Assembly (NCBI GenBank): GCA_015272325.1
Contig: JACYLU010000028.1
Span: 186,001 to 250,000 of the forward strand
Direction of reading: 5' to 3'
DNA from: Synechococcales cyanobacterium C42_A2020_086
GTDB lineage: Bacteria > Cyanobacteriota > Cyanobacteriia > Elainellales > Elainellaceae
DNA: 64,000 bases
The notes below the pieces were generated by a model. The model was not told the DNA's origin. It did no database searches and worked only from the letters and a program-made list of their open reading frames with translations. Positions 1 through 64,000 of the stretch are shown piece after piece. Each line of letters opens with the position of its first letter. The stretch's first letter is position 1. A program made the position numbers and the translations under genes.

Positions 1-1
1 G

Positions 2-1774
2 GCCTGTTTGGAACTAGGTCGCGAGCAGTGGCAACAAGGGCAGTACGAGAATGCAGCGGAGTCTTTGGAAACGGGACAGGAACTGCTGCTGCGGGAAGGT
101 CTATTCCCGAATATTCGCGGGGAGATGCAGTCGGATCTGTTCAAGCTGCGCCCTTACCGTATCCTGGAGCTGGTGTCTCTTCCGGAAGACCAGGTGGCGG
201 CTCGGCGTCAAGGGATTACGCTGCTTGAAGACATGCTGCACGACCGAGGCGGCATCGATGGCTCGGGTGATGATCTCTCAGGGCTAGGGGTCGAGGATTT
301 TCTGCGATTTATTCAACAATTGCGCAGCCACCTGACTGCTGCCGAGCAACAGACTCTGTTTCAGGCTGAGGCGCGTCGTCCGTCGGCAGTAGCTACCTAC
401 CTGGCAGTCTATGCGCTGCTAGCCCGAGGCTTTGCAACTCGACAGCCGGCGTTGATTCGGCAAGCTAAGCTGATGCTGATGCGGCTAGGCAGTCGTCAGG
501 ATGTGCATCTTGAACAGGCGGTCTGCGCGCTGCTCTTGGGACAAACCGAGGAGGCTAGCCGTGCTCTAGAACTGAGCCAGGAGTTCGAATCACTGGCGTT
601 TATTCGCGACAATTCCCAGGGTGCTCCGGATCTGCTGCCTGGTCTCTGCCTCTATAGCGAACGTTGGCTGCAAAGCGAAGTCTTTCCCCATTTCCGAGAT
701 TTAGCCAAACGGCAGGCATCCTTGAAGGAGTACTTTGCTGATGAGGATGTCCAAGTGTATCTAGAAGAATTGCCGGCGGAAGCGGAGCCTGCTGAATGGT
801 CTGCTCCTAGCTCGGTTCCATCCCCTTCCTGGCGCGAAGAAAAGCGGCCGGCTGAACCACACATGTTCAATGCACCCGCCGCGGGTTATGCTGCTGCCCG
901 GGCCACTGCTACCATCGAAGCGCCCGCCATGGCAGATGCGTCAATGCCCGCTGCTGAGCGCGTGACCCAGTCGCCTGAGACCTCAGATAATGGTGCCCAC
1001 GCTCAGGGGAGTCGCGGCGGCAAAGGCAAACGCCCTGCTTCGCCTTCTGAGAATCGCCCTGCAGCCCAGAACGGAGCGCGGACAGCGCCTCAGGGCAATC
1101 CATCTCGTCGATCAGGGGCAGCTCGCTCCACGCTGCGCTTTGATCGAATTCTGCTGCTGGCAGCGGCAGGCTTGCTAAGTATCATGCTGCTGGGATTCCT
1201 CTTCAGCCGACTGTTGAATCGCTCGCAGCTCAGAACAGCTTCAGCGCCAGCAAACTCTAGGGTTGCCAATTCCGCAGCCCAAACCGGCTTCTCGCAATTT
1301 GTGGCGGATCAAAAACCGATCATCACCGCCAATGCTCCTCTAACCGAGGAGAACGCGCCGGAGATCATCGAAACTTGGTTGTCCGCCAAGGCAGCAGCAA
1401 TGGGTGAAGAGCATAACACCCAACCCCTAGAGGAAATTCTGGTTGATCCGGCTCTGTCACAGCAGCGAGCCCGTTCGGAGCAGATGCGGGCAGCCAACTC
1501 CTATGGCAAATATGAGCACGGCACCATTGAAATTGTATCAGTGGAAACAAGCGGCACTCCAGAAGCTGACTCAACGGGGGATCCCGATGCCGAAGCCACT
1601 GCCAACGCAGCCCAGACCGCTCAAATTGAGGCAATCGTAGCTGAGAAGGCGGATTTCTATGTCAATGGGCAGCTTGATGCCTCCTCGTCCTATGACTCGA
1701 CGGTGCGGGTGCGCTACGATCTCGTTCGCGAAAACGGGCAATGGCGGATTCGGGATATGACCGTCTTGGAGTAG
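2..1774 (+). CDS. zipN: Cell division protein ZipN/Ftn2 (ARC6 family), 5'-truncated by the window edge
   Basis: The reading frame is open from the first bases, so the start and the N-terminal J-like domain expected in this family lie outside the window; about 590 residues are visible. The helical middle part is followed by a low-complexity Pro/Ala/Ser/Gly linker (around residues 260-375), one membrane segment (around 383-405) and a C-terminal IMS-type domain ending in a YDLVRENGQWRI strand. This order (helical cytoplasmic part, single membrane span, periplasmic IMS domain) is that of cyanobacterial Ftn2/ZipN and plastid ARC6, membrane anchors that tether FtsZ at mid-cell. Assignment to the family is inferred from this architecture and the C-terminal motif; the missing N-terminus cannot be checked. 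Confidence 0.85.
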   Translation, partial: ACLELGREQWQQGQYENAAESLETGQELLLREGLFPNIRGEMQSDLFKLRPYRILELVSLPEDQVAARRQGITLLEDMLHDRGGIDGSGDDLSGLGVEDFLRFIQQLRSHLTAAEQQTLFQAEARRPSAVATYLAVYALLARGFATRQPALIRQAKLMLMRLGSRQDVHLEQAVCALLLGQTEEASRALELSQEFESLAFIRDNSQGAPDLLPGLCLYSERWLQSEVFPHFRDLAKRQASLKEYFADEDVQVYLEELPAEAEPAEWSAPSSVPSPSWREEKRPAEPHMFNAPAAGYAAARATATIEAPAMADASMPAAERVTQSPETSDNGAHAQGSRGGKGKRPASPSENRPAAQNGARTAPQGNPSRRSGAARSTLRFDRILLLAAAGLLSIMLLGFLFSRLLNRSQLRTASAPANSRVANSAAQTGFSQFVADQKPIITANAPLTEENAPEIIETWLSAKAAAMGEEHNTQPLEEILVDPALSQQRARSEQMRAANSYGKYEHGTIEIVSVETSGTPEADSTGDPDAEATANAAQTAQIEAIVAEKADFYVNGQLDASSSYDSTVRVRYDLVRENGQWRIRDMTVLE

Positions 1775-1860
1775 TCAAGCTCAGTGCAGACCGTCGCTTT
1801 CCCCAATGAGGCCATCCGGCACCGTTCTGACTTCTGGTACGGTGGGTACGCCTGACTGCT

Positions 1861-1886
1861 TCTATGTGCTAGTTCTATGTGCTAGG
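1861..1886. repeat. 13-bp tandem duplication
   Basis: The unit TCTATGTGCTAGT is followed at once by TCTATGTGCTAGG (12 of 13 bases identical). It lies in the zipN-sppA spacer. Confidence 0.9.
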
Positions 1887-1916
1887 TGATGAAACACAAC
1901 ATCTATTCACAACATC

Positions 1917-1948
1917 CATTATCGGGCTACTGCATTATCGGGCTACTG
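1917..1948. repeat. 16-bp tandem duplication
   Basis: The unit CATTATCGGGCTACTG occurs twice in perfect tandem, 30 bases after another unrelated duplication in the same spacer. Confidence 0.95.
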
Positions 1949-2117
1949 ACGTGGATGTCCCTTGCCTTAGGACCCGGAGAAACTCTAGTGCCAGCGCCCC
2001 ATTAAAAAAATCCTGCCAAAGGGTGATGATTGTAGCACCATGCTTTCCAGGGAATTTCAGTAAACTAGAACACACGGTTGATTTCTCTTATTCTTTGCTA
2101 GTCATTCTAAGTAATTT

Positions 2118-2954
2118 ATGGTTTGGCCGTTTAAGCCTCGATTTCAAAAACAAATTGCTCGGATTGAAGTGAACGGTGTCATCGCGGGCGCAACCCGAAA
2201 GCATCTGCTAGAGGCGCTGAAAACCGTTGAAGAGCGAAAATTCCCCGCGCTGCTGCTGCGAATTGATAGCCCCGGTGGCACAGTGGGCGACTCTCAAGAA
2301 ATTTATAGCGCCCTGAAGCGGCTGCGCGATAAAGTCAAAATTGTTGCCAGTTTTGGCAATATTTCCGCTTCGGGTGGCGTCTATATTGGTATGGGTGCTG
2401 AGCATATTGTGGCCAATCCGGGAACCATTACCGGCAGCATTGGTGTGATTCTGCGGGGCAATAATCTGGAGCGCTTGCTCGACAAAATTGGTGTATCGTT
2501 CAAAGTCATTAAGTCAGGACCCTACAAAGACATTCTGGCGTTTGATCGGCAGTTGACCGAGCCGGAACAGCACATTTTGCAAGAGCTAATTGACACGAGC
2601 TACCATCAGTTCATACAAACTGTTGCTGAAGCCAGAAACTTGTCGATAGACACCGTCAGAAGTTTTGCAGACGGTCGCATTTTCACTGGGCAACAGGCAC
2701 TGGAGTTGGGAGTCGTTGATCGGCTAGGCACCGAAGAAGACGCTCGCCGCTGGGCTGCCGAACTCGTAGGACTAGACCCCGATAAGACGCAGTGCTATAC
2801 CCTAGAAGAGCGCAAAGGCTTCTTGAGCCGTTTTTTGCCTGGTCGAAATCAACTGGCAGCCGATCATTTGCCAGCAGGGCTAACGGCAGGGCTGAACTGG
2901 CTAGAGTTTGAGATGGTGACGAGCGGCTTGCCTCTCTGGCTTTATCGCCCTTGA
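2118..2954 (+). CDS. sppA: Signal peptide peptidase SppA, 36K type
   Basis: A 278-residue serine peptidase of the short (single-domain) SppA class, which digests signal peptides left in the membrane after secretion. The catalytic serine sits in the ISASGG motif (Ser85) and the general-base lysine in IKSGPYKD (Lys132), the Ser/Lys dyad of this family; the RIDSPGG motif that shapes the active site is at 48-54. No clear N-terminal membrane helix is visible, so anchoring may be peripheral or through another protein. The ATG is preceded by AT-rich sequence with no strong Shine-Dalgarno. In other cyanobacteria SppA homologues have been linked to light-induced antenna breakdown; that role here would be inference. 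Confidence 0.9.
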   Translation: MVWPFKPRFQKQIARIEVNGVIAGATRKHLLEALKTVEERKFPALLLRIDSPGGTVGDSQEIYSALKRLRDKVKIVASFGNISASGGVYIGMGAEHIVANPGTITGSIGVILRGNNLERLLDKIGVSFKVIKSGPYKDILAFDRQLTEPEQHILQELIDTSYHQFIQTVAEARNLSIDTVRSFADGRIFTGQQALELGVVDRLGTEEDARRWAAELVGLDPDKTQCYTLEERKGFLSRFLPGRNQLAADHLPAGLTAGLNWLEFEMVTSGLPLWLYRP

Positions 2955-3221
2955 GATTCCCCCCTTTAGGAGATGCAAAAACCTCAGCGGTCGAAAGATT
3001 AACGGCGTAGGTAAAGTACGCTTGAGGAAGCGTTTGCTTTGACTCAAAATTCCAGATTCAAGGCTATAACTAACTCAAGATCATCAATGCTGGCTAGGCA
3101 ATGCTGCTGGGACCGATCGACAACAGCTTTCTCAGCGAATACAATTCATTTGCACCTAAACCCTCACCTAAGCAGGAAATTAACACTCGCTCATTAGGGA
3201 TTAATTACGGAGGTCATATAC

Positions 3222-3608
3222 GTGGGCTGGAAAGTAAGGGCAATTCGGGGAGCAACTACTGCTTCAGAAAACTCGGTAGAGGCCATTCGAGAAGCCGTCA
3301 CAGAACTGCTAGACGAACTGGAACGTCAAAACCCGATTGACCCAGATGACATTGTCAGCGCTACGTTTTCGGCAACGCGCGACCTAGATGCTATCTTTCC
3401 GGCAGCCATTGCTCGCGAACGCCCCCACTGGCAAAATGTGCCGCTGCTGGATGTGCAGCAAATGCATGTAGAAGGCAGTCTAGAACGCTGTATTCGCTGC
3501 TTGATACATGTCAATACCCCGGACCCTGACGGCAAAATTCACCATCCCTATTTGCGGCAAGCCAAGAGTTTGCGCCCCGATTGGAGCATGGCTAGCTTGC
3601 GCGATTAA
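3222..3608 (+). CDS. aroH: Chorismate mutase, AroH class
   Basis: Converts chorismate to prephenate, the first step toward phenylalanine and tyrosine. The 128-residue length and the N-terminal RAIRGATT stretch match the trimeric AroH class. The substrate-binding arginine of the family is in the CIR motif (Arg92). The position that aligns by eye with the catalytic glutamate of the Bacillus enzyme reads VQQMHV, so it is a glutamine (Gln80). The start is a GTG preceded by a good GGAGG ribosome-binding site about 8 bases upstream; other upstream starts lie in a different frame. Confidence 0.9.
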   Translation: MGWKVRAIRGATTASENSVEAIREAVTELLDELERQNPIDPDDIVSATFSATRDLDAIFPAAIARERPHWQNVPLLDVQQMHVEGSLERCIRCLIHVNTPDPDGKIHHPYLRQAKSLRPDWSMASLRD

Positions 3609-3684
3609 TCGAACGCAGCCTGCTGACTGTCAAACTAGACTGCCAAACGCCAATCCGGCTAATCGATCTCAGCTCGTTGACCTT

Positions 3685-3716
3685 AGCTCGTATAGTCATC
3701 AGCTCGTATAGTCATC
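3685..3716. repeat. 16-bp tandem duplication across the gdhA stop codon
   Basis: AGCTCGTATAGTCATC is present twice in perfect tandem. The stop codon of the glutamate dehydrogenase gene (complement of 3699-3701) straddles the junction of the two copies, so the duplication includes the last codons of the reading frame. Confidence 0.95.
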
Positions 3717-4982
3717 TCGGGTCCCTTTGGCTTCAATGGCTTCCCCGAGTCGGTTGAGGGCGTGGATATAGGCAGCGGTGCGCATTGAGCAGGAGAACTC
3801 GTGAGCGATGGCCCAAATCAACTCGGTTTCACTCGTCATTTTTTCCTTGAGACGGTGATTCACCTCCTCTAGGCTCCAGTAGTAGCCGCTGCGATTTTGC
3901 ACCCACTCAAAGTAGCTGACTGTTACACCGCCTGCATTGACTAAAATGTCCGGAAAAACCTGAATGTTTTTAGCCTCCAAGATGACATCAGCTGCCGAGG
4001 TAATCGGACCATTAGCCACTTCAAAGATATAGCGAGCTTTAATAGCATCCGCGTTATCGTCTGTAATCTGATTTTCTAAGGCTGCCGGAACCAAAATATC
4101 GACATCGAGTTCTAGCAGTTCGGCATTGCTGATCGCCTCATGATTGATGCCGCTGCAAACCGTGCCTTCACAGTAAACTGCCTTAATGCCGCGAGTTGCT
4201 TCTTTCAATTTGCGGATGCTAGGAATATCCAGTCCTTGCTCAGAGTAGACGCCGCCTTGGGAATCGCTGACGGCCACTACTCGATAGCCGGCTCGATATA
4301 GCAGCTCTGCGATCACAGCTCCGGCATTGCCAAAGCCCTGAACGGCGACGGTGGTATCGGTCGGTCGTCGTCCGAATTTGGGCATGATGGTTTGGATGAC
4401 AAAAAAAGCCCCCATGGCCGTTGCCGTTTCCCGCCCAAGGCTGCCGCCCATTGTGATTGGCTTGCCGGTCACCACGGCAGGCGTAATTTGACGGCGGATG
4501 GTGCTGTATTGATCCATCATCCAGCCCATAATCATGGGATTGGTGTAAACATCAGGGGCAGGAATATCGACATCGGGGCCAATAAAGTCAGCAATCAGGT
4601 CAATGTAGCCGCGGCTGAGGCGCTCGAGTTCAAATTTAGAAAGCTCCTTGGGGTTAAGGGTGATGCCGCCTTTAGCGCCGCCAAAGGGAATGTTGAGCGC
4701 GGCGCACTTGAAGGTCATCCAAAACGCGAGGGACTGAACTTCATCGAGGGTAACGTTGGGATGGAAGCGAATGCCGCCCTTGGTGGGGCCACGGCTGTCG
4801 TCATAGCGGACTCGGTAGCCTTGAAAAACGCGCAGGGAGCCATTATCCATCCGTACAGGAATTGAGACCGTCAGGCTCGCTTTGGGATAGGTGAGGCGCT
4901 CAACTGCATCTTCATGAATCGTCACGTATCGCAACGCTTTTTCTAGGCGTTGGTTGGCATCCGCTAATAAAGTTGCCGGCAT
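3699..4982 (-). CDS. gdhA: Glutamate dehydrogenase (Glu/Leu/Phe/Val dehydrogenase family)
   Basis: Catalyses reversible reductive amination of 2-oxoglutarate to glutamate. At 427 residues it has the length of the hexameric small-subunit class. The catalytic lysine is in the GGAKGG motif (Lys104), substrate-binding residues include the RGPTKGG stretch, and the dinucleotide fold shows GFGNAG. Coenzyme preference cannot be read from the sequence with confidence. The ATG is preceded on the minus strand by an AGGAGG-type ribosome-binding site. An NtcA operator lies about 116 bases upstream of the start, suggesting control by nitrogen status. Confidence 0.93.
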   Translation of the reverse strand: MPATLLADANQRLEKALRYVTIHEDAVERLTYPKASLTVSIPVRMDNGSLRVFQGYRVRYDDSRGPTKGGIRFHPNVTLDEVQSLAFWMTFKCAALNIPFGGAKGGITLNPKELSKFELERLSRGYIDLIADFIGPDVDIPAPDVYTNPMIMGWMMDQYSTIRRQITPAVVTGKPITMGGSLGRETATAMGAFFVIQTIMPKFGRRPTDTTVAVQGFGNAGAVIAELLYRAGYRVVAVSDSQGGVYSEQGLDIPSIRKLKEATRGIKAVYCEGTVCSGINHEAISNAELLELDVDILVPAALENQITDDNADAIKARYIFEVANGPITSAADVILEAKNIQVFPDILVNAGGVTVSYFEWVQNRSGYYWSLEEVNHRLKEKMTSETELIWAIAHEFSCSMRTAAYIHALNRLGEAIEAKGTRDDYTS

Positions 4983-5067
4983 AATGAATAGGTCCTCCTG
5001 TCCAGGATCGACTGCAATTGAAGAGACAACAGTCTGCTGGCGCTAGTAAATTGTTACTCTCTATTAA

Positions 5068-5113
5068 ACTGTATCAAAAACTACAAAAATTAAAATCTGT
5101 ATTAAAAGTTACA
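5068..5113 (-). promoter_or_regulatory. NtcA-type promoter upstream of gdhA
   Basis: TGTATTAAAAGTTACA at 5098-5113 is a perfect TGTA-N8-TACA palindrome, the consensus operator of NtcA, the global nitrogen regulator of cyanobacteria. Reading toward gdhA on the minus strand, a TACAGT sequence (complement of 5068-5073) that fits the TAN3T -10 box lies 24 bases beyond the operator, close to the roughly 22-base spacing of NtcA-activated promoters. The match is read directly from sequence; binding is inferred. Confidence 0.7.
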
Positions 5114-5523
5114 AAATTTTAGAGATAGTCATACAAAATCCACTAAAAATCATTGATTTAGCTCTATAGGTTGGCGTACAGTGGACGTTGCTATTGGCAT
5201 CTGCGTGGTTCGGCAAAGACGCGAGCCATAGAAGCTGTGGCTCTATTACTCAAATCAGTCAATCAAATCAGTTGATTAACTCAGTCGAGTTTCAGTTGGG
5301 TTAATGTCTGAGTTAATATCAAGCGTCCAAGGCATTGCCCCTAGCCGGGCTGTGGCTCATTGAGGTAGCGCTATGCGATAGCACTCAGTCGATCTCGTTT
5401 GCGTCCATGTAACTCCTTTCAAGAACGTTCATGTAACTCCTTCTTTCGAGCATCAGTACGCTCGCCATTCCTAAAGGTACGATTAAGTCGTATAAGGCCT
5501 TTCCATCTGCTGTAGGTCAATCC
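5114..5523. other. Divergent spacer between gdhA and the P-type ATPase gene
   Basis: No gene is supported here. The stretch contains scattered near-repeats of TCAGT/AATCAG and a 13-bp direct repeat CATGTAACTCCTT at 5406-5418 and 5430-5442. It should contain the ATPase promoter, but no clear operator was recognised. Confidence 0.5.
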
Positions 5524-8394
5524 ATGACAACTGATGTAACTCCTGGGCAATCTCCCTCTTGGCACAGTGCAGAGCCGACCGGAGCCGTTGAACTGCTTCA
5601 GAGTAACCGGCAGAGAGGGCTGACCAGTGACCAAGTGGCAGAACGTCAGCAGCGCTATGGATTGAATGAGCTGATCGAAATCAGAGGACGTAGCGCCTGG
5701 GTAATCTTGCTCGATCAGTTCAAGAACATCATGCTGATCATGCTGATTGCCGTTGCCATTATCTCAGGCGTTTTGGATCTGATCGACCTGCAGTCCGGAG
5801 AACTAGAATCCGGCGATATGCCGTTTAAAGACACCGTGGCAATCCTGGCGATTGTGATTCTCAATGGTATTTTGGGCTACGTTCAGGAAAGCCGCGCCGA
5901 AAAAGCACTAGCGGCTTTGAAAAATTTGGCGTCGCCGCGGGTACGGGTTGTGCGGGATGGCCGAGTCAGCGAAGTAGATGCCAAAGAGCTGGTTCCAGGC
6001 GATGTCATGCTCCTGGAGGCGGGTGTGCAGGTTGCGGCCGATGGGCGACTCCTGGAGGCTGTGAACCTGCAGGTGCGGGAAGCTGCCCTCACTGGGGAGT
6101 CTAATGCCGTTAGCAAGCAGGTAGAAACAGCCCTGCCTGAAGATACTGCCATTGGCGACCGGACCAACATGGTGTTTCAAGGCACGGAGGTCGTGCAGGG
6201 GCGAGGCACGGTGCTGGTGACCAGTACTGGCATGAAGACTGAGCTAGGACGCATCGCCACCTTGCTGCAATCGGTCGAAGCAGAACCGACCCCCTTGCAG
6301 CAGCGGATGGATCAGTTGAGTCAGGCCCTGGTAAGCGGCTCCCTGGTACTAGTCGCAATCGTGGTGCTAGGTGGGCTGATTATATCGGGACCGGGTCGCC
6401 TTCGTGAGCTGCTAGAAGTCTCGTTGAGTATGGCCGTTGCAGTAGTACCTGAGGGCTTGCCCGCCGTGATCACGGTGACGCTGGCCTTGGGCACCCAGCG
6501 GATGGTGCGTCGCCATGCCCTTATTCGCCGCTTGCCTGCTGTGGAAACATTGGGGTCTGTTACGACCATCTGCTCCGACAAAACGGGCACCCTGACCCAG
6601 AACAAGATGGTTGTGCAGGGAATTCATTCAATACGCCATTCCTTTCACGTTACCGGGCAGGGCTACAGCCCTGAGGGCAAATTTTATCTGGCCGAGGCGG
6701 CTCCCACGGCTCTGCCGATTACGCTGTCGGATTATCCGGACCTGCAGGCGCTACTGCTAGCACAGGTGCTTTGCAACGACGCGGCTCTGCAGAAAGAAAA
6801 AGGGAAGTGGTCCATTTGGGGCGACCCGACCGAAGGGGCATTACTGGTGGCGTCTGCGAAAGCCGGGCTGCTACGCGATGCTTGCTCATATCAGCTGCCG
6901 CGGGTAGCCGAGTTTCCCTTCTCCTCAGAACGTAAACGGATGAGCGTGATCGTCGCTAGCCAGAAAACGACGGCTCATCACAGCAATGGCAAGTGCAGTC
7001 CGCTACCAGAGCTAGCTTGGTTGTCCCGATCTGCACCGTTTTTGCTGGTTTGCAAAGGTTCTCCCGAACTGGTGCTAGAGCGCTGCCAACAGGTACAGGT
7101 GAGTGATTGGGTTGAACCGCTAACCACCGCCCAACGCACTCGGATCCTACAGCTCAACAATCAGCTTGCTGGACGAGGACTGCGGGTTTTGGGCTTGGCC
7201 TACAAGCCGCTCACTGCAATTCCGCCTAACGGTTCCGAAGAAACCACTGAGCAAGACCTGATCTGGCTAGGCTTGGTCGATATGCTAGATGCGCCGCGTC
7301 CGGAAGTGCGTGAGGCGGTGGCTCGTTGCCGCAGTGCGGGCATTCGTCCGGTGATGATTACTGGCGATCATCAGCTCACGGCTCAAGCTATCGCTGAAGA
7401 CCTGGGCATTGCCAAACCAGGGGATGCCGTCTTGACCGGACGCGATCTCGAGAAGCTCGACATAGCTGAATTGCAGCAGCAAGTAGAGCGGGTGAGCATC
7501 TATGCACGTGTAGCTCCAGAGCACAAGCTGCGGATTGTGCAAGCCCTGCAGCAGCAGCAAAAAATTGTGGCGATGACGGGTGATGGGGTCAACGATGCTC
7601 CCGCTCTAAAGCAGGCAGATATTGGCATTGCCATGGGCAATAGCGGCACCGACGTCAGCAAGGAAGCCAGCGATATGGTGCTGCTAGACGACAACTTTGC
7701 CACGATCGTGGCGGCGGTAGAAGAGGGACGTGTGGTCTATACCAATATCCGCCGCTTTATCAAATACATCCTCGGCTCCAACATTGGGGAGGTGCTAACC
7801 ATTGCTTCCTCGCCTTTGATTGTTGGAGCGGCTGGGGTGCCACTGACGCCGCTGCAAATTCTCTGGATGAACTTGGTAACCGATGGGTTGCCAGCTTTGG
7901 CGCTTGCAGTGGAACCTGCTGAACCAAACGTGATGCAGCGCCCACCTCATAATCCTAAGGAGAGCATTTTTGCCCGTGGGTTAGGGTTCTACATGATTCG
8001 CATTGGGGTTGTGCTAGCGGTAATTACTGTGACATTGATGGCATGGAGCTATCAGTATGCTCAAACAACGGAGGGTCATCCCGACCGCTGGAAAACCATG
8101 GTGTTTACTACCCTGTGCCTAGCTCAGATGGGACATGCCATGGCCATTCGCTCGAATTCCCGACCCACCCTCGAACTCAACCCCTTGACGAACCCTTTTC
8201 TGCTGTTTGCCGTAGGGCTGACCACCCTTCTGCAGCTGATGCTGATCTATGTGCCGCCTCTACGCAACTTCTTTGGGACCCAAGTTCTCAGCCCGATGGA
8301 ATTGGGCATTTGCCTTGGAGTGAGCTTGCTGATGTTTGTCTGGGTGGAACTGGAGAAGCTTGGCGCTCGGCTGTTGCCGCGTCGCCGCAAGTGA
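5524..8394 (+). CDS. pacL: P-type cation-transporting ATPase, P2A/PacL type
   Basis: A 956-residue P-type ATPase. Hallmarks in order: N-terminal cation ATPase domain, actuator motif TGES (about 190), phosphorylation motif DKTGTLT (Asp352), hinge motif GDGVND (about 686), and ten probable membrane spans. The TM4 motif VVPEGLP and the TM6 motif NLVTDGLP carry the acidic and Asn residues that bind Ca2+ in P2A pumps, so a Ca2+ or Mn2+ exporter at the plasma membrane is the best guess; Na+-type pumps of the P2 group cannot be excluded. The ATG was chosen because the family's N-terminal domain begins shortly after it. Transcription is divergent from gdhA. Confidence 0.88.
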
Positions 8395-8474
8395 GCGGTA
8401 CTCTGCTGCAACCCTGTTCCTGACCTGGACTGCTACCCTAAATGAAGGGGTAATGTTTTAGAGCGGCTCAACCT

Positions 8475-9617
8475 GTGTATCTGAAAACGCTTCACCTTCA
8501 GCAATTTCGAAATTATCGAGACCAGCAGGTGAAGTTTTCTGCCCCAAAAACGATTCTGGTAGGCGACAACGCCCAGGGCAAGTCAAACTTGCTGGAGGCA
8601 GTCGAGCTGCTGGCGACGCTGCGGTCTCACCGGGCCCTACGCGACCGGGAACTGGTGCTAGAAGGCGAGCAAATTGGGCAGATCAGCGCTACGCTGGAAC
8701 GCCACGCTACGCCTGTGGATTTGTCGCTGATTGTGCGCAGCAGTGGCCGCCGTACCGTCAGCCAAAATGGCGAAACTCTGCGACGGCAGCTTGATTTTCT
8801 GGGCGTGATGAATGCGGTGCAGTTTTCCAGTCTGGATCTAGAGCTGGTGCGCGGCAGTCCTAGCGAGCGGCGGAACTGGCTCGACACGCTGCTGACTCAA
8901 CTCGAACCGGTCTATGCCTATATCTTGCAGCAGTACCATACTGTATTGCGGCAGCGCAATGCCTTTCTCAAGCAGCAGTCTGGCGAACTATCGACCCCGA
9001 TGGACCTTGCAGCAGAATCTGACCTGACGCAATTGGCAATCTGGGATGCCCAACTCGCCGCGATCGGCTCACGGGTGATTCGGCGGCGGGCGCGGGTTCT
9101 AGAGCGGTTAGCACCTCTGGCTCAGACGTGGCATCAAGCCATCAGCAACAGCACAGAAAAGCTCGAAATCCACTATGCACCTAACGTAGCCGCCGAAAGC
9201 GATGATCCAAGCGCCATTCAGCAGGCATTCCTAGACAAGCTAAAACTGCGCGCCGTGGCAGAACAGCACCAAGGCACGACCCTGGTTGGGCCCCACCGCG
9301 ATGAAGTGGAATTTATTATCAACCACACCCCGGCGCGGCAGTATGGTTCCCAGGGGCAGCAGCGGACCCTAGTGCTGGCGCTCAAGTTGGCAGAATTGAA
9401 GCTGATTGAAGCGGTGATTGGCGAACCGCCCTTGCTGTTGCTCGATGACGTCTTGGCGGAACTCGATCTCAATCGACAGAATAAGCTGCTAGAAACAATT
9501 CAGGATCACTTTCAAACGCTGATCACCACGACTCATCTGGGATCCTTTGATGCCCAGTGGCTGAAATCCTCGCAGATCTTCACTATTCACGCTGGACGAG
9601 TGCTGGAATCGGGCTGA
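8475..9617 (+). CDS. recF: DNA replication and repair protein RecF
   Basis: A 380-residue SMC-like ABC ATPase that helps load RecA at single-strand gaps. Walker A is GDNAQGKS at 30-37; the ABC signature region GSQGQQRTL and the Walker B LLLLDDVLAELD are near the C-terminus, and the N-terminal LQQFRNYR stretch is typical of RecF. The length is normal for the family. The start is a GTG with no strong Shine-Dalgarno; starting further downstream would cut into the conserved N-terminus. It follows the ATPase gene after 80 bases on the same strand, but a functional link is not implied. Confidence 0.93.
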   Translation: MYLKTLHLQQFRNYRDQQVKFSAPKTILVGDNAQGKSNLLEAVELLATLRSHRALRDRELVLEGEQIGQISATLERHATPVDLSLIVRSSGRRTVSQNGETLRRQLDFLGVMNAVQFSSLDLELVRGSPSERRNWLDTLLTQLEPVYAYILQQYHTVLRQRNAFLKQQSGELSTPMDLAAESDLTQLAIWDAQLAAIGSRVIRRRARVLERLAPLAQTWHQAISNSTEKLEIHYAPNVAAESDDPSAIQQAFLDKLKLRAVAEQHQGTTLVGPHRDEVEFIINHTPARQYGSQGQQRTLVLALKLAELKLIEAVIGEPPLLLLDDVLAELDLNRQNKLLETIQDHFQTLITTTHLGSFDAQWLKSSQIFTIHAGRVLESG

Positions 9618-9738
9618 TTTGCGCAACGGCAGATTGCAGGGTCTAGTTATCACTGCAACTGCTGCACCAGAACCGATTGTGGCATGATCAGGAAGATATG
9701 CTTTCCAGTGGTTGCCAGTTTGCCCCCTCTTGCCAGCT

Positions 9739-10167
9739 ATGCGATTTAAACAGCAGCGATCCCACACCGATATGCCAGATGTCAATCTGGTACCTATGAT
9801 GGATGTGTTGATGACCGTCCTGACCTTTTTCATTATTGTGTCAATGACGTTAACTGGGCAGCGGCTGCTGAATGTGAATCTGCCGCAAACCGACGGCACC
9901 GGCGCTGAAGCAGACAAAGCCAACCGCGCTTCGCTAACGATTGGGTTGAATAGTGATGGTCAACTGTTATTTGAAGATCGGGTGATTACCTCGAATGAAC
10001 TGGCAGAAATGATGGTCAGCTTTCTCACTGAATATCCCGATGGAGTGGTGCTGCTCAAAGCCGATCGCGACCTGAACTACAGCCAAGTTGCCGAGTTGCT
10101 CAGAACCATGCGCAACATTGGCGGCAGTCGAGTGTCGTTAGCCATCGAGCGAGAGGCTGGCTCCTAG
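9739..10167 (+). CDS. ExbD/TolR-family biopolymer transport protein
   Basis: A 142-residue protein with a short cytoplasmic N-terminus, one membrane helix (about residues 18-40) and a periplasmic domain ending in a DRDLNYSQVAELLRTMR-like helix typical of ExbD/TolR. The VNLVPMMDVLMTVLTFF segment has the conserved aspartate (in PMMD) that in ExbD conducts protons. The ATG at 9739 is preferred over the upstream TTG because it places the charged N-terminus directly before the helix as in the family. ExbD normally works with an ExbB partner; none lies next to it, so its partner must be encoded elsewhere. Confidence 0.85.
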   Translation: MRFKQQRSHTDMPDVNLVPMMDVLMTVLTFFIIVSMTLTGQRLLNVNLPQTDGTGAEADKANRASLTIGLNSDGQLLFEDRVITSNELAEMMVSFLTEYPDGVVLLKADRDLNYSQVAELLRTMRNIGGSRVSLAIEREAGS

Positions 10168-10427
10168 CGTTCCTACTGGCTATTAGCATACTGCTTTGCC
10201 TGAAGGTCAGCCATGGTCATGAAAGTCTGATGAAAGTCTTACGGTTGGAGTAGGTCTCCTATCGCCGAAAACGCTAGATTAGAGCTAAATTATCTAAGGC
10301 TGGGTCTTGTTTGGCGCTGTTGCAGCAATCTTGGAAAGGGAATGGTGCAGCGTTTCTTGGACCAATTCACGGCAGAGGCGAACCCCCTCTCCCATTCACT
10401 CGATCTCGTCTGAATAGATACGGCGGC

Positions 10428-11120
10428 ATGAGCACTAATGTTTCTCTATGTGACCTAATGCATCTTCCGGTCAGTTTTGCCTTAGTGACTGCTGCTTTCC
10501 ATCTGTTGTCTGCGGCTGCTCTGGCTGTTCCGCCTGGTTTCCCAGAGCCGACCCAACCGCCATTGAACACTCCCGATGGGAGTTCTCTTTCTGAATCTGC
10601 GACTGCCCGCATTACAGCGACCGCCTCTGATGCTTGGCTGCCCTACTTGAACCCGCTGCAGGTGGGTGCCGTTCCCGAACTGCCGCCTCTTGGTCGACCA
10701 GAACGCTTCCTGCCGATGCCCAACGCTGGTTTGCAAACGCGGCTTGTGATTCGGCTGAGCGATCGCCGGGTCTATGTTTACCAGGGCAATGAAGTCTACA
10801 CTAGCTTTCCAGTTGCTATTGGCCGGCGAGGGTGGGAAACGCCGACAGGGCGACATACCGTGATCCAGATGCAGCAAAATCCGGTCTGGCAGCATCCTTT
10901 CACTGGCGAACTGGTGCCACCGGGGGCTGATAATCCTTTGGGGGCGCGTTGGATTGGATTCTGGACCGATGGAACCAACTATGTGGGGTTGCATGGTACT
11001 CCCAATGAAGCCTCGGTTGGACAGTCTGTATCTCACGGTTGTGTACGGATGTACAACCGGGACGTGATTCGTCTGTTTGAATTAGTGCAGATTGGAACCC
11101 CTGTAGAGGTTGTTCCCTAG
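10428..11120 (+). CDS. L,D-transpeptidase, YkuD family, exported
   Basis: A YkuD-fold enzyme that cross-links or remodels peptidoglycan stem peptides through a cysteine. The catalytic HGTP...SHGCVRM signature is near the C-terminus (Cys in SHGC). The start is placed at the ATG at 10428 because it is followed by a hydrophobic, Ala-rich signal peptide ending near ALA-VPP; the longer frame adds 39 residues of unlike composition. A Pro-rich spacer (about residues 30-90) joins the signal peptide to the catalytic domain. The protein is expected in the periplasm. Confidence 0.88.
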   Translation: MSTNVSLCDLMHLPVSFALVTAAFHLLSAAALAVPPGFPEPTQPPLNTPDGSSLSESATARITATASDAWLPYLNPLQVGAVPELPPLGRPERFLPMPNAGLQTRLVIRLSDRRVYVYQGNEVYTSFPVAIGRRGWETPTGRHTVIQMQQNPVWQHPFTGELVPPGADNPLGARWIGFWTDGTNYVGLHGTPNEASVGQSVSHGCVRMYNRDVIRLFELVQIGTPVEVVP

Positions 11121-11404
11121 CGGCCGGGGTGCATCGTCGCAAGAGTGTGCTGCTCTACCTGCTTCTCTGTATCCTGAGGGCAGTGAGTAGAGAGGCAATA
11201 TCAGTTAGCGCGATCACAAAAAGATCGAAGAATGAAAGAAAAATAGCAAAGCAACACGAAAAAGTGACTAACATGTCATGCATATCTGTATGTACTACCT
11301 ACTGGGTGCAACGACGAATTAAAAGACTGCCGAATTTGCCATAGCCAGTCAAGAATAAGCTGAATAGCAAAACTGCAATAAAACAGAAATGACATGGAGG
11401 GGTT

Positions 11405-11986
11405 ATGGATAGAACAGTAATGTGGATGCAGTGGAATAATCTGGGAATGGAACAATTACATATTGAAAACACACCGCAAGGCATGGCAGCCGATGGGGTG
11501 GTCGTAGGAGTAAAGGATGGTAATCCCTTTCGAGCACGCTACCAAATTGATACCGATAAAACCTGGAAAGTTCGAGAGCTAAGTGTTGAACTACTCAATA
11601 CGGGTGGAAAGCGGTTAGAACTTCAGTCTGATGGTAATGGCAGTTGGCGTGATGGGCAGGAAACCCCCGTTACCGCATTATCCGGATGCCTGGATGTTGA
11701 TCTATCCGCGACGCCATTTACCAATACCTTGGCGATTCGGCGACTAGGACTGAAGCCGGGTGAAACGGTCGAGCTAACGGTGACTTATATTGCTGTACCA
11801 GAAATGGAAATCCGCGCAGTACCGCAACGATATACCTGCCTAGAATTGAACTCTCATGGGGGCATCTATCGCTACGAAGGCTTGTCTAGAAACTTCGTAG
11901 CTGAGTTGCTGGTTGATCGCGATGGTCTGGTGATTGAATATCCCAAAACCTTCCGGCGGATTTGGTCGGTTGAAGAACCGTCCTAA
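11405..11986 (+). CDS. Putative glycolipid-binding family protein
   Basis: A 193-residue protein with no signal peptide or membrane segment. The layout (N-terminal W..LGMEQLHI, a GVVVGVKDGNPFRARYQI strand pair, a WKVRELSVEL strand and a C-terminal TYIAVPEM...YTCLE segment) resembles the putative glycolipid-binding family (formerly DUF1089). The family name rests on structure, and the ligand is not known. A strong GGAGGGG ribosome-binding site stands directly before the ATG. It is a single gene with spacers on both sides. Confidence 0.65.
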   Translation: MDRTVMWMQWNNLGMEQLHIENTPQGMAADGVVVGVKDGNPFRARYQIDTDKTWKVRELSVELLNTGGKRLELQSDGNGSWRDGQETPVTALSGCLDVDLSATPFTNTLAIRRLGLKPGETVELTVTYIAVPEMEIRAVPQRYTCLELNSHGGIYRYEGLSRNFVAELLVDRDGLVIEYPKTFRRIWSVEEPS

Positions 11987-12057
11987 GGATCTTGGTGCCT
12001 CGACTGCACTGCCAATAAAGTTACCGACCTTTCGTCTCCCTACCTTCTTGTCTTCCT

Positions 12058-13110
12058 ATGTTGCCGATTAACCCCGAACAGTTTGCAAGTGACAATTACT
12101 CGGGCATGTGCCCCGAGGTTGTAGACTACATGCTGCAAGCCAATGCTGGTAGTGCTCCCGCCTACGGAGAAGACCTCTGGACGCAGAAGGCTACGGACGG
12201 CTTTCGCGAGCTGTTTGAAACGGATTGCGAGGTGTTTTTTGTCTTCAACGGTACGGCTGCCAATGCTCTGTCGTTGGCGGCCCTGTGCCAGTCTTATCAC
12301 AGTGTGATCTGTCATGAAACGGCCCATGTGGAAACGGACGAGTGCGGCGCGCCAGAATTTGCCTCCAATGGTTCCAAATTGCTTTTGGGCAAAGGGCCAC
12401 AAGGGAAGTTAACTCCTGCTGCCATTGAAAGTATTGTGCAGCGGCGTAACGATGTTCACTACCCAAAACCAAAGGTGATTAGCCTCACTCAAGCTACAGA
12501 ACTCGGTACACTCTACCAAGTTGACGAGCTGCTGGCCATTCGGGAGGTGGCACAGCGTCACAATTTACGAATTCACATGGATGGTGCCCGCTTTGCCAAT
12601 GCAGTGGCGGCAATGGGCTGCTCTCCGGCAGAGCTAACCTGGAAATGCGGCGTCGATGTGCTCTGCTTCTGCGGGACCAAAAACGGCATGGCGGTCGGGG
12701 AAGCGATTTTGTTTTTCAACAAAGCCCTAGCGGAGGATTTTGAGTATCGCTGTAAACAAGCAGGGCAGCTTGCCTCCAAAATGCGATTCATCTCGGCTCC
12801 TTGGTTGGGCCTGCTAGAAACAGGAGCCTGGCTGAAAAATGCCCAGCATGCCAACCGCTGTGCTGCCTATCTGGAATCACAGCTTTTGCAGATAGATGGG
12901 GTGCAGATTCTGTTTCCGCGAGAAGCAAATGCGGTGTTTGTGAAGTTGCCGGAACCTGCCATCGAGTATTTGCGATCCCAGAACTGGCAGTTCTATACAT
13001 TTATTGGTTCAGACGGTGTGCGGTTCATGTGCTCATGGGCGACCACACAAGCGCGCATCGATGAACTGGTACGGGATATTCGGGTAGGAGTGGCAGCAGC
13101 CTCCCCCTGA
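12058..13110 (+). CDS. ltaE: Low-specificity L-threonine aldolase, PLP-dependent
   Basis: A 350-residue fold-type I PLP enzyme that cleaves threonine or allo-threonine to glycine and acetaldehyde. The N-terminal FASDNYSGMCPEV segment, the VFNGTAANAL phosphate-binding region, the HMDGARFANAV stretch that holds the PLP ring aspartate, and the Schiff-base lysine in CGTKNG fit the beta-eliminating lyase/threonine aldolase family. The length is usual. It stands alone about 70 bases after the previous gene. A distinction from related beta-eliminating lyases rests on overall pattern only. Confidence 0.85.
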   Translation: MLPINPEQFASDNYSGMCPEVVDYMLQANAGSAPAYGEDLWTQKATDGFRELFETDCEVFFVFNGTAANALSLAALCQSYHSVICHETAHVETDECGAPEFASNGSKLLLGKGPQGKLTPAAIESIVQRRNDVHYPKPKVISLTQATELGTLYQVDELLAIREVAQRHNLRIHMDGARFANAVAAMGCSPAELTWKCGVDVLCFCGTKNGMAVGEAILFFNKALAEDFEYRCKQAGQLASKMRFISAPWLGLLETGAWLKNAQHANRCAAYLESQLLQIDGVQILFPREANAVFVKLPEPAIEYLRSQNWQFYTFIGSDGVRFMCSWATTQARIDELVRDIRVGVAAASP

Positions 13111-13293
13111 TCGGTTTAAGCTGTTGATTTTTGCTGCTGCAGCAAACTGTCAGCAAAGGATTAGGTTCATCAGAGTTCGGTAAGCTGGTCTGCAAAGGTA
13201 GTGAACTCCACTACTGGAACCTAGGATAAGATTCGGTACGATTGAACAGTAAAGTAATCTACAAGCAATCTACAACACCGAACGGGGGTAATC

Positions 13294-13635
13294 ATGCAAA
13301 GTGCCTACGACTCCGACAAACGCAAGCTGCTATCCGCGCTCTGCCACGGGTCTATTTTTTTCAGCGCGTTGTTGGTGTCGGTTGCAGTTCCCATTGCCAT
13401 TTGGTTTGTTTCGGAAGATCCAGTCGTTAAAGACAACGCCAAGGAGGCACTCAACTTTCACCTCAATGTGTGGTTATACGGGCTGCTGCTGGTGCCATTA
13501 TCGTTTATTACCTTTGGGCTAGCTGGCGGCATTTGGTGGTTGGTTCACTGGGGTCTGACAATCTGGGCAGTGTATCAATGTTTGACTACCCCGGAGCGGC
13601 CTGTGCGCTATCCCTTCATCTTCCGGCCGCTTTAG
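13294..13635 (+). CDS. DUF4870 (Tic20-like) small membrane protein
   Basis: A 113-residue protein with three to four hydrophobic segments. The KRKLLSALCHGSIFF start, the DNAKEALNFHLNVWLY stretch and the C-terminal YPFIFRPL are the conserved pattern of the DUF4870 family, distantly related to the plastid import protein Tic20. The biochemical role is not known. An inverted repeat that could act as a terminator follows 48 bases after the stop. Confidence 0.8.
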   Translation: MQSAYDSDKRKLLSALCHGSIFFSALLVSVAVPIAIWFVSEDPVVKDNAKEALNFHLNVWLYGLLLVPLSFITFGLAGGIWWLVHWGLTIWAVYQCLTTPERPVRYPFIFRPL

Positions 13636-13682
13636 ACTCCCCGGATCAGATAAAGATAGGTAAAACGTAGCAAAGGAAAAAG

Positions 13683-13711
13683 CCGCAGCTCCAAATTCAC
13701 TGGGTCTGCGG
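13683..13711 (+). terminator. Hairpin after the DUF4870 gene
   Basis: CCGCAG at 13683-13688 pairs with CTGCGG at 13706-13711, and the flanking A-rich and TTT bases extend the symmetry. The T-run is short, so intrinsic termination is only plausible. Confidence 0.35.
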
Positions 13712-13992
13712 TTTATGATGTGGATCTACCCAATCGCTTGCCAGTTCCAGAAAGCACCCTGAAAAACTGCTGGATCCTGGCAAGAAGTCTACTGTTTGAT
13801 TAAAACCGTGACAGCTGCAACGGCAATCAGCATCTCATCATTTTTATCGTTGAGTGATGTTCACACCGTGTATTCACTGGGTATTCACTCAGGCATATTG
13901 ACTCATGATCAATTGCGCTTGATCGGGCTTGATGGCGCTGGTCATGTTCAATCACACACCGTAGCTCTTGCGCTGCCACTCGTTGAATTCGG

Positions 13993-15039
13993 TTAAGCAA
14001 CGATCCGAAAATCAGATGCAGTGAGAGCGGGGGCGGTCGTTAGGGCGTTGTTGTCACTGTCAATCGTGGCAAACTGTCCTCCCTGCCCAAAGCCAGCTGC
14101 AGAACCATTGGCATTGAAGAACACTCTGCCATTGGTTCGGTTATAAACAATCCGCTTGCTGCTGGTGCTGGCAGCGGCATCATCGTTGACGAAGGCAATA
14201 TCTGAGAGGCTGATGTTGCCAAAGGTGGTTTTGTCCAGCACGATCTTGTCGGTGCCGCGGACAAAGTCTGTCACCCGATCGATACCCAGATCCGCCGCGT
14301 TGAAGTCTCGACCCGAATCGAAGCGGAAGAAGTCTCGACCGCTACCTCCGGTCAGCGTATCATTACCGGCACCACCGTTGAGCCGATCGTTGCCTGTGCC
14401 GCCATCGAGGATATCGGTGCCGCCCCGGCCAATCAGCGTATCGTTGCCGCCATTGCCGGTCAGGGTGTCATTGCCGTCACCTCCAACCAAACGGTTGGCG
14501 TTGTCATCCCCAACTAGGGTGTTGCTCGATGCCACGGGGGTGGGCGTGGGGGCTGGCGTGGGGATGGGTCCAGCACTAGGAGCGGGAGCGGGTGTAGGAA
14601 TGGCGCTATTGGGGTTGAGATCGCCACTGCCGAAAAGCTGCGTCCAGTAGGTATTGTAATTGACGCGACCGGTGTCATTCGCGAGATAGTAGTAGCCGAC
14701 GCCAAGCTCGGTGTAGTTAGCGTTGAGCATGTTGGCGCGGTGACCAGGGCTGTCGATCCACCCCTGCACTACAGTTTCAGGAGTTTGGTATCCTGCTGCG
14801 ATGTTTTCTCCCATGGATCGAGCTTCATAGCCTACAAGCTTCGCTCGATCCCACGGTTGAGAACCGTTTTTGCCAGTGTGGCTAAAGTAGTCTTGCAGCG
14901 CCATGTCCTGAGAGTGGGCGTCAGCTGCTGCATTCAGTTCCGCATTTAACTTCAGCGGTGCTAGTCCATTCTGAGCGCGAAACCCATTGGTCAGTTCCAG
15001 CACGCGGTTGACAAATGCAGTGTTCGTTGCCACAGTCAT
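13993..15039 (-). CDS. CAP/SCP-domain protein with RTX calcium-binding repeats
   Basis: A 348-residue protein with two parts. Residues about 8-135 form a CAP (SCP/PR-1) domain with the [15 protein letters not shown] and GENIAAGY motifs. A Pro/Ala/Thr linker (about 145-170) joins it to RTX nonapeptide repeats of the GGxGNDxL type (about 172-232), and a beta-rich C-terminal region ends the protein. There is no N-terminal signal peptide; RTX repeats and an uncleaved C-terminal signal are the usual mark of type I (ABC) secretion, so it is probably extracellular and binds Ca2+. No secretion genes lie nearby. The substrate or partner of the CAP domain is unknown. Confidence 0.88.
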
Positions 15040-15293
15040 TGCTCCTTAAACTTGATTGCAACTAGATTCGGTAGGCTTGGACGCACCACAATGAGGGGTG
15101 ATCCATCCCCTGATCTCGAAGCCGCTGAATAATGGTTAATTCATGCAGGCGGGTGTAGTAGGTACCGCTCTAGCCACAGTGAATCGGCAACAATCCTGCT
15201 TCCGTTAACAGCTCGATAGACGATCTGAGTCTCTAAAGAAGCGTCAAGTGCAGACATCAGAAGCACAGGAACACAATCGAAGTAATTCAGAAT

Positions 15294-15566
15294 TCAGACA
15301 CAGTTAATAAGAGTACGCTGTTCTGGGAACATTCGCTCAAGTTTCTCGGCTGGGGAGGGGGCTAAGGAGGAAGCTGCCAAGAGAATAGAATCCAGATCAT
15401 TGGCATGCAGATGCTGGGCCTCTGCCAAAAAACGGAACATCCCTGTATTTTGGACTTCACTCGCACGAGAACAGTCGCCGTACGACAGTTCCAGAGATGA
15501 CGGAAGGCAGCTAGCAAAGTTTCCATTGAGAACCAGGCAGTTTGGGAACGCTGATCTGCCTTTTAG
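15294..15566 (-). pseudogene. Possible relic of an unidentified gene
   Basis: About 90 codons are open on the minus strand, ending at a TGA at 15294-15296, with no start codon near the upstream stop. The second half translates to a plausible helical segment (for example FRFLAEAQHLHANDLDSILL) followed by AEKLERMFPEQ. Composition looks coding, but no family was recognised and no ribosome-binding site is seen. It may be a truncated gene end or chance. Confidence 0.25.
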
Positions 15567-15980
15567 TTAAGCGGTTCACTAGGAGCTTTGGGCTGAGGGG
15601 GCACACCCCATCAACGATATTTGCTGGTTGATGCTAATCAAGACAGTGCAGAATTAAGCTGTCTGCTCCACCAATGGCGAATTCGCGATTCGTTCAGGGA
15701 GGGTTAGATCGGTTTGGATTGAATCATTGATGAAAACCAATGTAAACCATCCGCCGAAGTGAAAACGGCTGAATCGCATTGTGATCTAGCCGAGAGACAC
15801 ACCTTAAAACGTAACACTACTCTACAGTACTGGATGGAAGATATTTTTCCGGACGGATTTGTTGCTGATTAGTAGATGCAATCGTTATCAATCTCGGCTT
15901 TGCGATTTGCAATCAGCTCAAGAATCCCGAGAATCTACTGTAGTCATCCGGACCTTCTGCCCTTCTGGAGAGGGTATGGG

Positions 15981-16009
15981 TTGAAATGCGGGTTCGAGCT
16001 GCATTTCAA
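15981..16009. promoter_or_regulatory. Perfect 9-bp inverted repeat upstream of frmA
   Basis: TTGAAATGC at 15981-15989 is the exact reverse complement of GCATTTCAA at 16001-16009, with an 11-base loop. It ends 86 bases before the frmA start. There is no T-run after it, so an operator or leader structure is more likely than a terminator. Confidence 0.4.
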
Positions 16010-16041
16010 AAGGCGACTGCCCGTTTAGAAGCAACTCGTAG

Positions 16042-17205
<1,164 letters not shown>

Positions 17206-17231
17206 GTGCATTGCAGAGGGTTGGCGACTTC

Positions 17232-17261
17232 TCCTACAGTTCATCTTCCTACAGTTCATCT
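17232..17261. repeat. 15-bp tandem duplication
   Basis: TCCTACAGTTCATCT is present twice in perfect tandem in the short convergent spacer between frmA and the ParB-like gene. Confidence 0.95.
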
Positions 17262-17276
17262 ACAGTGTTTTTACAT

Positions 17277-17918
17277 CTACAGCGTTTCTACTAAATCGAT
17301 CATTTTCTCGTAGGTCAAGCCTTTGACGCGCAGCACGACTTCCTTGAGAAAGCGAAAAGGCTTTCGCTGCCGCTCCTGCTCGATCAGCTCTACGACTTTC
17401 TCGACGTTGCGGCTGGTCATCCCAATGCGCTTGAGGCGATGCAGCAGATAGTCAGACTCGGCATGGTTAAACCAGTCTAGCAAGGCATGGGTGGAATAGA
17501 GCTGTGCCCTTAGCACCTCGATTTGCTGTTTCAAGTCTTGGATAGCAGGGGGATAGGCATCAGAATAATCCCCTGTGGCTCCTGCTGGAGCTGGAGTCGA
17601 GATTCGGCTGCCGCGAAATAGCTCGATTTGCTGCTGGATAATTGCCCGATCGCCGGGTTCAATGATAAAGGCAGCAATCGCATCACCGCAGCGATGATCC
17701 ATCTGGTACGCCGTTGCCACGGCATAGTATTCAAAATTGCCATGCAGCACCACATAGGAATTGAGGTCGTCTTCGCGGCAAATCACGATTGGGTTGATCA
17801 GCCCGTCTGCCTCTAGAACCAACCGAGCGGCCGCTTCTAGGTCGGTCGCGGAGAAGTTCCAGCGGGATACAGTGGGTCGAATTTTGCTGAGCGTCACAAA
17901 CGATGTCGCGAGTTTCAT
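17277..17918 (-). CDS. ParB/Srx-like N-terminal domain protein, cyanobacterial hypothetical
   Basis: A 213-residue protein. The first about 100 residues (LSKIRPTVSRWNF, then LEADGLINPIVICRE and a VVLHGNFEYYAVATA strand-helix) resemble the ParB-like nuclease/CTPase fold, in which GLINP matches the usual 'G-L-hydrophobic-x-P' turn. The rest is helical and Glu/Arg-rich and does not look like the ParB DNA-binding region. An AAGGAG ribosome-binding site supports the ATG. No parA or parS site was seen, so a chromosome-partition role is not supported; the function is unknown. Confidence 0.6.
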   Translation of the reverse strand: MKLATSFVTLSKIRPTVSRWNFSATDLEAAARLVLEADGLINPIVICREDDLNSYVVLHGNFEYYAVATAYQMDHRCGDAIAAFIIEPGDRAIIQQQIELFRGSRISTPAPAGATGDYSDAYPPAIQDLKQQIEVLRAQLYSTHALLDWFNHAESDYLLHRLKRIGMTSRNVEKVVELIEQERQRKPFRFLKEVVLRVKGLTYEKMIDLVETL

Positions 17919-17964
17919 GCAGCGGCTCCTTACCCCTAGCTTTCCCTCCCTTCTAGGGTAGTCT

Positions 17965-18798
17965 CTAGGGTAGCCAAGGATATTGGCGAAAGTCGGGTTT
18001 CCGCTTGTCGAGGAAGGCCTGTTTGCCCTCGGCTCCTTCAGCGGTCATGTAGTAGAGCAACGTGGCGTTTCCGGCTAGCTCTTGCAGCCCCGCTTGCCCG
18101 TCGCAGTCGGCATTGAAGGCTGCCTTCAGACAACGAATTGCAATCGGGCTTTTCTCCAAAATCTCTTGGGCCCACTGAATACCTTCGGTTTCGAGCTGCT
18201 CCACGGGCACCACACAGTTAACTAGCCCCATCTCGAGTGCCTGCTGAGCGCTGTACTGGCGGCAAAGAAACCAAATTTCCCGCGCTTTCTTTTGCCCGAC
18301 AATCCGCGCTAGATAGCTGGCCCCAAAGCCACCGTCAAAGCTGCCAACCTTGGGTCCAGTTTGCCCAAACACAGCATTTTCAGCGGCAATGGTGAGATCG
18401 CAAATGAGGTGTAGCACATGCCCGCCGCCAATGGCATAGCCTGCCACAAGAGCGATCACCACCTTAGGCATCGAGCGAATTAACCGCTGCAAATCGAGCA
18501 CATTGAGTCGGGGTACGCCATCTTCACCGACATAGCCTGCTTCCCCCCGTACGCTTTGATCGCCTCCCGAGCAAAAGGCATATTTGCCATCCGTGTGGGG
18601 ACCCGCTCCAGTGAACAGCACCACGCCTATGCGCGTATCTTCGCGGGCATTGCTGAAAGCATCATACAGTTCAAATACCGTTTTGGGGCGAAAGGCATTA
18701 CGCTTCTGGGGGCGGTTGATGGTAATTTTGGCTATTCCATCTGCTTTGTGGTAGAGAATATCTTCGTAGACTTTGGCAACGTGCCATTCAACCGACAT
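17965..18798 (-). CDS. menB: 1,4-dihydroxy-2-naphthoyl-CoA synthase MenB
   Basis: Crotonase-fold enzyme that closes the ring of o-succinylbenzoyl-CoA; in cyanobacteria it makes phylloquinone, the secondary electron acceptor of photosystem I. The 277-residue length, the N-terminal [14 protein letters not shown], the [11 protein letters not shown] loop and the [12 protein letters not shown] oxyanion-hole region are diagnostic, as is the C-terminal [13 protein letters not shown]. It lies 46 bases upstream of the ParB-like gene on the same strand, so both could be co-transcribed. Confidence 0.95.
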
Positions 18799-18929
18799 GG
18801 GTCACTCGGGCGGGGTATCCGCAGATCACACAACGTTACTACCCTACTACCCTACACCGGAAGCGAACCCCTGGCCTACTCAGCCATCGAAAGGTTCGGG
18901 CCGATGTTCTGGGTGTTAATCCCTGTCAG

Positions 18930-18957
18930 GAAATGGGCATTTTGAAATGGGCATTTT
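18930..18957. repeat. 14-bp tandem duplication
   Basis: GAAATGGGCATTTT is present twice in perfect tandem in the divergent spacer between menB and the permease-kinase gene. Confidence 0.95.
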
Positions 18958-19032
18958 ACAGAGACTTCCTCAAGACTATAGAAACACCAAAAGTCATTAA
19001 TAAAATCATTAAACGGAATCAACTGGGTTGCC

Positions 19033-21822
19033 ATGAGCCACTCTGCCCCCCTCCCTAGTTCTCGCTTGCCTCGAACGCTGAGCACCCTGGAAACGTGGGG
19101 GTTTGGTGTTGTTACTCACATTGCCTGCCCGCTGATGGTACCTACGGTACATGCCGCATTGGGGACTAAAGCCTTGTTCGTTTGGGTGCCCGCGGTGATT
19201 GTTGGCATCGTGTTGAATTATCAATTGCGGCGACTGGGGGTGCGATTCATCGATTTGGCGGGGGGCACCTCTAGCTATACGTTGCGGCTCTGGCAAGATC
19301 GTCCGCTGGTGGCTCGCTACATCGCACTCGCGTTTTTCTCAGCGTGGATCGCTGCTGTTCCAGTCTATGTAATTGTTCTGACGGATCTGATTAAGGCGAA
19401 TTTAGAGCTGCTGAACGTGCCGTGCCCGGAATTGCTGCTGAAGATCGGCCTTACCCTTTTACCGATGGTGTTGGCGTTCAGCGGTGTACGGGCGATCAGC
19501 TTGCTGCATTTGTATTTCATTATTCCTGCCTTGGGGTTGCTGCTCCTGTTTTGCAGCCAAGGACTCAGCTGGTTGGCGCTGTCGCCGGATAGTCCGGGGT
19601 TATTCCCTGAGCGTCTGGAGGTGCCCAGTTTCCGAGAATGGGCCCAGTGGTTTTTCCTAGTGGTCTGGGTGACTTATTCTGGCGAATCGGCGGCGGCCTT
19701 CACTGCCGATAGTCGCAATCCACGCGGCACGCTGCAATTTTTGCCGATTTCGGCCTGGCTGTTGGTGCCCGTGTTTATTGGTGGTGCTTGGGTTGTGATG
19801 CGGCTTGCTGCTCCTGACTCAGGCGACGATGCTTTTTTGACCCTGTTGACAGCGTCGCAAGGCTTTTGGGGCGAGTCGGCTGCTTTGGTCGTCACCTTTT
19901 GGCTTGTGGCAACTTGCCTGCTGAATAACACCACCATTGTGGCCCTCTGCCCTCGAATGCTGTATCAGTTGGCGCTAGATCAACAGCTCTCTCCGGTGTT
20001 TGCCGTGGTGTCGCGACGGGGTGTGTCTGGACCGGCATTGCTGCTGATGCTTGTGCTGAGTCTGTTGGGGCTGGGATGGGGCAATGTGGGACGGCTCGTG
20101 GTGTTTGGCAATGTGACCTGGTTTGTAGCCATGGCGGCTCTGCATCTGGGGCTGTGGCGACGGCGGGATCAACCGGAAGTGCTCTACCCTCGATTGAGTC
20201 TGGCATTGTTTGCGCTGGAAGGAGTGGTTTTTGTGGTGGCGGCCCTGGCTTGGGGTTGGCAGGATTTTGCCCTAGGGCTGCTGCCGCCGCTAGGGATTAT
20301 GGGAGTGGATGCGGTGATTCGCCGTTTGCCGCTGGCTATTTGTCGCCCCCAATGGTGGCAAGAACAGTATCGCGCTCGCCTGCCCGTAGCGTTGAATGAC
20401 TCTATCATGGTGCAGATCGTGATGCTGATTGTCTTGCTGTCGGGGGCGGTGCTGACGGGTTGGTGGTTTGGTACGCGGCTGCACAATGGCACAACTCAAA
20501 GCAGCGAAAATCTGGTAGCCATTTTGCTGATGACCGTTGTATTCGTGGGGGTGGCTATTGCCTGCTGGACCAGCCTACCGCAAGTTGTTGCCCTAGCCGA
20601 AGCTCGGGAAGCCACTGAGCATTTATTAGAAGTGGCTCAAGACGGCATTATGGTGGTGGATGAAGCAGGCATGATTCAGCGAGCCAATCCAGCTACGCAA
20701 GCGTTTTTTGGAGCAACTCTCGATCAGTTAGTGAATAGTTCCTTGCGCCACTGGCTGCCGCAGCTCGCTGAGGATCCGAGCCATTGGCCCCGTCGCAGCG
20801 AACAGTCGTTGCCGCAATCGCTCCACCCCCGCACCTTTGAAATCTCAATTTCCGATCGACCGCATCAAGACTTTCGCGAATATGTCGTAATTCTGCACGA
20901 CGTGACGGCCCGCAAGCAGGCTCAGCAGGTGCTGCAACAGTCTGAAGCGGAAATGCGTCAGCAGGCACAGCAGCTTGCCTCGCAGCTCATCCAAAGCGAA
21001 AAAATGTCGAGTCTGGGGCAACTGGTCGCTGGGATTGCCCACGAAATCAACAACCCCGTTAACTTTATCTATGGCAATCTCAGTCATGCCGCTGACTATA
21101 CTCACGAGCTGCTAGACCTGCTGAGGTTGTATCAACAGCATTATCCTCAGCCCGTTGTGGCAATTCAGCGCCAAGCCGACGCCATCGATGTAGGGTTTCT
21201 CGCTGCCGATCTGCCCAAGCTGATCCGCTCGATGAAAGTGGGTGCAGAGCGAATTCAGAAGATTGTGGTTTCTCTGCGCAGCTTTTCTCGCAAAGACGAG
21301 GCCGAGATGAAAACTGTGGATATTCACGACGGCATCGACAACACCTTACTGATTCTCCAGCATCGTTTGAAAGCCCAACCCCATCGCGCCGAGATTCAGA
21401 TCCAAAAACATTACGGGCAGCTTCCTCCTGTGGAATGCTATGCAGGGCAACTGAATCAGGTGTTCATGAATATTCTGGCGAATGCCATTGATGCCCTAGA
21501 AGAACGGCTATCCCTTGAGCCAGATCACGCAGCGACGGTGCAGATCTACACCCAGCGCCTAGGCTCTAATCAGATCCAGATTCGCATTGCAGATAATGGA
21601 CCCGGCATTCCTGATGCAATCCGCCATCAACTCTTTGACCCCTTCTTCACAACGAAACCCGTGGGGCGAGGAACTGGATTAGGGTTGTCGTTGAGCTATG
21701 ACATTATCACCAAGAAACACAACGGGCAGTTGCGCTGTCTTTCGCTTGCAGGAGCCGGTGCCGAATTCATCATCGAGATTCCGCTGTACCAGCAGGCGGT
21801 TTCCGTGGGTCAGTCTGTCTAA
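19033..21822 (+). CDS. APC-type amino acid permease fused to PAS and histidine kinase domains
   Basis: A 929-residue protein. Residues about 15-500 hold some 12-14 membrane segments with an amino-acid/polyamine permease pattern (LETWGFGVVTHI at the start, WVTYSGESAAAFTAD in the middle). A PAS domain follows (about 525-625), then a heptad-rich linker, a HisKA domain with GIAHEINNP (phosphoacceptor His670), and an HATPase domain with N box NQVFMNILANAIDALEE, DNGPGIP, DPFFTTKP and GTGLGLSL. The plain reading is a sensor kinase that uses a transporter fold to perceive or import a ligand, as in CbrA-like kinases, which use a sodium/solute symporter instead. No response regulator is adjacent. The substrate is unknown and transport activity is not proven. 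The ATG is followed by a normal cytoplasmic N-terminus. Confidence 0.85.
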   Translation: MSHSAPLPSSRLPRTLSTLETWGFGVVTHIACPLMVPTVHAALGTKALFVWVPAVIVGIVLNYQLRRLGVRFIDLAGGTSSYTLRLWQDRPLVARYIALAFFSAWIAAVPVYVIVLTDLIKANLELLNVPCPELLLKIGLTLLPMVLAFSGVRAISLLHLYFIIPALGLLLLFCSQGLSWLALSPDSPGLFPERLEVPSFREWAQWFFLVVWVTYSGESAAAFTADSRNPRGTLQFLPISAWLLVPVFIGGAWVVMRLAAPDSGDDAFLTLLTASQGFWGESAALVVTFWLVATCLLNNTTIVALCPRMLYQLALDQQLSPVFAVVSRRGVSGPALLLMLVLSLLGLGWGNVGRLVVFGNVTWFVAMAALHLGLWRRRDQPEVLYPRLSLALFALEGVVFVVAALAWGWQDFALGLLPPLGIMGVDAVIRRLPLAICRPQWWQEQYRARLPVALNDSIMVQIVMLIVLLSGAVLTGWWFGTRLHNGTTQSSENLVAILLMTVVFVGVAIACWTSLPQVVALAEAREATEHLLEVAQDGIMVVDEAGMIQRANPATQAFFGATLDQLVNSSLRHWLPQLAEDPSHWPRRSEQSLPQSLHPRTFEISISDRPHQDFREYVVILHDVTARKQAQQVLQQSEAEMRQQAQQLASQLIQSEKMSSLGQLVAGIAHEINNPVNFIYGNLSHAADYTHELLDLLRLYQQHYPQPVVAIQRQADAIDVGFLAADLPKLIRSMKVGAERIQKIVVSLRSFSRKDEAEMKTVDIHDGIDNTLLILQHRLKAQPHRAEIQIQKHYGQLPPVECYAGQLNQVFMNILANAIDALEERLSLEPDHAATVQIYTQRLGSNQIQIRIADNGPGIPDAIRHQLFDPFFTTKPVGRGTGLGLSLSYDIITKKHNGQLRCLSLAGAGAEFIIEIPLYQQAVSVGQSV

Positions 21823-21870
21823 CCCAGCAGCGAAATAGCAAGACCGTAATCTGGGTTAGAAGAGGTTGCC

Positions 21871-22833
21871 CTAAGACTTTGAGACCGACTGCACCCCCCA
21901 GGAATTGCGCTCCCAAAACACGCCTTCGGCATAGCCCTGAATCGAGGCATCCGCAGCGGCGAGATCGAGCCGTTTTTCGGTGAGGCAGCAGTAGGTGGCA
22001 TTGATGTCTATCCCCACATACCGCCTGCCGGTTTTTTGAGCCACGACGGAAGTGGTGCCAGCCCCGACGAACGGATCAAAGACGACATCACCTGGATTTG
22101 AGCTAGCCAGGATAATTTTTGCCAGCAGTTTCTCGGGTTTTTGTGTAGGGTGGTCGGTGTTTTCGGGCATCGACCAAAAGGGCACGGTTAGGTCGGTCCA
22201 GAGGTTTGAGGGGTAAGTGAGGCGGTAGTTGCCGTGGCTGGTTCTTTGCCAGTCTTTCGGATTGCCGTGGGTATCGGTGTAGGGGGCGATGACGCGGCGC
22301 TTCAGCTTTACGGCATCTACATTGAAGGTGTACTGCTGGGAAACCGTACAGAACCAGATCTGCTCAGAACAGTTTTTCCAGTTGGCTTTTGCCCCTCGAC
22401 CCTTCTCCCGCTCCCAAGTGATGCAGTTGCGCACGATCAGGTGCTGCTCAGCCACTAGGTGAATCGCCGCCGCCGAGCGCCAGTCGCCACAGATATACAC
22501 CGAAGCCGTGGGTTTGAGAATCTTGAGCAGGCGGGGCAGCCAAGTTTCTAACCAGGCTCGATAGTCGGCAATCGAACGACCGCGAAAGGAGGTTGCTCCA
22601 AAGGATTTGCTCAGGTTGTAGGGGGGATCGATAAACAGCAAATCCACAAAACAAGACGGCAGCCAGTCCAGGATTTCAAATAGGTCCTGGTGAACGGTTT
22701 GATTCAACAACTGCTCTGGCGGAACTGGGCCCGACAGCTTCTGCAACCGAGACTGGTAATAGTGCAACTCCGGCTCTGATAGGGTGAGAGTACGGTTTCG
22801 CGGTGCTCGCGGCTTATTCACACTAAGGTTCAC
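21871..22833 (-). CDS. DNA methyltransferase (N6-adenine or N4-cytosine), orphan
   Basis: A 320-residue amino-methyltransferase. The catalytic motif DPPY (69-72, in FIDPPYN) comes before the SAM-binding motif FVGAGTT (around 250), the order of beta-class enzymes; HPTQKPEKLL is also typical. No restriction endonuclease gene is adjacent, so it is a solitary methylase. Cyanobacteria carry several conserved solitary methylases, including a GGCC N4-cytosine type; whether this is one of them cannot be told from the sequence, though DPPY is more usual in adenine methylases. It converges with the permease-kinase gene. Confidence 0.8.
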   Translation of the reverse strand: MNLSVNKPRAPRNRTLTLSEPELHYYQSRLQKLSGPVPPEQLLNQTVHQDLFEILDWLPSCFVDLLFIDPPYNLSKSFGATSFRGRSIADYRAWLETWLPRLLKILKPTASVYICGDWRSAAAIHLVAEQHLIVRNCITWEREKGRGAKANWKNCSEQIWFCTVSQQYTFNVDAVKLKRRVIAPYTDTHGNPKDWQRTSHGNYRLTYPSNLWTDLTVPFWSMPENTDHPTQKPEKLLAKIILASSNPGDVVFDPFVGAGTTSVVAQKTGRRYVGIDINATYCCLTEKRLDLAAADASIQGYAEGVFWERNSWGVQSVSKS

Positions 22834-23019
22834 TCAGATCTTGAACGGCAATCCTTTTGCCAGAATACTGTGGTTTGCCGAAAACGAAGCAGCCTTAGCG
22901 CCCAACATCAGCGCAACTAGAAGCATAACTGTGGGTAGATGAGTCTTCTCACCGCGGCATGATTCAGTAGTGGAGGAAGTCGGTCCTGCCAGAGGATCGC
23001 CCCTGACTTGATACTGCTC

Positions 23020-23541
23020 ATGCTCAACACTTTACCTGCCGATCTCGAAACCGTATTCACTGCCGAGTGTGATCCGGAAGCCCGGTTTGCTGCCCTCTTG
23101 CCGGTTTTGTGCCGCGTTTTGCATACCGATCGCTGCTTCTTGCAGGTGCGACATCCCGAGCGGCGGCTCTACCGAATTTTTTGCTGGCGACGTCGCAACG
23201 ACATTCCCGACCTGACGACAGACGGTTGGCAGCCCGAAGACCCATGGGAAGAGGATGACCCGATGTTTGCCGCTGCGCTGAGCGCTGCCCCTTCTATATT
23301 TGTTGCCGATATTGAGACAGCCGGAGCTGAGGTGCTCAATCTCGAATTTGAGCGACAGTTCGGCCATCGCGCTCTTGTTCATGGGCATATTTGCGCGGAT
23401 GGCGTACTCTATGGAATTTTGCAACCCTGCTTATTTGACCAGCCTCGTGTCTGGAGTGAAGATGATCGGGCAATGGTAGCGGCAGTGATTGAACGTGTTA
23501 AACCAGTCGTTATGGACTACAGCAAGACAGCCAGCCACTAG
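23020..23541 (+). CDS. GAF-domain protein
   Basis: A 173-residue protein that is essentially one GAF domain: ARFAALLPVLCRVLHTDRCFL at the N-terminus, a PSIFVADIE strand in the middle and HGHICADGVLYGILQP plus WSEDDRAMVAAVIERV at the C-terminus. No bilin-attachment cysteine in the usual place was recognised, so a ligand cannot be named. The ATG at 23020 is preferred over an upstream TTG in frame. No output domain is attached; it may act as a small soluble sensor or partner. It starts about 190 bases from the divergent methyltransferase gene. Confidence 0.7.
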   Translation: MLNTLPADLETVFTAECDPEARFAALLPVLCRVLHTDRCFLQVRHPERRLYRIFCWRRRNDIPDLTTDGWQPEDPWEEDDPMFAAALSAAPSIFVADIETAGAEVLNLEFERQFGHRALVHGHICADGVLYGILQPCLFDQPRVWSEDDRAMVAAVIERVKPVVMDYSKTASH

Positions 23542-23855
23542 ATCTCTCAGCTCTCGGCTCTTAACTCTCGGCTGATCCGGTCCACATGCAGGTTGACTAA
23601 CAACACTCGAACCGCTCTGCAGAAACAAGCTGCACCCCGCGAATCAATCCCGGATCAGGTTCAGTCCGTTTTCGGTCAAATCCCGCTGCATTAGTCAGAA
23701 ATCATCAATTCTGTTTGAATACTTAATGAACCTTTACTAAAGTCTTGATGAATTAAGTGCTGAGGAGACTTTTACTAAATCCTCATTCTATCTTAATATC
23801 AAGGGGCAATATAGCAAGTATGATTAGGCGTCTACAAAAACCTGCTTGAAATTTT
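23542..23855. other. AT-rich spacer before the 87-residue gene
   Basis: No gene is seen. The second half is AT-rich with TTTACTAAAGTCTTGATGA and a related TTTTACTAAATCC sequence 50 bases on, and probably carries the promoter of the small gene that follows. Confidence 0.45.
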
Positions 23856-24119
23856 ATGTCATCGTCTGCAAAGCCTTCTTCTAACTACTTGACAGATCAG
23901 ATTACTCATATCGCTGATTACATTGTCAAACTGAAGCGCCAGGAAAGAAAAGCTGACCCCCAGCAGGACATCACTGAAGAAGAACGAAAAGCAGTGATTG
24001 TTGATGCCTTGGATATGTATAAGCTTTTGAGTGAGAAAAGCGCTCACACCAAGGGTAAAATTTTGGTGGAATACAAAAAAGGATTACGTAAAATCATCGA
24101 GGAAGTGGTGCTGCCCTGA
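23856..24119 (+). CDS. Small charged hypothetical protein (87 aa)
   Basis: Not recognised. The protein is rich in Lys and Glu, has no membrane segment and is predicted by eye to be mostly helical (LTDQITHIADYIVKLKRQ, then EEERKAVIVDALDMYKLL). Its 3' end overlaps the 3' end of the convergent 1144-residue gene by 36 bases, so the two messages are complementary there. There is no clear Shine-Dalgarno before the ATG. The close overlap suggests the pair has been kept together, but a functional link is inference. Confidence 0.55.
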   Translation: MSSSAKPSSNYLTDQITHIADYIVKLKRQERKADPQQDITEEERKAVIVDALDMYKLLSEKSAHTKGKILVEYKKGLRKIIEEVVLP

Positions 24120-27100
24120 CTCCAACAAGATGTTGCTTTCTCCGCGAATCATTTTGAATACATCGACCAAGAGTTGATTGCGGCAGTCAATCAGGTTTAA
24201 GGACTTGAATTTTCTTGCCTTGAGTTGCGCAATCAACTTTTCGAAGTACTGCTCCATATTCTTGAAGTGTTCCGCTAGGTGACCATTGTAGCGCTGCTGT
24301 CCTAGGGTTTCTGGTGTAGGGAATTGATTATTAACACGCAATTCCGACATCAGTCGTGTTATTTCTCTTAAGGACTTGTGAACGGCGGGATTCACTGCTT
24401 TCCATTCGCCTTTAGTTTTGTAATAGTCCTGTACTGCAGGATCGGCAATTACTAGGAGCAATTTACACACCACTACTAATATCTTGCCTAGATCGGCGAA
24501 TTGCGTGAAGCGATGCGGATACAAACCTCGCAGCAGCAAATCCTCGGAGGGGCTAGCTTCTGTTTTTTCGTCAGGCTCCTCGAAGGCGCGATCCAAAATA
24601 ACAGTGTCGGCTTCTCCAGAGGCTTGATTGCGGCGGGTTCCGTCGGAAGCAATTGCCCAGCAGTACGTGAACATGCGCAGTGCTTTGTGTTTTATAGCAT
24701 GCAAAAGTCGCTCTGATTGCTGCGATTCTTGGCACAGCTCTAACATGCCCATCGCAAACAAAATAATGCTAGAGGTGCTGCCAAAGAGGTAAATAGAATC
24801 TTCTTCCTTAGCACGAATGTCTTTCAAAATAGACATATCTAAACTCAGGATATTGTTACGCGGATCATAAATTTGTTCCTGGTGATCCTGAGCACTGAGT
24901 TCTTTAATTAACGGTACAACCTGCACCTTCGTTTTGCCATAGGGTTCGTAATATTTTTTGCCGTCGTCTTGAATGGTTTTAGGTTGACTGTCAATCTTAT
25001 CTGCGATTGGCATTTTTAGGCTGCTATCACTGGAATACGCTGTTTCTCGTCCGGCATTGTCTTTAATTTGCTGATAGCAGGTTCTGCCAGTTGAGGCATA
25101 GCAGAGCAGCGCATGATCGATCAATCGTTTTGCCCAATCAATACAGATTTCTCGACTAAATTCGGGTGTGGCAATGGCATAATGCTCGCCGAGATAGGCC
25201 ACCATGAGATAGCACCAACTCTGATAGGCAGACCATTGAGCATAAAGTGTTGGGTCACCATCGCGAGCTGAACAAATTCGAGCTTTTTCTAGTAGACGAA
25301 CAGGCTCTAATAACGACTGCCATTTGCCCGACTGCCTCGTATAGTCTGGGAAAAAGATATGGAGCTTGGCCCGATGGGCATGGATTCGCGCCAGAAGATG
25401 GAAATGTGGATGAAAATTACTCTGCGGTAATTCATTTAGTTTGCAGTATCTTGCAAGGCGATCGTCTAAACACTTTTGAGCCGCTTCCAGCCATTTCTCG
25501 GCAGAACGGACTGCCTGATAACGGTCTGGATACGGGCATTCTGGATCGTCTAAATCACTGAGATAGTGATAGCGAAACCAGCAGAGATAGTATTTAGCAA
25601 GAATGGCATTGCCGAGGAAACATGCCGAATTTTCATGAAAATAGGGCTTCACTGCATCGAGGTACCGTTTAGCGACTCGATACAATCCTTCCTTGAGGTT
25701 GGCATCGGCAATTTTAAGGTGAGCCTCAAAGGCAATGACACTCCAAGGTTTTCCAGGGTGATGCTCTACAAATTGAAAATCTTGCTCGCGGCGGCGATAG
25801 CGATTGCGAAAGATAGTTTCTTCGAGTTCACCTTCCATGGCTCTGAGCGAGAAAGGATAGAGGGACAGCCGCGACTCGGCCCGTTTGAAGGCACCATATT
25901 CCTCAATGCGGTGGCAGAGTTCCTGCAAATAGCGTTGGCGATCAACACCAAGTTGCTGGATTAATCGCAATCGAGCATGAAGTGCCGCTTTCACCGAAAC
26001 TTCTATCAAATCAAAACCGCAAAACTCGCCATAGGCCGCTTCCGACGCTGTTGCAACCTGTTCGCAGGTAATTTGTTCATCGATCGCTCGGTCAATGTCT
26101 TCAAATTTGTAGAGTTTGACCAAGCTGTAGGACCACACCGGACCGTGATTACTACTGCCTACCAATTCGTCATTGCTGAGAATTTCATCCGGAATCGGCA
26201 AATAGTCCTGCAAAACGGGGATGTCCCAAATCAACACCCGATTGATCACCGCAATGATGTGAGACAGGGGACTGCCAATGCCGGTAATTTCCTCGGAAAA
26301 ATCGAGCCGTTTATAGCCCAACTCTTGCTTGATGGTGATGACGTTCGGAAATTCCGTTTCGTAGCTGTCGGGCAGCTTGATGTAGAAATGCACTTTAACT
26401 TTGTAGGCAAACTGGCGCTCTAGTCCATTGATGCTGTCTTGATCTTCTTCTGGTTCTAGAAGCTGAGGATTTAGCAAACCGCTTTCCTGCCCTTCTCTCT
26501 GGACATAGAGCGGCAGCGGGCGCATTTTTTCTATCTCAAAGTACTTGAAATAGATGGGAAACTCATCGGTGAGAATCTCATTCTCAATGACTGAGCGAGT
26601 CAAACGTTGAATGAAATGCGGTGTCAAATAATTGGTGTATTTTTCGTGTCGTGTGGAGTGCGATTGTTTGGCGAGCAGGGCTTCGGCTTGCTTGATGCCT
26701 GCTTGAAACTCAATGCGGCTAATTTCCCGTTCTACTTTTTCAACTAGTTCAGCAACCTTAGCCGATTTCCGTTTACTATCTAGTCCATTAAAGTACTGCT
26801 GAATCAGTGAATCAATGGTTGCTTCAATTAAAGACCGAGTTGATCGCCGATCGAGATGGGTAGATTCTGTGAGCTGAGTGAGATGGTTGGCCAGAGCTGT
26901 ACGCCGCAGGAAGGCTTTGTAGAGCTGCACAGCTTCTTCAAAGCTAATGCCTTTGATGGGATCGGTCGCATCTTCCAGCAGCCGTTGAAATAGGACATCG
27001 GCAGGATGGACGGGTAAGTTGAGGGCTTCGCGCTCCCCCCTGGAAAGCTGGAAAAACTTCTGTAGTGCTCGCAGTTTTTCGGCGCGAGTCAGAATTCGGG

Positions 27101-27518
27101 GTACCTTGCGATCGGGCGTGGTGGCGCGCTGCTCGTCCCAATAGGTTTGCAGGGCCGTCAGGATCTTCACCAACTTGCCAAGCGTTAAACCCGGAACAGG
27201 CTGCTCTTTTTCATCGGGATAATACTGGTCGTGCAGTACCGAGCGCAACACTCGACGCACAAAGATTCGCTCCATGCCCCACTGCTTCGCAATGCTGCTT
27301 TCGTTCGGTTGAGACAACTTCTTGTGGCTGCGTCCCTGCTTGCTAGTCGATACTTCCAGATTGGTGAGGCTTAGCAAGTACTGATAGACCGCCTTATCGC
27401 GAGTTTGATCGTCGTGATCGCGCCGCCCTCGCTCGAGTTCTGAGGATTCTGAGCCGGACTCAAATGGAATCGGCGTCGGATCGGGTGAGGGAGGTTGGGA
27501 GGAAGGGGAATTTTTCAT
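24084..27518 (-). CDS. Large hypothetical protein (1144 aa) with TPR-like helical region
   Basis: Not recognised. Residues 1-45 are disordered and rich in Pro, Ser and acidic residues. Residues about 70-120 could form a winged or helix-turn-helix unit (SIAKQWGMERIFVRRVLRSV). Two long helical regions follow (about 190-300, and about 620-800) and the latter, with repeated aromatic/Ala helices around KWLEAAQKCLDD and LYAQWSAYQSWCYLM, resembles degenerate TPR-type repeats. The middle (about 370-500) is more beta-like. No nucleotide-binding, protease or nuclease motif was seen. Codon use looks ordinary but the gene is more AT-rich than its neighbours, and its flanks are AT-rich, so acquisition is possible. 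Confidence 0.8.
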   Translation of the reverse strand: MKNSPSSQPPSPDPTPIPFESGSESSELERGRRDHDDQTRDKAVYQYLLSLTNLEVSTSKQGRSHKKLSQPNESSIAKQWGMERIFVRRVLRSVLHDQYYPDEKEQPVPGLTLGKLVKILTALQTYWDEQRATTPDRKVPRILTRAEKLRALQKFFQLSRGEREALNLPVHPADVLFQRLLEDATDPIKGISFEEAVQLYKAFLRRTALANHLTQLTESTHLDRRSTRSLIEATIDSLIQQYFNGLDSKRKSAKVAELVEKVEREISRIEFQAGIKQAEALLAKQSHSTRHEKYTNYLTPHFIQRLTRSVIENEILTDEFPIYFKYFEIEKMRPLPLYVQREGQESGLLNPQLLEPEEDQDSINGLERQFAYKVKVHFYIKLPDSYETEFPNVITIKQELGYKRLDFSEEITGIGSPLSHIIAVINRVLIWDIPVLQDYLPIPDEILSNDELVGSSNHGPVWSYSLVKLYKFEDIDRAIDEQITCEQVATASEAAYGEFCGFDLIEVSVKAALHARLRLIQQLGVDRQRYLQELCHRIEEYGAFKRAESRLSLYPFSLRAMEGELEETIFRNRYRRREQDFQFVEHHPGKPWSVIAFEAHLKIADANLKEGLYRVAKRYLDAVKPYFHENSACFLGNAILAKYYLCWFRYHYLSDLDDPECPYPDRYQAVRSAEKWLEAAQKCLDDRLARYCKLNELPQSNFHPHFHLLARIHAHRAKLHIFFPDYTRQSGKWQSLLEPVRLLEKARICSARDGDPTLYAQWSAYQSWCYLMVAYLGEHYAIATPEFSREICIDWAKRLIDHALLCYASTGRTCYQQIKDNAGRETAYSSDSSLKMPIADKIDSQPKTIQDDGKKYYEPYGKTKVQVVPLIKELSAQDHQEQIYDPRNNILSLDMSILKDIRAKEEDSIYLFGSTSSIILFAMGMLELCQESQQSERLLHAIKHKALRMFTYCWAIASDGTRRNQASGEADTVILDRAFEEPDEKTEASPSEDLLLRGLYPHRFTQFADLGKILVVVCKLLLVIADPAVQDYYKTKGEWKAVNPAVHKSLREITRLMSELRVNNQFPTPETLGQQRYNGHLAEHFKNMEQYFEKLIAQLKARKFKSLNLIDCRNQLLVDVFKMIRGESNILLESGQHHFLDDFT

Positions 27519-28164
27519 ACAATTTCTAGGTTATCTGAAGTGCAAGATTAGCAGGTCCTTGCTTGTTAAGCTGTACATTTTGAACATCTTTGACACTCAC
27601 ATCCTGATAAAAAGTCAAATTATTCAACACGGTCATGAAAATTTGGGACAGTTTCAGATATTAGACAAACCGAACCTGTTTCTACTAAGCCCCCACTACT
27701 CAGTGTAAAGCCTGGATACTCAGTCGCCTCCTTAGCTACCGAATCGCCTTGGAGACAATTAGACATAAAAAGCGAAACGTTTGTAGCTTAAAACACTATT
27801 TTCTTAGCACGCACAGGTTAATTATAAGATGCACATAAAAAATGTAAATCTCGTTCACCCTAGGATGAACAATGTGAAACATATGCTACTATCCTAGTTA
27901 AGTGATGAATGCTGGAGATTGAGGACTGACGCATTCGGCTAAGCATCCGGTGTTTGGTATCGAATTCGCTGGGTCAGCATTGGTAGGACCTCACTGATAA
28001 AAGCGATGGACCTGCCCAATCACTAGCAGCAGATTTAAGTTGAATTGAGTTCTAGTGGAGGTTGCTTGGCTTAGTGCTCTATCGCGCCAAGCTGAACGCA
28101 TAGAGCTATCTGTTGCGACTGCTGTGGGTTCGGGTTAGTTTTGCTCTATATGGGGGTGTTACCA
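27519..28164. other. AT-rich spacer upstream of the 1144-residue gene
   Basis: No gene is seen in about 650 bases. It contains a near-palindromic operator-like element at 27853-27870 and must hold the promoter of the large hypothetical gene. Confidence 0.5.
27853..27870. promoter_or_regulatory. 18-bp near-perfect palindrome
   Basis: GTTCACCCTAGGATGAAC pairs with its own reverse complement at 8 of 9 base-pair positions and is centred on CCTAGG. It lies about 335 bases upstream of the start of the 1144-residue gene in AT-rich sequence. It looks like a dimeric repressor site; the regulator is unknown. Confidence 0.4.
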
Positions 28165-28527
28165 ATGAATCTTGCTGACTATGTGTGTGATCATCCTGAA
28201 CAATTTCAATTGGAGTTGAAGCATCTAGGCAACTGTGCAGCCGCCGAGTCGAACGGTTCTGTAGCCCAGCCGATATTGTCTTCTATCACGATGCCGCCTA
28301 TTTTTGTGCTGCTGCTTGCCATTCAATTGCAGATCTGGGTAACGACTGCCTATGGTGAGACGCAGATTCTCACAGAGCGGTACAAGCACAATAAGCTGAA
28401 AATTCAGCTGAAAGCAGGCAGCAGCTACATTGCTTATGTGACCGACGAGGAAATTGAGCAAATCAAGCTATGGATTGCAAGGATCCAGGATATCTCTACT
28501 GCTCTCTGTTCCGTTGATAATCGTTAA
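28165..28527 (+). CDS. Hypothetical protein (120 aa)
   Basis: Not recognised. The ATG at 28165 is preceded by a GGGGGTG sequence at a fair ribosome-binding distance, so it is preferred over the upstream TTG and ATG. The middle (about residues 42-62) is hydrophobic; the C-terminal 50 residues are polar and helical. It lies at the edge of a patch of gene relics, so it may itself be a fragment. Confidence 0.35.
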   Translation: MNLADYVCDHPEQFQLELKHLGNCAAAESNGSVAQPILSSITMPPIFVLLLAIQLQIWVTTAYGETQILTERYKHNKLKIQLKAGSSYIAYVTDEEIEQIKLWIARIQDISTALCSVDNR

Positions 28528-28590
28528 CTAATTGTCCTAACTGTCTTGCCTATGTAAACCTTCACACAACGCCTTCATATCCAAATTGTG

Positions 28591-28758
28591 ATGTACATGA
28601 GGTACACGCCGGCGGAATTGGTTTATACCATTTCTGTCGGCTGTTTTTTTGAGTTGAAACCCCAAAATATCATTTCACACCATGGAGTGTTCAGCGATGA
28701 CTTTGAGATGTTCATTAGCCCTGCTGCGGTACGGGAGATGCAGCGCTATGAACCCTAA
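28591..28758 (+). CDS. Small hypothetical ORF (55 aa)
   Basis: A 55-residue frame from ATG to TAA with plausible composition (DDFEMFISPAAVREMQRYEP at the C-terminus) but no ribosome-binding site and no recognised family. It lies in the relic patch and may be the tail of a lost gene. Confidence 0.25.
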   Translation: MYMRYTPAELVYTISVGCFFELKPQNIISHHGVFSDDFEMFISPAAVREMQRYEP

Positions 28759-28776
28759 AGCATGAGCTGAATTATA

Positions 28777-28798
28777 TTGAAGATCTCTTGAAGATCTC
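28777..28798. repeat. 11-bp tandem duplication
   Basis: TTGAAGATCTC is present twice in perfect tandem between two gene fragments. Confidence 0.9.
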
Positions 28799-28935
28799 AA
28801 CAGTCCTCCATGAAGCAACGTCAATACCTGCCTCGCCTGCTCGCATTTGGGTTATAAATCTTCATTCAGGACGATACTGCTATGGCAAGACCCCGATGCA
28901 GACTTTCCTCGACAGCCTTACTCCTTACCTATTAC

Positions 28936-29058
28936 CTACTGCGTCGCTACACCAATTTTGACACCTTCAACCATTCTCAATTTATCCATCACTTGAATCA
29001 CTCGCCCATAGTTGACCTCTACATCGCTACTGATGACAACAGAAGTTACAATAGACAT
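28936..29058 (-). pseudogene. C-terminal remnant of an ExbD-family gene
   Basis: Forty codons on the minus strand encode TSVVISSDVEVNYGRVIQ followed by VMDKLRMVEGVKIGVATQ and a TAG stop. This is the classic C-terminal end of ExbD (periplasmic strand, 'YGRVI-VMD-LR' helix, 'IGVAT' strand). The membrane helix and the rest of the gene are missing; an in-frame stop lies just upstream of the ATG. It is a relic of a TonB-ExbB-ExbD energy-transfer system used for iron-siderophore import. Confidence 0.75.
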
Positions 29059-29113
29059 GCTAGGCTAGCCGTGTGGGTAAGAAATCAAATTTCCCCTCCG
29101 AGACGCAATAGCT

Positions 29114-29580
29114 ATGCTGATGACTCAACCGAACTATTCGTATCGAGCGATTGATGCGATGGGATGCGAAATCATCTTGGAACGGTCCGCTGAACGAATT
29201 GTGTGTCTAACTGCGACGGGAGTGGATAGTTTATTGGAACTCAATTTAGAACCGGTGGGCTACCTAGCTAACGGCATTGCTCTTTCAAGTTAGGATGGCA
29301 AGCAGGGCGAGTCGATAGCCTCTGTCGGCTCTTGGATGTTTCCTGACCTAGAGGCGATTTGCCGACTGCAGCCTGATCTGATCCTGGGCTGGACGTTTTC
29401 TCATCGTTGATATCGGCGGTGGTTGTCTCGAATAGCTCCTACCTATCTCATGGGCGGGAGTGGGTATGATGCGGCGTTAGCACGGTTGCGCCAGGTGGCT
29501 CAACTGACAGAGCGAACTCCAGCAGCAGAAACAGCGATTCAACAGCTTGAAGCCTTGATCGCCACCTACCATTCGGAACC
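29114..29580 (+). pseudogene. Degraded iron-siderophore binding protein gene (FecB-like)
   Basis: The frame from the ATG at 29114 reads YRAIDAMGCEI, ERIVCLTATGVDSLLELN, LEPVGYLANGIAL, then after an in-frame TAG (29291-29293) SVGSWMFPDLEAICRLQPDL and ILGWTFSHR, then after an in-frame TGA (29408-29410) IAPTYLMGGSGYDAALARL. This is the periplasmic binding-protein (TroA/FecB) fold of ABC siderophore importers: 'ERIV', 'LEPVG', 'P-LE-I--L-PDLI' are its landmarks. The signal peptide and the C-terminal lobe are absent. Two stops and a truncation near 29580 show it is dead. Confidence 0.8.
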
Positions 29581-29590
29581 GTCTCGGACT

Positions 29591-29658
29591 CTTTCAGACT
29601 ACTTTCAGACTACTTTCAGACTACTTGTTTGGATGACTTGCTTGTTTGGATTACTTGG
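29591..29658. repeat. Cluster of tandem duplications at the end of cpcL
   Basis: CTTTCAGACTA occurs three times in perfect tandem (29591-29623), followed by a near-perfect 17-bp duplication with units TTGTTTGGATGACTTGC and TTGTTTGGATTACTTGG (29625-29658). The second runs across the cpcL stop codon (complement of 29651-29653), marking the junction between the dead binding-protein gene and the antenna cluster. Confidence 0.9.
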
Positions 29659-30364
29659 GCGCAGCAACCGAAATCAGGGTCAGCACTAGCATGGCCACCG
29701 ACACCGAAGGCACGAGCAGCAGCACCTTGCGGTAGACGGCAGCGCTGCGATCCACCACTGCCGGTGCAACCCAGCGGAGCTGCCCTGAGGCCCTGAGCTG
29801 GTTGAGATAGTAGGCATCGTAGCGAGCAGTGCGAGCAAAGGGAAGTTCGCCTTGGGTGCGCTGGGGCAAAATGCGCCGCCGCTGGTAAGGAACCATAGTT
29901 TCGCCAAAGGTGGTCAGATATTCCTCACTGTTGAGAAGATCATCGATAAATCCCTGCAACCCTTTGGTGGCTAATACCGTAGACCAAGCTAGCTTTTCGC
30001 GATTGTCGTAGACGTTGCGTCCTAACAAGCGCTGAATACACAGTTCCACAAAGCGGTAATTGCTGTTTGGTTCATAGTTCAACCGTCGAAACGACTCTGA
30101 GAGAACCAATCCTTTAATAAAGTCGCGAACGGTGATGCTGCCCGAGCGGAGCTGAGATTCCAAGACAACCTGACGATGGCTCGCAATCATCTGCTGTTCA
30201 TTGAAGATTTGCCGATAGGCTGCATAGATGATTGGGTCAACTTCTGCACCGCGAGGTTGGTTGTTGGTGGTATAGAGGATGGGCTGTTCATCTCCCCCAA
30301 CCTCAAAGCCAGCAACGCGCTGATTCTGGCTGGATAGCGGATAGCTGAGTAAAGGAAGGGCCAT
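29651..30364 (-). CDS. cpcL: Phycobilisome rod linker of the CpcL (CpcG2) type
   Basis: A 237-residue linker. The start [19 protein letters not shown], the VGGDEQP stretch and the PBS linker domain (about 18-180) are those of CpcG rod-core linkers. The C-terminus ends in a hydrophobic helix (about 211-233) as in CpcL, which anchors phycocyanin rods to the membrane and directs energy to photosystem I rather than to a core. The gene lies 269 bases downstream of the antenna-PsaL fusion on the same strand. No phycocyanin genes are nearby. Confidence 0.88.
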
Positions 30365-30530
30365 TTAAAAACTCCTAGTATTAACGAGAAGAGTACGCCT
30401 TGAAATGCGAATTTACAGGAATAGGGAAAAGAAAAGAGATGAAGGCAAGACGCATCTATTTCCCCCATCTCTCGTTACTGGACACACTCTGGGTACATCA
30501 ACTCATAGCATCAACTCGCTGGAGAACTCA

Positions 30531-30554
30531 CTCATCAATTCGCTCATCAATTCA
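30531..30554. repeat. 12-bp tandem duplication
   Basis: CTCATCAATTCG is followed by CTCATCAATTCA in the spacer between cpcL and the antenna-PsaL fusion gene; a further ACAATTTACT near-repeat lies at 30616-30638. Confidence 0.85.
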
Positions 30555-30633
30555 CTCAACAGTCACAATTTAGCTCACACCTGGATCACGATCTAACTCA
30601 CTAGAAGATTTATCAGACAATTTACTAAACAAT

Positions 30634-32208
30634 TTACTCGTTTAATCCAGCTCGATCAATCTCTAGAAGAATGAAGCAAGCAAAGATAACGCCGCCAAGA
30701 CCGCCCACTAGGAAACCAGAGGTAAACAAACTCCAGTCTTTGGCCGTCTTGAGGTTGCCCGGCAGCACGCCGACGGGTCGCTTGCGGCGATCGCTGAATA
30801 CAGCTATTCCGTAGAGGGCTAGGCACAGGCTGAGAATTACAACTAGTCCAGCAGCTCCCCCAAACCCTGCCAGCAGTGCCTGATCGGTGTTACGCAGCGG
30901 TCCCAGTTTCAGGAACGGTCCCAGCAGCAGATAGCCATGGGCCATGCCGATTTCCAGTCCTCGGGTGATCGGCAGGAGTCCGTCGCGGTAAATGGGGAGC
31001 TGCTTGATCCAGCCACGGGAGGTATCGCTGCTGTTGATGGGCGTGGCCAGATTACCTTGCTGTGGGTCATTGCGGAAGGGTTGCACCAGTCCGGTCATGG
31101 GCGGAGTACCGTTAAACTGGGTATCGCCAAATAAAGAATCGGCATTGAACTTCATCTGGCTAAACACGAACCCGGCAGCGATGGCTTTTGCCCGCAGCGC
31201 GTGCCAAAAATGCCCAGCCAGCAGCAGACTGGCAAAAATCAAATGGAATAGCATCAGCCAAGTGCGGACCGTAATCACGCCATCGACAGTGAGGGTGCCG
31301 GTGGGTCCATAGAACACCGCAGGATACACCGTATCGTTGACACTAATGAAGTAGGAGACAAAGAAGCCCATATAGGCAAGGGCCGCCTGACTGTAGGACA
31401 GATAGGCTTCCCCAGACCAAACAAACAGAGGCTTGGTCCAGGCTTTGGGTGCGGTGCGGATATGCCAGATGCCGCCAAGAATGCAGGCTGCCCCCACATA
31501 AATGTGACCACCTACGACGTCTTCCAGGTTATCCACTGCCGCCATGCCCTGCAAAGTCCAGCCTCGAGGCGTAATCCCCACCAAGTAGCCAAAGATCCGC
31601 AGTGGATTTAGGGTCGGGTTGGCAACTAGCCGTACATTCTCGATTGCCGGATCGTAGAGTCCACTGGTGATTGCCTTCAGCACGAGCAGCAGAGCGCCCA
31701 TTCCCAGCAGCACCAAGTGAATGCCGAGGATGGTCGTCATCTTGTTGCCGTCTTCCCAGCGGTAGCCGAAGCCTTTTTCATCAAGCTTGGCTGGACCCAG
31801 TGCCGCATGATAAATACCGCCCGCACCCAAAACGGCAGAGCTGATCAGATGCACCATCCCGATGGCAAAGTAGGGATAGGTATCGATTACCTGTCCGCCC
31901 GCGCCGACGCCAATGCCCAAGCTAGCCAAATGCGGCAGCAGAATTAACCCTTGCTCGTACATTGGTAGTGCCGGGTTGAAGCGCGATAGCTCAAATAGCG
32001 TCATTGCTCCTGCCCAGAGGACAATCAGCCCCGCATGGGCGACGTGTGCTCCCAGCAGTTTGCCAGATAGGTTGACAAAGCGGAAATTACCAGCCCACCA
32101 GGAGTAGGGATCTAGGGAATCCGCGACATAGGTTGTAGGCACAGCCGGATCAGTGGAAAAGCCCAGCGGCTGTAACGGATTGTTGGTGGTATTTAGAGTC
32201 GAAGTCAT
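30634..32208 (-). CDS. CP43'-like antenna protein fused to a PsaL-like domain
   Basis: A 524-residue chlorophyll-binding protein in two parts. Residues about 30-375 form a six-helix CP43'/Pcb antenna ([44 protein letters not shown]). Residues about 395-524 form a PsaL-like domain ([22 protein letters not shown], then three more hydrophobic stretches). PsaL joins photosystem I trimers, so the fusion could seat antenna rings on monomeric PSI. The start at 32208 is set by the TAATG overlap with the gene before it; the longer frame adds 44 unlike residues. IsiA-PsaL fusions are known from several iron-stressed cyanobacteria. Confidence 0.9.
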
Positions 32209-33260
32209 TAGATCACCTGCCCTCTGGTGGACGCAACCACACGCCCTTCCTTGAAGCTGTAGCCCGCTGCCCGCAGAGCATGGAATAGGTGCCCTTGCAG
32301 GAAGAAAAATCCCAGCCAGAAGTGAGCATTTGCTAACCAAACGCGGGCAGTCAACTCGCCGTCTACACTGGCAAATACCGGAAAGCGGTCGAATTTGAGA
32401 ACCAGCGTTGGGCCAAAAAACTCTGGCGGAAAAGCAATGGTATTGACGCTCACAAACAACGTAGCAATGAATGCCATGAGACTCACAGCGCCAATACTGT
32501 AGGACAAATAGGCCTCACCCGACCAGACGAATAGTGGTTTTGCCCATGCAAGCGGTTTGCTGATGATATGCCAAATGCCACCGATAATGCAGAGTAGACC
32601 CACATAGATATGGCCACCGACTACATCTTCGAGATTGTCCACGCTTGCAATCCAGAATTTGCCTTCTGTACCTAGCAGGTAGCCAAAAATCGTTGCCGGA
32701 TTCAGCGTAGGTTCACTGATTAGCCGCACATTCTGCACTGTGGGATCGTACAGCCCACCAAAACTCGTTGCCTTAAACACCAGCAGCAATGCCCCTAATC
32801 CCAGCAGCGTCAAATGAATGCCGAGGATGGTCGTCATCTTGTTGCCATCATCCCAGCGGTAGCCGAAGGCAGGAAATTTGGATTCCAGGGTTTTGGGTCC
32901 TTTAAACACGTGGAATAAGCCGCCGGCACCGAGGAAAGCAGAGCTGATCAGATGCAGCACTCCAATCACAAAATAAGGGTAGGTATCGAGCACCACGCCT
33001 CCTTCGCCCACGCCCCAGCCCAGTCGAGCTAGGTTGGGCAGAACAATCAAGCCCTGTTCGTACATTGGGCGAGCTGGATCGAAGCCTGCGACTTCAAATA
33101 GGGTAACTGCCCCTGCCCAGAGCACAATCAGCCCAGCATGAGCCACATGTGCTCCCAGCAGCAAGCCAGAAAAATTCACAAGTCGGGCATTCCCCGCTCG
33201 AAAGGGGATCTCGCTTATTGTTTGACTACTTGCGGTCATAGCTGTGATATCCGCAGTCAT
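32208..33260 (-). CDS. isiA: Iron-stress chlorophyll-binding protein, closest in type to IsiA
   Basis: A 350-residue CP43'-type protein that binds chlorophyll a and forms antenna rings round photosystem I under iron limitation. Of the three paralogues here it reads most like IsiA, with [14 protein letters not shown] and the C-terminal [22 protein letters not shown]. Six membrane helices are evident and the large lumenal loop of CP43 is absent, as in IsiA. The start at 33260 has a strong AGGAGG eight bases upstream; the longer frame adds 12 residues. Its stop overlaps the next gene's ATG by one base (TAATG), indicating translational coupling. Confidence 0.88.
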
Positions 33261-33295
33261 CTCTTTCCTCCTGATCAAGTTCCCTGAACGACGCA

Positions 33296-34387
33296 CTAGC
33301 TAGGAGCGCGCACTGAATCGGCAGTGCTAGGTACAGCATCAGTTACATTCTGGGCAATGACATCAAACAATGTGCCAAAGGGAGTTCCCTTGACTGCCGA
33401 CCGCGCTCGATAGGCATGCCAGAGATGTCCCAACAGCGCTAGGAACCCCAACCCCGCATGAACGCTAGCTAGTGCTGGCCGCACTGAAGCGGTGGTTCCC
33501 CCCACTGCTCCATAAAACACGCTGGGATAGGCAACTTCATTCACCGAGACAAAGCAGGCTACGCTGAACCCAGCCAGCGCCAGCGCCCCCAAACTGTAGG
33601 ACAGGTAGGCCTCTCCAGACCAGATCAGTACTCGCTTGGCCCAATTCAATGGTTGGGAAACAATATGATAAATTCCGCCGACAACACAGAGGATACTGAC
33701 CCAGACATGACCGCCGATCACATCTTCCAAATTATCGACGCTCGCCATGCCGGTGATTGTCCAACCGTGCGGGCTAATGCCGAATAGGTAGCCAAAAATG
33801 CGGGCAGGGTTGAGATTAGGCTGCACCAAGCGTACTTGCTCTGTGAGCGGATCGTAAATACCACCCCAGCGCGTGGCTCTTAGAACCGGCAGCATTGCCC
33901 CAATGCCTAGCAGCACGAGATGAATGCCCAAAATGGAGGTCATCTTGTTGCCATCCTGCCACCGGTAGCCAAAGCCGCGCTCATCCAGAACTTCGGGACC
34001 CAGCACAGCATGGTAGATGCCACCCGCACCCAGCACGGCCGAGCTAATGAGATGCAGCATGCCAATGACATAGTAGGGATAGGTATCGATGATTTGCCCG
34101 CCAATACCGACGCCAATTCCTAACGTGGCGAGATGGGGCAATAAAATTAATCCCTGCTCGTACATCGGGAGAACGGGATTAAAGCGCGACAGTTCAAACA
34201 GCGTCATTGCTCCTGCCCAGAGGACAATCAGCCCCGCATGGGCGACATGGGCACCGAGCAATCGTCCCGACAGATCGGCAAAGCGGGCATTGCCAGCCAA
34301 GAGTGGCGCATCAGACTGCTGCACCTCGGGTTCAGTAGACCAACCTAATGCTCGAAATGCAGGTCGCCAAAAAATTGAAACAGCCAT
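33296..34387 (-). CDS. CP43'-like chlorophyll-binding antenna protein (IsiA/Pcb family)
   Basis: A 363-residue six-helix antenna protein and first gene of the cluster. The [19 protein letters not shown] stretch, [11 protein letters not shown] and [14 protein letters not shown] place it in the Pcb/IsiA family; it lacks the large lumenal loop of true CP43. The C-terminal tail ([18 protein letters not shown]) is not found in the paralogues. An AAGGAAG ribosome-binding site precedes the ATG. The gap to the next gene is 35 bases, so the three antenna genes form an operon. Fur-like sequence lies about 430 bases upstream. Confidence 0.87.
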
Positions 34388-34817
34388 TCACGACTTCCTT
34401 TGACGAAGACTTTTTTGAAATTCAAGCCAGATACATCCGATATATTGCCTAGCTGAAAGAACTACTAGACCTACTTAAAATGACCCGGCCATGAACCTAT
34501 GGGCCGAGAAAAAGGCACGTTGCCATCAGGGTTGCCACAAGGACCCAAGAGGTGCAATTTACAGACCCAAAACAGATCACATGCAGCGCCGTCTTATCAG
34601 AGTCAGCAGCTAAGTTTTGGCAGCATTCCTCAAAAGATTACTTGCTGCATAAACAGCTACTCTATTGAGTATTTGCTTGCCGTTAATAGCAGATGCATCT
34701 ATCGTGTTCTTCTCACGCTCTTCAACCCTTGCCCGTCGACGCGAAGCAAAGGATTTTCAGCGGACTTTTGTTAGGCTAGCTCTCAAAGGATTTCTCAATT
34801 GCTACGATTCACGGAAC

Positions 34818-34834
34818 TAATGAGAATCGATTGC
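34818..34834 (-). promoter_or_regulatory. Fur-box-like sequence upstream of the antenna operon
   Basis: TAATGAGAATCGATTGC matches the inner part of the classic Fur consensus at 12 of 17 bases. It is followed directly by CAATAATTTGATTATG, which contains a small ATAAT-TTG-ATTAT inverted repeat. Fur-type repression of isiA genes is well known in cyanobacteria; the site here is proposed from sequence alone. Confidence 0.4.
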
Positions 34835-35075
34835 AATAATTTGATTATGCAGGCTCCCGAAATTTCGCAAAAGCAAACTTAAACCTTCGTTACATTAGCC
34901 GGTCTCGATCAGGACTCTGCAGCCATGACGTTAAAGGTTCTTAATATATCGTTTGGTACCCTGCTAGATGATGGTAACTAGAAACAGTAGGGTAAGTGTT
35001 GCACCGTCGTGAGACACTAGTCCTAACAAGGCTGAGACCGTTCCTGCTTTCCGCAGCTTGACCGTGAAGATGGCG

Positions 35076-35099
35076 CTAGTGGAAGATCTAGTGGAAGAT
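35076..35099. repeat. 12-bp tandem duplication
   Basis: CTAGTGGAAGAT is present twice in perfect tandem, followed after 11 bases by a second, unrelated tandem duplication of CAGCATTTAG. Confidence 0.92.
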
Positions 35100-35211
35100 A
35101 CTGTATCTAGCAGCATTTAGCAGCATTTAGCAGCCACAACCCAACTGCCGACCGGAAGATCGTTCCTATAAGAGCTAGTGCTCGACCTTTAGCTGATCTC
35201 AAGTTCAGGTG

Positions 35212-35871
35212 ATGAAGCAGACGCTGACCCGCATTGCTGAATTCAGTTTGATCGTTCTGCTCGTCGGGTTTGCCATTTGGCTGGTCAACCGGGTTGGCAT
35301 CGAGCAGGTGCAGGAAAATGTTGAGCAATTTGGTATATGGGCACCGCTGATTGTGCTGCTGCTGCGATTGACAAGCATCGTGATTCCTGTTCTACCTGGA
35401 ACGGCATACTCGATTTTGGCAGGAGCGCTCTTTGGCTTTGGCACGGGTTTGGGGATAATTGTGCTGGCCGATCTGATTGCTTGCACTACTAATTTCTGGA
35501 TTGCCAAACGCTATGGACGAGACATCGTGCAGCGATTGGTGGGACGGCGATTTATGGGCAGGGTGAATCGCCTCAGCCGCCGCTATCTAGAAAGCAACTT
35601 CTTCTTGCTCACCGGCATCCTAATGATGGGAGGCTTTGACTTTGTATGCTATGCCGTTGGCTTGACTCGGATGCCGTGGCGTCGTTTCATGGGCGCGTTG
35701 AGCCTCAGCTTGGTGATTGCTAAGCCGCCGATTGTAGCGATTGGAGCTGGTCTGTTTGCAGGAGGTCGAATACTGCTGGCAAGTGCCCTACTGGGAACGT
35801 TTGCGATAGCGATTCTCACCGGCTGGTTGAAGCGAAATCAATCTATGAATGACCAAGCTCATGATGAGTAA
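35212..35871 (+). CDS. TVP38/TMEM64 (VTT/DedA-like) membrane protein
   Basis: A 219-residue protein with about five hydrophobic segments. The VLPGTAYSILAGALFG stretch followed by GTGLGIIVLADLIACTTNFW and a positively charged AKRYGRD turn is typical of the VTT (SNARE-associated) domain. VTT proteins move lipids between membrane leaflets in several systems; the substrate here is unknown. A GTG directly precedes the ATG in the same frame (35209), so the exact start is uncertain by one codon. Confidence 0.8.
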   Translation: MKQTLTRIAEFSLIVLLVGFAIWLVNRVGIEQVQENVEQFGIWAPLIVLLLRLTSIVIPVLPGTAYSILAGALFGFGTGLGIIVLADLIACTTNFWIAKRYGRDIVQRLVGRRFMGRVNRLSRRYLESNFFLLTGILMMGGFDFVCYAVGLTRMPWRRFMGALSLSLVIAKPPIVAIGAGLFAGGRILLASALLGTFAIAILTGWLKRNQSMNDQAHDE

Positions 35872-35901
35872 TGATAATTTTGCAGCCCGCTGAGTCGTGC
35901 C

Positions 35902-36105
35902 ATGCAAGGGCTAGCAAATTCTGAGCAATTTCATAATGCAGACATTCAAGAGGTTCTCTCAGACCCGGATCCAGCACAGTGGGTGCAGATCGGACAAGTT
36001 TCCCTTGCTTTGCTGCCAGATGGTTCTCTGGCGTCAGTGCTGGTCATAGATGGCGCTGGTTCGCCGGATCAAACAAGCCAATCACCTGCTGACAAATCTG
36101 CTTGA
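35902..36105 (+). CDS. Possible small hypothetical protein (67 aa)
   Basis: Not recognised. The central part (WVQIGQVSLALLPDGSLASV) reads like real protein, and it follows the VTT gene by 30 bases on the same strand. Against it, the last 62 bases overlap the convergent hypothetical gene, and there is no clear ribosome-binding site. Confidence 0.35.
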   Translation: MQGLANSEQFHNADIQEVLSDPDPAQWVQIGQVSLALLPDGSLASVLVIDGAGSPDQTSQSPADKSA

Positions 36106-36472
36106 AGCGCAGTTGGGTTTGCGAAAGAGGCGGAGCAATTCCCCAAAATTCCTCTATTCCCTGGGTACTGTACCGCCACTGCTGGCCAGTATAGCAATGT
36201 CCTGACAGTTCAACGGCGACCGATTGATCTTCTCCAGCCGCAGGCAGGCGAATCTGCATGAGAATACTGCGGCTCTGACAGGAAAAACTGTGTCCTGGAA
36301 AATGGAAGCCGAAATCAATCGAATTGGGATCATCAAATTTTCTAGTTTCGGAATTGTTCAACCAAGGACTGAAATCGACCGCTAGATCGGGAAACTCTGA
36401 ACGCATTAAGTTAACGACTGCAGCAATCTTGCTCACTAGGTCAATAGTCGTTGCCTGTTCTGAAGCATTCAC
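36044..36472 (-). CDS. Hypothetical protein (142 aa)
   Basis: Not recognised. A soluble protein with a helical N-terminus (TIDLVSKIAAVVNLMRSEFP) and a beta-rich core (IDFGFHFPGHSFSCQSRSIL, then VAVELSGHCYTG). An AAGGAG sequence stands some 12 bases upstream. The balanced composition and length argue for a real gene, probably a lineage-specific cyanobacterial family. Confidence 0.55.
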   Translation of the reverse strand: MNASEQATTIDLVSKIAAVVNLMRSEFPDLAVDFSPWLNNSETRKFDDPNSIDFGFHFPGHSFSCQSRSILMQIRLPAAGEDQSVAVELSGHCYTGQQWRYSTQGIEEFWGIAPPLSQTQLRFKQICQQVIGLFDPANQRHL

Positions 36473-36486
36473 TGAGATAACTCCTT

Positions 36487-36512
36487 AGACAAGTGCAATA
36501 GACAAGTGCAAT
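36487..36512. repeat. 13-bp tandem duplication
   Basis: AGACAAGTGCAAT occurs twice in perfect tandem just upstream of the 142-residue gene. Confidence 0.95.
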
Positions 36513-36569
36513 GAGCAAAAAGAGGCGCAAATTGAAGTGTTCTCCAGGACGGCTATTGGGAGAGGACTA

Positions 36570-36605
36570 TTGTGGGATAACTTGTGGGATAACTTGTGGG
36601 ATAAC
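36570..36605. repeat. 12-bp unit in three perfect tandem copies
   Basis: TTGTGGGATAAC is repeated three times without a mismatch, 40 bases downstream of the stop codon of the 51-residue gene. Confidence 0.97.
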
Positions 36606-36645
36606 TGTTGTGAGATGAGAGAGACCGTTCTGGCATAACTGGAAA

Positions 36646-36801
36646 CTAGAACTGCCGGGGTCGGTCGCGCTCGCGGCTAATGCGGTCCTGCATCGCCTGA
36701 TAGGTTTCCTGCCAACGATCGCGCCACACCTCCCGTGCTTTATCCAGATGAGAAGCCGAGTGAGGCGAACGGTCTTTGCGAAGAAGATAACGGAAATCCA
36801 T
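36646..36801 (-). CDS. Small basic hypothetical protein (51 aa)
   Basis: Not recognised. A complete minus-strand frame from ATG (36801) to TAG with an AGAAGGA ribosome-binding site seven bases upstream. The product is highly charged and probably helical (MDFRYLLRKDRSPHS, then REVWRDRWQETYQAMQD). Frame, ribosome-binding site and composition support a real small gene. A longer frame on the same strand in another phase covers it and is judged a shadow. Confidence 0.6.
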   Translation of the reverse strand: MDFRYLLRKDRSPHSASHLDKAREVWRDRWQETYQAMQDRISRERDRPRQF

Positions 36802-36967
36802 AGTGACATCCTTCTAGAAGCAGAGCTGAGTGCTCTTGTGAGCCAATGCTCAATAGCAAATCGACTCAACACTAGCTCAGCAGCGGCGCGGAGTAATGGT
36901 CAAAAAATTTAGCGAAGCAATATTGCTCCTGTTCTTGCAAATCATTGTAGACTTATTGAGAAAGTTT

Positions 36968-36986
36968 TGCAATAATAATCCTGAGC
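36968..36986 (+). promoter_or_regulatory. Fur-box-like sequence just before the class I aldolase gene
   Basis: TGCAATAATAATCCTGAGC matches the 19-base Fur consensus at 12 positions and ends about 21 bases before the ATG. With the preceding base it contains TTGCAATAAT, a 10-mer also found in the antenna-operon leader at 34831-34840. A site this close to the start would block transcript elongation or overlap the leader; binding is not shown. Confidence 0.3.
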
Positions 36987-37007
36987 TAATTGCATTGAGG
37001 AATCAAC

Positions 37008-38048
37008 ATGAGTCGATATGCAGCAGAGTTGCGGCAGACCGCCAGGGCGATGGTTGCTCCTGGCAAAGGCATTCTGGCAATGGATGAGAGCAATGCTACC
37101 TGCAACAAGCGTTTTGAGATGCTCGGAATTCCCACCACCGAAGAGCGACGTCGCGCTTATCGGGAGCTAATCTTAACAACCCCTAATCTCAGCGAGTTCA
37201 TTAGCGGTGCTATTCTCTACGACGAAACGATTCGCCAGTTGTCTCAGGCGGGTGTTCCCTTCACCCAAGTGATGCAGGACGCGGGCATGATCGTGGGGAT
37301 TAAAGTGGATACGGGGGCCAAAGATTTGGCGACCTGTCCTGGAGAAAAGGTCACAGAAGGACTCGATGGGCTGCGCGAGCGAATTGCTGAGTACTACCAA
37401 ATGGGAGCGCGGTTTGCCAAATGGCGAGCGGTGATTACTATTGGTGACGCGATTCCCAGTCGGACTTGCATCGAAGCAAATGCTCATGCCCTTGCCCGCT
37501 ACGCCGCCTTGTGCCAGGAAGGGGGACTCGTCCCGATCGTTGAACCTGAAGTGCTGATTGATGGCAACCATCCGATTGAGCGATGCTATCAGGTCACCGA
37601 TCAGACTCTACAAGCTGTGTTTGCGCAGCTGCGGCTGCAAAATGTGGCGTTGGACCAGATGATTCTCAAGCCTAGTATGGTGATTGCTGGGTTAGATTGC
37701 CCCACCCAGTCTACGGTTGAGCAGGTTGCCGAGATGACGATTCAAGTCCTCCGCGATACTGTGCCTGCAACTGTTCCAGGAGTTGCGTTTCTTTCAGGCG
37801 GGCAGAGCAATCAACGTTCGACAGAACATCTCAACCTGATGAACGTCAAGTACGGCGCTTTGTGTCCTTGGCGCATTACGTTTTCCTATGCCCGAGCCAT
37901 TCAACAACCGGCCCTGCTGCACTGGGCGGGTAATGATGCCAACATTCCGGCAGCTCAACAGTTGCTCTACCACCGAGCTAAGCTGAACGGGTTGGCCAGC
38001 TTGGGACAGTATGAACCAGCCATGGAGAAACAAACGGTCTTAGTCTAA
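37008..38048 (+). CDS. fda: Fructose-bisphosphate aldolase, class I
   Basis: Cleaves fructose-1,6-bisphosphate (and in the Calvin cycle joins triose phosphates) through a lysine Schiff base, with no metal. The 346-residue length, N-terminal GKGILAMDESNATCNKRF, the ARFAKWRAVI segment and the Schiff-base lysine in MILKPSMV are class I signatures; GVAFLSGGQS binds phosphate. Most cyanobacteria also have a metal-dependent class II enzyme; a class I copy can spare metal. An ATTGAGGAATC ribosome-binding site precedes the ATG. Confidence 0.93.
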   Translation: MSRYAAELRQTARAMVAPGKGILAMDESNATCNKRFEMLGIPTTEERRRAYRELILTTPNLSEFISGAILYDETIRQLSQAGVPFTQVMQDAGMIVGIKVDTGAKDLATCPGEKVTEGLDGLRERIAEYYQMGARFAKWRAVITIGDAIPSRTCIEANAHALARYAALCQEGGLVPIVEPEVLIDGNHPIERCYQVTDQTLQAVFAQLRLQNVALDQMILKPSMVIAGLDCPTQSTVEQVAEMTIQVLRDTVPATVPGVAFLSGGQSNQRSTEHLNLMNVKYGALCPWRITFSYARAIQQPALLHWAGNDANIPAAQQLLYHRAKLNGLASLGQYEPAMEKQTVLV

Positions 38049-38208
38049 GGGCAATGTAAAACTCAGTAGTAGCGAGGAGTCAGATGGAGTTTTTCCCTGA
38101 TTCCTCTGCTCTTAGCCAACGTTGACATCTTCTGCAATTCCTTTGTGAGCCATTTAGGAAGAATGCTGTTGACCGATTGTACTAAGCGCTTTACTCCATG
38201 CTGTAACA

Positions 38209-38367
38209 ATGCCAGTTTGTCCCTGCTGCTGCGACACTCTACTTCGCCATGTGCGTGACTCGAAAGTGTATTGGTTTTGTCTAACCTGCCATCAAGAAAT
38301 GCCAGTCTTTGAAGGATTGATTTCGTCTCATCATCAAAATTTGCCCCCCACCACCCGACACAAATAG
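38209..38367 (+). CDS. Small zinc-ribbon-like protein (52 aa)
   Basis: A complete 52-residue frame, MPVCPCCCDTLLRHV then YWFCLTCHQEMPVFEG. Two cysteine pairs (CPCC and CLTC) spaced by about 20 residues form a zinc-ribbon pattern. Small proteins of the type 'CPxC...YWFCxxCxQxMP' recur in cyanobacteria, often unannotated because of their size. Function unknown; nucleic-acid or protein binding is possible. Confidence 0.65.
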   Translation: MPVCPCCCDTLLRHVRDSKVYWFCLTCHQEMPVFEGLISSHHQNLPPTTRHK

Positions 38368-38512
38368 GCGAACCTCTAGTTTTTGATCACCCGAATGCTT
38401 CCAGAAAAGCGACGATTTCGATACATGTAGCCTAACCAACTTTATGATATTCAGCACTTCTATCTTTTACATCAACGTGGCATTCGTGCTTAAAACTGCC
38501 TTTTGCCCAATC

Positions 38513-38782
38513 ATGTTATCCACATTGCTCCTGGGATTTATCTGGGCAGTCATTATGGCATTTCGAGATGGTATCGCTCGATTGCAAAAGCTGCATCGAA
38601 TCCCTTGCGACCGCTGTGTTTACTTTACAGGCTGCCAGTATTTGAAATGCACAGTCCACCCCCACAAAGCCCTAACGGAAGAAGCAGGCGACTGCCTAGA
38701 TTTTGAGCCTGCCTCAGCCCGCAAACTAGTTTATCAAGGTTCTCGCAAGCGATGGAGCAAAACTCGCTCGATTCAACCTTAG
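38513..38782 (+). CDS. Small membrane protein with a four-cysteine motif (89 aa)
   Basis: One N-terminal membrane helix (LSTLLLGFIWAVIMAF) is followed by a basic segment and a cluster CDRCVYFTGCQYLKC, then a further Cys in GDCLDFEP. The cysteines could bind a metal or Fe-S cluster on the cytoplasmic side. The ATG at 38513 is chosen because the helix starts directly after it; the longer frame adds 23 residues. Not recognised, but it reads like a conserved cyanobacterial protein. Confidence 0.6.
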   Translation: MLSTLLLGFIWAVIMAFRDGIARLQKLHRIPCDRCVYFTGCQYLKCTVHPHKALTEEAGDCLDFEPASARKLVYQGSRKRWSKTRSIQP

Positions 38783-38813
38783 GAGTCATGAAGAGTCATG
38801 GAGTTCATTCGCT

Positions 38814-39347
38814 ATGGACGCTGATCCATCTTCCTACGAAGCTCGAGAACTGAACTGGCAGCTCTACACCCGAGCGGGGAATCAGCAGATGCAGGGGCAG
38901 TTCTATGCTCAAGCTCAGCAGACCTACAGCCGAGCGATGGAGTTTGCGGAACTGCTGTTGGCAGAGGCGAAATCAAGTTCCACTCATCCCGATGCCATTC
39001 ATCCCTATGTGGTTTCGCACAACAACTTAGCCGATGCGTACGGGCAACTCGGCAACATTGAACAGGCAGAAGCCACGTTACAGCGCGCCTACACGGAAGT
39101 AACGGCTGTGATGAATGATCCAAACCTGTCTAAATCATTGCGGCTAGAATCCTTCAAGGCCTTAAAAGTTGTTGCCTTTGAGCTAACTCGTTTCTACCGC
39201 AATCTAAATCAGCCCACCGCCGCAGAAATGCTGTTTGCTCAAATTACTCAGCAAGCCCAGGCTTTCTTAGCCGAATTTGACTTTACCAGTCTAGAAGAAC
39301 TCAAGTCTAATGATTCGATTCATTCTCGCTACAGTTCACTAGACTGA
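38814..39347 (+). CDS. TPR-like helical protein upstream of sodA
   Basis: A 177-residue soluble protein of helix pairs with TPR character (QGQFYAQAQQTYSRAMEFAE, then NNLADAYGQLGNIEQAEATL). Such repeats bind partner proteins. It lies 40 bases upstream of the superoxide dismutase gene on the same strand, so the two are probably co-transcribed. The partner is unknown. Confidence 0.65.
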   Translation: MDADPSSYEARELNWQLYTRAGNQQMQGQFYAQAQQTYSRAMEFAELLLAEAKSSSTHPDAIHPYVVSHNNLADAYGQLGNIEQAEATLQRAYTEVTAVMNDPNLSKSLRLESFKALKVVAFELTRFYRNLNQPTAAEMLFAQITQQAQAFLAEFDFTSLEELKSNDSIHSRYSSLD

Positions 39348-39387
39348 ACATTGCCAAGTGTCCACTTACCACTAGAGGAGAACCCTC

Positions 39388-40008
39388 ATGCCGTTTGAAC
39401 TTCAACCCCTACCCTATCCCGAAGACGCATTGGAGCCGTATATCGATGCTCAAACCATGCGAATTCATCATGACTTTCACCATGGTGGCTATGTGAATAA
39501 CCTGAATAAAGCATTGGAAGAATACCCTGATTTGCAAAATCGTTCCATTGATGACTTGATTCGCAATCTATATACCCTTCCCGAAGCCGTTCGTACAGCC
39601 GTACGCAATCAGGGGGGAGGGCACTTCAACCACTCAATTTTCTGGTCCATCATGGCACCGAATGCAGGCGGCGAACCGACTGGGGAAATTGCCACGATGA
39701 TCAACGACGTGTTTGGCAACTTCGAGAACTTCAAGACTCAGTTCAACGACGCGGGGGCTAAGCACTTTGGCAGTGGCTTTGTCTGGCTAGTTCGCACTGC
39801 TGACAACAAATTTGAGATTATTAGCCAACCCAATCAGGATTGTCCTTGGTCGGACGGGCACTACCCCATCTTGTGCAACGATGTGTGGGAGCACGCCTAC
39901 TATCTCACCTACCAGAACCGCCGCCCTGAATACCTAAAGCAGTGGTGGAATACGGTGAGCTGGGATGCGGTGAATCAGCGCTACGCAGCAGCAATGCAGT
40001 CGGTCTAG
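39388..40008 (+). CDS. sodA: Superoxide dismutase, Mn-type
   Basis: A 206-residue Fe/Mn-family SOD that turns superoxide into hydrogen peroxide and oxygen. Metal ligands are His27 (RIHHDFHH), His82 (HFNHSIFW), Asp165 and His169 (DVWEHAYY). The GGGHFNHS segment and the active-site glutamine in PNQD (Gln150) are marks of the Mn type; Fe-SOD has the glutamine in the earlier segment instead. There is no signal peptide or membrane anchor, so it is probably cytoplasmic. AGAGGAG precedes the ATG. Confidence 0.88.
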
Positions 40009-40426
40009 CGTTCGTGAATGCAGCCGTCTAAAGCTATATTGAGTTGCTGCTTCATTCTCTACGCTTAGATCGTTAACTGTTACTCAATTTGCTGCCTTGC
40101 TGGGCTACGCCCGATCGATTTTGAGAAGCTGCCTATTAGGTTGCCCCATGCATTTGGGCTAATCCTTAATGCATTGGCAATGCCGCGAATACGACAGGTG
40201 CAACTTTAATGGTGCAATCTAATACGATTCTGAGGATATAAGCAGACGAATACCTACAAATACTCAACGGACTCAAATACCATACTCAAGTACCTAATTC
40301 CATGAAGAAGTTTGGTTGAATACCAATTGTGACCTTGAACACCACTGGCACTTCTAGCTTTCGATAGAGGAACAATGAATTTCGACACGTCAAAGTTAAA
40401 ACAACAGACGAATTCAGGTGAACCCT
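40009..40426. other. Spacer downstream of sodA
   Basis: No gene, tRNA or clear terminator was recognised in about 420 bases. The second half is AT-rich, with ACTCAACGGACTCAAATACC and a CATACTCAAGTACC variant, and probably holds the next gene's promoter. Confidence 0.45.
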
Positions 40427-40660
40427 ATGGTACAGGCTGAAAGTTCTAAGGCAATTAGCGATCTTGAATATGATTTATTGGCGGTGTTGAAAAATAAGGC
40501 AGAAGCGGTGCAGCTTTATGATACCTATCTGAAGGATGCCCAACAGGCTAATTCTCAGCCCTGTGTAGAGTTGCTGCGTCGCCTGCAAGAAGCTGACCGA
40601 CAGCATGCTCAGGAGGTGCGCCGGCATCTTCAAGAAGTGATGCAGAAAGGCAGAATGTGA
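40427..40660 (+). CDS. Small helical protein (77 aa), possibly a ferritin-like half bundle
   Basis: A two-helix protein (SDLEYDLLAVLKNKAEAVQL and VELLRRLQEADRQHAQEVRR). The E..YD....K/E..H pattern recalls half of a four-helix rubrerythrin/ferritin-like bundle, as in small cyanobacterial homologues, but metal ligands are incomplete. The ATG at 40427 is preferred over an in-frame GTG nine bases earlier. The assignment is tentative. Confidence 0.55.
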   Translation: MVQAESSKAISDLEYDLLAVLKNKAEAVQLYDTYLKDAQQANSQPCVELLRRLQEADRQHAQEVRRHLQEVMQKGRM

Positions 40661-40745
40661 ATGACAAAGCTTGGGACAGAATAGGGCGGGGTTAGTAGCT
40701 TTGGTAGTATTGTCTGTCCGGGGTCAACCCTGCCCATGCCGCTGT

Positions 40746-41387
40746 TTACGGTCGAGCATTAAGCAACCGCGCTAGATCGGCACCCGTATTGCCAGTGGCG
40801 ACCCACAGTATGGCTCGGGCAGCGTCACGAACAACTTTATTGAGCGGTTCCGGCGATTGCTCTGAGGGAACTTCAATGGGTTGAAACTGAATACCGCGAC
40901 TGCCGAGCACAATCTCACCAATCACGCGGGCCCGCGTCATGTGGTAATCGGACGTGATCACGTAGAGGCTTTCAATGCCCTGGGTCTTGAAGTAGTCTGC
41001 CAACGTGGTGAAATTGGTGACCGTATCCACTGCCTGATAGTCGAGGTGAATGCGGTCATTGTCAATACCAGCACTCGTAAATACCCATTCCGCATATTCT
41101 GGGTTGCTGCCAGAAGAAACCCAAATGGGCAGATCGGGGTGATGGCGAGCAAATTCAGCGGCAAAGCGTTCCCGTTCAGTAGCCCCGCCCAATACGAGCA
41201 CAGCTTGAGGATGCCGCCATAGCCCTTCGACCTGACGATAGCCAAAGCCAAACAACAACAGTAGAACGCTGCCTGACAGGCAACAGCTTACAGCGCGCAG
41301 TAGGCGAGCCGAGGCCGTATGGAAGGGCCGTCTCCAGGAGGAAGAAGGTGAGGAACGGGGGGCAGAAAACCACAATGGCATGGACAA
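40746..41387 (-). CDS. YdcF/SanA-like DUF218 membrane-anchored protein
   Basis: A 213-residue protein with an N-terminal membrane helix (about 30-50) and a DUF218 domain: VLVLGGATERERFAAEFA, IWVSSGSNPEYAEW and ITSDYHMTRARV are its strand-turn motifs. Members such as SanA and ElyC affect envelope integrity; the reaction is not known. The domain would face the periplasm. Several start codons lie close together, so the N-terminus is uncertain. Confidence 0.75.
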   Translation of the reverse strand: MSMPLWFSAPRSSPSSSWRRPFHTASARLLRAVSCCLSGSVLLLLFGFGYRQVEGLWRHPQAVLVLGGATERERFAAEFARHHPDLPIWVSSGSNPEYAEWVFTSAGIDNDRIHLDYQAVDTVTNFTTLADYFKTQGIESLYVITSDYHMTRARVIGEIVLGSRGIQFQPIEVPSEQSPEPLNKVVRDAARAILWVATGNTGADLARLLNARP

Positions 41388-41457
41388 TAGGGTAGTAGCA
41401 GCAGAAGAGAGCTAAACACAGACATAAGCTTACAGCACCCTTCCCCGTTCGGCCGCA

Positions 41458-42201
41458 TTATTCTTCACAAGAATTTGAATCTCCAAATGCCACGATCACG
41501 ACTGTAATGTTGTCTCGTCCGCCTCGGTCTTTTGCTGCGTTCACTAAGGCAGAGGCTGCTCGCTCGCAGGCGCGAATCGACTTCAGATGATGAGCAATAA
41601 TCTGATCTGAGAGTTCCTCAGTTAAGCCATCACTGCAGAGCAACAAGCGATCGTTTGGCTGGAGATCCAAGGGCTGGACATCAATCTGCCGCACGTCTTC
41701 CCGCCCCAGACACTTGGAAAGAATATGCCGCCACGGGTGAATCCGGGCTTGGTCCGGCGTGATGTCTCCAGATTTCATTGCTCGAGCAACCCAGGTATGG
41801 TCTTCTGTGAGTTGGTGCAGTTTAGCTCCCCGCAGCCGGTACAGCCGCGAGTCACCGATGTGAGCACACCAGGACTGCTCATCCCGAAACATGACGGCAA
41901 CCGCTGTAGTCCCCATGTCCGAGCGTTCTGGATGCTTGGATTGATCCTGCAGAATAGCCTGATTAGCCTGTAGAAATGCGCTTTCCAAAAGCTCTTGGGC
42001 AGAGTCATTGGTGTCCCAGCGGTCATCGAGGTACATCTGGATTGCCTGGGTCGCAATGCGGCTGGCTTCCTGTCCACCGGCATGCCCACCCATACCGTCT
42101 GCCACGATGAAGTATCGACCCTGCGGATCGATATAGAAGTCATCTTGGTTAACAGCTCGCAGGAGTCCCGGGTCTGTCAAACCCGTGAAGAAACGTTTCA
42201 T
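41458..42201 (-). CDS. PP2C-family Ser/Thr protein phosphatase
   Basis: A 247-residue metal-dependent phosphatase of the bacterial Stp1/PrpC type. Metal-binding aspartates are in VNQDDFYI, VADGMGGHAGG, LCSDGLTE and GGRDNITVV, and GTTAVAV and HIGDSRLYRL are in place. Such enzymes reverse Hanks-type kinase phosphorylation; no kinase gene of that type is adjacent. It lies about 33 bases downstream of the ABC1 kinase gene on the same strand, so co-expression is likely. Confidence 0.92.
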   Translation of the reverse strand: MKRFFTGLTDPGLLRAVNQDDFYIDPQGRYFIVADGMGGHAGGQEASRIATQAIQMYLDDRWDTNDSAQELLESAFLQANQAILQDQSKHPERSDMGTTAVAVMFRDEQSWCAHIGDSRLYRLRGAKLHQLTEDHTWVARAMKSGDITPDQARIHPWRHILSKCLGREDVRQIDVQPLDLQPNDRLLLCSDGLTEELSDQIIAHHLKSIRACERAASALVNAAKDRGGRDNITVVIVAFGDSNSCEE

Positions 42202-42234
42202 GGTGTGGGCCTGGCATCGAAGCTTGGGATGATG

Positions 42235-43962
42235 TTAAAACATCCGATCTGATCGATCAAGGCGAATCAGTAGGCGAATCAACGCTATACCGGCAATAGC
42301 TGCCAGCACGGCCGACAAAATTGCCAACCAAATATACTGATTCACAAGCAAGATTACAGCGGATAGGGTAAAGGCACCAACCAGCAGACTATAATTAGTC
42401 CCCATATTAACGCCACTAATGCGGCGCAGTACTCGGTCGGTTTCGGTGGAGCGCACCCGCACTCGCAAGTCACCTCGCTCCAGTTTATCCAACGTTTCCT
42501 CGATGCGGCGGGGGAGTCCTAAGGCCGTGGTACTCACCTGGGCAGCCTGACGTCCTAGTTCCCCAAGGATGCCCTCGGATAAGCCATTTGAGCGTGAGCT
42601 ATCGCCATTGGTCATAAGCTGCATTGCAAAGGGTCTTGCAACCTCCATAAAGTTAAAGTCGGGATCCAGCCCTTTACCAACTCCCTCCAGCGTGGAAAAG
42701 GCCCGCATCACAAAGGTGAAGGTTGCTGGAAAGCGAAAGGGCTGATCATAGGCAATCTCGTACAGATCATCGCTGATTGCGCTCACGGACTGTTCCTCGA
42801 AGGGTTGATCCATGAAATGATCTAGCATGTATTGGATTGAGCGCCGCACAGCCCCCATATCCTCGGCGGGTGCCAGTGCCCCCAGTTCAATCAACGACGC
42901 CACCACGCGATCGGCATCCTTTTGGGCAATCCCGAAGAAGGTATCCAGCAGCTTCTCGCGGGTGATGGGCTGTACTCGCCCCATCATGCCAAAATCATAG
43001 AAGATCAGCGCTCCCTCTGGGCTGACAGCAATATTGCCTGGATGCGGATCGGCATGGAAGAAGCCATCGTTGAGGAGCTGCTGCAGGTAAGCCTTTGCCC
43101 CCAATTGCGCCAGAATACGACGATCCAGCCCGGCAGCCTCTAGCGCCTCATAGTGACTAATTTTAATGCCTGGCAAATACTCTAGCGTCAGCACTCGCGG
43201 CGAGCTGTAGCGCCAGTAAACCCGCGGCACCTTTACCCAGTCCTCATCGCGAAAATTGCGGCGAAAGGTATCGGCATTCCGCCCTTCGTTAAGATATTCA
43301 ATTTCTTCCCACAGAATGCGGCAGCACTCAGCATAGATGCCCATCCAATCGCGCCCGCGCCCCCATCGGGGATGATTTTGGAAATAGCGAGCAATGCCCT
43401 TGAGGATTTCAAGATCAATGGTGAACAGCTTTCTCAGTCCGGGTCGCTGGACTTTTACAACTACCTCTTCGCCGGTGTGAAGCTGTGCCCGGTGGACCTG
43501 CCCCAAGCTGGCTGCCGCAATCGGAATCGGATCAAAATTGCGATACAGCTCCGGAATCGATCGCCCAAAATCCTGCTGAATGATTGCCTCAACCTGCTCG
43601 TAGCTAAAGGCAGGCACCTTATCCTGAAGCTTGGATAATTCTTCGACATATTCCACCGGAAACAGGTCGGCACGGGTAGAAAAAAGCTGCCCAACCTTGA
43701 TAAAAGTAGGACCCAGATCGAGCAACGTTTCCCGAATCCAGATGGCAAGAGCGCGACGCCGTTTGCCCTTCGTTTCATCGGTCATGCCTCCAGGATAGGT
43801 CCATGCTTTGTTGTAGGCCCACTGAGCAGCCAACAACTTGAGCACAAACGCCCAGATATCGATGTAACGGCGCTGGCGCGAATAGTTTTCCCGGTTCCAA
43901 CGGTAGGATTTATCTCCATACGACCGGACACGGTCCTGTCTTGGGGCGATTGCTTCAGGCAT
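42235..43962 (-). CDS. ABC1/UbiB/AarF atypical kinase-like protein
   Basis: A 575-residue ABC1-family protein. The KVGQLFSTRADLFP motif, the Ala-rich loop AAASLGQVHRAQLHTG with VVVKVQRPG, the catalytic FHADPHPGNIAV and the metal-binding YDFGMMG all match. Two membrane helices end the protein (SLLVGAFTLSAVILLV and LAILSAVLAAIAGIAL). Family members affect quinone biosynthesis or lipid homeostasis; in phototrophs they lie in thylakoids or plastoglobules. The start at 43962 removes 27 unlike residues of the longest frame. Confidence 0.88.
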   Translation of the reverse strand: MPEAIAPRQDRVRSYGDKSYRWNRENYSRQRRYIDIWAFVLKLLAAQWAYNKAWTYPGGMTDETKGKRRRALAIWIRETLLDLGPTFIKVGQLFSTRADLFPVEYVEELSKLQDKVPAFSYEQVEAIIQQDFGRSIPELYRNFDPIPIAAASLGQVHRAQLHTGEEVVVKVQRPGLRKLFTIDLEILKGIARYFQNHPRWGRGRDWMGIYAECCRILWEEIEYLNEGRNADTFRRNFRDEDWVKVPRVYWRYSSPRVLTLEYLPGIKISHYEALEAAGLDRRILAQLGAKAYLQQLLNDGFFHADPHPGNIAVSPEGALIFYDFGMMGRVQPITREKLLDTFFGIAQKDADRVVASLIELGALAPAEDMGAVRRSIQYMLDHFMDQPFEEQSVSAISDDLYEIAYDQPFRFPATFTFVMRAFSTLEGVGKGLDPDFNFMEVARPFAMQLMTNGDSSRSNGLSEGILGELGRQAAQVSTTALGLPRRIEETLDKLERGDLRVRVRSTETDRVLRRISGVNMGTNYSLLVGAFTLSAVILLVNQYIWLAILSAVLAAIAGIALIRLLIRLDRSDRMF

Positions 43963-44152
43963 AGCAGATAAGTCCCCCTCGTTCAATGGGGAAGGGGAGG
44001 CAGAAGTGAACCTAGAACGTTCGACGTGAGGCACAAACGGCAAAGGCTAAACGTCACCAATTGGCATGGGCGGAGTCTCCCAAGGGGGTCATTCCTCAAG
44101 AATTCACGGCTAACAAATGCCACCTGCCCAGCGGAGTGCGGCACTCTAGCGG

Positions 44153-44479
44153 TCAAGAAAGCTGATTGCGATACCGCTGCAATTCGGCGCGCAGTTGGGC
44201 AGTCTCGGCGCGTAGATCGTCGATGATAGCCTGCAGATCTTGGGGCGAAGCAGTCGTCGGGGACTGTCGTGCTGACATTCGCCCCTGCATGGCCAGCTCT
44301 TCTTCTCGGGCAGCTCGCTCAAGCACTAGCGCTGTGAACTGCCGCAGCCGCTCTCGTTGTTCGGCATCAAATTTGCCAAGTTCGCTAAATGCGTTAGTCA
44401 CCGTGTGTTCGAGCTGCTCACCTAAGGCCTCGGCGAGTGCCCTACCTACAAAAAAGGCATGAATCAATGGGTTACTCAT
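44153..44479 (-). CDS. Conserved cyanobacterial/plastid-type hypothetical protein (108 aa)
   Basis: An acidic helical protein starting MSNPLIHAFFVGRALAEALG and ending in a coiled coil (LRAETAQLRAELQRYRNQL). The pattern 'MSNP-HAFF-GRA-AE' recurs in cyanobacteria and in plant plastids (a DUF family, from memory). No enzymatic motif is seen. It lies upstream of the ABC1 kinase gene on the same strand, about 190 bases away. Confidence 0.7.
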   Translation of the reverse strand: MSNPLIHAFFVGRALAEALGEQLEHTVTNAFSELGKFDAEQRERLRQFTALVLERAAREEELAMQGRMSARQSPTTASPQDLQAIIDDLRAETAQLRAELQRYRNQLS

Positions 44480-44797
44480 AAAGATTTTTGTACAAGCTCC
44501 GCAAAGATTATAGCTTGCTTGTTTCTAGCCTGCCCTCAACGCATTGGTGGAGATCGAACCTGAAGCCTAAGAGCCAAGGTTGAGCGATTGCCTGAGAGGG
44601 CACATTAAAGAACATGAAGAGCATGAGAGAATCAGCGCTAGTTCACACTAGCCGGAATACGCTTGCTGATGACGGGCGACGTTCAGACTCAGCTTGCCCA
44701 CCTTTGACCGTAGCTACCCTTGGGTGCCGCCCTCGCCCAATTCCCCGCTCAACTTTTGTGTTAATTCTGTGTTCATTCTATGTAACTTGTGTCACCC
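44480..44797. other. Divergent spacer before the DUF58 gene
   Basis: No gene is supported. GAACATGAAGAGCATGAGAG is a small near-repeat; ATTCTGTGTTCATTCTATGT before the DUF58 start may be promoter sequence. Confidence 0.4.
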
Positions 44798-45961
44798 ATG
44801 CGTCTGCATCATCGCCTGACCCACTGGCTAGAACGAAATTGGGTGTCGCCTGCTTACAGTGGCTGGCTGCTCATCGGGCTGTCGCTGTTTTTCTTCGGCG
44901 CGGCAACCAATACAATGGCAGGCTGGCTCTATGTGATTAGCGGCACCCTCATGGCTCTGTTAGTGATTGCTGCCGTCCTGCCGGCTCAGGTCTTGCGCCC
45001 GCTTCGGGTCGAGCGTTCTCCGATTGTTCCGGTGCACAGCGGCGATACCCTATCGCTGGAGCTGCATCTATTCAACGCTTCTGCCCACCCCCAGCGGTTA
45101 GTTCTAGTACGAGACTGGGTACCGCCTGCTCTAGGCAATCCGGTAAAAACAGCCGTGGATCTCATTCCGGCTCGCGGCAGCTATCGCTGGGTCTACAATT
45201 ATCCTGCTGTAGCTCGTGGCATCTACCGTTGGCAGCATGTAGAACTGCGCACGGCAACGCCGCTGGGTTTATTCTGGTGCTGCCGCCCGCGATCGGCAAA
45301 CGCTAGGGCTGTCGTCTACCCGAGGGTGCTGCCGCTGGCCCGCTGTCCGCTCATCGATGACCTTGGGCAGAACTTGCATCAGCAGGTGGCGAGTCCGGTG
45401 CAGGCACGAGCAGCCACGACCGGAGTAACCCGAACCCTGCGTCCCTATCGCTGGGGCGATGCTACACGCCTTATCCACTGGCGCAGCAGTGCCCGCTATG
45501 GAGAACTGCGGGTGCGCGAGCTGGAAACCTACACCGGCGGGCGAGATATCGTGATCGGCTTAGATTCGGCGCTCTATTGGCCTTCGGCAAGCTTTGAGCA
45601 AGCCGTAGTTGCTGCTGCCTCACTCTATCGATATGCCCAGCAGCAGCAGTTGCGGGTCAGCCTCTGGACCGCCAAAACCGGCTTAGTGCAGACACATACT
45701 GCCGTTCTGGAAACGCTGGCAGCTACCCAACCGCAAGAAGCTCCCCTCGCTGCCCTCCCTAGGGACGAACCCCTTCTTTGGTTGACTGCCGACCAGAGCC
45801 GCCTCTCTGCCCTATCGGTGAGTAGCCGCTGGCTGCTATGGGTGGAAGAGACTGCTGCTCTGCCCCAGGCGTTCGATCGTGATTTGCCCTGCCCTGGACT
45901 GATTATCCTAAGCAACACTCCTCTGCCGCAACAGTTGCAGTCTGCCTTGAGGAATGGCTAG
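44798..45961 (+). CDS. DUF58-domain membrane-anchored protein
   Basis: A 387-residue protein with two N-terminal membrane helices (about 25-70), a beta-rich region and a DUF58 domain with the diagnostic LRPYRWGDATRLIHWRSSAR and a following ELETYTGGRDIVI. DUF58 proteins are often encoded with MoxR ATPases; none is adjacent here. The ATG at 44798 is preferred over a GTG nine bases earlier. The function is unknown, perhaps folding or maturation of envelope proteins. Confidence 0.82.
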   Translation: MRLHHRLTHWLERNWVSPAYSGWLLIGLSLFFFGAATNTMAGWLYVISGTLMALLVIAAVLPAQVLRPLRVERSPIVPVHSGDTLSLELHLFNASAHPQRLVLVRDWVPPALGNPVKTAVDLIPARGSYRWVYNYPAVARGIYRWQHVELRTATPLGLFWCCRPRSANARAVVYPRVLPLARCPLIDDLGQNLHQQVASPVQARAATTGVTRTLRPYRWGDATRLIHWRSSARYGELRVRELETYTGGRDIVIGLDSALYWPSASFEQAVVAAASLYRYAQQQQLRVSLWTAKTGLVQTHTAVLETLAATQPQEAPLAALPRDEPLLWLTADQSRLSALSVSSRWLLWVEETAALPQAFDRDLPCPGLIILSNTPLPQQLQSALRNG

Positions 45962-46021
45962 TCTAGGCAACTTCAGGGCTGTACGGTAGGGCTTAATGGC
46001 AAGACTGTAATGCTTGGAGGC

Positions 46022-46110
46022 GGTCGGAGAGATAGTCGGAGAGTCAGTTGGAGAGCCAGCCGCAACTCGTCAGCAACTCGTCAGACCAGATTCTTCAGAC
46101 CAGATTCGTC
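46022..46110. repeat. Three successive short tandem duplications
   Basis: Diverged copies of CGGAGAG-T-AGT are followed by GCAACTCGTCA twice and by ACCAGATTC.TCAG twice, in direct series before the DUF309 gene. The units differ from each other. Confidence 0.85.
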
Positions 46111-46157
46111 AAACAAAATGGAAAGAGACCGTACTATCGAGTACCATCGCCCTGAGA

Positions 46158-46646
46158 ATGAGCGCCATGACCAATGATGCAGACCGCGATCGCGCTTCAG
46201 ACCATGCCTCAGACGTTGTTCCCGAGTTTTGGCAAGGAGTAGAAGAATTTAATCAGCAGCAATTTTACCAATGCCACGACACCCTAGAAGCAATTTGGAT
46301 GACAGCCGTGGAGCCACAGAAAACCTTCTATCAGGGCATTTTGCAGGTTGCAGTCGCCCTCTACCACCTCGGCAACCAAAATCAGCGGGGTGCCGTCATT
46401 CTATTAGGGGAGGGTATTCACCGGCTGCGGCGCTATGGTCCAAGCTATGCCAATGTTGATCTCGATGGTTTTGTTCGCCAGAGTACTGCGCTGCTGAGCC
46501 AGCTCCAACAGGCTGATGCTACCCAAGTGGCTGCCATTGCCCTTGCGATGTCTGAGCCGCGTGGCACCCTGCCCGAAGGTATTGAGTTGCCTTATCTAAT
46601 GAAAGTAGGAGCCGATACCGAACCTGATTTTGGGATCAGTAGGTAG
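46158..46646 (+). CDS. DUF309-domain protein
   Basis: A 162-residue helical protein with the DUF309 core: FWQGVEEFNQQQFYQCHDTL then EAIWMTAVEPQKTFYQGILQ. The HDTLE..W motif is diagnostic. Function unknown. Start codons at 46158 and 46167 are both possible; the longer frame is rejected because its first 48 residues are translated from the tandem repeats. Confidence 0.8.
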   Translation: MSAMTNDADRDRASDHASDVVPEFWQGVEEFNQQQFYQCHDTLEAIWMTAVEPQKTFYQGILQVAVALYHLGNQNQRGAVILLGEGIHRLRRYGPSYANVDLDGFVRQSTALLSQLQQADATQVAAIALAMSEPRGTLPEGIELPYLMKVGADTEPDFGISR

Positions 46647-46739
46647 AGTAGGTAGTCCAGTCCGGTTTATGGCCGCAGGGAAGCCGCAATTTCGACTCAA
46701 TCCACTAAACTTGAAAGATAAAACTCGCCCGATAGAGCT

Positions 46740-47258
46740 ATGGTGTCTGCTTCTCGTTTGCCTATCACGCTATTTCGTCAATTGGGAGTGACGGCTTGCT
46801 CCGTCTCGGCAATGCTAGCAGCCTTTGCTGCCCCAACCACGCCCAATGCTGCACTCGCTCAGGCCACCGCCCCTGGGCAAGCCTTGACGCTGCGAGCTGA
46901 TGTTCAGGAGGCAAACGCAATCACCGGCGTGATTACTGCCCGTGGTAATGTGCAAATCAACTATCCGGCACGACAAATTCAGGCAACGTCGGTGCAAGCA
47001 CAATACTACAGCCGCGAAAAGCGGATTGTGCTACAGGGCGATGTGTATGTGCTGCAAGGTGGCAACAGCCTACGCGGCGAGACCATTACCTACCTAATCG
47101 ATGAAGGGCGTTTTGTGGCCTTGCCAGATACCGGGCAGCAGGTTGAGTCGATCTATCTAGTGCAAGACGCCAACCCCCCCACAACTGGTCCTGCTCCAGC
47201 TGGGGAGCCACCGTTTAATCCGAAGCCGGAATTCAAACCTCCCATCAGCCCTCCTTAG
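46740..47258 (+). CDS. lptA: LPS-transport periplasmic bridge protein LptA/OstA-like
   Basis: A 172-residue exported protein with a signal peptide (cleavage near ALAQA) and an OstA/LptA beta-jellyroll domain (VITARGNVQINYPARQIQAT, then KRIVLQGDVYVLQGGNSLRG). It would carry lipopolysaccharide across the periplasm. A Pro-rich tail ends the protein. First of three lpt genes in the same direction. Confidence 0.88.
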   Translation: MVSASRLPITLFRQLGVTACSVSAMLAAFAAPTTPNAALAQATAPGQALTLRADVQEANAITGVITARGNVQINYPARQIQATSVQAQYYSREKRIVLQGDVYVLQGGNSLRGETITYLIDEGRFVALPDTGQQVESIYLVQDANPPTTGPAPAGEPPFNPKPEFKPPISPP

Positions 47259-47372
47259 CAACCAAGAGCTTAAAGCCTTTCATGGCGTTGGTTCTCACTG
47301 TCTCTGGGTGTAGCTGCCTTTGATACAATCAAGACCATTCTGTTTCTGCACCGCTGTCTTGGGAGCCTGTCG

Positions 47373-48101
47373 TTGAAAATTGTCCTAGAGAATATTCACA
47401 AGTCTTACGGCAGGCGCGTTGTGGTGAGTCGCGTTTACCTCTCTGTGGCGCGGGGAGAAATTGTAGGACTGCTAGGACCCAACGGAGCAGGAAAAACCAC
47501 TACCTTCTACATTGCTACTGGCCTAGAGAAACCTGACCAAGGTAAGGTGTGGCTCAACGACCGCGACATCACAACCCTGCCCATGCACGAGCGGGCGCGG
47601 CTAGGCATCAGCTACTTGGCTCAGGAACCCAGTGTGTTTCGCAATCTTAGCGTTCAGGACAATCTGCGCTTGGTGCTGCAGCAAACGCGCGTTCCTGCCC
47701 ACGAGCGTTCCAGGCGTTTACAAGATCTGTTGAAAGAGTTTCGCTTGGAAAAAGTGGCCCACACACTGGGAGTGCGGGTCTCGGGTGGGGAGCGACGACG
47801 AACTGAGATTGCCCGGGCTCTAGCGGCCGGACCTAATGGTCCAGATTTTTTGTTTCTGGATGAACCCTTTGCCGGGATTGATCCAATCGCCGTGGCGGAG
47901 ATTCAGCAAATTATCGCTCGCCTGCGAGAACGGCAAATGGGCATTCTGATCACAGATCACAACGTACGGGAAACTCTAGCCATCATCGATCGAGCTTACA
48001 TCATGCGCGATGGACAAATCCTGGCATCCGGCAGCGCCGAGGAGCTATACGCCAATCCCTTGGTGCGTCAATATTACTTAGGAGATGGTTTCCAAATTTA
48101 G
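47373..48101 (+). CDS. lptB: LPS-transport ATPase LptB
   Basis: A 242-residue ABC ATPase that drives lipopolysaccharide extraction. Walker [10 protein letters not shown], signature VSGGERRR, Walker [14 protein letters not shown], and the LptB-type [10 protein letters not shown] switch region are all present. The start is a TTG, as the frame begins exactly at the conserved [12 protein letters not shown]. The stop codon is part of a 12-bp tandem duplication. Confidence 0.92.
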
Positions 48102-48121
48102 GTTCCCAGTTAGGTTCCCAA
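48098..48121. repeat. 12-bp tandem duplication at the lptB stop codon
   Basis: TTAGGTTCCCAG is followed by TTAGGTTCCCAA. The first copy contains the lptB stop codon (48099-48101), and the second repeats the TAG out of use. Confidence 0.92.
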
Positions 48122-48149
48122 TCGAGTTATTCGCTTCTTGTGTTGTGGT

Positions 48150-49331
48150 ATGACCCTTGGTTTTCCCAAGTCCCCTCGCTTTCCGCTTTGGGACAGGTGT
48201 CTCAAGCTATCGGTTCTGGATCGCTATATTGCCTCCGAACTGACCCTGCCCTTTCTGTTTGGAGTGGGGGCCTTTTCCTCACTGGGGGTTTCCATTGATG
48301 CGCTGTTTGAGCTGATTCGCCGCGTCACCGAGTCGGGGTTGCCGCTGTCGATTGCGTTACAAGTGCTGCTGCTGAAGTTTCCTCAGTTCATTGCCTATGC
48401 GTTTCCGATGTCGATTCTGCTGGCAAACCTGATGACCTACAGCCGCCTCTCGGGAGACAGTGAGCTGATCGCACTAAAAGCCTGCGGCGTCAGCATCTAT
48501 CGTATGGTAATGCCCGCGTTGGCTGTGTGTCTGTTAGTGACTGGACTGACCTTTGCTTTCAACGAGTTGCTGGTGCCGGCGGCAAACTATCAGGCAACGC
48601 TGACGCTGGCTCAAGCACTCAACGACGACGATCCAGCTTTTCAGGAGCACAATATTCTCTATCAAGAGTTCAGACCCGTCGAGGATGAGGATGGCAAGAA
48701 AAAAGACATGCTCTCTCGGCTGTTTTACGCCAAAGAGTTTGATGGTGAGCAGATGTTGGGGCTGACAATTCTCGATTTCTCTCAGTCCGGGCTAGACCAA
48801 ATTGTGAGTGCTCAATCCGCGGTCTGGAACCCGAGAGAGAAAGTCTGGGATTTTGCCAATGGCACTATCTACATCGTCTCGGCTGATGGATCCTTCCGCA
48901 ATATCGTCAAGTTCGATAATCAGCAGCTCAAGTTGCCTCGGGCACCGCTCGATCTCGCCTCGCAGCCGCGGGATTATGACGAAATGAATATTGCCCAATC
49001 ACTGGAATACCTGGAACTCTTGCAGCAAAGCGGCGACAAAGACAAGATTCAGAAGCTGAAAGTGCGAATTCATCAGAAATACGCTCTGCCCTTTGTCTGC
49101 GTTGCCTTTGGTTTGGTGGGGGCAGCACTGGGGTCACAATTGAGCCGTTCGGGTGGACGAGCCACTAGCTTTGCGATTAGCCTAGTCATTATTTTCAGCT
49201 ATTACCTGCTGGCCGTTGTGTTTGGTTCCATTGCCCAACTGGGAATTATTTCGCCGATGCTGGGGGCTTGGTTCCCCAATTTATTTGGATTGGCGGCTGC
49301 CGGGTGGCTGCTGTTTCGCTCTTCCCGTTGA
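48150..49331 (+). CDS. lptF: LPS-transport permease LptF/LptG family
   Basis: A 393-residue YjgP/YjgQ-family permease: membrane helices near the N-terminus (VLDRYIASELTLPFLFG) and a C-terminal group (GRATSFAISLVIIFSYYLL and the following helix), with a periplasmic jellyroll domain between. It extracts lipopolysaccharide with LptB. Cyanobacteria often have a single such permease gene. The ATG at 48150 is preferred over an upstream alternative start. It follows lptB by 48 bases. Confidence 0.88.
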   Translation: MTLGFPKSPRFPLWDRCLKLSVLDRYIASELTLPFLFGVGAFSSLGVSIDALFELIRRVTESGLPLSIALQVLLLKFPQFIAYAFPMSILLANLMTYSRLSGDSELIALKACGVSIYRMVMPALAVCLLVTGLTFAFNELLVPAANYQATLTLAQALNDDDPAFQEHNILYQEFRPVEDEDGKKKDMLSRLFYAKEFDGEQMLGLTILDFSQSGLDQIVSAQSAVWNPREKVWDFANGTIYIVSADGSFRNIVKFDNQQLKLPRAPLDLASQPRDYDEMNIAQSLEYLELLQQSGDKDKIQKLKVRIHQKYALPFVCVAFGLVGAALGSQLSRSGGRATSFAISLVIIFSYYLLAVVFGSIAQLGIISPMLGAWFPNLFGLAAAGWLLFRSSR

Positions 49332-49396
49332 TTCTGGGGTGCTCTTCCGTCAGGTTGCGTGTTAAAACCGATACATTATATACGGAGGCTTGACCT

Positions 49397-50581
49397 ATGC
49401 CTGCTCGCCCTTCCCCATCGCTGCGCTATCTGAAAGCTCGCCTACGGGTGTTGCTCAAACGTCCCATGATGTGGGGTTCAGGCTTAGTGGTTTTTCTGGC
49501 TGTTGGGTTCCTCTTGGAATCTTGGACAACGCCGCAGTCCTTCCTAGGACTCCTTCCGGCGGAATGGCTATTCTCTGGGGGAGAAGTGGTGAACGACCCC
49601 TCGAGCAGCGATCCAGCACCAGAGCCGATGTTAGAGCCGGCTGCGGATGTGTCCGATGTCATCGGCAGTACGCTGCCATCGCCTGAGGCAACCGATGGGC
49701 TGACTTCGCTCGATGCATCTCGGTCGGCAATTGTTACTGACCCCAAGCTCGACCCACTGCTGGCACAGCCCTTGTTAGGATTACCCTCATCGTCCCAGTC
49801 TGATAGCTCATCTGATAGTTCATCAGATCGCCGCTCGCGCCGCAATGTCTTCAGTCGCTCTCGCAGTAGTCTCACCAGCAAGCCTGATCTATCGCTATCC
49901 GATCCGGATACCCCTTCCTTCCTAGGCAGGCTCGATAGTGAGCAAGCGACTTCGCCAATGCCTTTGGGAAGCAGCCCGGCAACTAGCACCTCATCGGCAG
50001 CATCGGCTACCTCACCGTCGGCAATCAATCCTTTGCAGTCGGCGCTGGAGCGGTCAAGCAGCACAGGTCAACCCGCTTCCCTGCCGCACAGTATGACGAC
50101 TTCAGGTGCTCCTGGCAATTCCTCGTCCCAGGTGCCTGGGGTATCTGAACCGTCCTCCGCGCCCTTCGGCCTGCCCGCTGCCCCAGCAGGATGGACCCAA
50201 TCGATGCCAGGACAACCTCCCTCCTATTTTCCGCAGACCTCGCCGAACCCAGGCACCACCGGCTACACCATGCCGCCTGCCTTCCGAACGCCAGCCAACA
50301 CGCCCTCGCAGTTTGGCACCTATAGCGGCAGCTCCAGCGCCATCACGCCGCCAACAAGTATCGCGCCTGCAGGGCCTACTGCTCCGTCGCTGGCTCCGGC
50401 AGTGCCCCAACCTAGTTTCGGCTCCTACAGTACCCCTTCCAGTTCCACCGCTGCTCCAACCCCAGACTTTTCCGGCGTCCAGTCGCCTCAAGCCGCCCCG
50501 ACAGCCCCCTTTTCGGTACCTCGGACGCCTCCTGGTCGCACTATCGGCGGCGGTGAAATCAACACTTTCTCCAATCCGTAG
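49397..50581 (+). CDS. Pro/Ser-rich membrane-anchored protein of the lpt cluster
   Basis: A 394-residue protein with a basic N-terminus, one membrane helix (about 25-45) and a long low-complexity tail of Ser, Pro, Thr, Ala and Gly, with an Asp/Ser-rich block (about 130-165, SDSSSDSSSDRRSRRNV). No folded domain is recognised. By topology the tail would lie in the periplasm and could span it or bind the cell wall. It follows lptF by 65 bases in the same direction; a role in envelope assembly is inference. Confidence 0.6.
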   Translation: MPARPSPSLRYLKARLRVLLKRPMMWGSGLVVFLAVGFLLESWTTPQSFLGLLPAEWLFSGGEVVNDPSSSDPAPEPMLEPAADVSDVIGSTLPSPEATDGLTSLDASRSAIVTDPKLDPLLAQPLLGLPSSSQSDSSSDSSSDRRSRRNVFSRSRSSLTSKPDLSLSDPDTPSFLGRLDSEQATSPMPLGSSPATSTSSAASATSPSAINPLQSALERSSSTGQPASLPHSMTTSGAPGNSSSQVPGVSEPSSAPFGLPAAPAGWTQSMPGQPPSYFPQTSPNPGTTGYTMPPAFRTPANTPSQFGTYSGSSSAITPPTSIAPAGPTAPSLAPAVPQPSFGSYSTPSSSTAAPTPDFSGVQSPQAAPTAPFSVPRTPPGRTIGGGEINTFSNP

Positions 50582-50624
50582 GACCCAGCCCCAGCTCAGA
50601 AGCCCTCCCTGCCTAAACCGAGAA

Positions 50625-50641
50625 CCCCTCGAGGTGAGGGG
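50625..50641. terminator. GC-rich hairpin between convergent genes
   Basis: CCCCTC, loop GAGGT, GAGGGG form a 6-bp GC-only stem between the Pro/Ser-rich gene and icd. There is no T-run, so it is a stem-loop that may protect or end transcripts in either direction. Confidence 0.45.
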
Positions 50642-50707
50642 GGCTTAAGCGATGAGGCTGCCATCCCAGTCTCAAGCATCGCAGGCGTTCATCTCAAGCA
50701 TCCCATT

Positions 50708-52135
50708 TCAAGCGTCAAAGTGACGGATGATCGCCTCGGCAAACTCGGAGCACTTCAGGGGCGGCTCAACGGGCGGTTCCATCAGACGAGCCAAATCGTA
50801 AGTGACTTCGCGATTGGAAATGGCTGCACCAATGCCCCGCTTGATAAGATCGGCTGCCTCCTGCCAGCCCAGATATTCCAGCATCATCACGCCTGACAAA
50901 ATCACCGAGCCGGGATTGATTCGATCTAAGCCAGCATGTTTGGGGGCTGTGCCGTGGGTGGCCTCAAAGATAGCGCACTCGTCCCCAATATTGGCTCCTG
51001 GACCCATGCCCAAGCCGCCAACAATCGCTGCCGCTGCATCGGAAAGGTAGTCGCCGTTCAGGTTCATGGTCGCCAAAATTGAGTATTCGTCAGGGCGAGT
51101 TTGGATCTGCTGAAAAATACTGTCGGCAATCCGGTCGTTCACCATCACCTTGTCTTTCCACTGCCCGCTGCCGTGGGTAGACCAGATGCTGTCAAGCACC
51201 GACTGCACCTCCTGGCAGATCTTCCGCTGCTTGTCTTCGGTGAGGGCGTCGTAGCCGGGTTCGATCTGGCGGGCATTGTCTTCAATGCTGAGGTCGGGGT
51301 TGCGCTCTTTATTGCTGAGAATCCAGGATTCGCGCTCGGTAATGCACTCGTTGCGAAACTCACTCACGGCTAGCTCGTAGCCCCAGTCACGGAATGCCCC
51401 CTCGGTGTACTTCATGATGTTGCCTTTGTGCACCAAGGTCACCATTTGCTTGGATTTGGGTAGCCGCAAGGCATGGCGGATCGCCCGACGCACCAGCCGC
51501 TGAGACCCTGTTTTACTGATCGGCTTGATGCCAATACCCGAGTCGAGGGGAATTTGCTTCTTGCCGTGCTCAGGGGTAGAGGGAATCAGGTCTTCGTTGA
51601 GGATCTTGATCAGCCGCTCGCCAATCTCGCTGCCTTGCTTCCATTCGATGCCCAGGTAAATATCTTCAGTGTTCTCGCGATAAATAATCACATCGAGCTT
51701 TTCTGGCGTTTTATGGGGCGATGGCGTGCCGGCATAGTATTTGCAGGGACGAATGCAGGCATAGAGGTCGAAAATTTGCCGCAGCGCCACATTCAGCGAG
51801 CGAATTCCGCCGCCAATCGGGGTCGTCAGCGGACCTTTGATCGCCACACCGTACTCGCGAATGGCAGTTAGAGTGTCTTCAGGCAAATATTGGTAGGTCC
51901 CATAAACCTCACAGGCTTCATCGCCAGCGTAGACCTTGAACCAAACAATGGATCGCTGCCCCCCGTAAGCTTGAGCCACAGCAGCATCAAAGACGCGCTG
52001 AGCAGCGGGCCAAATGTCTACCCCTGTACCATCTCCCCGAATGAAGGGAATAATAGGGTCATCTGGAACAATAGGCTCACCTTGGTTGAAGGTGATACGG
52101 GTTCCCACGGACGGGGGGGTAATTTTCTCGTACAT
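50708..52135 (-). CDS. icd: NADP-dependent isocitrate dehydrogenase
   Basis: Oxidative decarboxylation of isocitrate to 2-oxoglutarate, the carbon skeleton for ammonia assimilation. At 475 residues it matches the cyanobacterial type, longer than the E. coli enzyme by an internal insert (about 280-330). The substrate loop [13 protein letters not shown] holds the phosphate-site serine, and the nucleotide-binding GTAPKHAG region is conserved. The icd genes of cyanobacteria are often NtcA-activated; no NtcA box was found within 200 bases upstream. Confidence 0.93.
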
Positions 52136-52667
52136 ACCTGCGGCAACTCCTGTACAGCGGCACGATAATTCAAACTGTAGATTAGTAGATTATCAGGGTA
52201 ATGTTCTGGATTCACCGTTGGGGTCTAGGAAGGAACATGTGCGGCCCTCCATCCTTCAACGGCTGTGAATCACTACCGATACTCCGACTGTAGATTAGCG
52301 GATCTGCAGCTCGAGAATGATGCATCTTGAACAAAACTGCTGTCTTGGATGGAAACGATGAACTCAAGAGCCGGTTTTCCAGGCTTTCCAAGGGGTAATT
52401 GACCGCAATCGGCGGAGTGCCGTCGGCTATCTTAGAAAAGTCTCATCATTACTCTGAGGATTATTCTGTATCGTGAGTATGAGTGTGGATGTCGCTACCC
52501 GCACTGACTCAACCCCATGTCTGGCAGTCTGCAGCAGGTGCTCTTTCCCATCCTCGTTTCTTCTCGCTGATGGATGACCGTTTCAACCGAACCGTTTGAG
52601 CTGAGCCAGGTGAACTGGATGGAGCAACGGCATTAGTGTCCATTGTTAGGGTTATGTGGAAGTTGGA
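52136..52667. other. Spacer between icd and the response regulator
   Basis: No gene is supported in about 530 bases. It includes CTGTAGATTAGTAGATT and a second CTGTAGATTAGCGGATC copy about 100 bases away, of unknown meaning. Confidence 0.4.
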
Positions 52668-53354
52668 ATGAAACGAATTCTACTTGTAGATGATGACATC
52701 ACCTTGAGAACGGCATTGATTCGATATTTGCAGAATCGGGGATATTCCGTTCAAGAAGCCAGCTCTGGTGCTGAAGGGCTGGCGTTATTTGAGCAAAATC
52801 CACCTGACGTGATTGTTTCCGATGTCGTCATGCCAGAAATGGACGGGCTGGAGTTTTGCCGGCGGCTGCGGGCAAGTCGTTCTGGGCAGCTGGTGCCGTT
52901 CATCTTTCTGTCGAGCCGCAAGGATGTAGATGATCGAGTGCAGGGGCATCAAATTGGAGCGGATGATTATCTAGTCAAGCCGTTTGAACCCAAGGAGCTG
53001 GTCGCCAAGATCGAAGCGCAGTTGGAACGTTCACGCCGCATGCATTCTGAGATTATTCGCTTGATGCAGCAATCGGTCGGTAGTGTCGCGCCGGCGGGTC
53101 CTGTGCCTCAACCTAGCTTGCCGACACCACAGCCGCTGCCGCTGACGCCTGCCGAAGAAAAGGTGTTTTGGGAGGTGATTCAAGGATTCACCAACAAGCA
53201 AATCGGCGATCGGCTGTTTGTGAGTCCGCGCACAGTGCAAACCCACCTCAGCAATATTCTCAGCAAGCTACACCTCGAAAGCCGCTCGCAGTTGATTCGC
53301 TATGCCTTTGAGCGGGGTTACCGTCCCCCCATCGAGAAACCCGAGGTAGAGTAA
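52668..53354 (+). CDS. NarL/LuxR-type response regulator
   Basis: A 228-residue response regulator. The receiver domain (about 1-120) has acidic residues in LLVDDDITL, the phosphoacceptor Asp in VIVSDVVMPEMDG, and the Lys in YLVKPFEPKEL. A Pro-rich linker precedes a LuxR-type helix-turn-helix (about 165-220; GFTNKQIGDRLFVSPRTVQT). The ATG at 52668 has a GGAAG just before it and is preferred over the upstream GTG. No sensor kinase is adjacent. Confidence 0.88.
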   Translation: MKRILLVDDDITLRTALIRYLQNRGYSVQEASSGAEGLALFEQNPPDVIVSDVVMPEMDGLEFCRRLRASRSGQLVPFIFLSSRKDVDDRVQGHQIGADDYLVKPFEPKELVAKIEAQLERSRRMHSEIIRLMQQSVGSVAPAGPVPQPSLPTPQPLPLTPAEEKVFWEVIQGFTNKQIGDRLFVSPRTVQTHLSNILSKLHLESRSQLIRYAFERGYRPPIEKPEVE

Positions 53355-53382
53355 TCACGAAAAGCCAGCAAAAGCAATGCGG

Positions 53383-53394
53383 CGGGTTAACCCG
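53383..53394. promoter_or_regulatory. 12-bp perfect palindrome
   Basis: CGGGTTAACCCG lies between the response regulator and the nucleotidyltransferase gene. It could be an operator; chance is possible for a palindrome of this size. Confidence 0.25.
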
Positions 53395-53482
53395 TGGAGC
53401 GCAGCACTTGTCCAGGATGCGTCTCTCAAATGGGCGGAACTAGTGCGAAGATGGATGGGAAAACGTTGGACCGTTGTTTTGT

Positions 53483-53977
53483 ATGGCTGCTGCGGTTTAC
53501 ACCCTCATCGACTTGCAACACCAGATTGCTGCCCATCCCGAGCAGTGGCGTCCTCTGATCTTTACAAACGGCTGCTTCGACTTGCTGCACGCTGGACATG
53601 TTCGCTATCTACAGGCGGCCAAAGCCCTGGGCAAAGCGCTAGTGGTTGGCTTAAACAGCGATGCGTCGGTCGCTCAGATTAAACCTGCCGCTCCAGGGTT
53701 TCCGGCCCGCCCCATTGTGCCCGAGCAGCAGCGAGCCGAAGTGTTGGCTGCCCTGAAGCCAGTCGATGCGGTAGTGATCTTTGCTGAATCTACGGCAACG
53801 GCGACGGTAGCTGCCCTGCAACCCGATATTTACGTCAAAGGGGGCGATTATCGTCTCGATACACTGCCTGAAGCAGAGGCCGTTCAGTCCTACGGTGGGC
53901 GCATTGAACTGATTACCATTGAGGTTGCAAGTTCTACCAGCGCCATCATTCAGCGCATTTTGGCGGCTCGGGCTTGA
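53483..53977 (+). CDS. HldE/RfaE-type nucleotidyltransferase
   Basis: A 164-residue cytidylyltransferase-fold protein matching the C-terminal half of HldE (D-glycero-beta-D-manno-heptose-1-phosphate adenylyltransferase). The nucleotide-binding motif FTNGCFDLLHAGHVRYL and the VKGGDY and ASSTSAII motifs are present. It is a stand-alone domain; the kinase half is not adjacent. The sugar substrate in this organism is not certain. The ATG at 53483 is preferred over an upstream in-frame start. Confidence 0.82.
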   Translation: MAAAVYTLIDLQHQIAAHPEQWRPLIFTNGCFDLLHAGHVRYLQAAKALGKALVVGLNSDASVAQIKPAAPGFPARPIVPEQQRAEVLAALKPVDAVVIFAESTATATVAALQPDIYVKGGDYRLDTLPEAEAVQSYGGRIELITIEVASSTSAIIQRILAARA

Positions 53978-54130
53978 GGTGGCACGGCGGCAGAGGGATT
54001 GCTAACCGAATCGCCGTGGCGAGGGCAGTCAATCAGGGATAATAGAGACTGAATGTCCTGTGCATCAGGATTAGGTAGCCCTTGGTCTGCCCGATTTGTC
54101 TGCTGAAATCCATAAAAATTTCTTTTATCC

Positions 54131-54901
54131 ATGCCTGACGTGCAGCCTTCTCAAATTCCTGCTAATCCTTCGGTGGAGGCGGCTTCCCCCGAGGCCGATG
54201 CAACCGAATTTATGACGCAATTTTTAGAGCGCCTGCGGACTGAATCCCTAAAAAACCAGCTGCAAATGGTTGCGGAATTGGCCGCGGCTGGGGAATCTGG
54301 GCTAACGGTGCTGATGCGGTTTCTGCAAGAGCGGCAAGCCTGTACCGCGGGATTGATCGAAGGCAAGGTCTATCAAACCTTGGTAGAGCAAACCCATCAG
54401 CCGCTCGTTCAGGAGTTTTTGACCACTCGCTTTCCCCAGGGAATTGTGCCGCTGCGTTCGGAGCGGGGTGTAGACTACCTGCCGCTGCAACGGTTGCTGG
54501 CTCAGCAAGATTTTCAAGCTGCCGACCGTCTCACGCTGGAAAATCTCTGCCAGTTGGCAGGACCGCCGGCGGTTCAGCGCAAATGGCTGTATTTTACCGA
54601 GGTCGAGAAGTTCCCCGTCACCGATCTCCAAACGATTGATCGGCTGTGGCGCGTGCATTCCCTCGGTCGCTTTGGCTTTTCGGTACAGCGCGAGCTGTGG
54701 CTGGGCACTGGCAAAAACTGGGACAAGCTCTGGCCGCAGATTGGCTGGCGAGAGGGCAATACCTGGACGCGCTATCCCCAGGAATTTATCTGGAACCTGA
54801 GTGCCCCCAAAGGACATTTACCGCTGTCTAATCAACTGCGCGGTGTGCGAGTGATTGCAGCTCTACTGACTCATCCTGCCTGGGAGGATTATGATGGCTA
54901 G
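54131..54901 (+). CDS. gun4: GUN4, regulator of Mg-chelatase
   Basis: A 256-residue protein with an N-terminal helical domain (about 25-100) and the GUN4 core (about 105-245): GVDYLPLQRLLAQQDFQAAD, RKWLYFTEVEKFP and RLWRVHSLGRFGFSVQ are its porphyrin-binding elements. GUN4 binds protoporphyrin IX and Mg-protoporphyrin and stimulates Mg-chelatase in chlorophyll synthesis. The length matches single-copy cyanobacterial Gun4 with a slightly longer N-terminus rather than the multi-domain paralogues. Confidence 0.9.
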   Translation: MPDVQPSQIPANPSVEAASPEADATEFMTQFLERLRTESLKNQLQMVAELAAAGESGLTVLMRFLQERQACTAGLIEGKVYQTLVEQTHQPLVQEFLTTRFPQGIVPLRSERGVDYLPLQRLLAQQDFQAADRLTLENLCQLAGPPAVQRKWLYFTEVEKFPVTDLQTIDRLWRVHSLGRFGFSVQRELWLGTGKNWDKLWPQIGWREGNTWTRYPQEFIWNLSAPKGHLPLSNQLRGVRVIAALLTHPAWEDYDG

Positions 54902-54915
54902 AAGGCTGCCTAGAG

Positions 54916-56448
54916 CTAGCTTCCATTCCCGGTGTCACCGCCAGTCTGAGGTTTAGGAAGACGACCATACAGCTCGGTAAGAGACCTCAGCCGATCTCGC
55001 AGTTCTGGCGTCAGGGCACCCGCCCAGTAACGCCAACCCCAGTTGCCCATCTGCTGGCTAGGGGCATTCATGCGGGCTTCGCTGCCTAATCCCAGTAAGT
55101 CCTGCAGCGGAATAATTGCCTGGTTGCTGACTGAGCTAAAGGCAAGGCGAATTAGATCCCAATGGATACCGTCAGGACCGGTGCAGCCGAGGTAGCGAAT
55201 GACCCGCTGCTGTTCCTCGTGGGAGCGCTGATAAAACCAACCTACGGTAGTGTCGTTATCGTGAGTGCCAGTATAGACAATGCTGTTGTGAGGGTAGTTG
55301 AACGGCAGATAAGGATTATCGGGCCCCGAATCGAAGGCAAACTGGAGAATTTTCATGCCGGGGAACTCAAACTCATCCCGCAGAGCTTCAACTTCCGGCG
55401 TGATCAGTCCTAGATCTTCAGCCACGATGGGCAGCTTGCCGAGTTTGTCATTCAGGTGCTTGAAGAAAGTTCTGCCTGGCGCTTCCACCCATTCCCCGTT
55501 GATGGCGGTGTCCTCACCCTGCGGTACAGCCCAATAGGCTTCAAAGCCGCGAAAATGGTCGATGCGGATGAGATCGACGCACTCGAGCAGGGTTCGAAAC
55601 CGCTGCACCCACCAGTCGAAGTCTTGCTCTTGCAGGCGCTGCCAATTGTAGATTGGGTTGCCCCAGAGCTGCCCTGTAGCGCTGAAATAGTCGGGCGGCA
55701 CTCCAGCCATGAGTTCTGGTAGTCCGGTTTCGGCATCTAGGCGAAAGATTTCGGGATGGGCCCAAACCTCAGCGCTGTCATGGGCAACATAGATCGGCAA
55801 ATCGCCCAGGATTTGGATCTGACGCTCGTTGGCGTAGGTTTTGAGCGCCGCCCACTGCTGGAAAAACTGGAACTGCAAAAACTGGTGGAAGACAATCGAC
55901 TCCTCGAGATCCTGCCGGGCTGCTGCTAAGGCATCGGGCTGGCGCTGCATGAGTTCTGGTCTCCAGGTGTGCCAGCTAGCGCCGCCGTGCTGATCCTTAA
56001 GCGCCATGAACAGAGCATAGTCCTGCAACCAATCGGCTTTTGCTGCACAGAATGCCTCGAAGTCCTGTCGCTGCTCAGCGTTGGCTTGGTCCCGGAACCT
56101 GTGGTATGCCCTTTGCAGCAGGGGCAGCTTGTAGTGAATCACCCAGCCAAAATCGACCGGCAGGGGAAACTCGGGAACATCGTGCAGGTCTTCGTCGCTG
56201 AGCCAGCCCTCTTGCCGCAGCTGGTCTGGGCTAATCAGCAGTGGGTTGCCGGCAATGGCCGAGAAGCACTGATAGGGCGAGTCGCCATACCCTGTGGGAC
56301 CTAGCGGCAAAATCTGCCAGAGCTGCTGACCGCTCTCAACGAGGAAATCAATGAACTGATAGGCTTCGGCACCCAGATCGCCAATGCCGTAGCGGCTGGG
56401 AAATGATGTAGGATGCAGCAAAATACCGCTTGCTCGAGGAAAAGGCAT
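54916..56448 (-). CDS. malQ: 4-alpha-glucanotransferase (amylomaltase)
   Basis: A 510-residue GH77 enzyme that transfers alpha-1,4-glucan segments during glycogen breakdown. The N-terminal RASGILLHPTSFPSRYGIG, the nucleophile region LIRIDHFRGFEAYWAVP, the acid/base in PIVAEDLG and the GTHDNDT stabiliser are all in order. The length is normal for bacterial amylomaltase. It converges with gun4 with only 14 bases between the stops. Confidence 0.95.
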   Translation of the reverse strand: MPFPRASGILLHPTSFPSRYGIGDLGAEAYQFIDFLVESGQQLWQILPLGPTGYGDSPYQCFSAIAGNPLLISPDQLRQEGWLSDEDLHDVPEFPLPVDFGWVIHYKLPLLQRAYHRFRDQANAEQRQDFEAFCAAKADWLQDYALFMALKDQHGGASWHTWRPELMQRQPDALAAARQDLEESIVFHQFLQFQFFQQWAALKTYANERQIQILGDLPIYVAHDSAEVWAHPEIFRLDAETGLPELMAGVPPDYFSATGQLWGNPIYNWQRLQEQDFDWWVQRFRTLLECVDLIRIDHFRGFEAYWAVPQGEDTAINGEWVEAPGRTFFKHLNDKLGKLPIVAEDLGLITPEVEALRDEFEFPGMKILQFAFDSGPDNPYLPFNYPHNSIVYTGTHDNDTTVGWFYQRSHEEQQRVIRYLGCTGPDGIHWDLIRLAFSSVSNQAIIPLQDLLGLGSEARMNAPSQQMGNWGWRYWAGALTPELRDRLRSLTELYGRLPKPQTGGDTGNGS

Positions 56449-56638
56449 AGAGAACCGTTACAGAGATGGAGACACAGAGATCAGTGGGGATGAACAAACA
56501 GCACGTCGGCTCATGAATGCCTTCATTATTCTCCCTGTCGGGCGAGGGTTTGCAATCTGCCCATAGGTGCAGGCAATCAATTCCTCGACTCTAGCACGCA
56601 ATCTGCCTTCTCCTGTGAAGACCCAGCGGAAAAGCCCA

Positions 56639-59600
56639 TTACACTTCGGCGCTGGTTAGTGGGCGCTTCGCCACGTCACGTTTTTTGGGCGGCAACAACC
56701 GGTCGGTCGCCTGCTTAATCACGATGTATAGCACTGGTACAATAAACAGACTCAGGAAGGTAGCAATCAGGTATCCCCCTACTAGCGCTGTGCCGAGAGA
56801 CTGACGGCTTGCTGCCCCAGCTCCCACCGCAATGGCGAGCGGGAAGAAGCCCACCACACTAGAGATCGCCGTCATCAAAATTGGACGCAGTCGTTCTTGA
56901 GCGGCCTCTACAGCCGCCTGTACCACCGACAGCCCCTGCTCGCGAAGCTGATTGGCATATTCCACAATCAGAATCGCGTTTTTGCTTGCTAGACCAATCA
57001 GCATCACTAGGGCAATCTGGCAATAGACATCGTTGGGTAAGCCGCGCACCATGACGGCTAGCAGCGCTCCTAGAATCGCTAGCGGCACGGTCAGCATAAT
57101 CACTGTCGGGTCAACGTAACTCTCGTATTGAGCCGCCAGCGTCAGGAAAACCAGGATCAAGCCCAAGCCGAAAATCAGTGGTGCCTGTCCGCCAGATTCA
57201 ATCTCCTCGAGCGCGGTTCCCGTCCATTCGTAGCCCAGCCCTGGAGGGAGCACCTGCGCCGCCGTCTCTTCCATTGCCTGGATCGCCTGACCCGAACTCT
57301 TGCCAGGAGCAGCATTGCCCTGGATCGAGATCGAGCGGAACAGGTTGTAGTGGGTAATGGTTTGGGCACTCGTGACTGGCGTTACGGTCACCAGATTGCT
57401 TAGGGGAATCATCTGCCCAGTCGTTGAGCGAACGTAGAGCTGCCCGATGTTATCAGGATTCGAGCGAAACTGCTGATCAGCCTGGATATAGACGCGGTAG
57501 TTGCGGCGATCAAGATTGAAATCATTGACGTACTGCGAGCCAAGAAAGCTTTGCAGGGTGTCAAACACATCATTGATATTGATATTCAGTGCCTTGGCCC
57601 GCTGCCGATTGACTTCAATTTCGAGCTGCGGTGCATTGGCAGCATAAGTCGTAAACACCGCCTGCAGATTCGGGTTTTGGTTTGCCGCCCCTAGGAATGG
57701 TCCCACGTTACTAACGAAGGTATCCAATGGCAAATTGCCGCGCCGGTCCTGCAGCTCCATCTGGAAGCCACCAAAGTTGCCTAAACCTTGAATTGCAGGT
57801 GGGTTGAGGGCAAAGATGCGCGCCTTGGGAATCGCAAAGTACTTCATTTGCACCTGCTGGATCAGCGCCTCCACCTGTTGTTCAGGGCGAGTCCGCTCTT
57901 CCCAGGGTTTCAGGAGCGTGAACATAATCCCCTGGTTGGGAGCGACGCCGGCAAAGCTAAAGCCAGTGACTGCAAAGTTGGACTCGACTTCGGGAACTTG
58001 CATGACCTCAGCCGAGGCCTGATCGAGGATTTCCTTCGTGTAATTGAGAGAAACCCCTTCCGGAGCCTGAACCAGCGTAATGAAATAGCCCTGGTCTTCG
58101 TCGGGCAAGAACGACGAGGGCACCGTACGGTAGACCCAACCCGTTAAGACCAACGAGCCAATGAACAGGACCACCACTAGCCAGCGCAACTGCGTCAGAA
58201 ACCGCAGCGACCGCCGGTAGCGGAGACGCACCCCCTCGAGAAAACTGTTGAACTGATCGAACAAGCGCCCCAGAAAGCCCCGCTGCTCTTGGCGAGGGCG
58301 CAACAGCAATGCCGACAGAGTGGGAGTCAATGTCAGGGCATTAAACGTAGAGACTGCAATTGCGAAGGCAATCGTCAGGGCGAACTGGCGATAGATGGCT
58401 CCAGTGGTACCAGGGAAGAAAGCCACGGGAATAAACACCGCCATTAACACCAGTGAAGTAGCAATCACCGCTCCGCTCAGCTCCCGCATCGCTTCCATGG
58501 CCGCTCGCATCGGGTCCATGCCCTGCTCCTGCACCTTGGTGGTGATTGCCTCAACCACGACAATGGCGTCATCAACCACCACCCCGGTTGCCAGGGTCAA
58601 GCCAAACAGCGTCAGGGTATTCAGCGAAAAGCCAAAGATGCGGGTAAAGATAAAAGTGCCGATCAGCGCCACAGGAATCGTGATGCTAGGAATTAGCGTG
58701 GTTCGCCAGTCCTGCAGAAATAGAAAAATAATCAGCACCACTAGCGTCACTGCCGTCAGCAGGGTCAGCACCACATCCCGCAGCGATGCCGACACAAACA
58801 TGGTGGTGTCAAAGGCAACGGCGTACTGCAGTCCCGGCGGAAACTGCTGTTCGAGGCGCTCTAGCTCTTGGCGAATGGCGCGGGCAGTTTCTAAAGCATT
58901 CGTGCCGGGGCGTTGGGTAATCCCCAGACCGACCGCTTCTTTACCGTTAAAGGTCAGCTCGGTGCCGTAGTTCTCGGCTCCCAATTCCACACGCCCCACA
59001 TCCCGCAACCGCACAAGGGCGCCACCTTCTCCTTGTCTGAGCACTAAATCTTCAAACTCCTCAACGCCGGTGAGGCGACTGACCGCTCGCAGGTTGAATT
59101 GATACTGCTGGTCCGCTGGGGCCGGCTGCTGACCAATTTGTCCGGCTCCCACCTGGATATTTTGCTCGCGAATGGCGTTGACCACATCCTGGGCGGTCAA
59201 TCCGCGACTCGCCAAGCGCGGCGGATCGAGCCACAGCCGCATGGCATATTTGCGTTCGCCAAAAATTTCGATGGAGCCGACGCCAGGGATGCGCCTCAAG
59301 CCTTCCAGCATGTAGATGTCGGCATAGTTGCTCATGAACAGGTTGTCATACTGATCCTGATCGCTATAGATCGCAATCGCCATCAGGAAATTGCCCGCCT
59401 GCTGGTTGACGATCACCCCAGTCTGGGTCACCGATTCTGGCAGCAGTGGCTCCACCCGCGACACTCGGTTCTGCACGTTGACTGTGGCAATGTCCGGGTC
59501 TTGGGCAGCATCGAAAGTAACCGTAATCTGACTTGTGCCGTCACTGGTGCTACTAGAGCTGATGTAGCGCATGCCCTTGACGCCGTTAATCTCGCGCTCC

Positions 59601-59797
59601 AGGATGTTGGTGACACCGCTCTCGACGGTTTCGGCATCGGCACCCGTGTAATTTGAAGTGACCACAACCTGCTGCGGGGCGATATCTGGAAACTGGGCAA
59701 TGGGCAACGTGAAGCCCGCAATGATGCCCAGAAACACGATCACGATCGAACAAACCGTCGTGAAGATGGGGCGCTTAATGAAATAGTTAACAAACAT
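56639..59797 (-). CDS. RND multidrug efflux pump, HAE-1 (AcrB) type
   Basis: A 1052-residue inner-membrane pump with 12 membrane helices and two large periplasmic loops. The proton-relay aspartate pair in GVVVDDAIVVVE (TM4) and the lysine in GLASKNAILIVEY (TM10) are present. The N-terminal FINYFI-like start (FVNYFIKRPIFTTVCSI) is typical. It exports hydrophobic compounds together with the adaptor encoded just upstream (63-base gap, same strand). No outer-membrane channel or TetR regulator gene is adjacent. Confidence 0.94.
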   Translation of the reverse strand: MFVNYFIKRPIFTTVCSIVIVFLGIIAGFTLPIAQFPDIAPQQVVVTSNYTGADAETVESGVTNILEREINGVKGMRYISSSSTSDGTSQITVTFDAAQDPDIATVNVQNRVSRVEPLLPESVTQTGVIVNQQAGNFLMAIAIYSDQDQYDNLFMSNYADIYMLEGLRRIPGVGSIEIFGERKYAMRLWLDPPRLASRGLTAQDVVNAIREQNIQVGAGQIGQQPAPADQQYQFNLRAVSRLTGVEEFEDLVLRQGEGGALVRLRDVGRVELGAENYGTELTFNGKEAVGLGITQRPGTNALETARAIRQELERLEQQFPPGLQYAVAFDTTMFVSASLRDVVLTLLTAVTLVVLIIFLFLQDWRTTLIPSITIPVALIGTFIFTRIFGFSLNTLTLFGLTLATGVVVDDAIVVVEAITTKVQEQGMDPMRAAMEAMRELSGAVIATSLVLMAVFIPVAFFPGTTGAIYRQFALTIAFAIAVSTFNALTLTPTLSALLLRPRQEQRGFLGRLFDQFNSFLEGVRLRYRRSLRFLTQLRWLVVVLFIGSLVLTGWVYRTVPSSFLPDEDQGYFITLVQAPEGVSLNYTKEILDQASAEVMQVPEVESNFAVTGFSFAGVAPNQGIMFTLLKPWEERTRPEQQVEALIQQVQMKYFAIPKARIFALNPPAIQGLGNFGGFQMELQDRRGNLPLDTFVSNVGPFLGAANQNPNLQAVFTTYAANAPQLEIEVNRQRAKALNININDVFDTLQSFLGSQYVNDFNLDRRNYRVYIQADQQFRSNPDNIGQLYVRSTTGQMIPLSNLVTVTPVTSAQTITHYNLFRSISIQGNAAPGKSSGQAIQAMEETAAQVLPPGLGYEWTGTALEEIESGGQAPLIFGLGLILVFLTLAAQYESYVDPTVIMLTVPLAILGALLAVMVRGLPNDVYCQIALVMLIGLASKNAILIVEYANQLREQGLSVVQAAVEAAQERLRPILMTAISSVVGFFPLAIAVGAGAASRQSLGTALVGGYLIATFLSLFIVPVLYIVIKQATDRLLPPKKRDVAKRPLTSAEV

Positions 59798-59860
59798 GAG
59801 GTTAGAAGAGGGAGGGTGGGCATCAAAAGTCCAGGGTCATCTACTGTCGTTTACCGTCGT

Positions 59861-61126
59861 CTACTGCGGCGGAGCACCCGGCGAGGCACCCGGTGGGGCA
59901 ATCATTACCGGAACGCCATCGGACAAGTTGAGAACACCCGACACAATCACCTGTTCATTGGGTTCAATTCCAGAAATTACCTGGTAGCTATTGCCCTGAA
60001 TTCGACCCAACTTGACAGCTCGCTGCCGTGCAATTTGCTGGGGTTCCCCCGAAGCAGCCGCATCTCCTGGCTCTACCACAAAGACAAAGGTTTGTCCGGC
60101 AAAGCGAGTCACCGCATCGGTGGGCACTACGACTCCTGGTGTGGTGCTCCAGATTACCCGAGCACGCACAAATTGCCCGTCCTTGAGGCGACCGCCGTTA
60201 TTGGAAAAACTAGCCTTCGCCAAAATTAACTGGTTGGCCGTATCGACTTCTGGAGAAACAAAGCTAATGCGGCCGGTAGCTATTGGCTCGCCCTGGTCAT
60301 CCATTAGCTCGACTGGCAGCCCTACCCGCAGATCGCCCGCTCGCTCGATGGGCACGGATAAATTCAAATCCAGCGCTTGGTTTTGAATAATGCTGGTAAT
60401 GGCATCGCTGGTTGTCACATAGTCGCCAACTTTGACCGGCACATTGCCCACCGTACCTGCAATCGGGGCAACCACCTGGGTATTGCGCAGATCTTCCGTG
60501 GCAACAGCCCGTTCAGCTTGGTTGCGAGCCACCAACGCTTCTGCCTCCCCAAGAGCCGCCCGAGCAGCTCGCACTTCCTCCTCGGCGGCCCGTAGTGCTG
60601 CCGCTGCTGTATCGCGACGGTTTCGAGCTTGATCGAGCGCTTGCTGCGACTGCGCCCCTTCAGCAACCAGGGTTTGTGTCCGGTTAAACTCTGTTGTTTG
60701 TAGCTCTAAATCTGCCGCCGCTCGCTGCCGTTCTGCCTCAGCTGAGCGAAGACGGGCCGCTGCTGTTCCTCGAGCGGCCTGGGCCGCTGCAACACTGGCC
60801 GCCGCTCCACTCACCGCTGCCTCGTCACGATCAGGGCGGAGTTGAGCAATGGCATCCCCCTGGGCAACGGACTGTCCAGGACTGACGTAGATTTCCACAA
60901 TTCGCCCTTCCACCTCAGGGCGCAGAGCTACCCGTTCTTGGGCTTCTAGCGCTCCCACAAATTCTGAGCTTTCTTCAACCGTGCTAGTTTGCACATTTTC
61001 CACCTGCACTGGCATCGCTGGTGGACCTCCGGCTTGCGGAGCAGGGGCACTGCAGGCATTTGCTAAAGACACCAACAGTACTGTGCCAATCAACTGGCTA
61101 GAAAGCGAAACATTAAACCTTGCCAT
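59861..61126 (-). CDS. RND efflux periplasmic adaptor, lipoprotein (AcrA type)
   Basis: A 421-residue membrane fusion protein. A signal peptide ends in a lipobox (LANAC), so Cys25 is probably acylated. A barrel-sandwich/lipoyl domain is split by a long Ala-rich coiled-coil hairpin (about 95-225; many AA-AE-R heptads). VAPIAGTVGNVPVKVGDYVT is the second lipoyl half. It links the pump to an outer-membrane channel. The gene is first in a two-gene operon with the pump. Confidence 0.92.
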   Translation of the reverse strand: MARFNVSLSSQLIGTVLLVSLANACSAPAPQAGGPPAMPVQVENVQTSTVEESSEFVGALEAQERVALRPEVEGRIVEIYVSPGQSVAQGDAIAQLRPDRDEAAVSGAAASVAAAQAARGTAAARLRSAEAERQRAAADLELQTTEFNRTQTLVAEGAQSQQALDQARNRRDTAAAALRAAEEEVRAARAALGEAEALVARNQAERAVATEDLRNTQVVAPIAGTVGNVPVKVGDYVTTSDAITSIIQNQALDLNLSVPIERAGDLRVGLPVELMDDQGEPIATGRISFVSPEVDTANQLILAKASFSNNGGRLKDGQFVRARVIWSTTPGVVVPTDAVTRFAGQTFVFVVEPGDAAASGEPQQIARQRAVKLGRIQGNSYQVISGIEPNEQVIVSGVLNLSDGVPVMIAPPGASPGAPPQ

Positions 61127-61633
61127 TGGAACCCACTACAGTCGAAGAAATAGACAGCCGGTGCACTCCGTTGGTGCGAACCCACACTGGGCGATGAACC
61201 GAGCAATAAACCTTCTCTAAATCAGGTTGCAATTCAGGAGTCAGAGGGGTTGCCTTAGATCCCTATGACCTCGTTGGGGCTGTCAGTAAGGGGGGTCGGG
61301 GGAAATCGGCCCTGTTCCTGAGAAGCGGCACAAGAAAAAGCAACAATTTAAAGCAGAATAAAACTGAAGTGCAGGTTGGGAATAAGAGTACTAAACCGTG
61401 TGGCAAGCAGATTAACCTAAAAACGGCAGGTCGCAAATCGTCTAACTGGGTGATTGTGCAGCCGCCTTACTGTTGCTCCATCACTTCATCTTACTTAAGA
61501 AAAGCTCCAAAGATAGCTGTTCCTGAATTATTGAAGGTGGGAACTGGCTCTAGCAAGCCTGCTGGACATAAACTCGCTAAATGGCAGAGCCAAGATTGCT
61601 AAAAGACTGAATCCGGCTAGTGAGGATTGACAA
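61127..61633. other. Divergent spacer upstream of the efflux operon
   Basis: No gene is supported in about 500 bases. A short plus-strand frame near 61369-61602 has unlikely composition. A G-run (GGGGGGTCGGGGG near 61291-61303) is noted. The efflux-operon promoter should lie here. Confidence 0.4.
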
Positions 61634-62026
61634 ATGCCGATCGAAAATGCTGTGCTGCTCGCCGTTAATGGCACCTTGATGCGCGGTCTAGAGCTGAACC
61701 ATCACCTGACGGCGGTTGGAGCGGCATTTGTGGCAGAAACGCAGACTGCCCCGCTGTATCGTCTCTGGTCCATTGCCGATCGGCATCCGGCAATGCTGCG
61801 CGTTTCAGAAGATGGTCATGCGATTGCGCTGGAGGTGTGGACCGTGCCACCCGCCGGACTGTGCCAGATTTTGCAGCAGGAACCCCCTGGTTTGTGTATC
61901 GGCAAAGTGCTGTTGAGCGACGGACGGGAGATATTGGGTGTATTGGGTGAGCCATTTCTGTGCCAAGGGCAGCGCGATATCACGGCTTGGGGTGGTTGGC
62001 GAGCCTATAGGGCGCAAAGGCTTTAA
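61634..62026 (+). CDS. Allophanate hydrolase C-terminal-like protein
   Basis: A 130-residue protein. The ENAVLLAVNGTLMRGLELNH start, the TAPLYRLWSIADRHPAMLRV stretch and the IALEVWTVPPAGLCQILQQE segment match the C-terminal domain of allophanate hydrolase (AtzF), a gamma-glutamylcyclotransferase-like fold. It stands alone without the amidase half. The reaction is uncertain. No urea or allophanate genes are seen near it. Confidence 0.65.
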   Translation: MPIENAVLLAVNGTLMRGLELNHHLTAVGAAFVAETQTAPLYRLWSIADRHPAMLRVSEDGHAIALEVWTVPPAGLCQILQQEPPGLCIGKVLLSDGREILGVLGEPFLCQGQRDITAWGGWRAYRAQRL

Positions 62027-62062
62027 CTACAACGCGCTTCCATTGCACCAGTCTTCTACTAG

Positions 62063-63922
62063 CTATGACTGGTCTAGCTCTTGTGAATGACGGGGCTGCG
62101 GTTTGTTGGCTCCCTGACGTTGCCCAGCGATTACTCCACCCTCGGCAGGAGTACTCAACCAAAGGGACTGCTGCGGAATCCCAATCGGAATGCCCGCCCG
62201 ATCAAAGGCCAGCTTGAGCCGCCGTCGATATTCCCGCGCTACATCCCACTGCTTCAAGGGCTGGGTTTTGATCCAAAGGCGAATCGTGGCTCCAGCATAG
62301 TCCAACCGGTCTACACCCAAAAGTTGTGGGGGTTCCAGAATCAGATCCTTCCAGACTGGATCTTCGCTCATGTCTTGGGCAACTTGCTTGGTGACGGCCA
62401 GTGCCTGGTCGAGGTCGGCCTCATAGGCAACGCTGACGCTGAGATCCACCCGCGACCACTCTTTAGACAGGTTTTGCACGACCGAGATGGCGCTGTTGGG
62501 AATCGTGATCAGCCGCCCCTCTTCGTTGCGGAGTTGAGTGATTCTCAGGTTCATATTCTCTACAAGACCTGAAACATCGCCCACAATAATCACATCGCCC
62601 ACGCCATACTGGTCCTCTAGCAAAATCAAAAAGCCATTGATGATGTCTTTAATCAAGTTCTGGGACGCTAGGGAGATGCCGACCCCCACAACCCCAGCCA
62701 GAGTCAGCAATGCCGGACTGATTTGAATCCCGAGCGCCCCAATGGCTGTCAGCAGACCAATGCCGCCCACAAGCGCAACAGCAATGCTTTTAGCCACTCG
62801 CGAGAAAGTTGTGAACCGCAGAATCAGGCGTTGAGACGTAGAAGGCGCCAAATCGGTGCTGCTCTGCAGTGCCCAAAACAACCGATCCACCAGCAGCTCG
62901 CTGATGCGAATCGCTACATACGTAATGATGCCAATGGCGAGCAGGCGAGCCGGAACTTGCAGCCAACGCAAGATCAGCGGCTGGAGCCAGCGCGAATAGG
63001 GAAATAGCCCCACAATCACGAATAGACCAATAACCCAAGTCAGCAATTGCCCGAGCTGTAGCAGCCGCCGCTGAATATCGTTGACTTTCTGCCGCTGCTG
63101 GTTCGCCGCGCGCTGTTGCAGCAACACCGTCGTCATTTCAGGTGTATTGCCCAGTTCCGTTGACGCCACCGACAGTCCTTGCGATGCAGCTCTTGTCTGG
63201 GTGGAAAGATCGTGTCGCTCAATTTGCAAGCGGCGCTGCAAACTCGTTAAGCTCCAGCTCAAAATACCGATTGCCAGCAGAATTCCCCCTGCCAAAAGTG
63301 CCTGCCGGCGCAGAGACTCGGGCTGTCGCTCTTGCTGTGCATCGATCAGCGCCTCTTCAACTCGTTCGCTGACAATGTCGGCCCACTCCTCCAAGCTGGC
63401 ACCGTTGATCTCGGCATCGAGGGCGGTCACGGTCATCAGCTCTTCTTGGATTGGCTCATCGTCTGCTTCGGCGCTCAAATAAATAATCGGCTGCCGACTA
63501 TTGGGATCGACCTCGGCCGTTGCTTCCAGAGTTTGGGGGTCAAAACCGCGATCCACCCACTGCTGCAAGCGTTCTTCGATCAGACGCACTCGCCCTTCGC
63601 TAGAGATCTGGCTCGGGTTGGAATTAGTGTTATCCACTGCAACCGGCACAGCGATCGTAAAGAGTCGTCGTCCATCGAGCCGCACCACTCCTCGGGCAAC
63701 GTCAGCGGTCTGGGAGACGAGCAATTCGTTCAATACTGGGAAGTTACGCTCTAGCTGTCGCAACTGCGGCGGTAAAACTTCTAAAGTCATGCCTCGATTT
63801 TGCCCCCAAGCCAAAGGGGTTCCTGGAGGTAGCCCGATCAACATCGCGCTAATGCCGCTGAGCACTAGCCAGATCAGGAACCGACGCGGTTTGCGCAGGT
63901 GAAGCTTCGATCGAATTGTCAT
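62063..63922 (-). CDS. MscS-family mechanosensitive channel with extended N-terminus
   Basis: A 619-residue channel protein. A signal-like N-terminal helix is followed by a periplasmic domain (about 45-205), then four to five membrane helices, and the MscS core with the pore helix (GVVGVGISLASQNLIKDI) and the beta domain (LLEDQYGVGDVIIVGDVSG). MscS channels release solutes under hypo-osmotic shock. The length places it in the large multi-helix class (MscK/YnaI-like). A conserved C-terminal KLAFDRAGIPIGIPQQ segment ends the fold. Confidence 0.9.
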   Translation of the reverse strand: MTIRSKLHLRKPRRFLIWLVLSGISAMLIGLPPGTPLAWGQNRGMTLEVLPPQLRQLERNFPVLNELLVSQTADVARGVVRLDGRRLFTIAVPVAVDNTNSNPSQISSEGRVRLIEERLQQWVDRGFDPQTLEATAEVDPNSRQPIIYLSAEADDEPIQEELMTVTALDAEINGASLEEWADIVSERVEEALIDAQQERQPESLRRQALLAGGILLAIGILSWSLTSLQRRLQIERHDLSTQTRAASQGLSVASTELGNTPEMTTVLLQQRAANQQRQKVNDIQRRLLQLGQLLTWVIGLFVIVGLFPYSRWLQPLILRWLQVPARLLAIGIITYVAIRISELLVDRLFWALQSSTDLAPSTSQRLILRFTTFSRVAKSIAVALVGGIGLLTAIGALGIQISPALLTLAGVVGVGISLASQNLIKDIINGFLILLEDQYGVGDVIIVGDVSGLVENMNLRITQLRNEEGRLITIPNSAISVVQNLSKEWSRVDLSVSVAYEADLDQALAVTKQVAQDMSEDPVWKDLILEPPQLLGVDRLDYAGATIRLWIKTQPLKQWDVAREYRRRLKLAFDRAGIPIGIPQQSLWLSTPAEGGVIAGQRQGANKPQPRHSQELDQS

Positions 63923-64000
63923 TCGCGGATGACCTCCCTTGCGGTGAATGCTAGTTATGTAGGGCTAGTCATAGTGCTAGCCATAGAGCGCTGAACGCAG

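Follow-up and report, generated by a model that had tools for sequence, protein, structure and literature searches.

A putative APC-permease-related signalling module that recurs across cyanobacteria with more than one output

Does the open reading frame at 19033-21822 (+ strand) of the window, by which we mean the whole 64,000-nucleotide stretch of Synechococcales cyanobacterium C42_A2020_086 DNA analysed here, encode a genuine fusion of a permease to a histidine kinase, and what would a permease-like domain do at the head of such a kinase? Carrier-kinase fusion as such is already known. CbrA and CrbS are SLC5-STAC sensor kinases in which a carrier is fused to the kinase (PMC13022988, PMC7096432, PMC5715377), in agreement with what the first-pass annotation of this locus had said of sodium/solute symporters of the CbrA type, and the ammonium sensor kinase of Kuenenia stuttgartiensis is an Amt-histidine kinase (PMC5764959). 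An input of APC fold is a new version of this arrangement. Transceptors have been called oddities, with very few cases reported (PMC11109136).

The reading frame and its distribution

A single unbroken frame of 929 codons begins with the ATG at 19033 and ends with the stop codon at 21822, and from the frame itself, its Pfam matches and 57 homologous frames the 929-aa product is read as an APC-fold module followed by two transmembrane helices, a PAS domain and a histidine kinase (features below are on the + strand unless marked otherwise). The PAS domain was placed at residues 529-628 (20617-20916; Pfam 529-612), and Pfam and the model placed the DHp/HisKA region at residues 655-754 (20995-21294; Pfam HisKA 661-688), with His670 as the predicted phospho-acceptor (codon 21040-21042); the HATPase_c catalytic domain occupies residues 806-919 (21448-21789). 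The kinase boxes are all present, namely H (667-675), N (808-820), G1 (854-860), F (868-872) and G2 (880-886), and the annotated succession of PAS, HisKA with His670 and HATPase in one frame with a membrane part is borne out by the Pfam domains and the intact boxes.

The model of the window protein suggests 14 membrane helices, made up of the 12 of the APC core and an additional hairpin at residues 457-519 (20401-20589; helices 13 and 14 at 457-484 and 489-519), which is also indicated by hydropathy; the even helix count agrees with a cytoplasmic position of the kinase. A short joint, A-C-W-T-S-L-P-Q-V (residues 510-518; 20560-20586), is followed by a predicted signal helix (residues 520-535; 20590-20637) that is unbroken from helix 14, giving one helix of residues 489-535 in the full-length AlphaFold model, whose mean pLDDT is 85.5 and whose pTM of 0.62 makes the mutual placement of the domains unreliable.

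A false joining of two genes in assembly, which the first-pass annotation had itself named as the finding that could overturn it, or in gene annotation was considered and rejected. Assembly fusion is excluded because the closest relative, L057, matches the window protein in architecture and length and is 76% identical to it over the membrane part, and because dN/dS in the APC part is 0.12, both between the window and L057, a pair in which the C-terminal part is saturated, and between L075 and L076. In addition, the family set of 57 homologous frames, one of them (L062) truncated after PAS, comes from many cyanobacterial genomes and rules out the artefact, in whose favour nothing was found and which we regard as exceedingly improbable. 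The APC part is evidently under purifying selection, and the fusion can be taken as old and maintained.

The results of a cyanobacterial survey, which the annotation had proposed, showed how far the architecture extends. With the 520-residue membrane part as query, matches were obtained in 17 of 60 relatives' genomes by whole-genome search and in 41 of 386 cyanobacterial genomes, fragments counted. The family profile (alignment A1) matched 46 of the 386 genomes and gave 44 full-length matches in 35 of them, and all 44 were fused, their open frames coding for 822-1194 aa. The remaining profile matches were either decayed fragments or partial and distant, to frames of permease length (E ~1e-4 to 1e-10), and no close free-standing copy of the APC module was present among the 386 sampled genomes. 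A plasmid search using the membrane part gave no match, and a scan of genome contigs by peptide patterns returned a single close relative, in the MAG RM1_2_2. A full-text literature search for APC-type bacterial fusions, with subscription papers outside its scope, found no description, and protein databases may list the architecture undiscussed. The annotated view of an APC-permease version as unusual thus stands as far as published description goes and falls as far as isolation goes, with full-length fusions in 35 of the 386 genomes. The annotation had also allowed that the architecture might prove to be found widely and already characterised; it recurs in those 35 genomes, but no published account of it was found.

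The membrane part and its substrate site

A Pfam search with the window's membrane part alone (520 residues) gave no significant match, AA_permease reaching E = 0.3 with residues 1-520, below the Pfam cut-off, and family-level evidence was therefore required for APC identity. The family profile matched Pseudomonas LysP (9eyd) with E = 2.7e-6, and Pfam matched AA_permease in 38 and AA_permease_2 in 10 of the 57 members. An AlphaFold model of the membrane part built from the family alignment (mean pLDDT 87.4, pTM 0.87) had AdiC, ApcT and LAT1-type transporters as its top PDB matches in Foldseek, and VIA-align superposed it on AdiC (3l1l) with Z 34.4 and rmsd 3.4 over 393 aligned residues and on SLC7A10 with Z 35.0 and rmsd 3.3 over 429. 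From the LysP profile match, the model and its Foldseek and VIA matches to AdiC, ApcT and SLC7A, an APC-fold core with 12 predicted membrane helices was assigned to residues 11-431 (19063-20325). By fold and homology, as judged from the profile, Pfam in relatives and the model, the membrane part belongs to the APC superfamily. The profile search against APC families that the annotation had recommended thus fell below the cut-off with the single sequence and succeeded with the family profile, and the "full APC-type transporter" of the annotation holds for its fold at the level of the family and not from the one sequence alone. The NCBIfam trimethylamine N-oxide permease model gave weak matches in 49 of the 57 members (best E 1.1e-15); as a ligand assignment it was rejected, since the 20 bits scored by the window protein lie far below the cut-off of 690.

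CbrA and CrbS resemble the window protein in placing a carrier of LeuT-type fold, PAS and a histidine kinase on one chain, but their carrier is SLC5 whereas that of the window is APC, and their parts are linked by a STAC bundle where the window protein has a two-helix hairpin and a continuous helix. No Pfam match to an SSF domain was obtained in the window protein or any of the 57 members, which matched APC models instead, and the window model leaves no room for a STAC four-helix bundle, helix 489-535 entering the PAS strand at 538 directly. Given that the SLC5 and STAC features are both absent, the window protein is placed outside the SLC5-STAC family, and its working mode may resemble that of the family. 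The Kuenenia stuttgartiensis Amt-kinase likewise has a carrier-like membrane domain as histidine-kinase input, but the fold there is Amt and not APC, and no Amt family match (Amt/Rh domain) was found in the window protein or the 57 members.

AdiC, ApcT, LysP and the SLC7A transporters share with the window protein the fold across its residues 11-447 (VIA Z ~30-35) and several loop motifs; they differ in being free-standing and in having a G-x-G motif in helix 1, whereas the window protein lacks the motif and has an output fused to it. In characterised APC transporters this motif is located at the substrate site. In the window protein helix 1 spans residues 18-42 (19084-19158), with an invariant E20. 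The helix was compared with that of seven free-standing permeases, namely E. coli AdiC, CadB, PotE, LysP, AroP and GabP and L142, the sole PF13520 match in the window's own genome, through alignments at ~15% identity that could be shifted by at least one residue: GSG or GTG was present in AdiC, CadB, PotE, LysP, AroP and the own-genome permease and GAS in GabP, and over the aligned segment the fused family had no such signature, 53 of its 57 rows having Trp at position 32 and two, the window's among them, Cys. Since the motif is missing, we infer that a solute would be bound in a different manner from an ordinary amino acid, and transport by the APC module has possibly been lost; the ligand of the window sensor need not, on this comparison, be an ordinary amino acid.

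Other APC motifs are retained, namely the GG of the 2-3 loop, E218 (aligned with AdiC E208) and the invariant P230 in helix 6 and the 6-7 loop (residues 200-232; 19630-19728), and the helix 8-9 motif (R308/S327/G330); a transporter would need them, and they count against reading the module as a dedicated sensor. They bear on a transceptor of the CbrA type, in which the APC domain would import its substrate and the transport cycle would set the kinase, so that flux and not concentration is read. The entire carrier fold, most APC motifs and the strong purifying selection are in keeping with such a protein, and CbrA, the nearest characterised analogue, transports histidine (PMC7096432, PMC13022988); the replacement of the helix-1 G-x-G by a conserved Trp in the family and the lack of close free-standing transporter relatives in the 386-genome sample weigh against it, and we hold it to be possible but unlikely. 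The sensing of an amino acid or polyamine flux, as annotated, is one of two readings, and because the G-x-G is absent, a module that senses its ligand and does not transport it is no less likely; by a small margin we favour a dedicated sensor, transporting little or nothing, over a working transporter-sensor. Use of the APC fold in sensing has a parallel in yeast, where Ssy1 is an APC-type sensor. Gap1 is likewise a yeast APC-type sensor (PMC11109136). In these proteins, as proposed for the window protein, an APC permease fold serves signalling; they differ in being eukaryotic and in working through separate signalling partners with no enzyme fused, whereas in the window protein the enzyme is part of the chain.

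One module before several outputs

The window's kinase class accounts for 35 of the 57 members, 8 of these without PAS. Behind the same APC module we found hybrid kinase-receivers in nine members, a PAS-GAF kinase in one (L071), two other kinase types in four and one, and a GGDEF-EAL output in six, five with PAS and one without. The joint, F-V-G-V-A-I-A-C-W-T-[ST]-L-P-Q in the family, is constant across these outputs, and A510, W512 and T513 are invariant in all 57. On the module tree, in which many deep branches are weakly supported, the output labels (PAS presence counted) need at least 12 changes, against a possible minimum of 7 and an average of 27.5 for shuffled labels. Sequence conservation is higher in the module than in the output domains, and none of the 19 invariant columns in the full-length alignment falls outside the module. 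Given that it also serves hybrid kinases and GGDEF-EAL proteins, the APC module is best described as a general sensory input module, not bound to one kinase or output; being joined to many outputs, like dedicated sensors, it again speaks against the CbrA-type transceptor. It appears to be a transporter-derived sensor module that has not been described before, and not a one-off fusion. MASE1 and MHYT are multi-helix sensory modules exchanged among kinases and GGDEF/EAL enzymes. The APC module is swapped in the same way, but MASE1 and MHYT have no carrier fold, whereas the APC module is a complete carrier fold of 12 + 2 helices.

PAS domains often bind ligands or cofactors, and this, with the presence of PAS in the window protein and most members, favours a reading in which PAS would receive the chemical signal and the APC domain would passively anchor the protein or respond to membrane state or an ion gradient. 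However, PAS is missing from 11 of the 57 members, the membrane helix running straight into GGDEF in L098 and straight into HisKA in L083 and L059, and it is less conserved than the membrane part, while the invariant residues of the carrier core are unexpected in a mere anchor. We consider this reading very unlikely, and PAS to be dispensable in the family.

Proposed signalling path, partners and ligand

The reading that we prefer, and consider probable, is that of an inner-membrane histidine kinase with a complete, diverged APC-fold solute sensor as its input, whose movements drive the attached enzyme. The APC fold, the always-fused module, the shared joint, the swapped outputs, the higher conservation of the module, the dispensable PAS, the missing G-x-G and the intact kinase boxes support it; besides the retained APC motifs, the low identity of the helix-1 alignments and the unreliable domain placement in the full-length model weigh against it. 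In the path that we infer for the window kinase, the APC core would bind a small solute, which is probably amino-acid-like or an amine; rearrangement of the core would shift helices 13 and 14 (457-519); the helix that runs unbroken out of the final membrane span and through the A-C-W-T-[ST]-L-P joint would relay this motion to PAS and to the DHp helices; the relayed motion would switch autophosphorylation of His670; and the phosphate would pass to a distantly encoded response regulator.

No response-regulator gene adjoins the window fusion within 1.5 kb, as the annotation had observed, and 33 of the 35 members of its kinase class have no receiver gene within that distance; judged by its neighbourhood, the window kinase is an orphan, as are most in its class. 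All nine hybrid members have a same-strand receiver-containing gene within 0.7 kb, mostly encoding REC-kinases. Kinase paralogues with up to 64% identity are present in the window's own genome, which makes common downstream regulators plausible. The window gene and L057 have two neighbours in common, one of the enoyl-CoA hydratase family and one, upstream, of 203-213 aa; neither is informative on the ligand. Elsewhere in the window, a convergent N6/N4 DNA methylase gene (21871-22833, - strand) ends 49 bp from the fusion gene, a CAP-domain protein with RTX calcium-binding repeats is encoded at 13993-15039 (-), and a 1144-aa ORF at 24084-27518 (-) has no Pfam match at E 1e-4. In the relatives, three tandem APC-sensor kinases on one strand are followed by genes for a 123-aa receiver and for REC-kinases (L084:5485-14745), and an APC-sensor kinase has directly downstream of it the genes for a Haem-NO-binding (HNOB) protein and for an HNOBA-histidine kinase (L089:12662-14642).

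In four relatives (L059, L060, L083 and L085) a single-module NRPS-like gene, A-T-R or A-MT-T-R with R a reductase, is located 10-136 bp upstream on the same strand. The A domains of the four enzymes are mutually 54-61% identical, and the L059 enzyme also carries an alanine racemase domain; the adenylation-domain code, read by eye, is presumably glycine-like and was unused in the analysis. The APC modules of the four fall into two separate supported clades, one being the window's own 12-row clade. The adjacency suggests an amino-acid-derived ligand, perhaps self-made, in these four organisms, with a possible component of chance, NRPS genes being abundant in several of the genomes. A search of the window's genome for the A-T-R enzyme gave no match at E <= 1e-100, and this link was rejected there; the window ligand must thus have another source. 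The fullest proposal is in our view a long shot: an undescribed cyanobacterial receptor module, descended from an APC permease and no longer transporting, would be swapped among histidine kinases and c-di-GMP enzymes, and its ligand in some lineages would be a small, self-made product, of the amino-aldehyde class, of the adjacent NRPS-like A-(MT)-T-R enzyme.

Carrier-receptor proteins are regarded as rare in prokaryotes, and those that have been studied use SLC5 or Amt carriers. The window protein, as read from its sequence and those of its relatives, is one instance of a signalling module related to APC permeases that is found across cyanobacteria and is not bound to one output. APC-input kinases, hybrid kinases and GGDEF-EAL proteins make up a natural series for how a transport cycle turns into a signal and for what a carrier loses on becoming a receptor, and the APC module would supply the input for many orphan cyanobacterial kinases.
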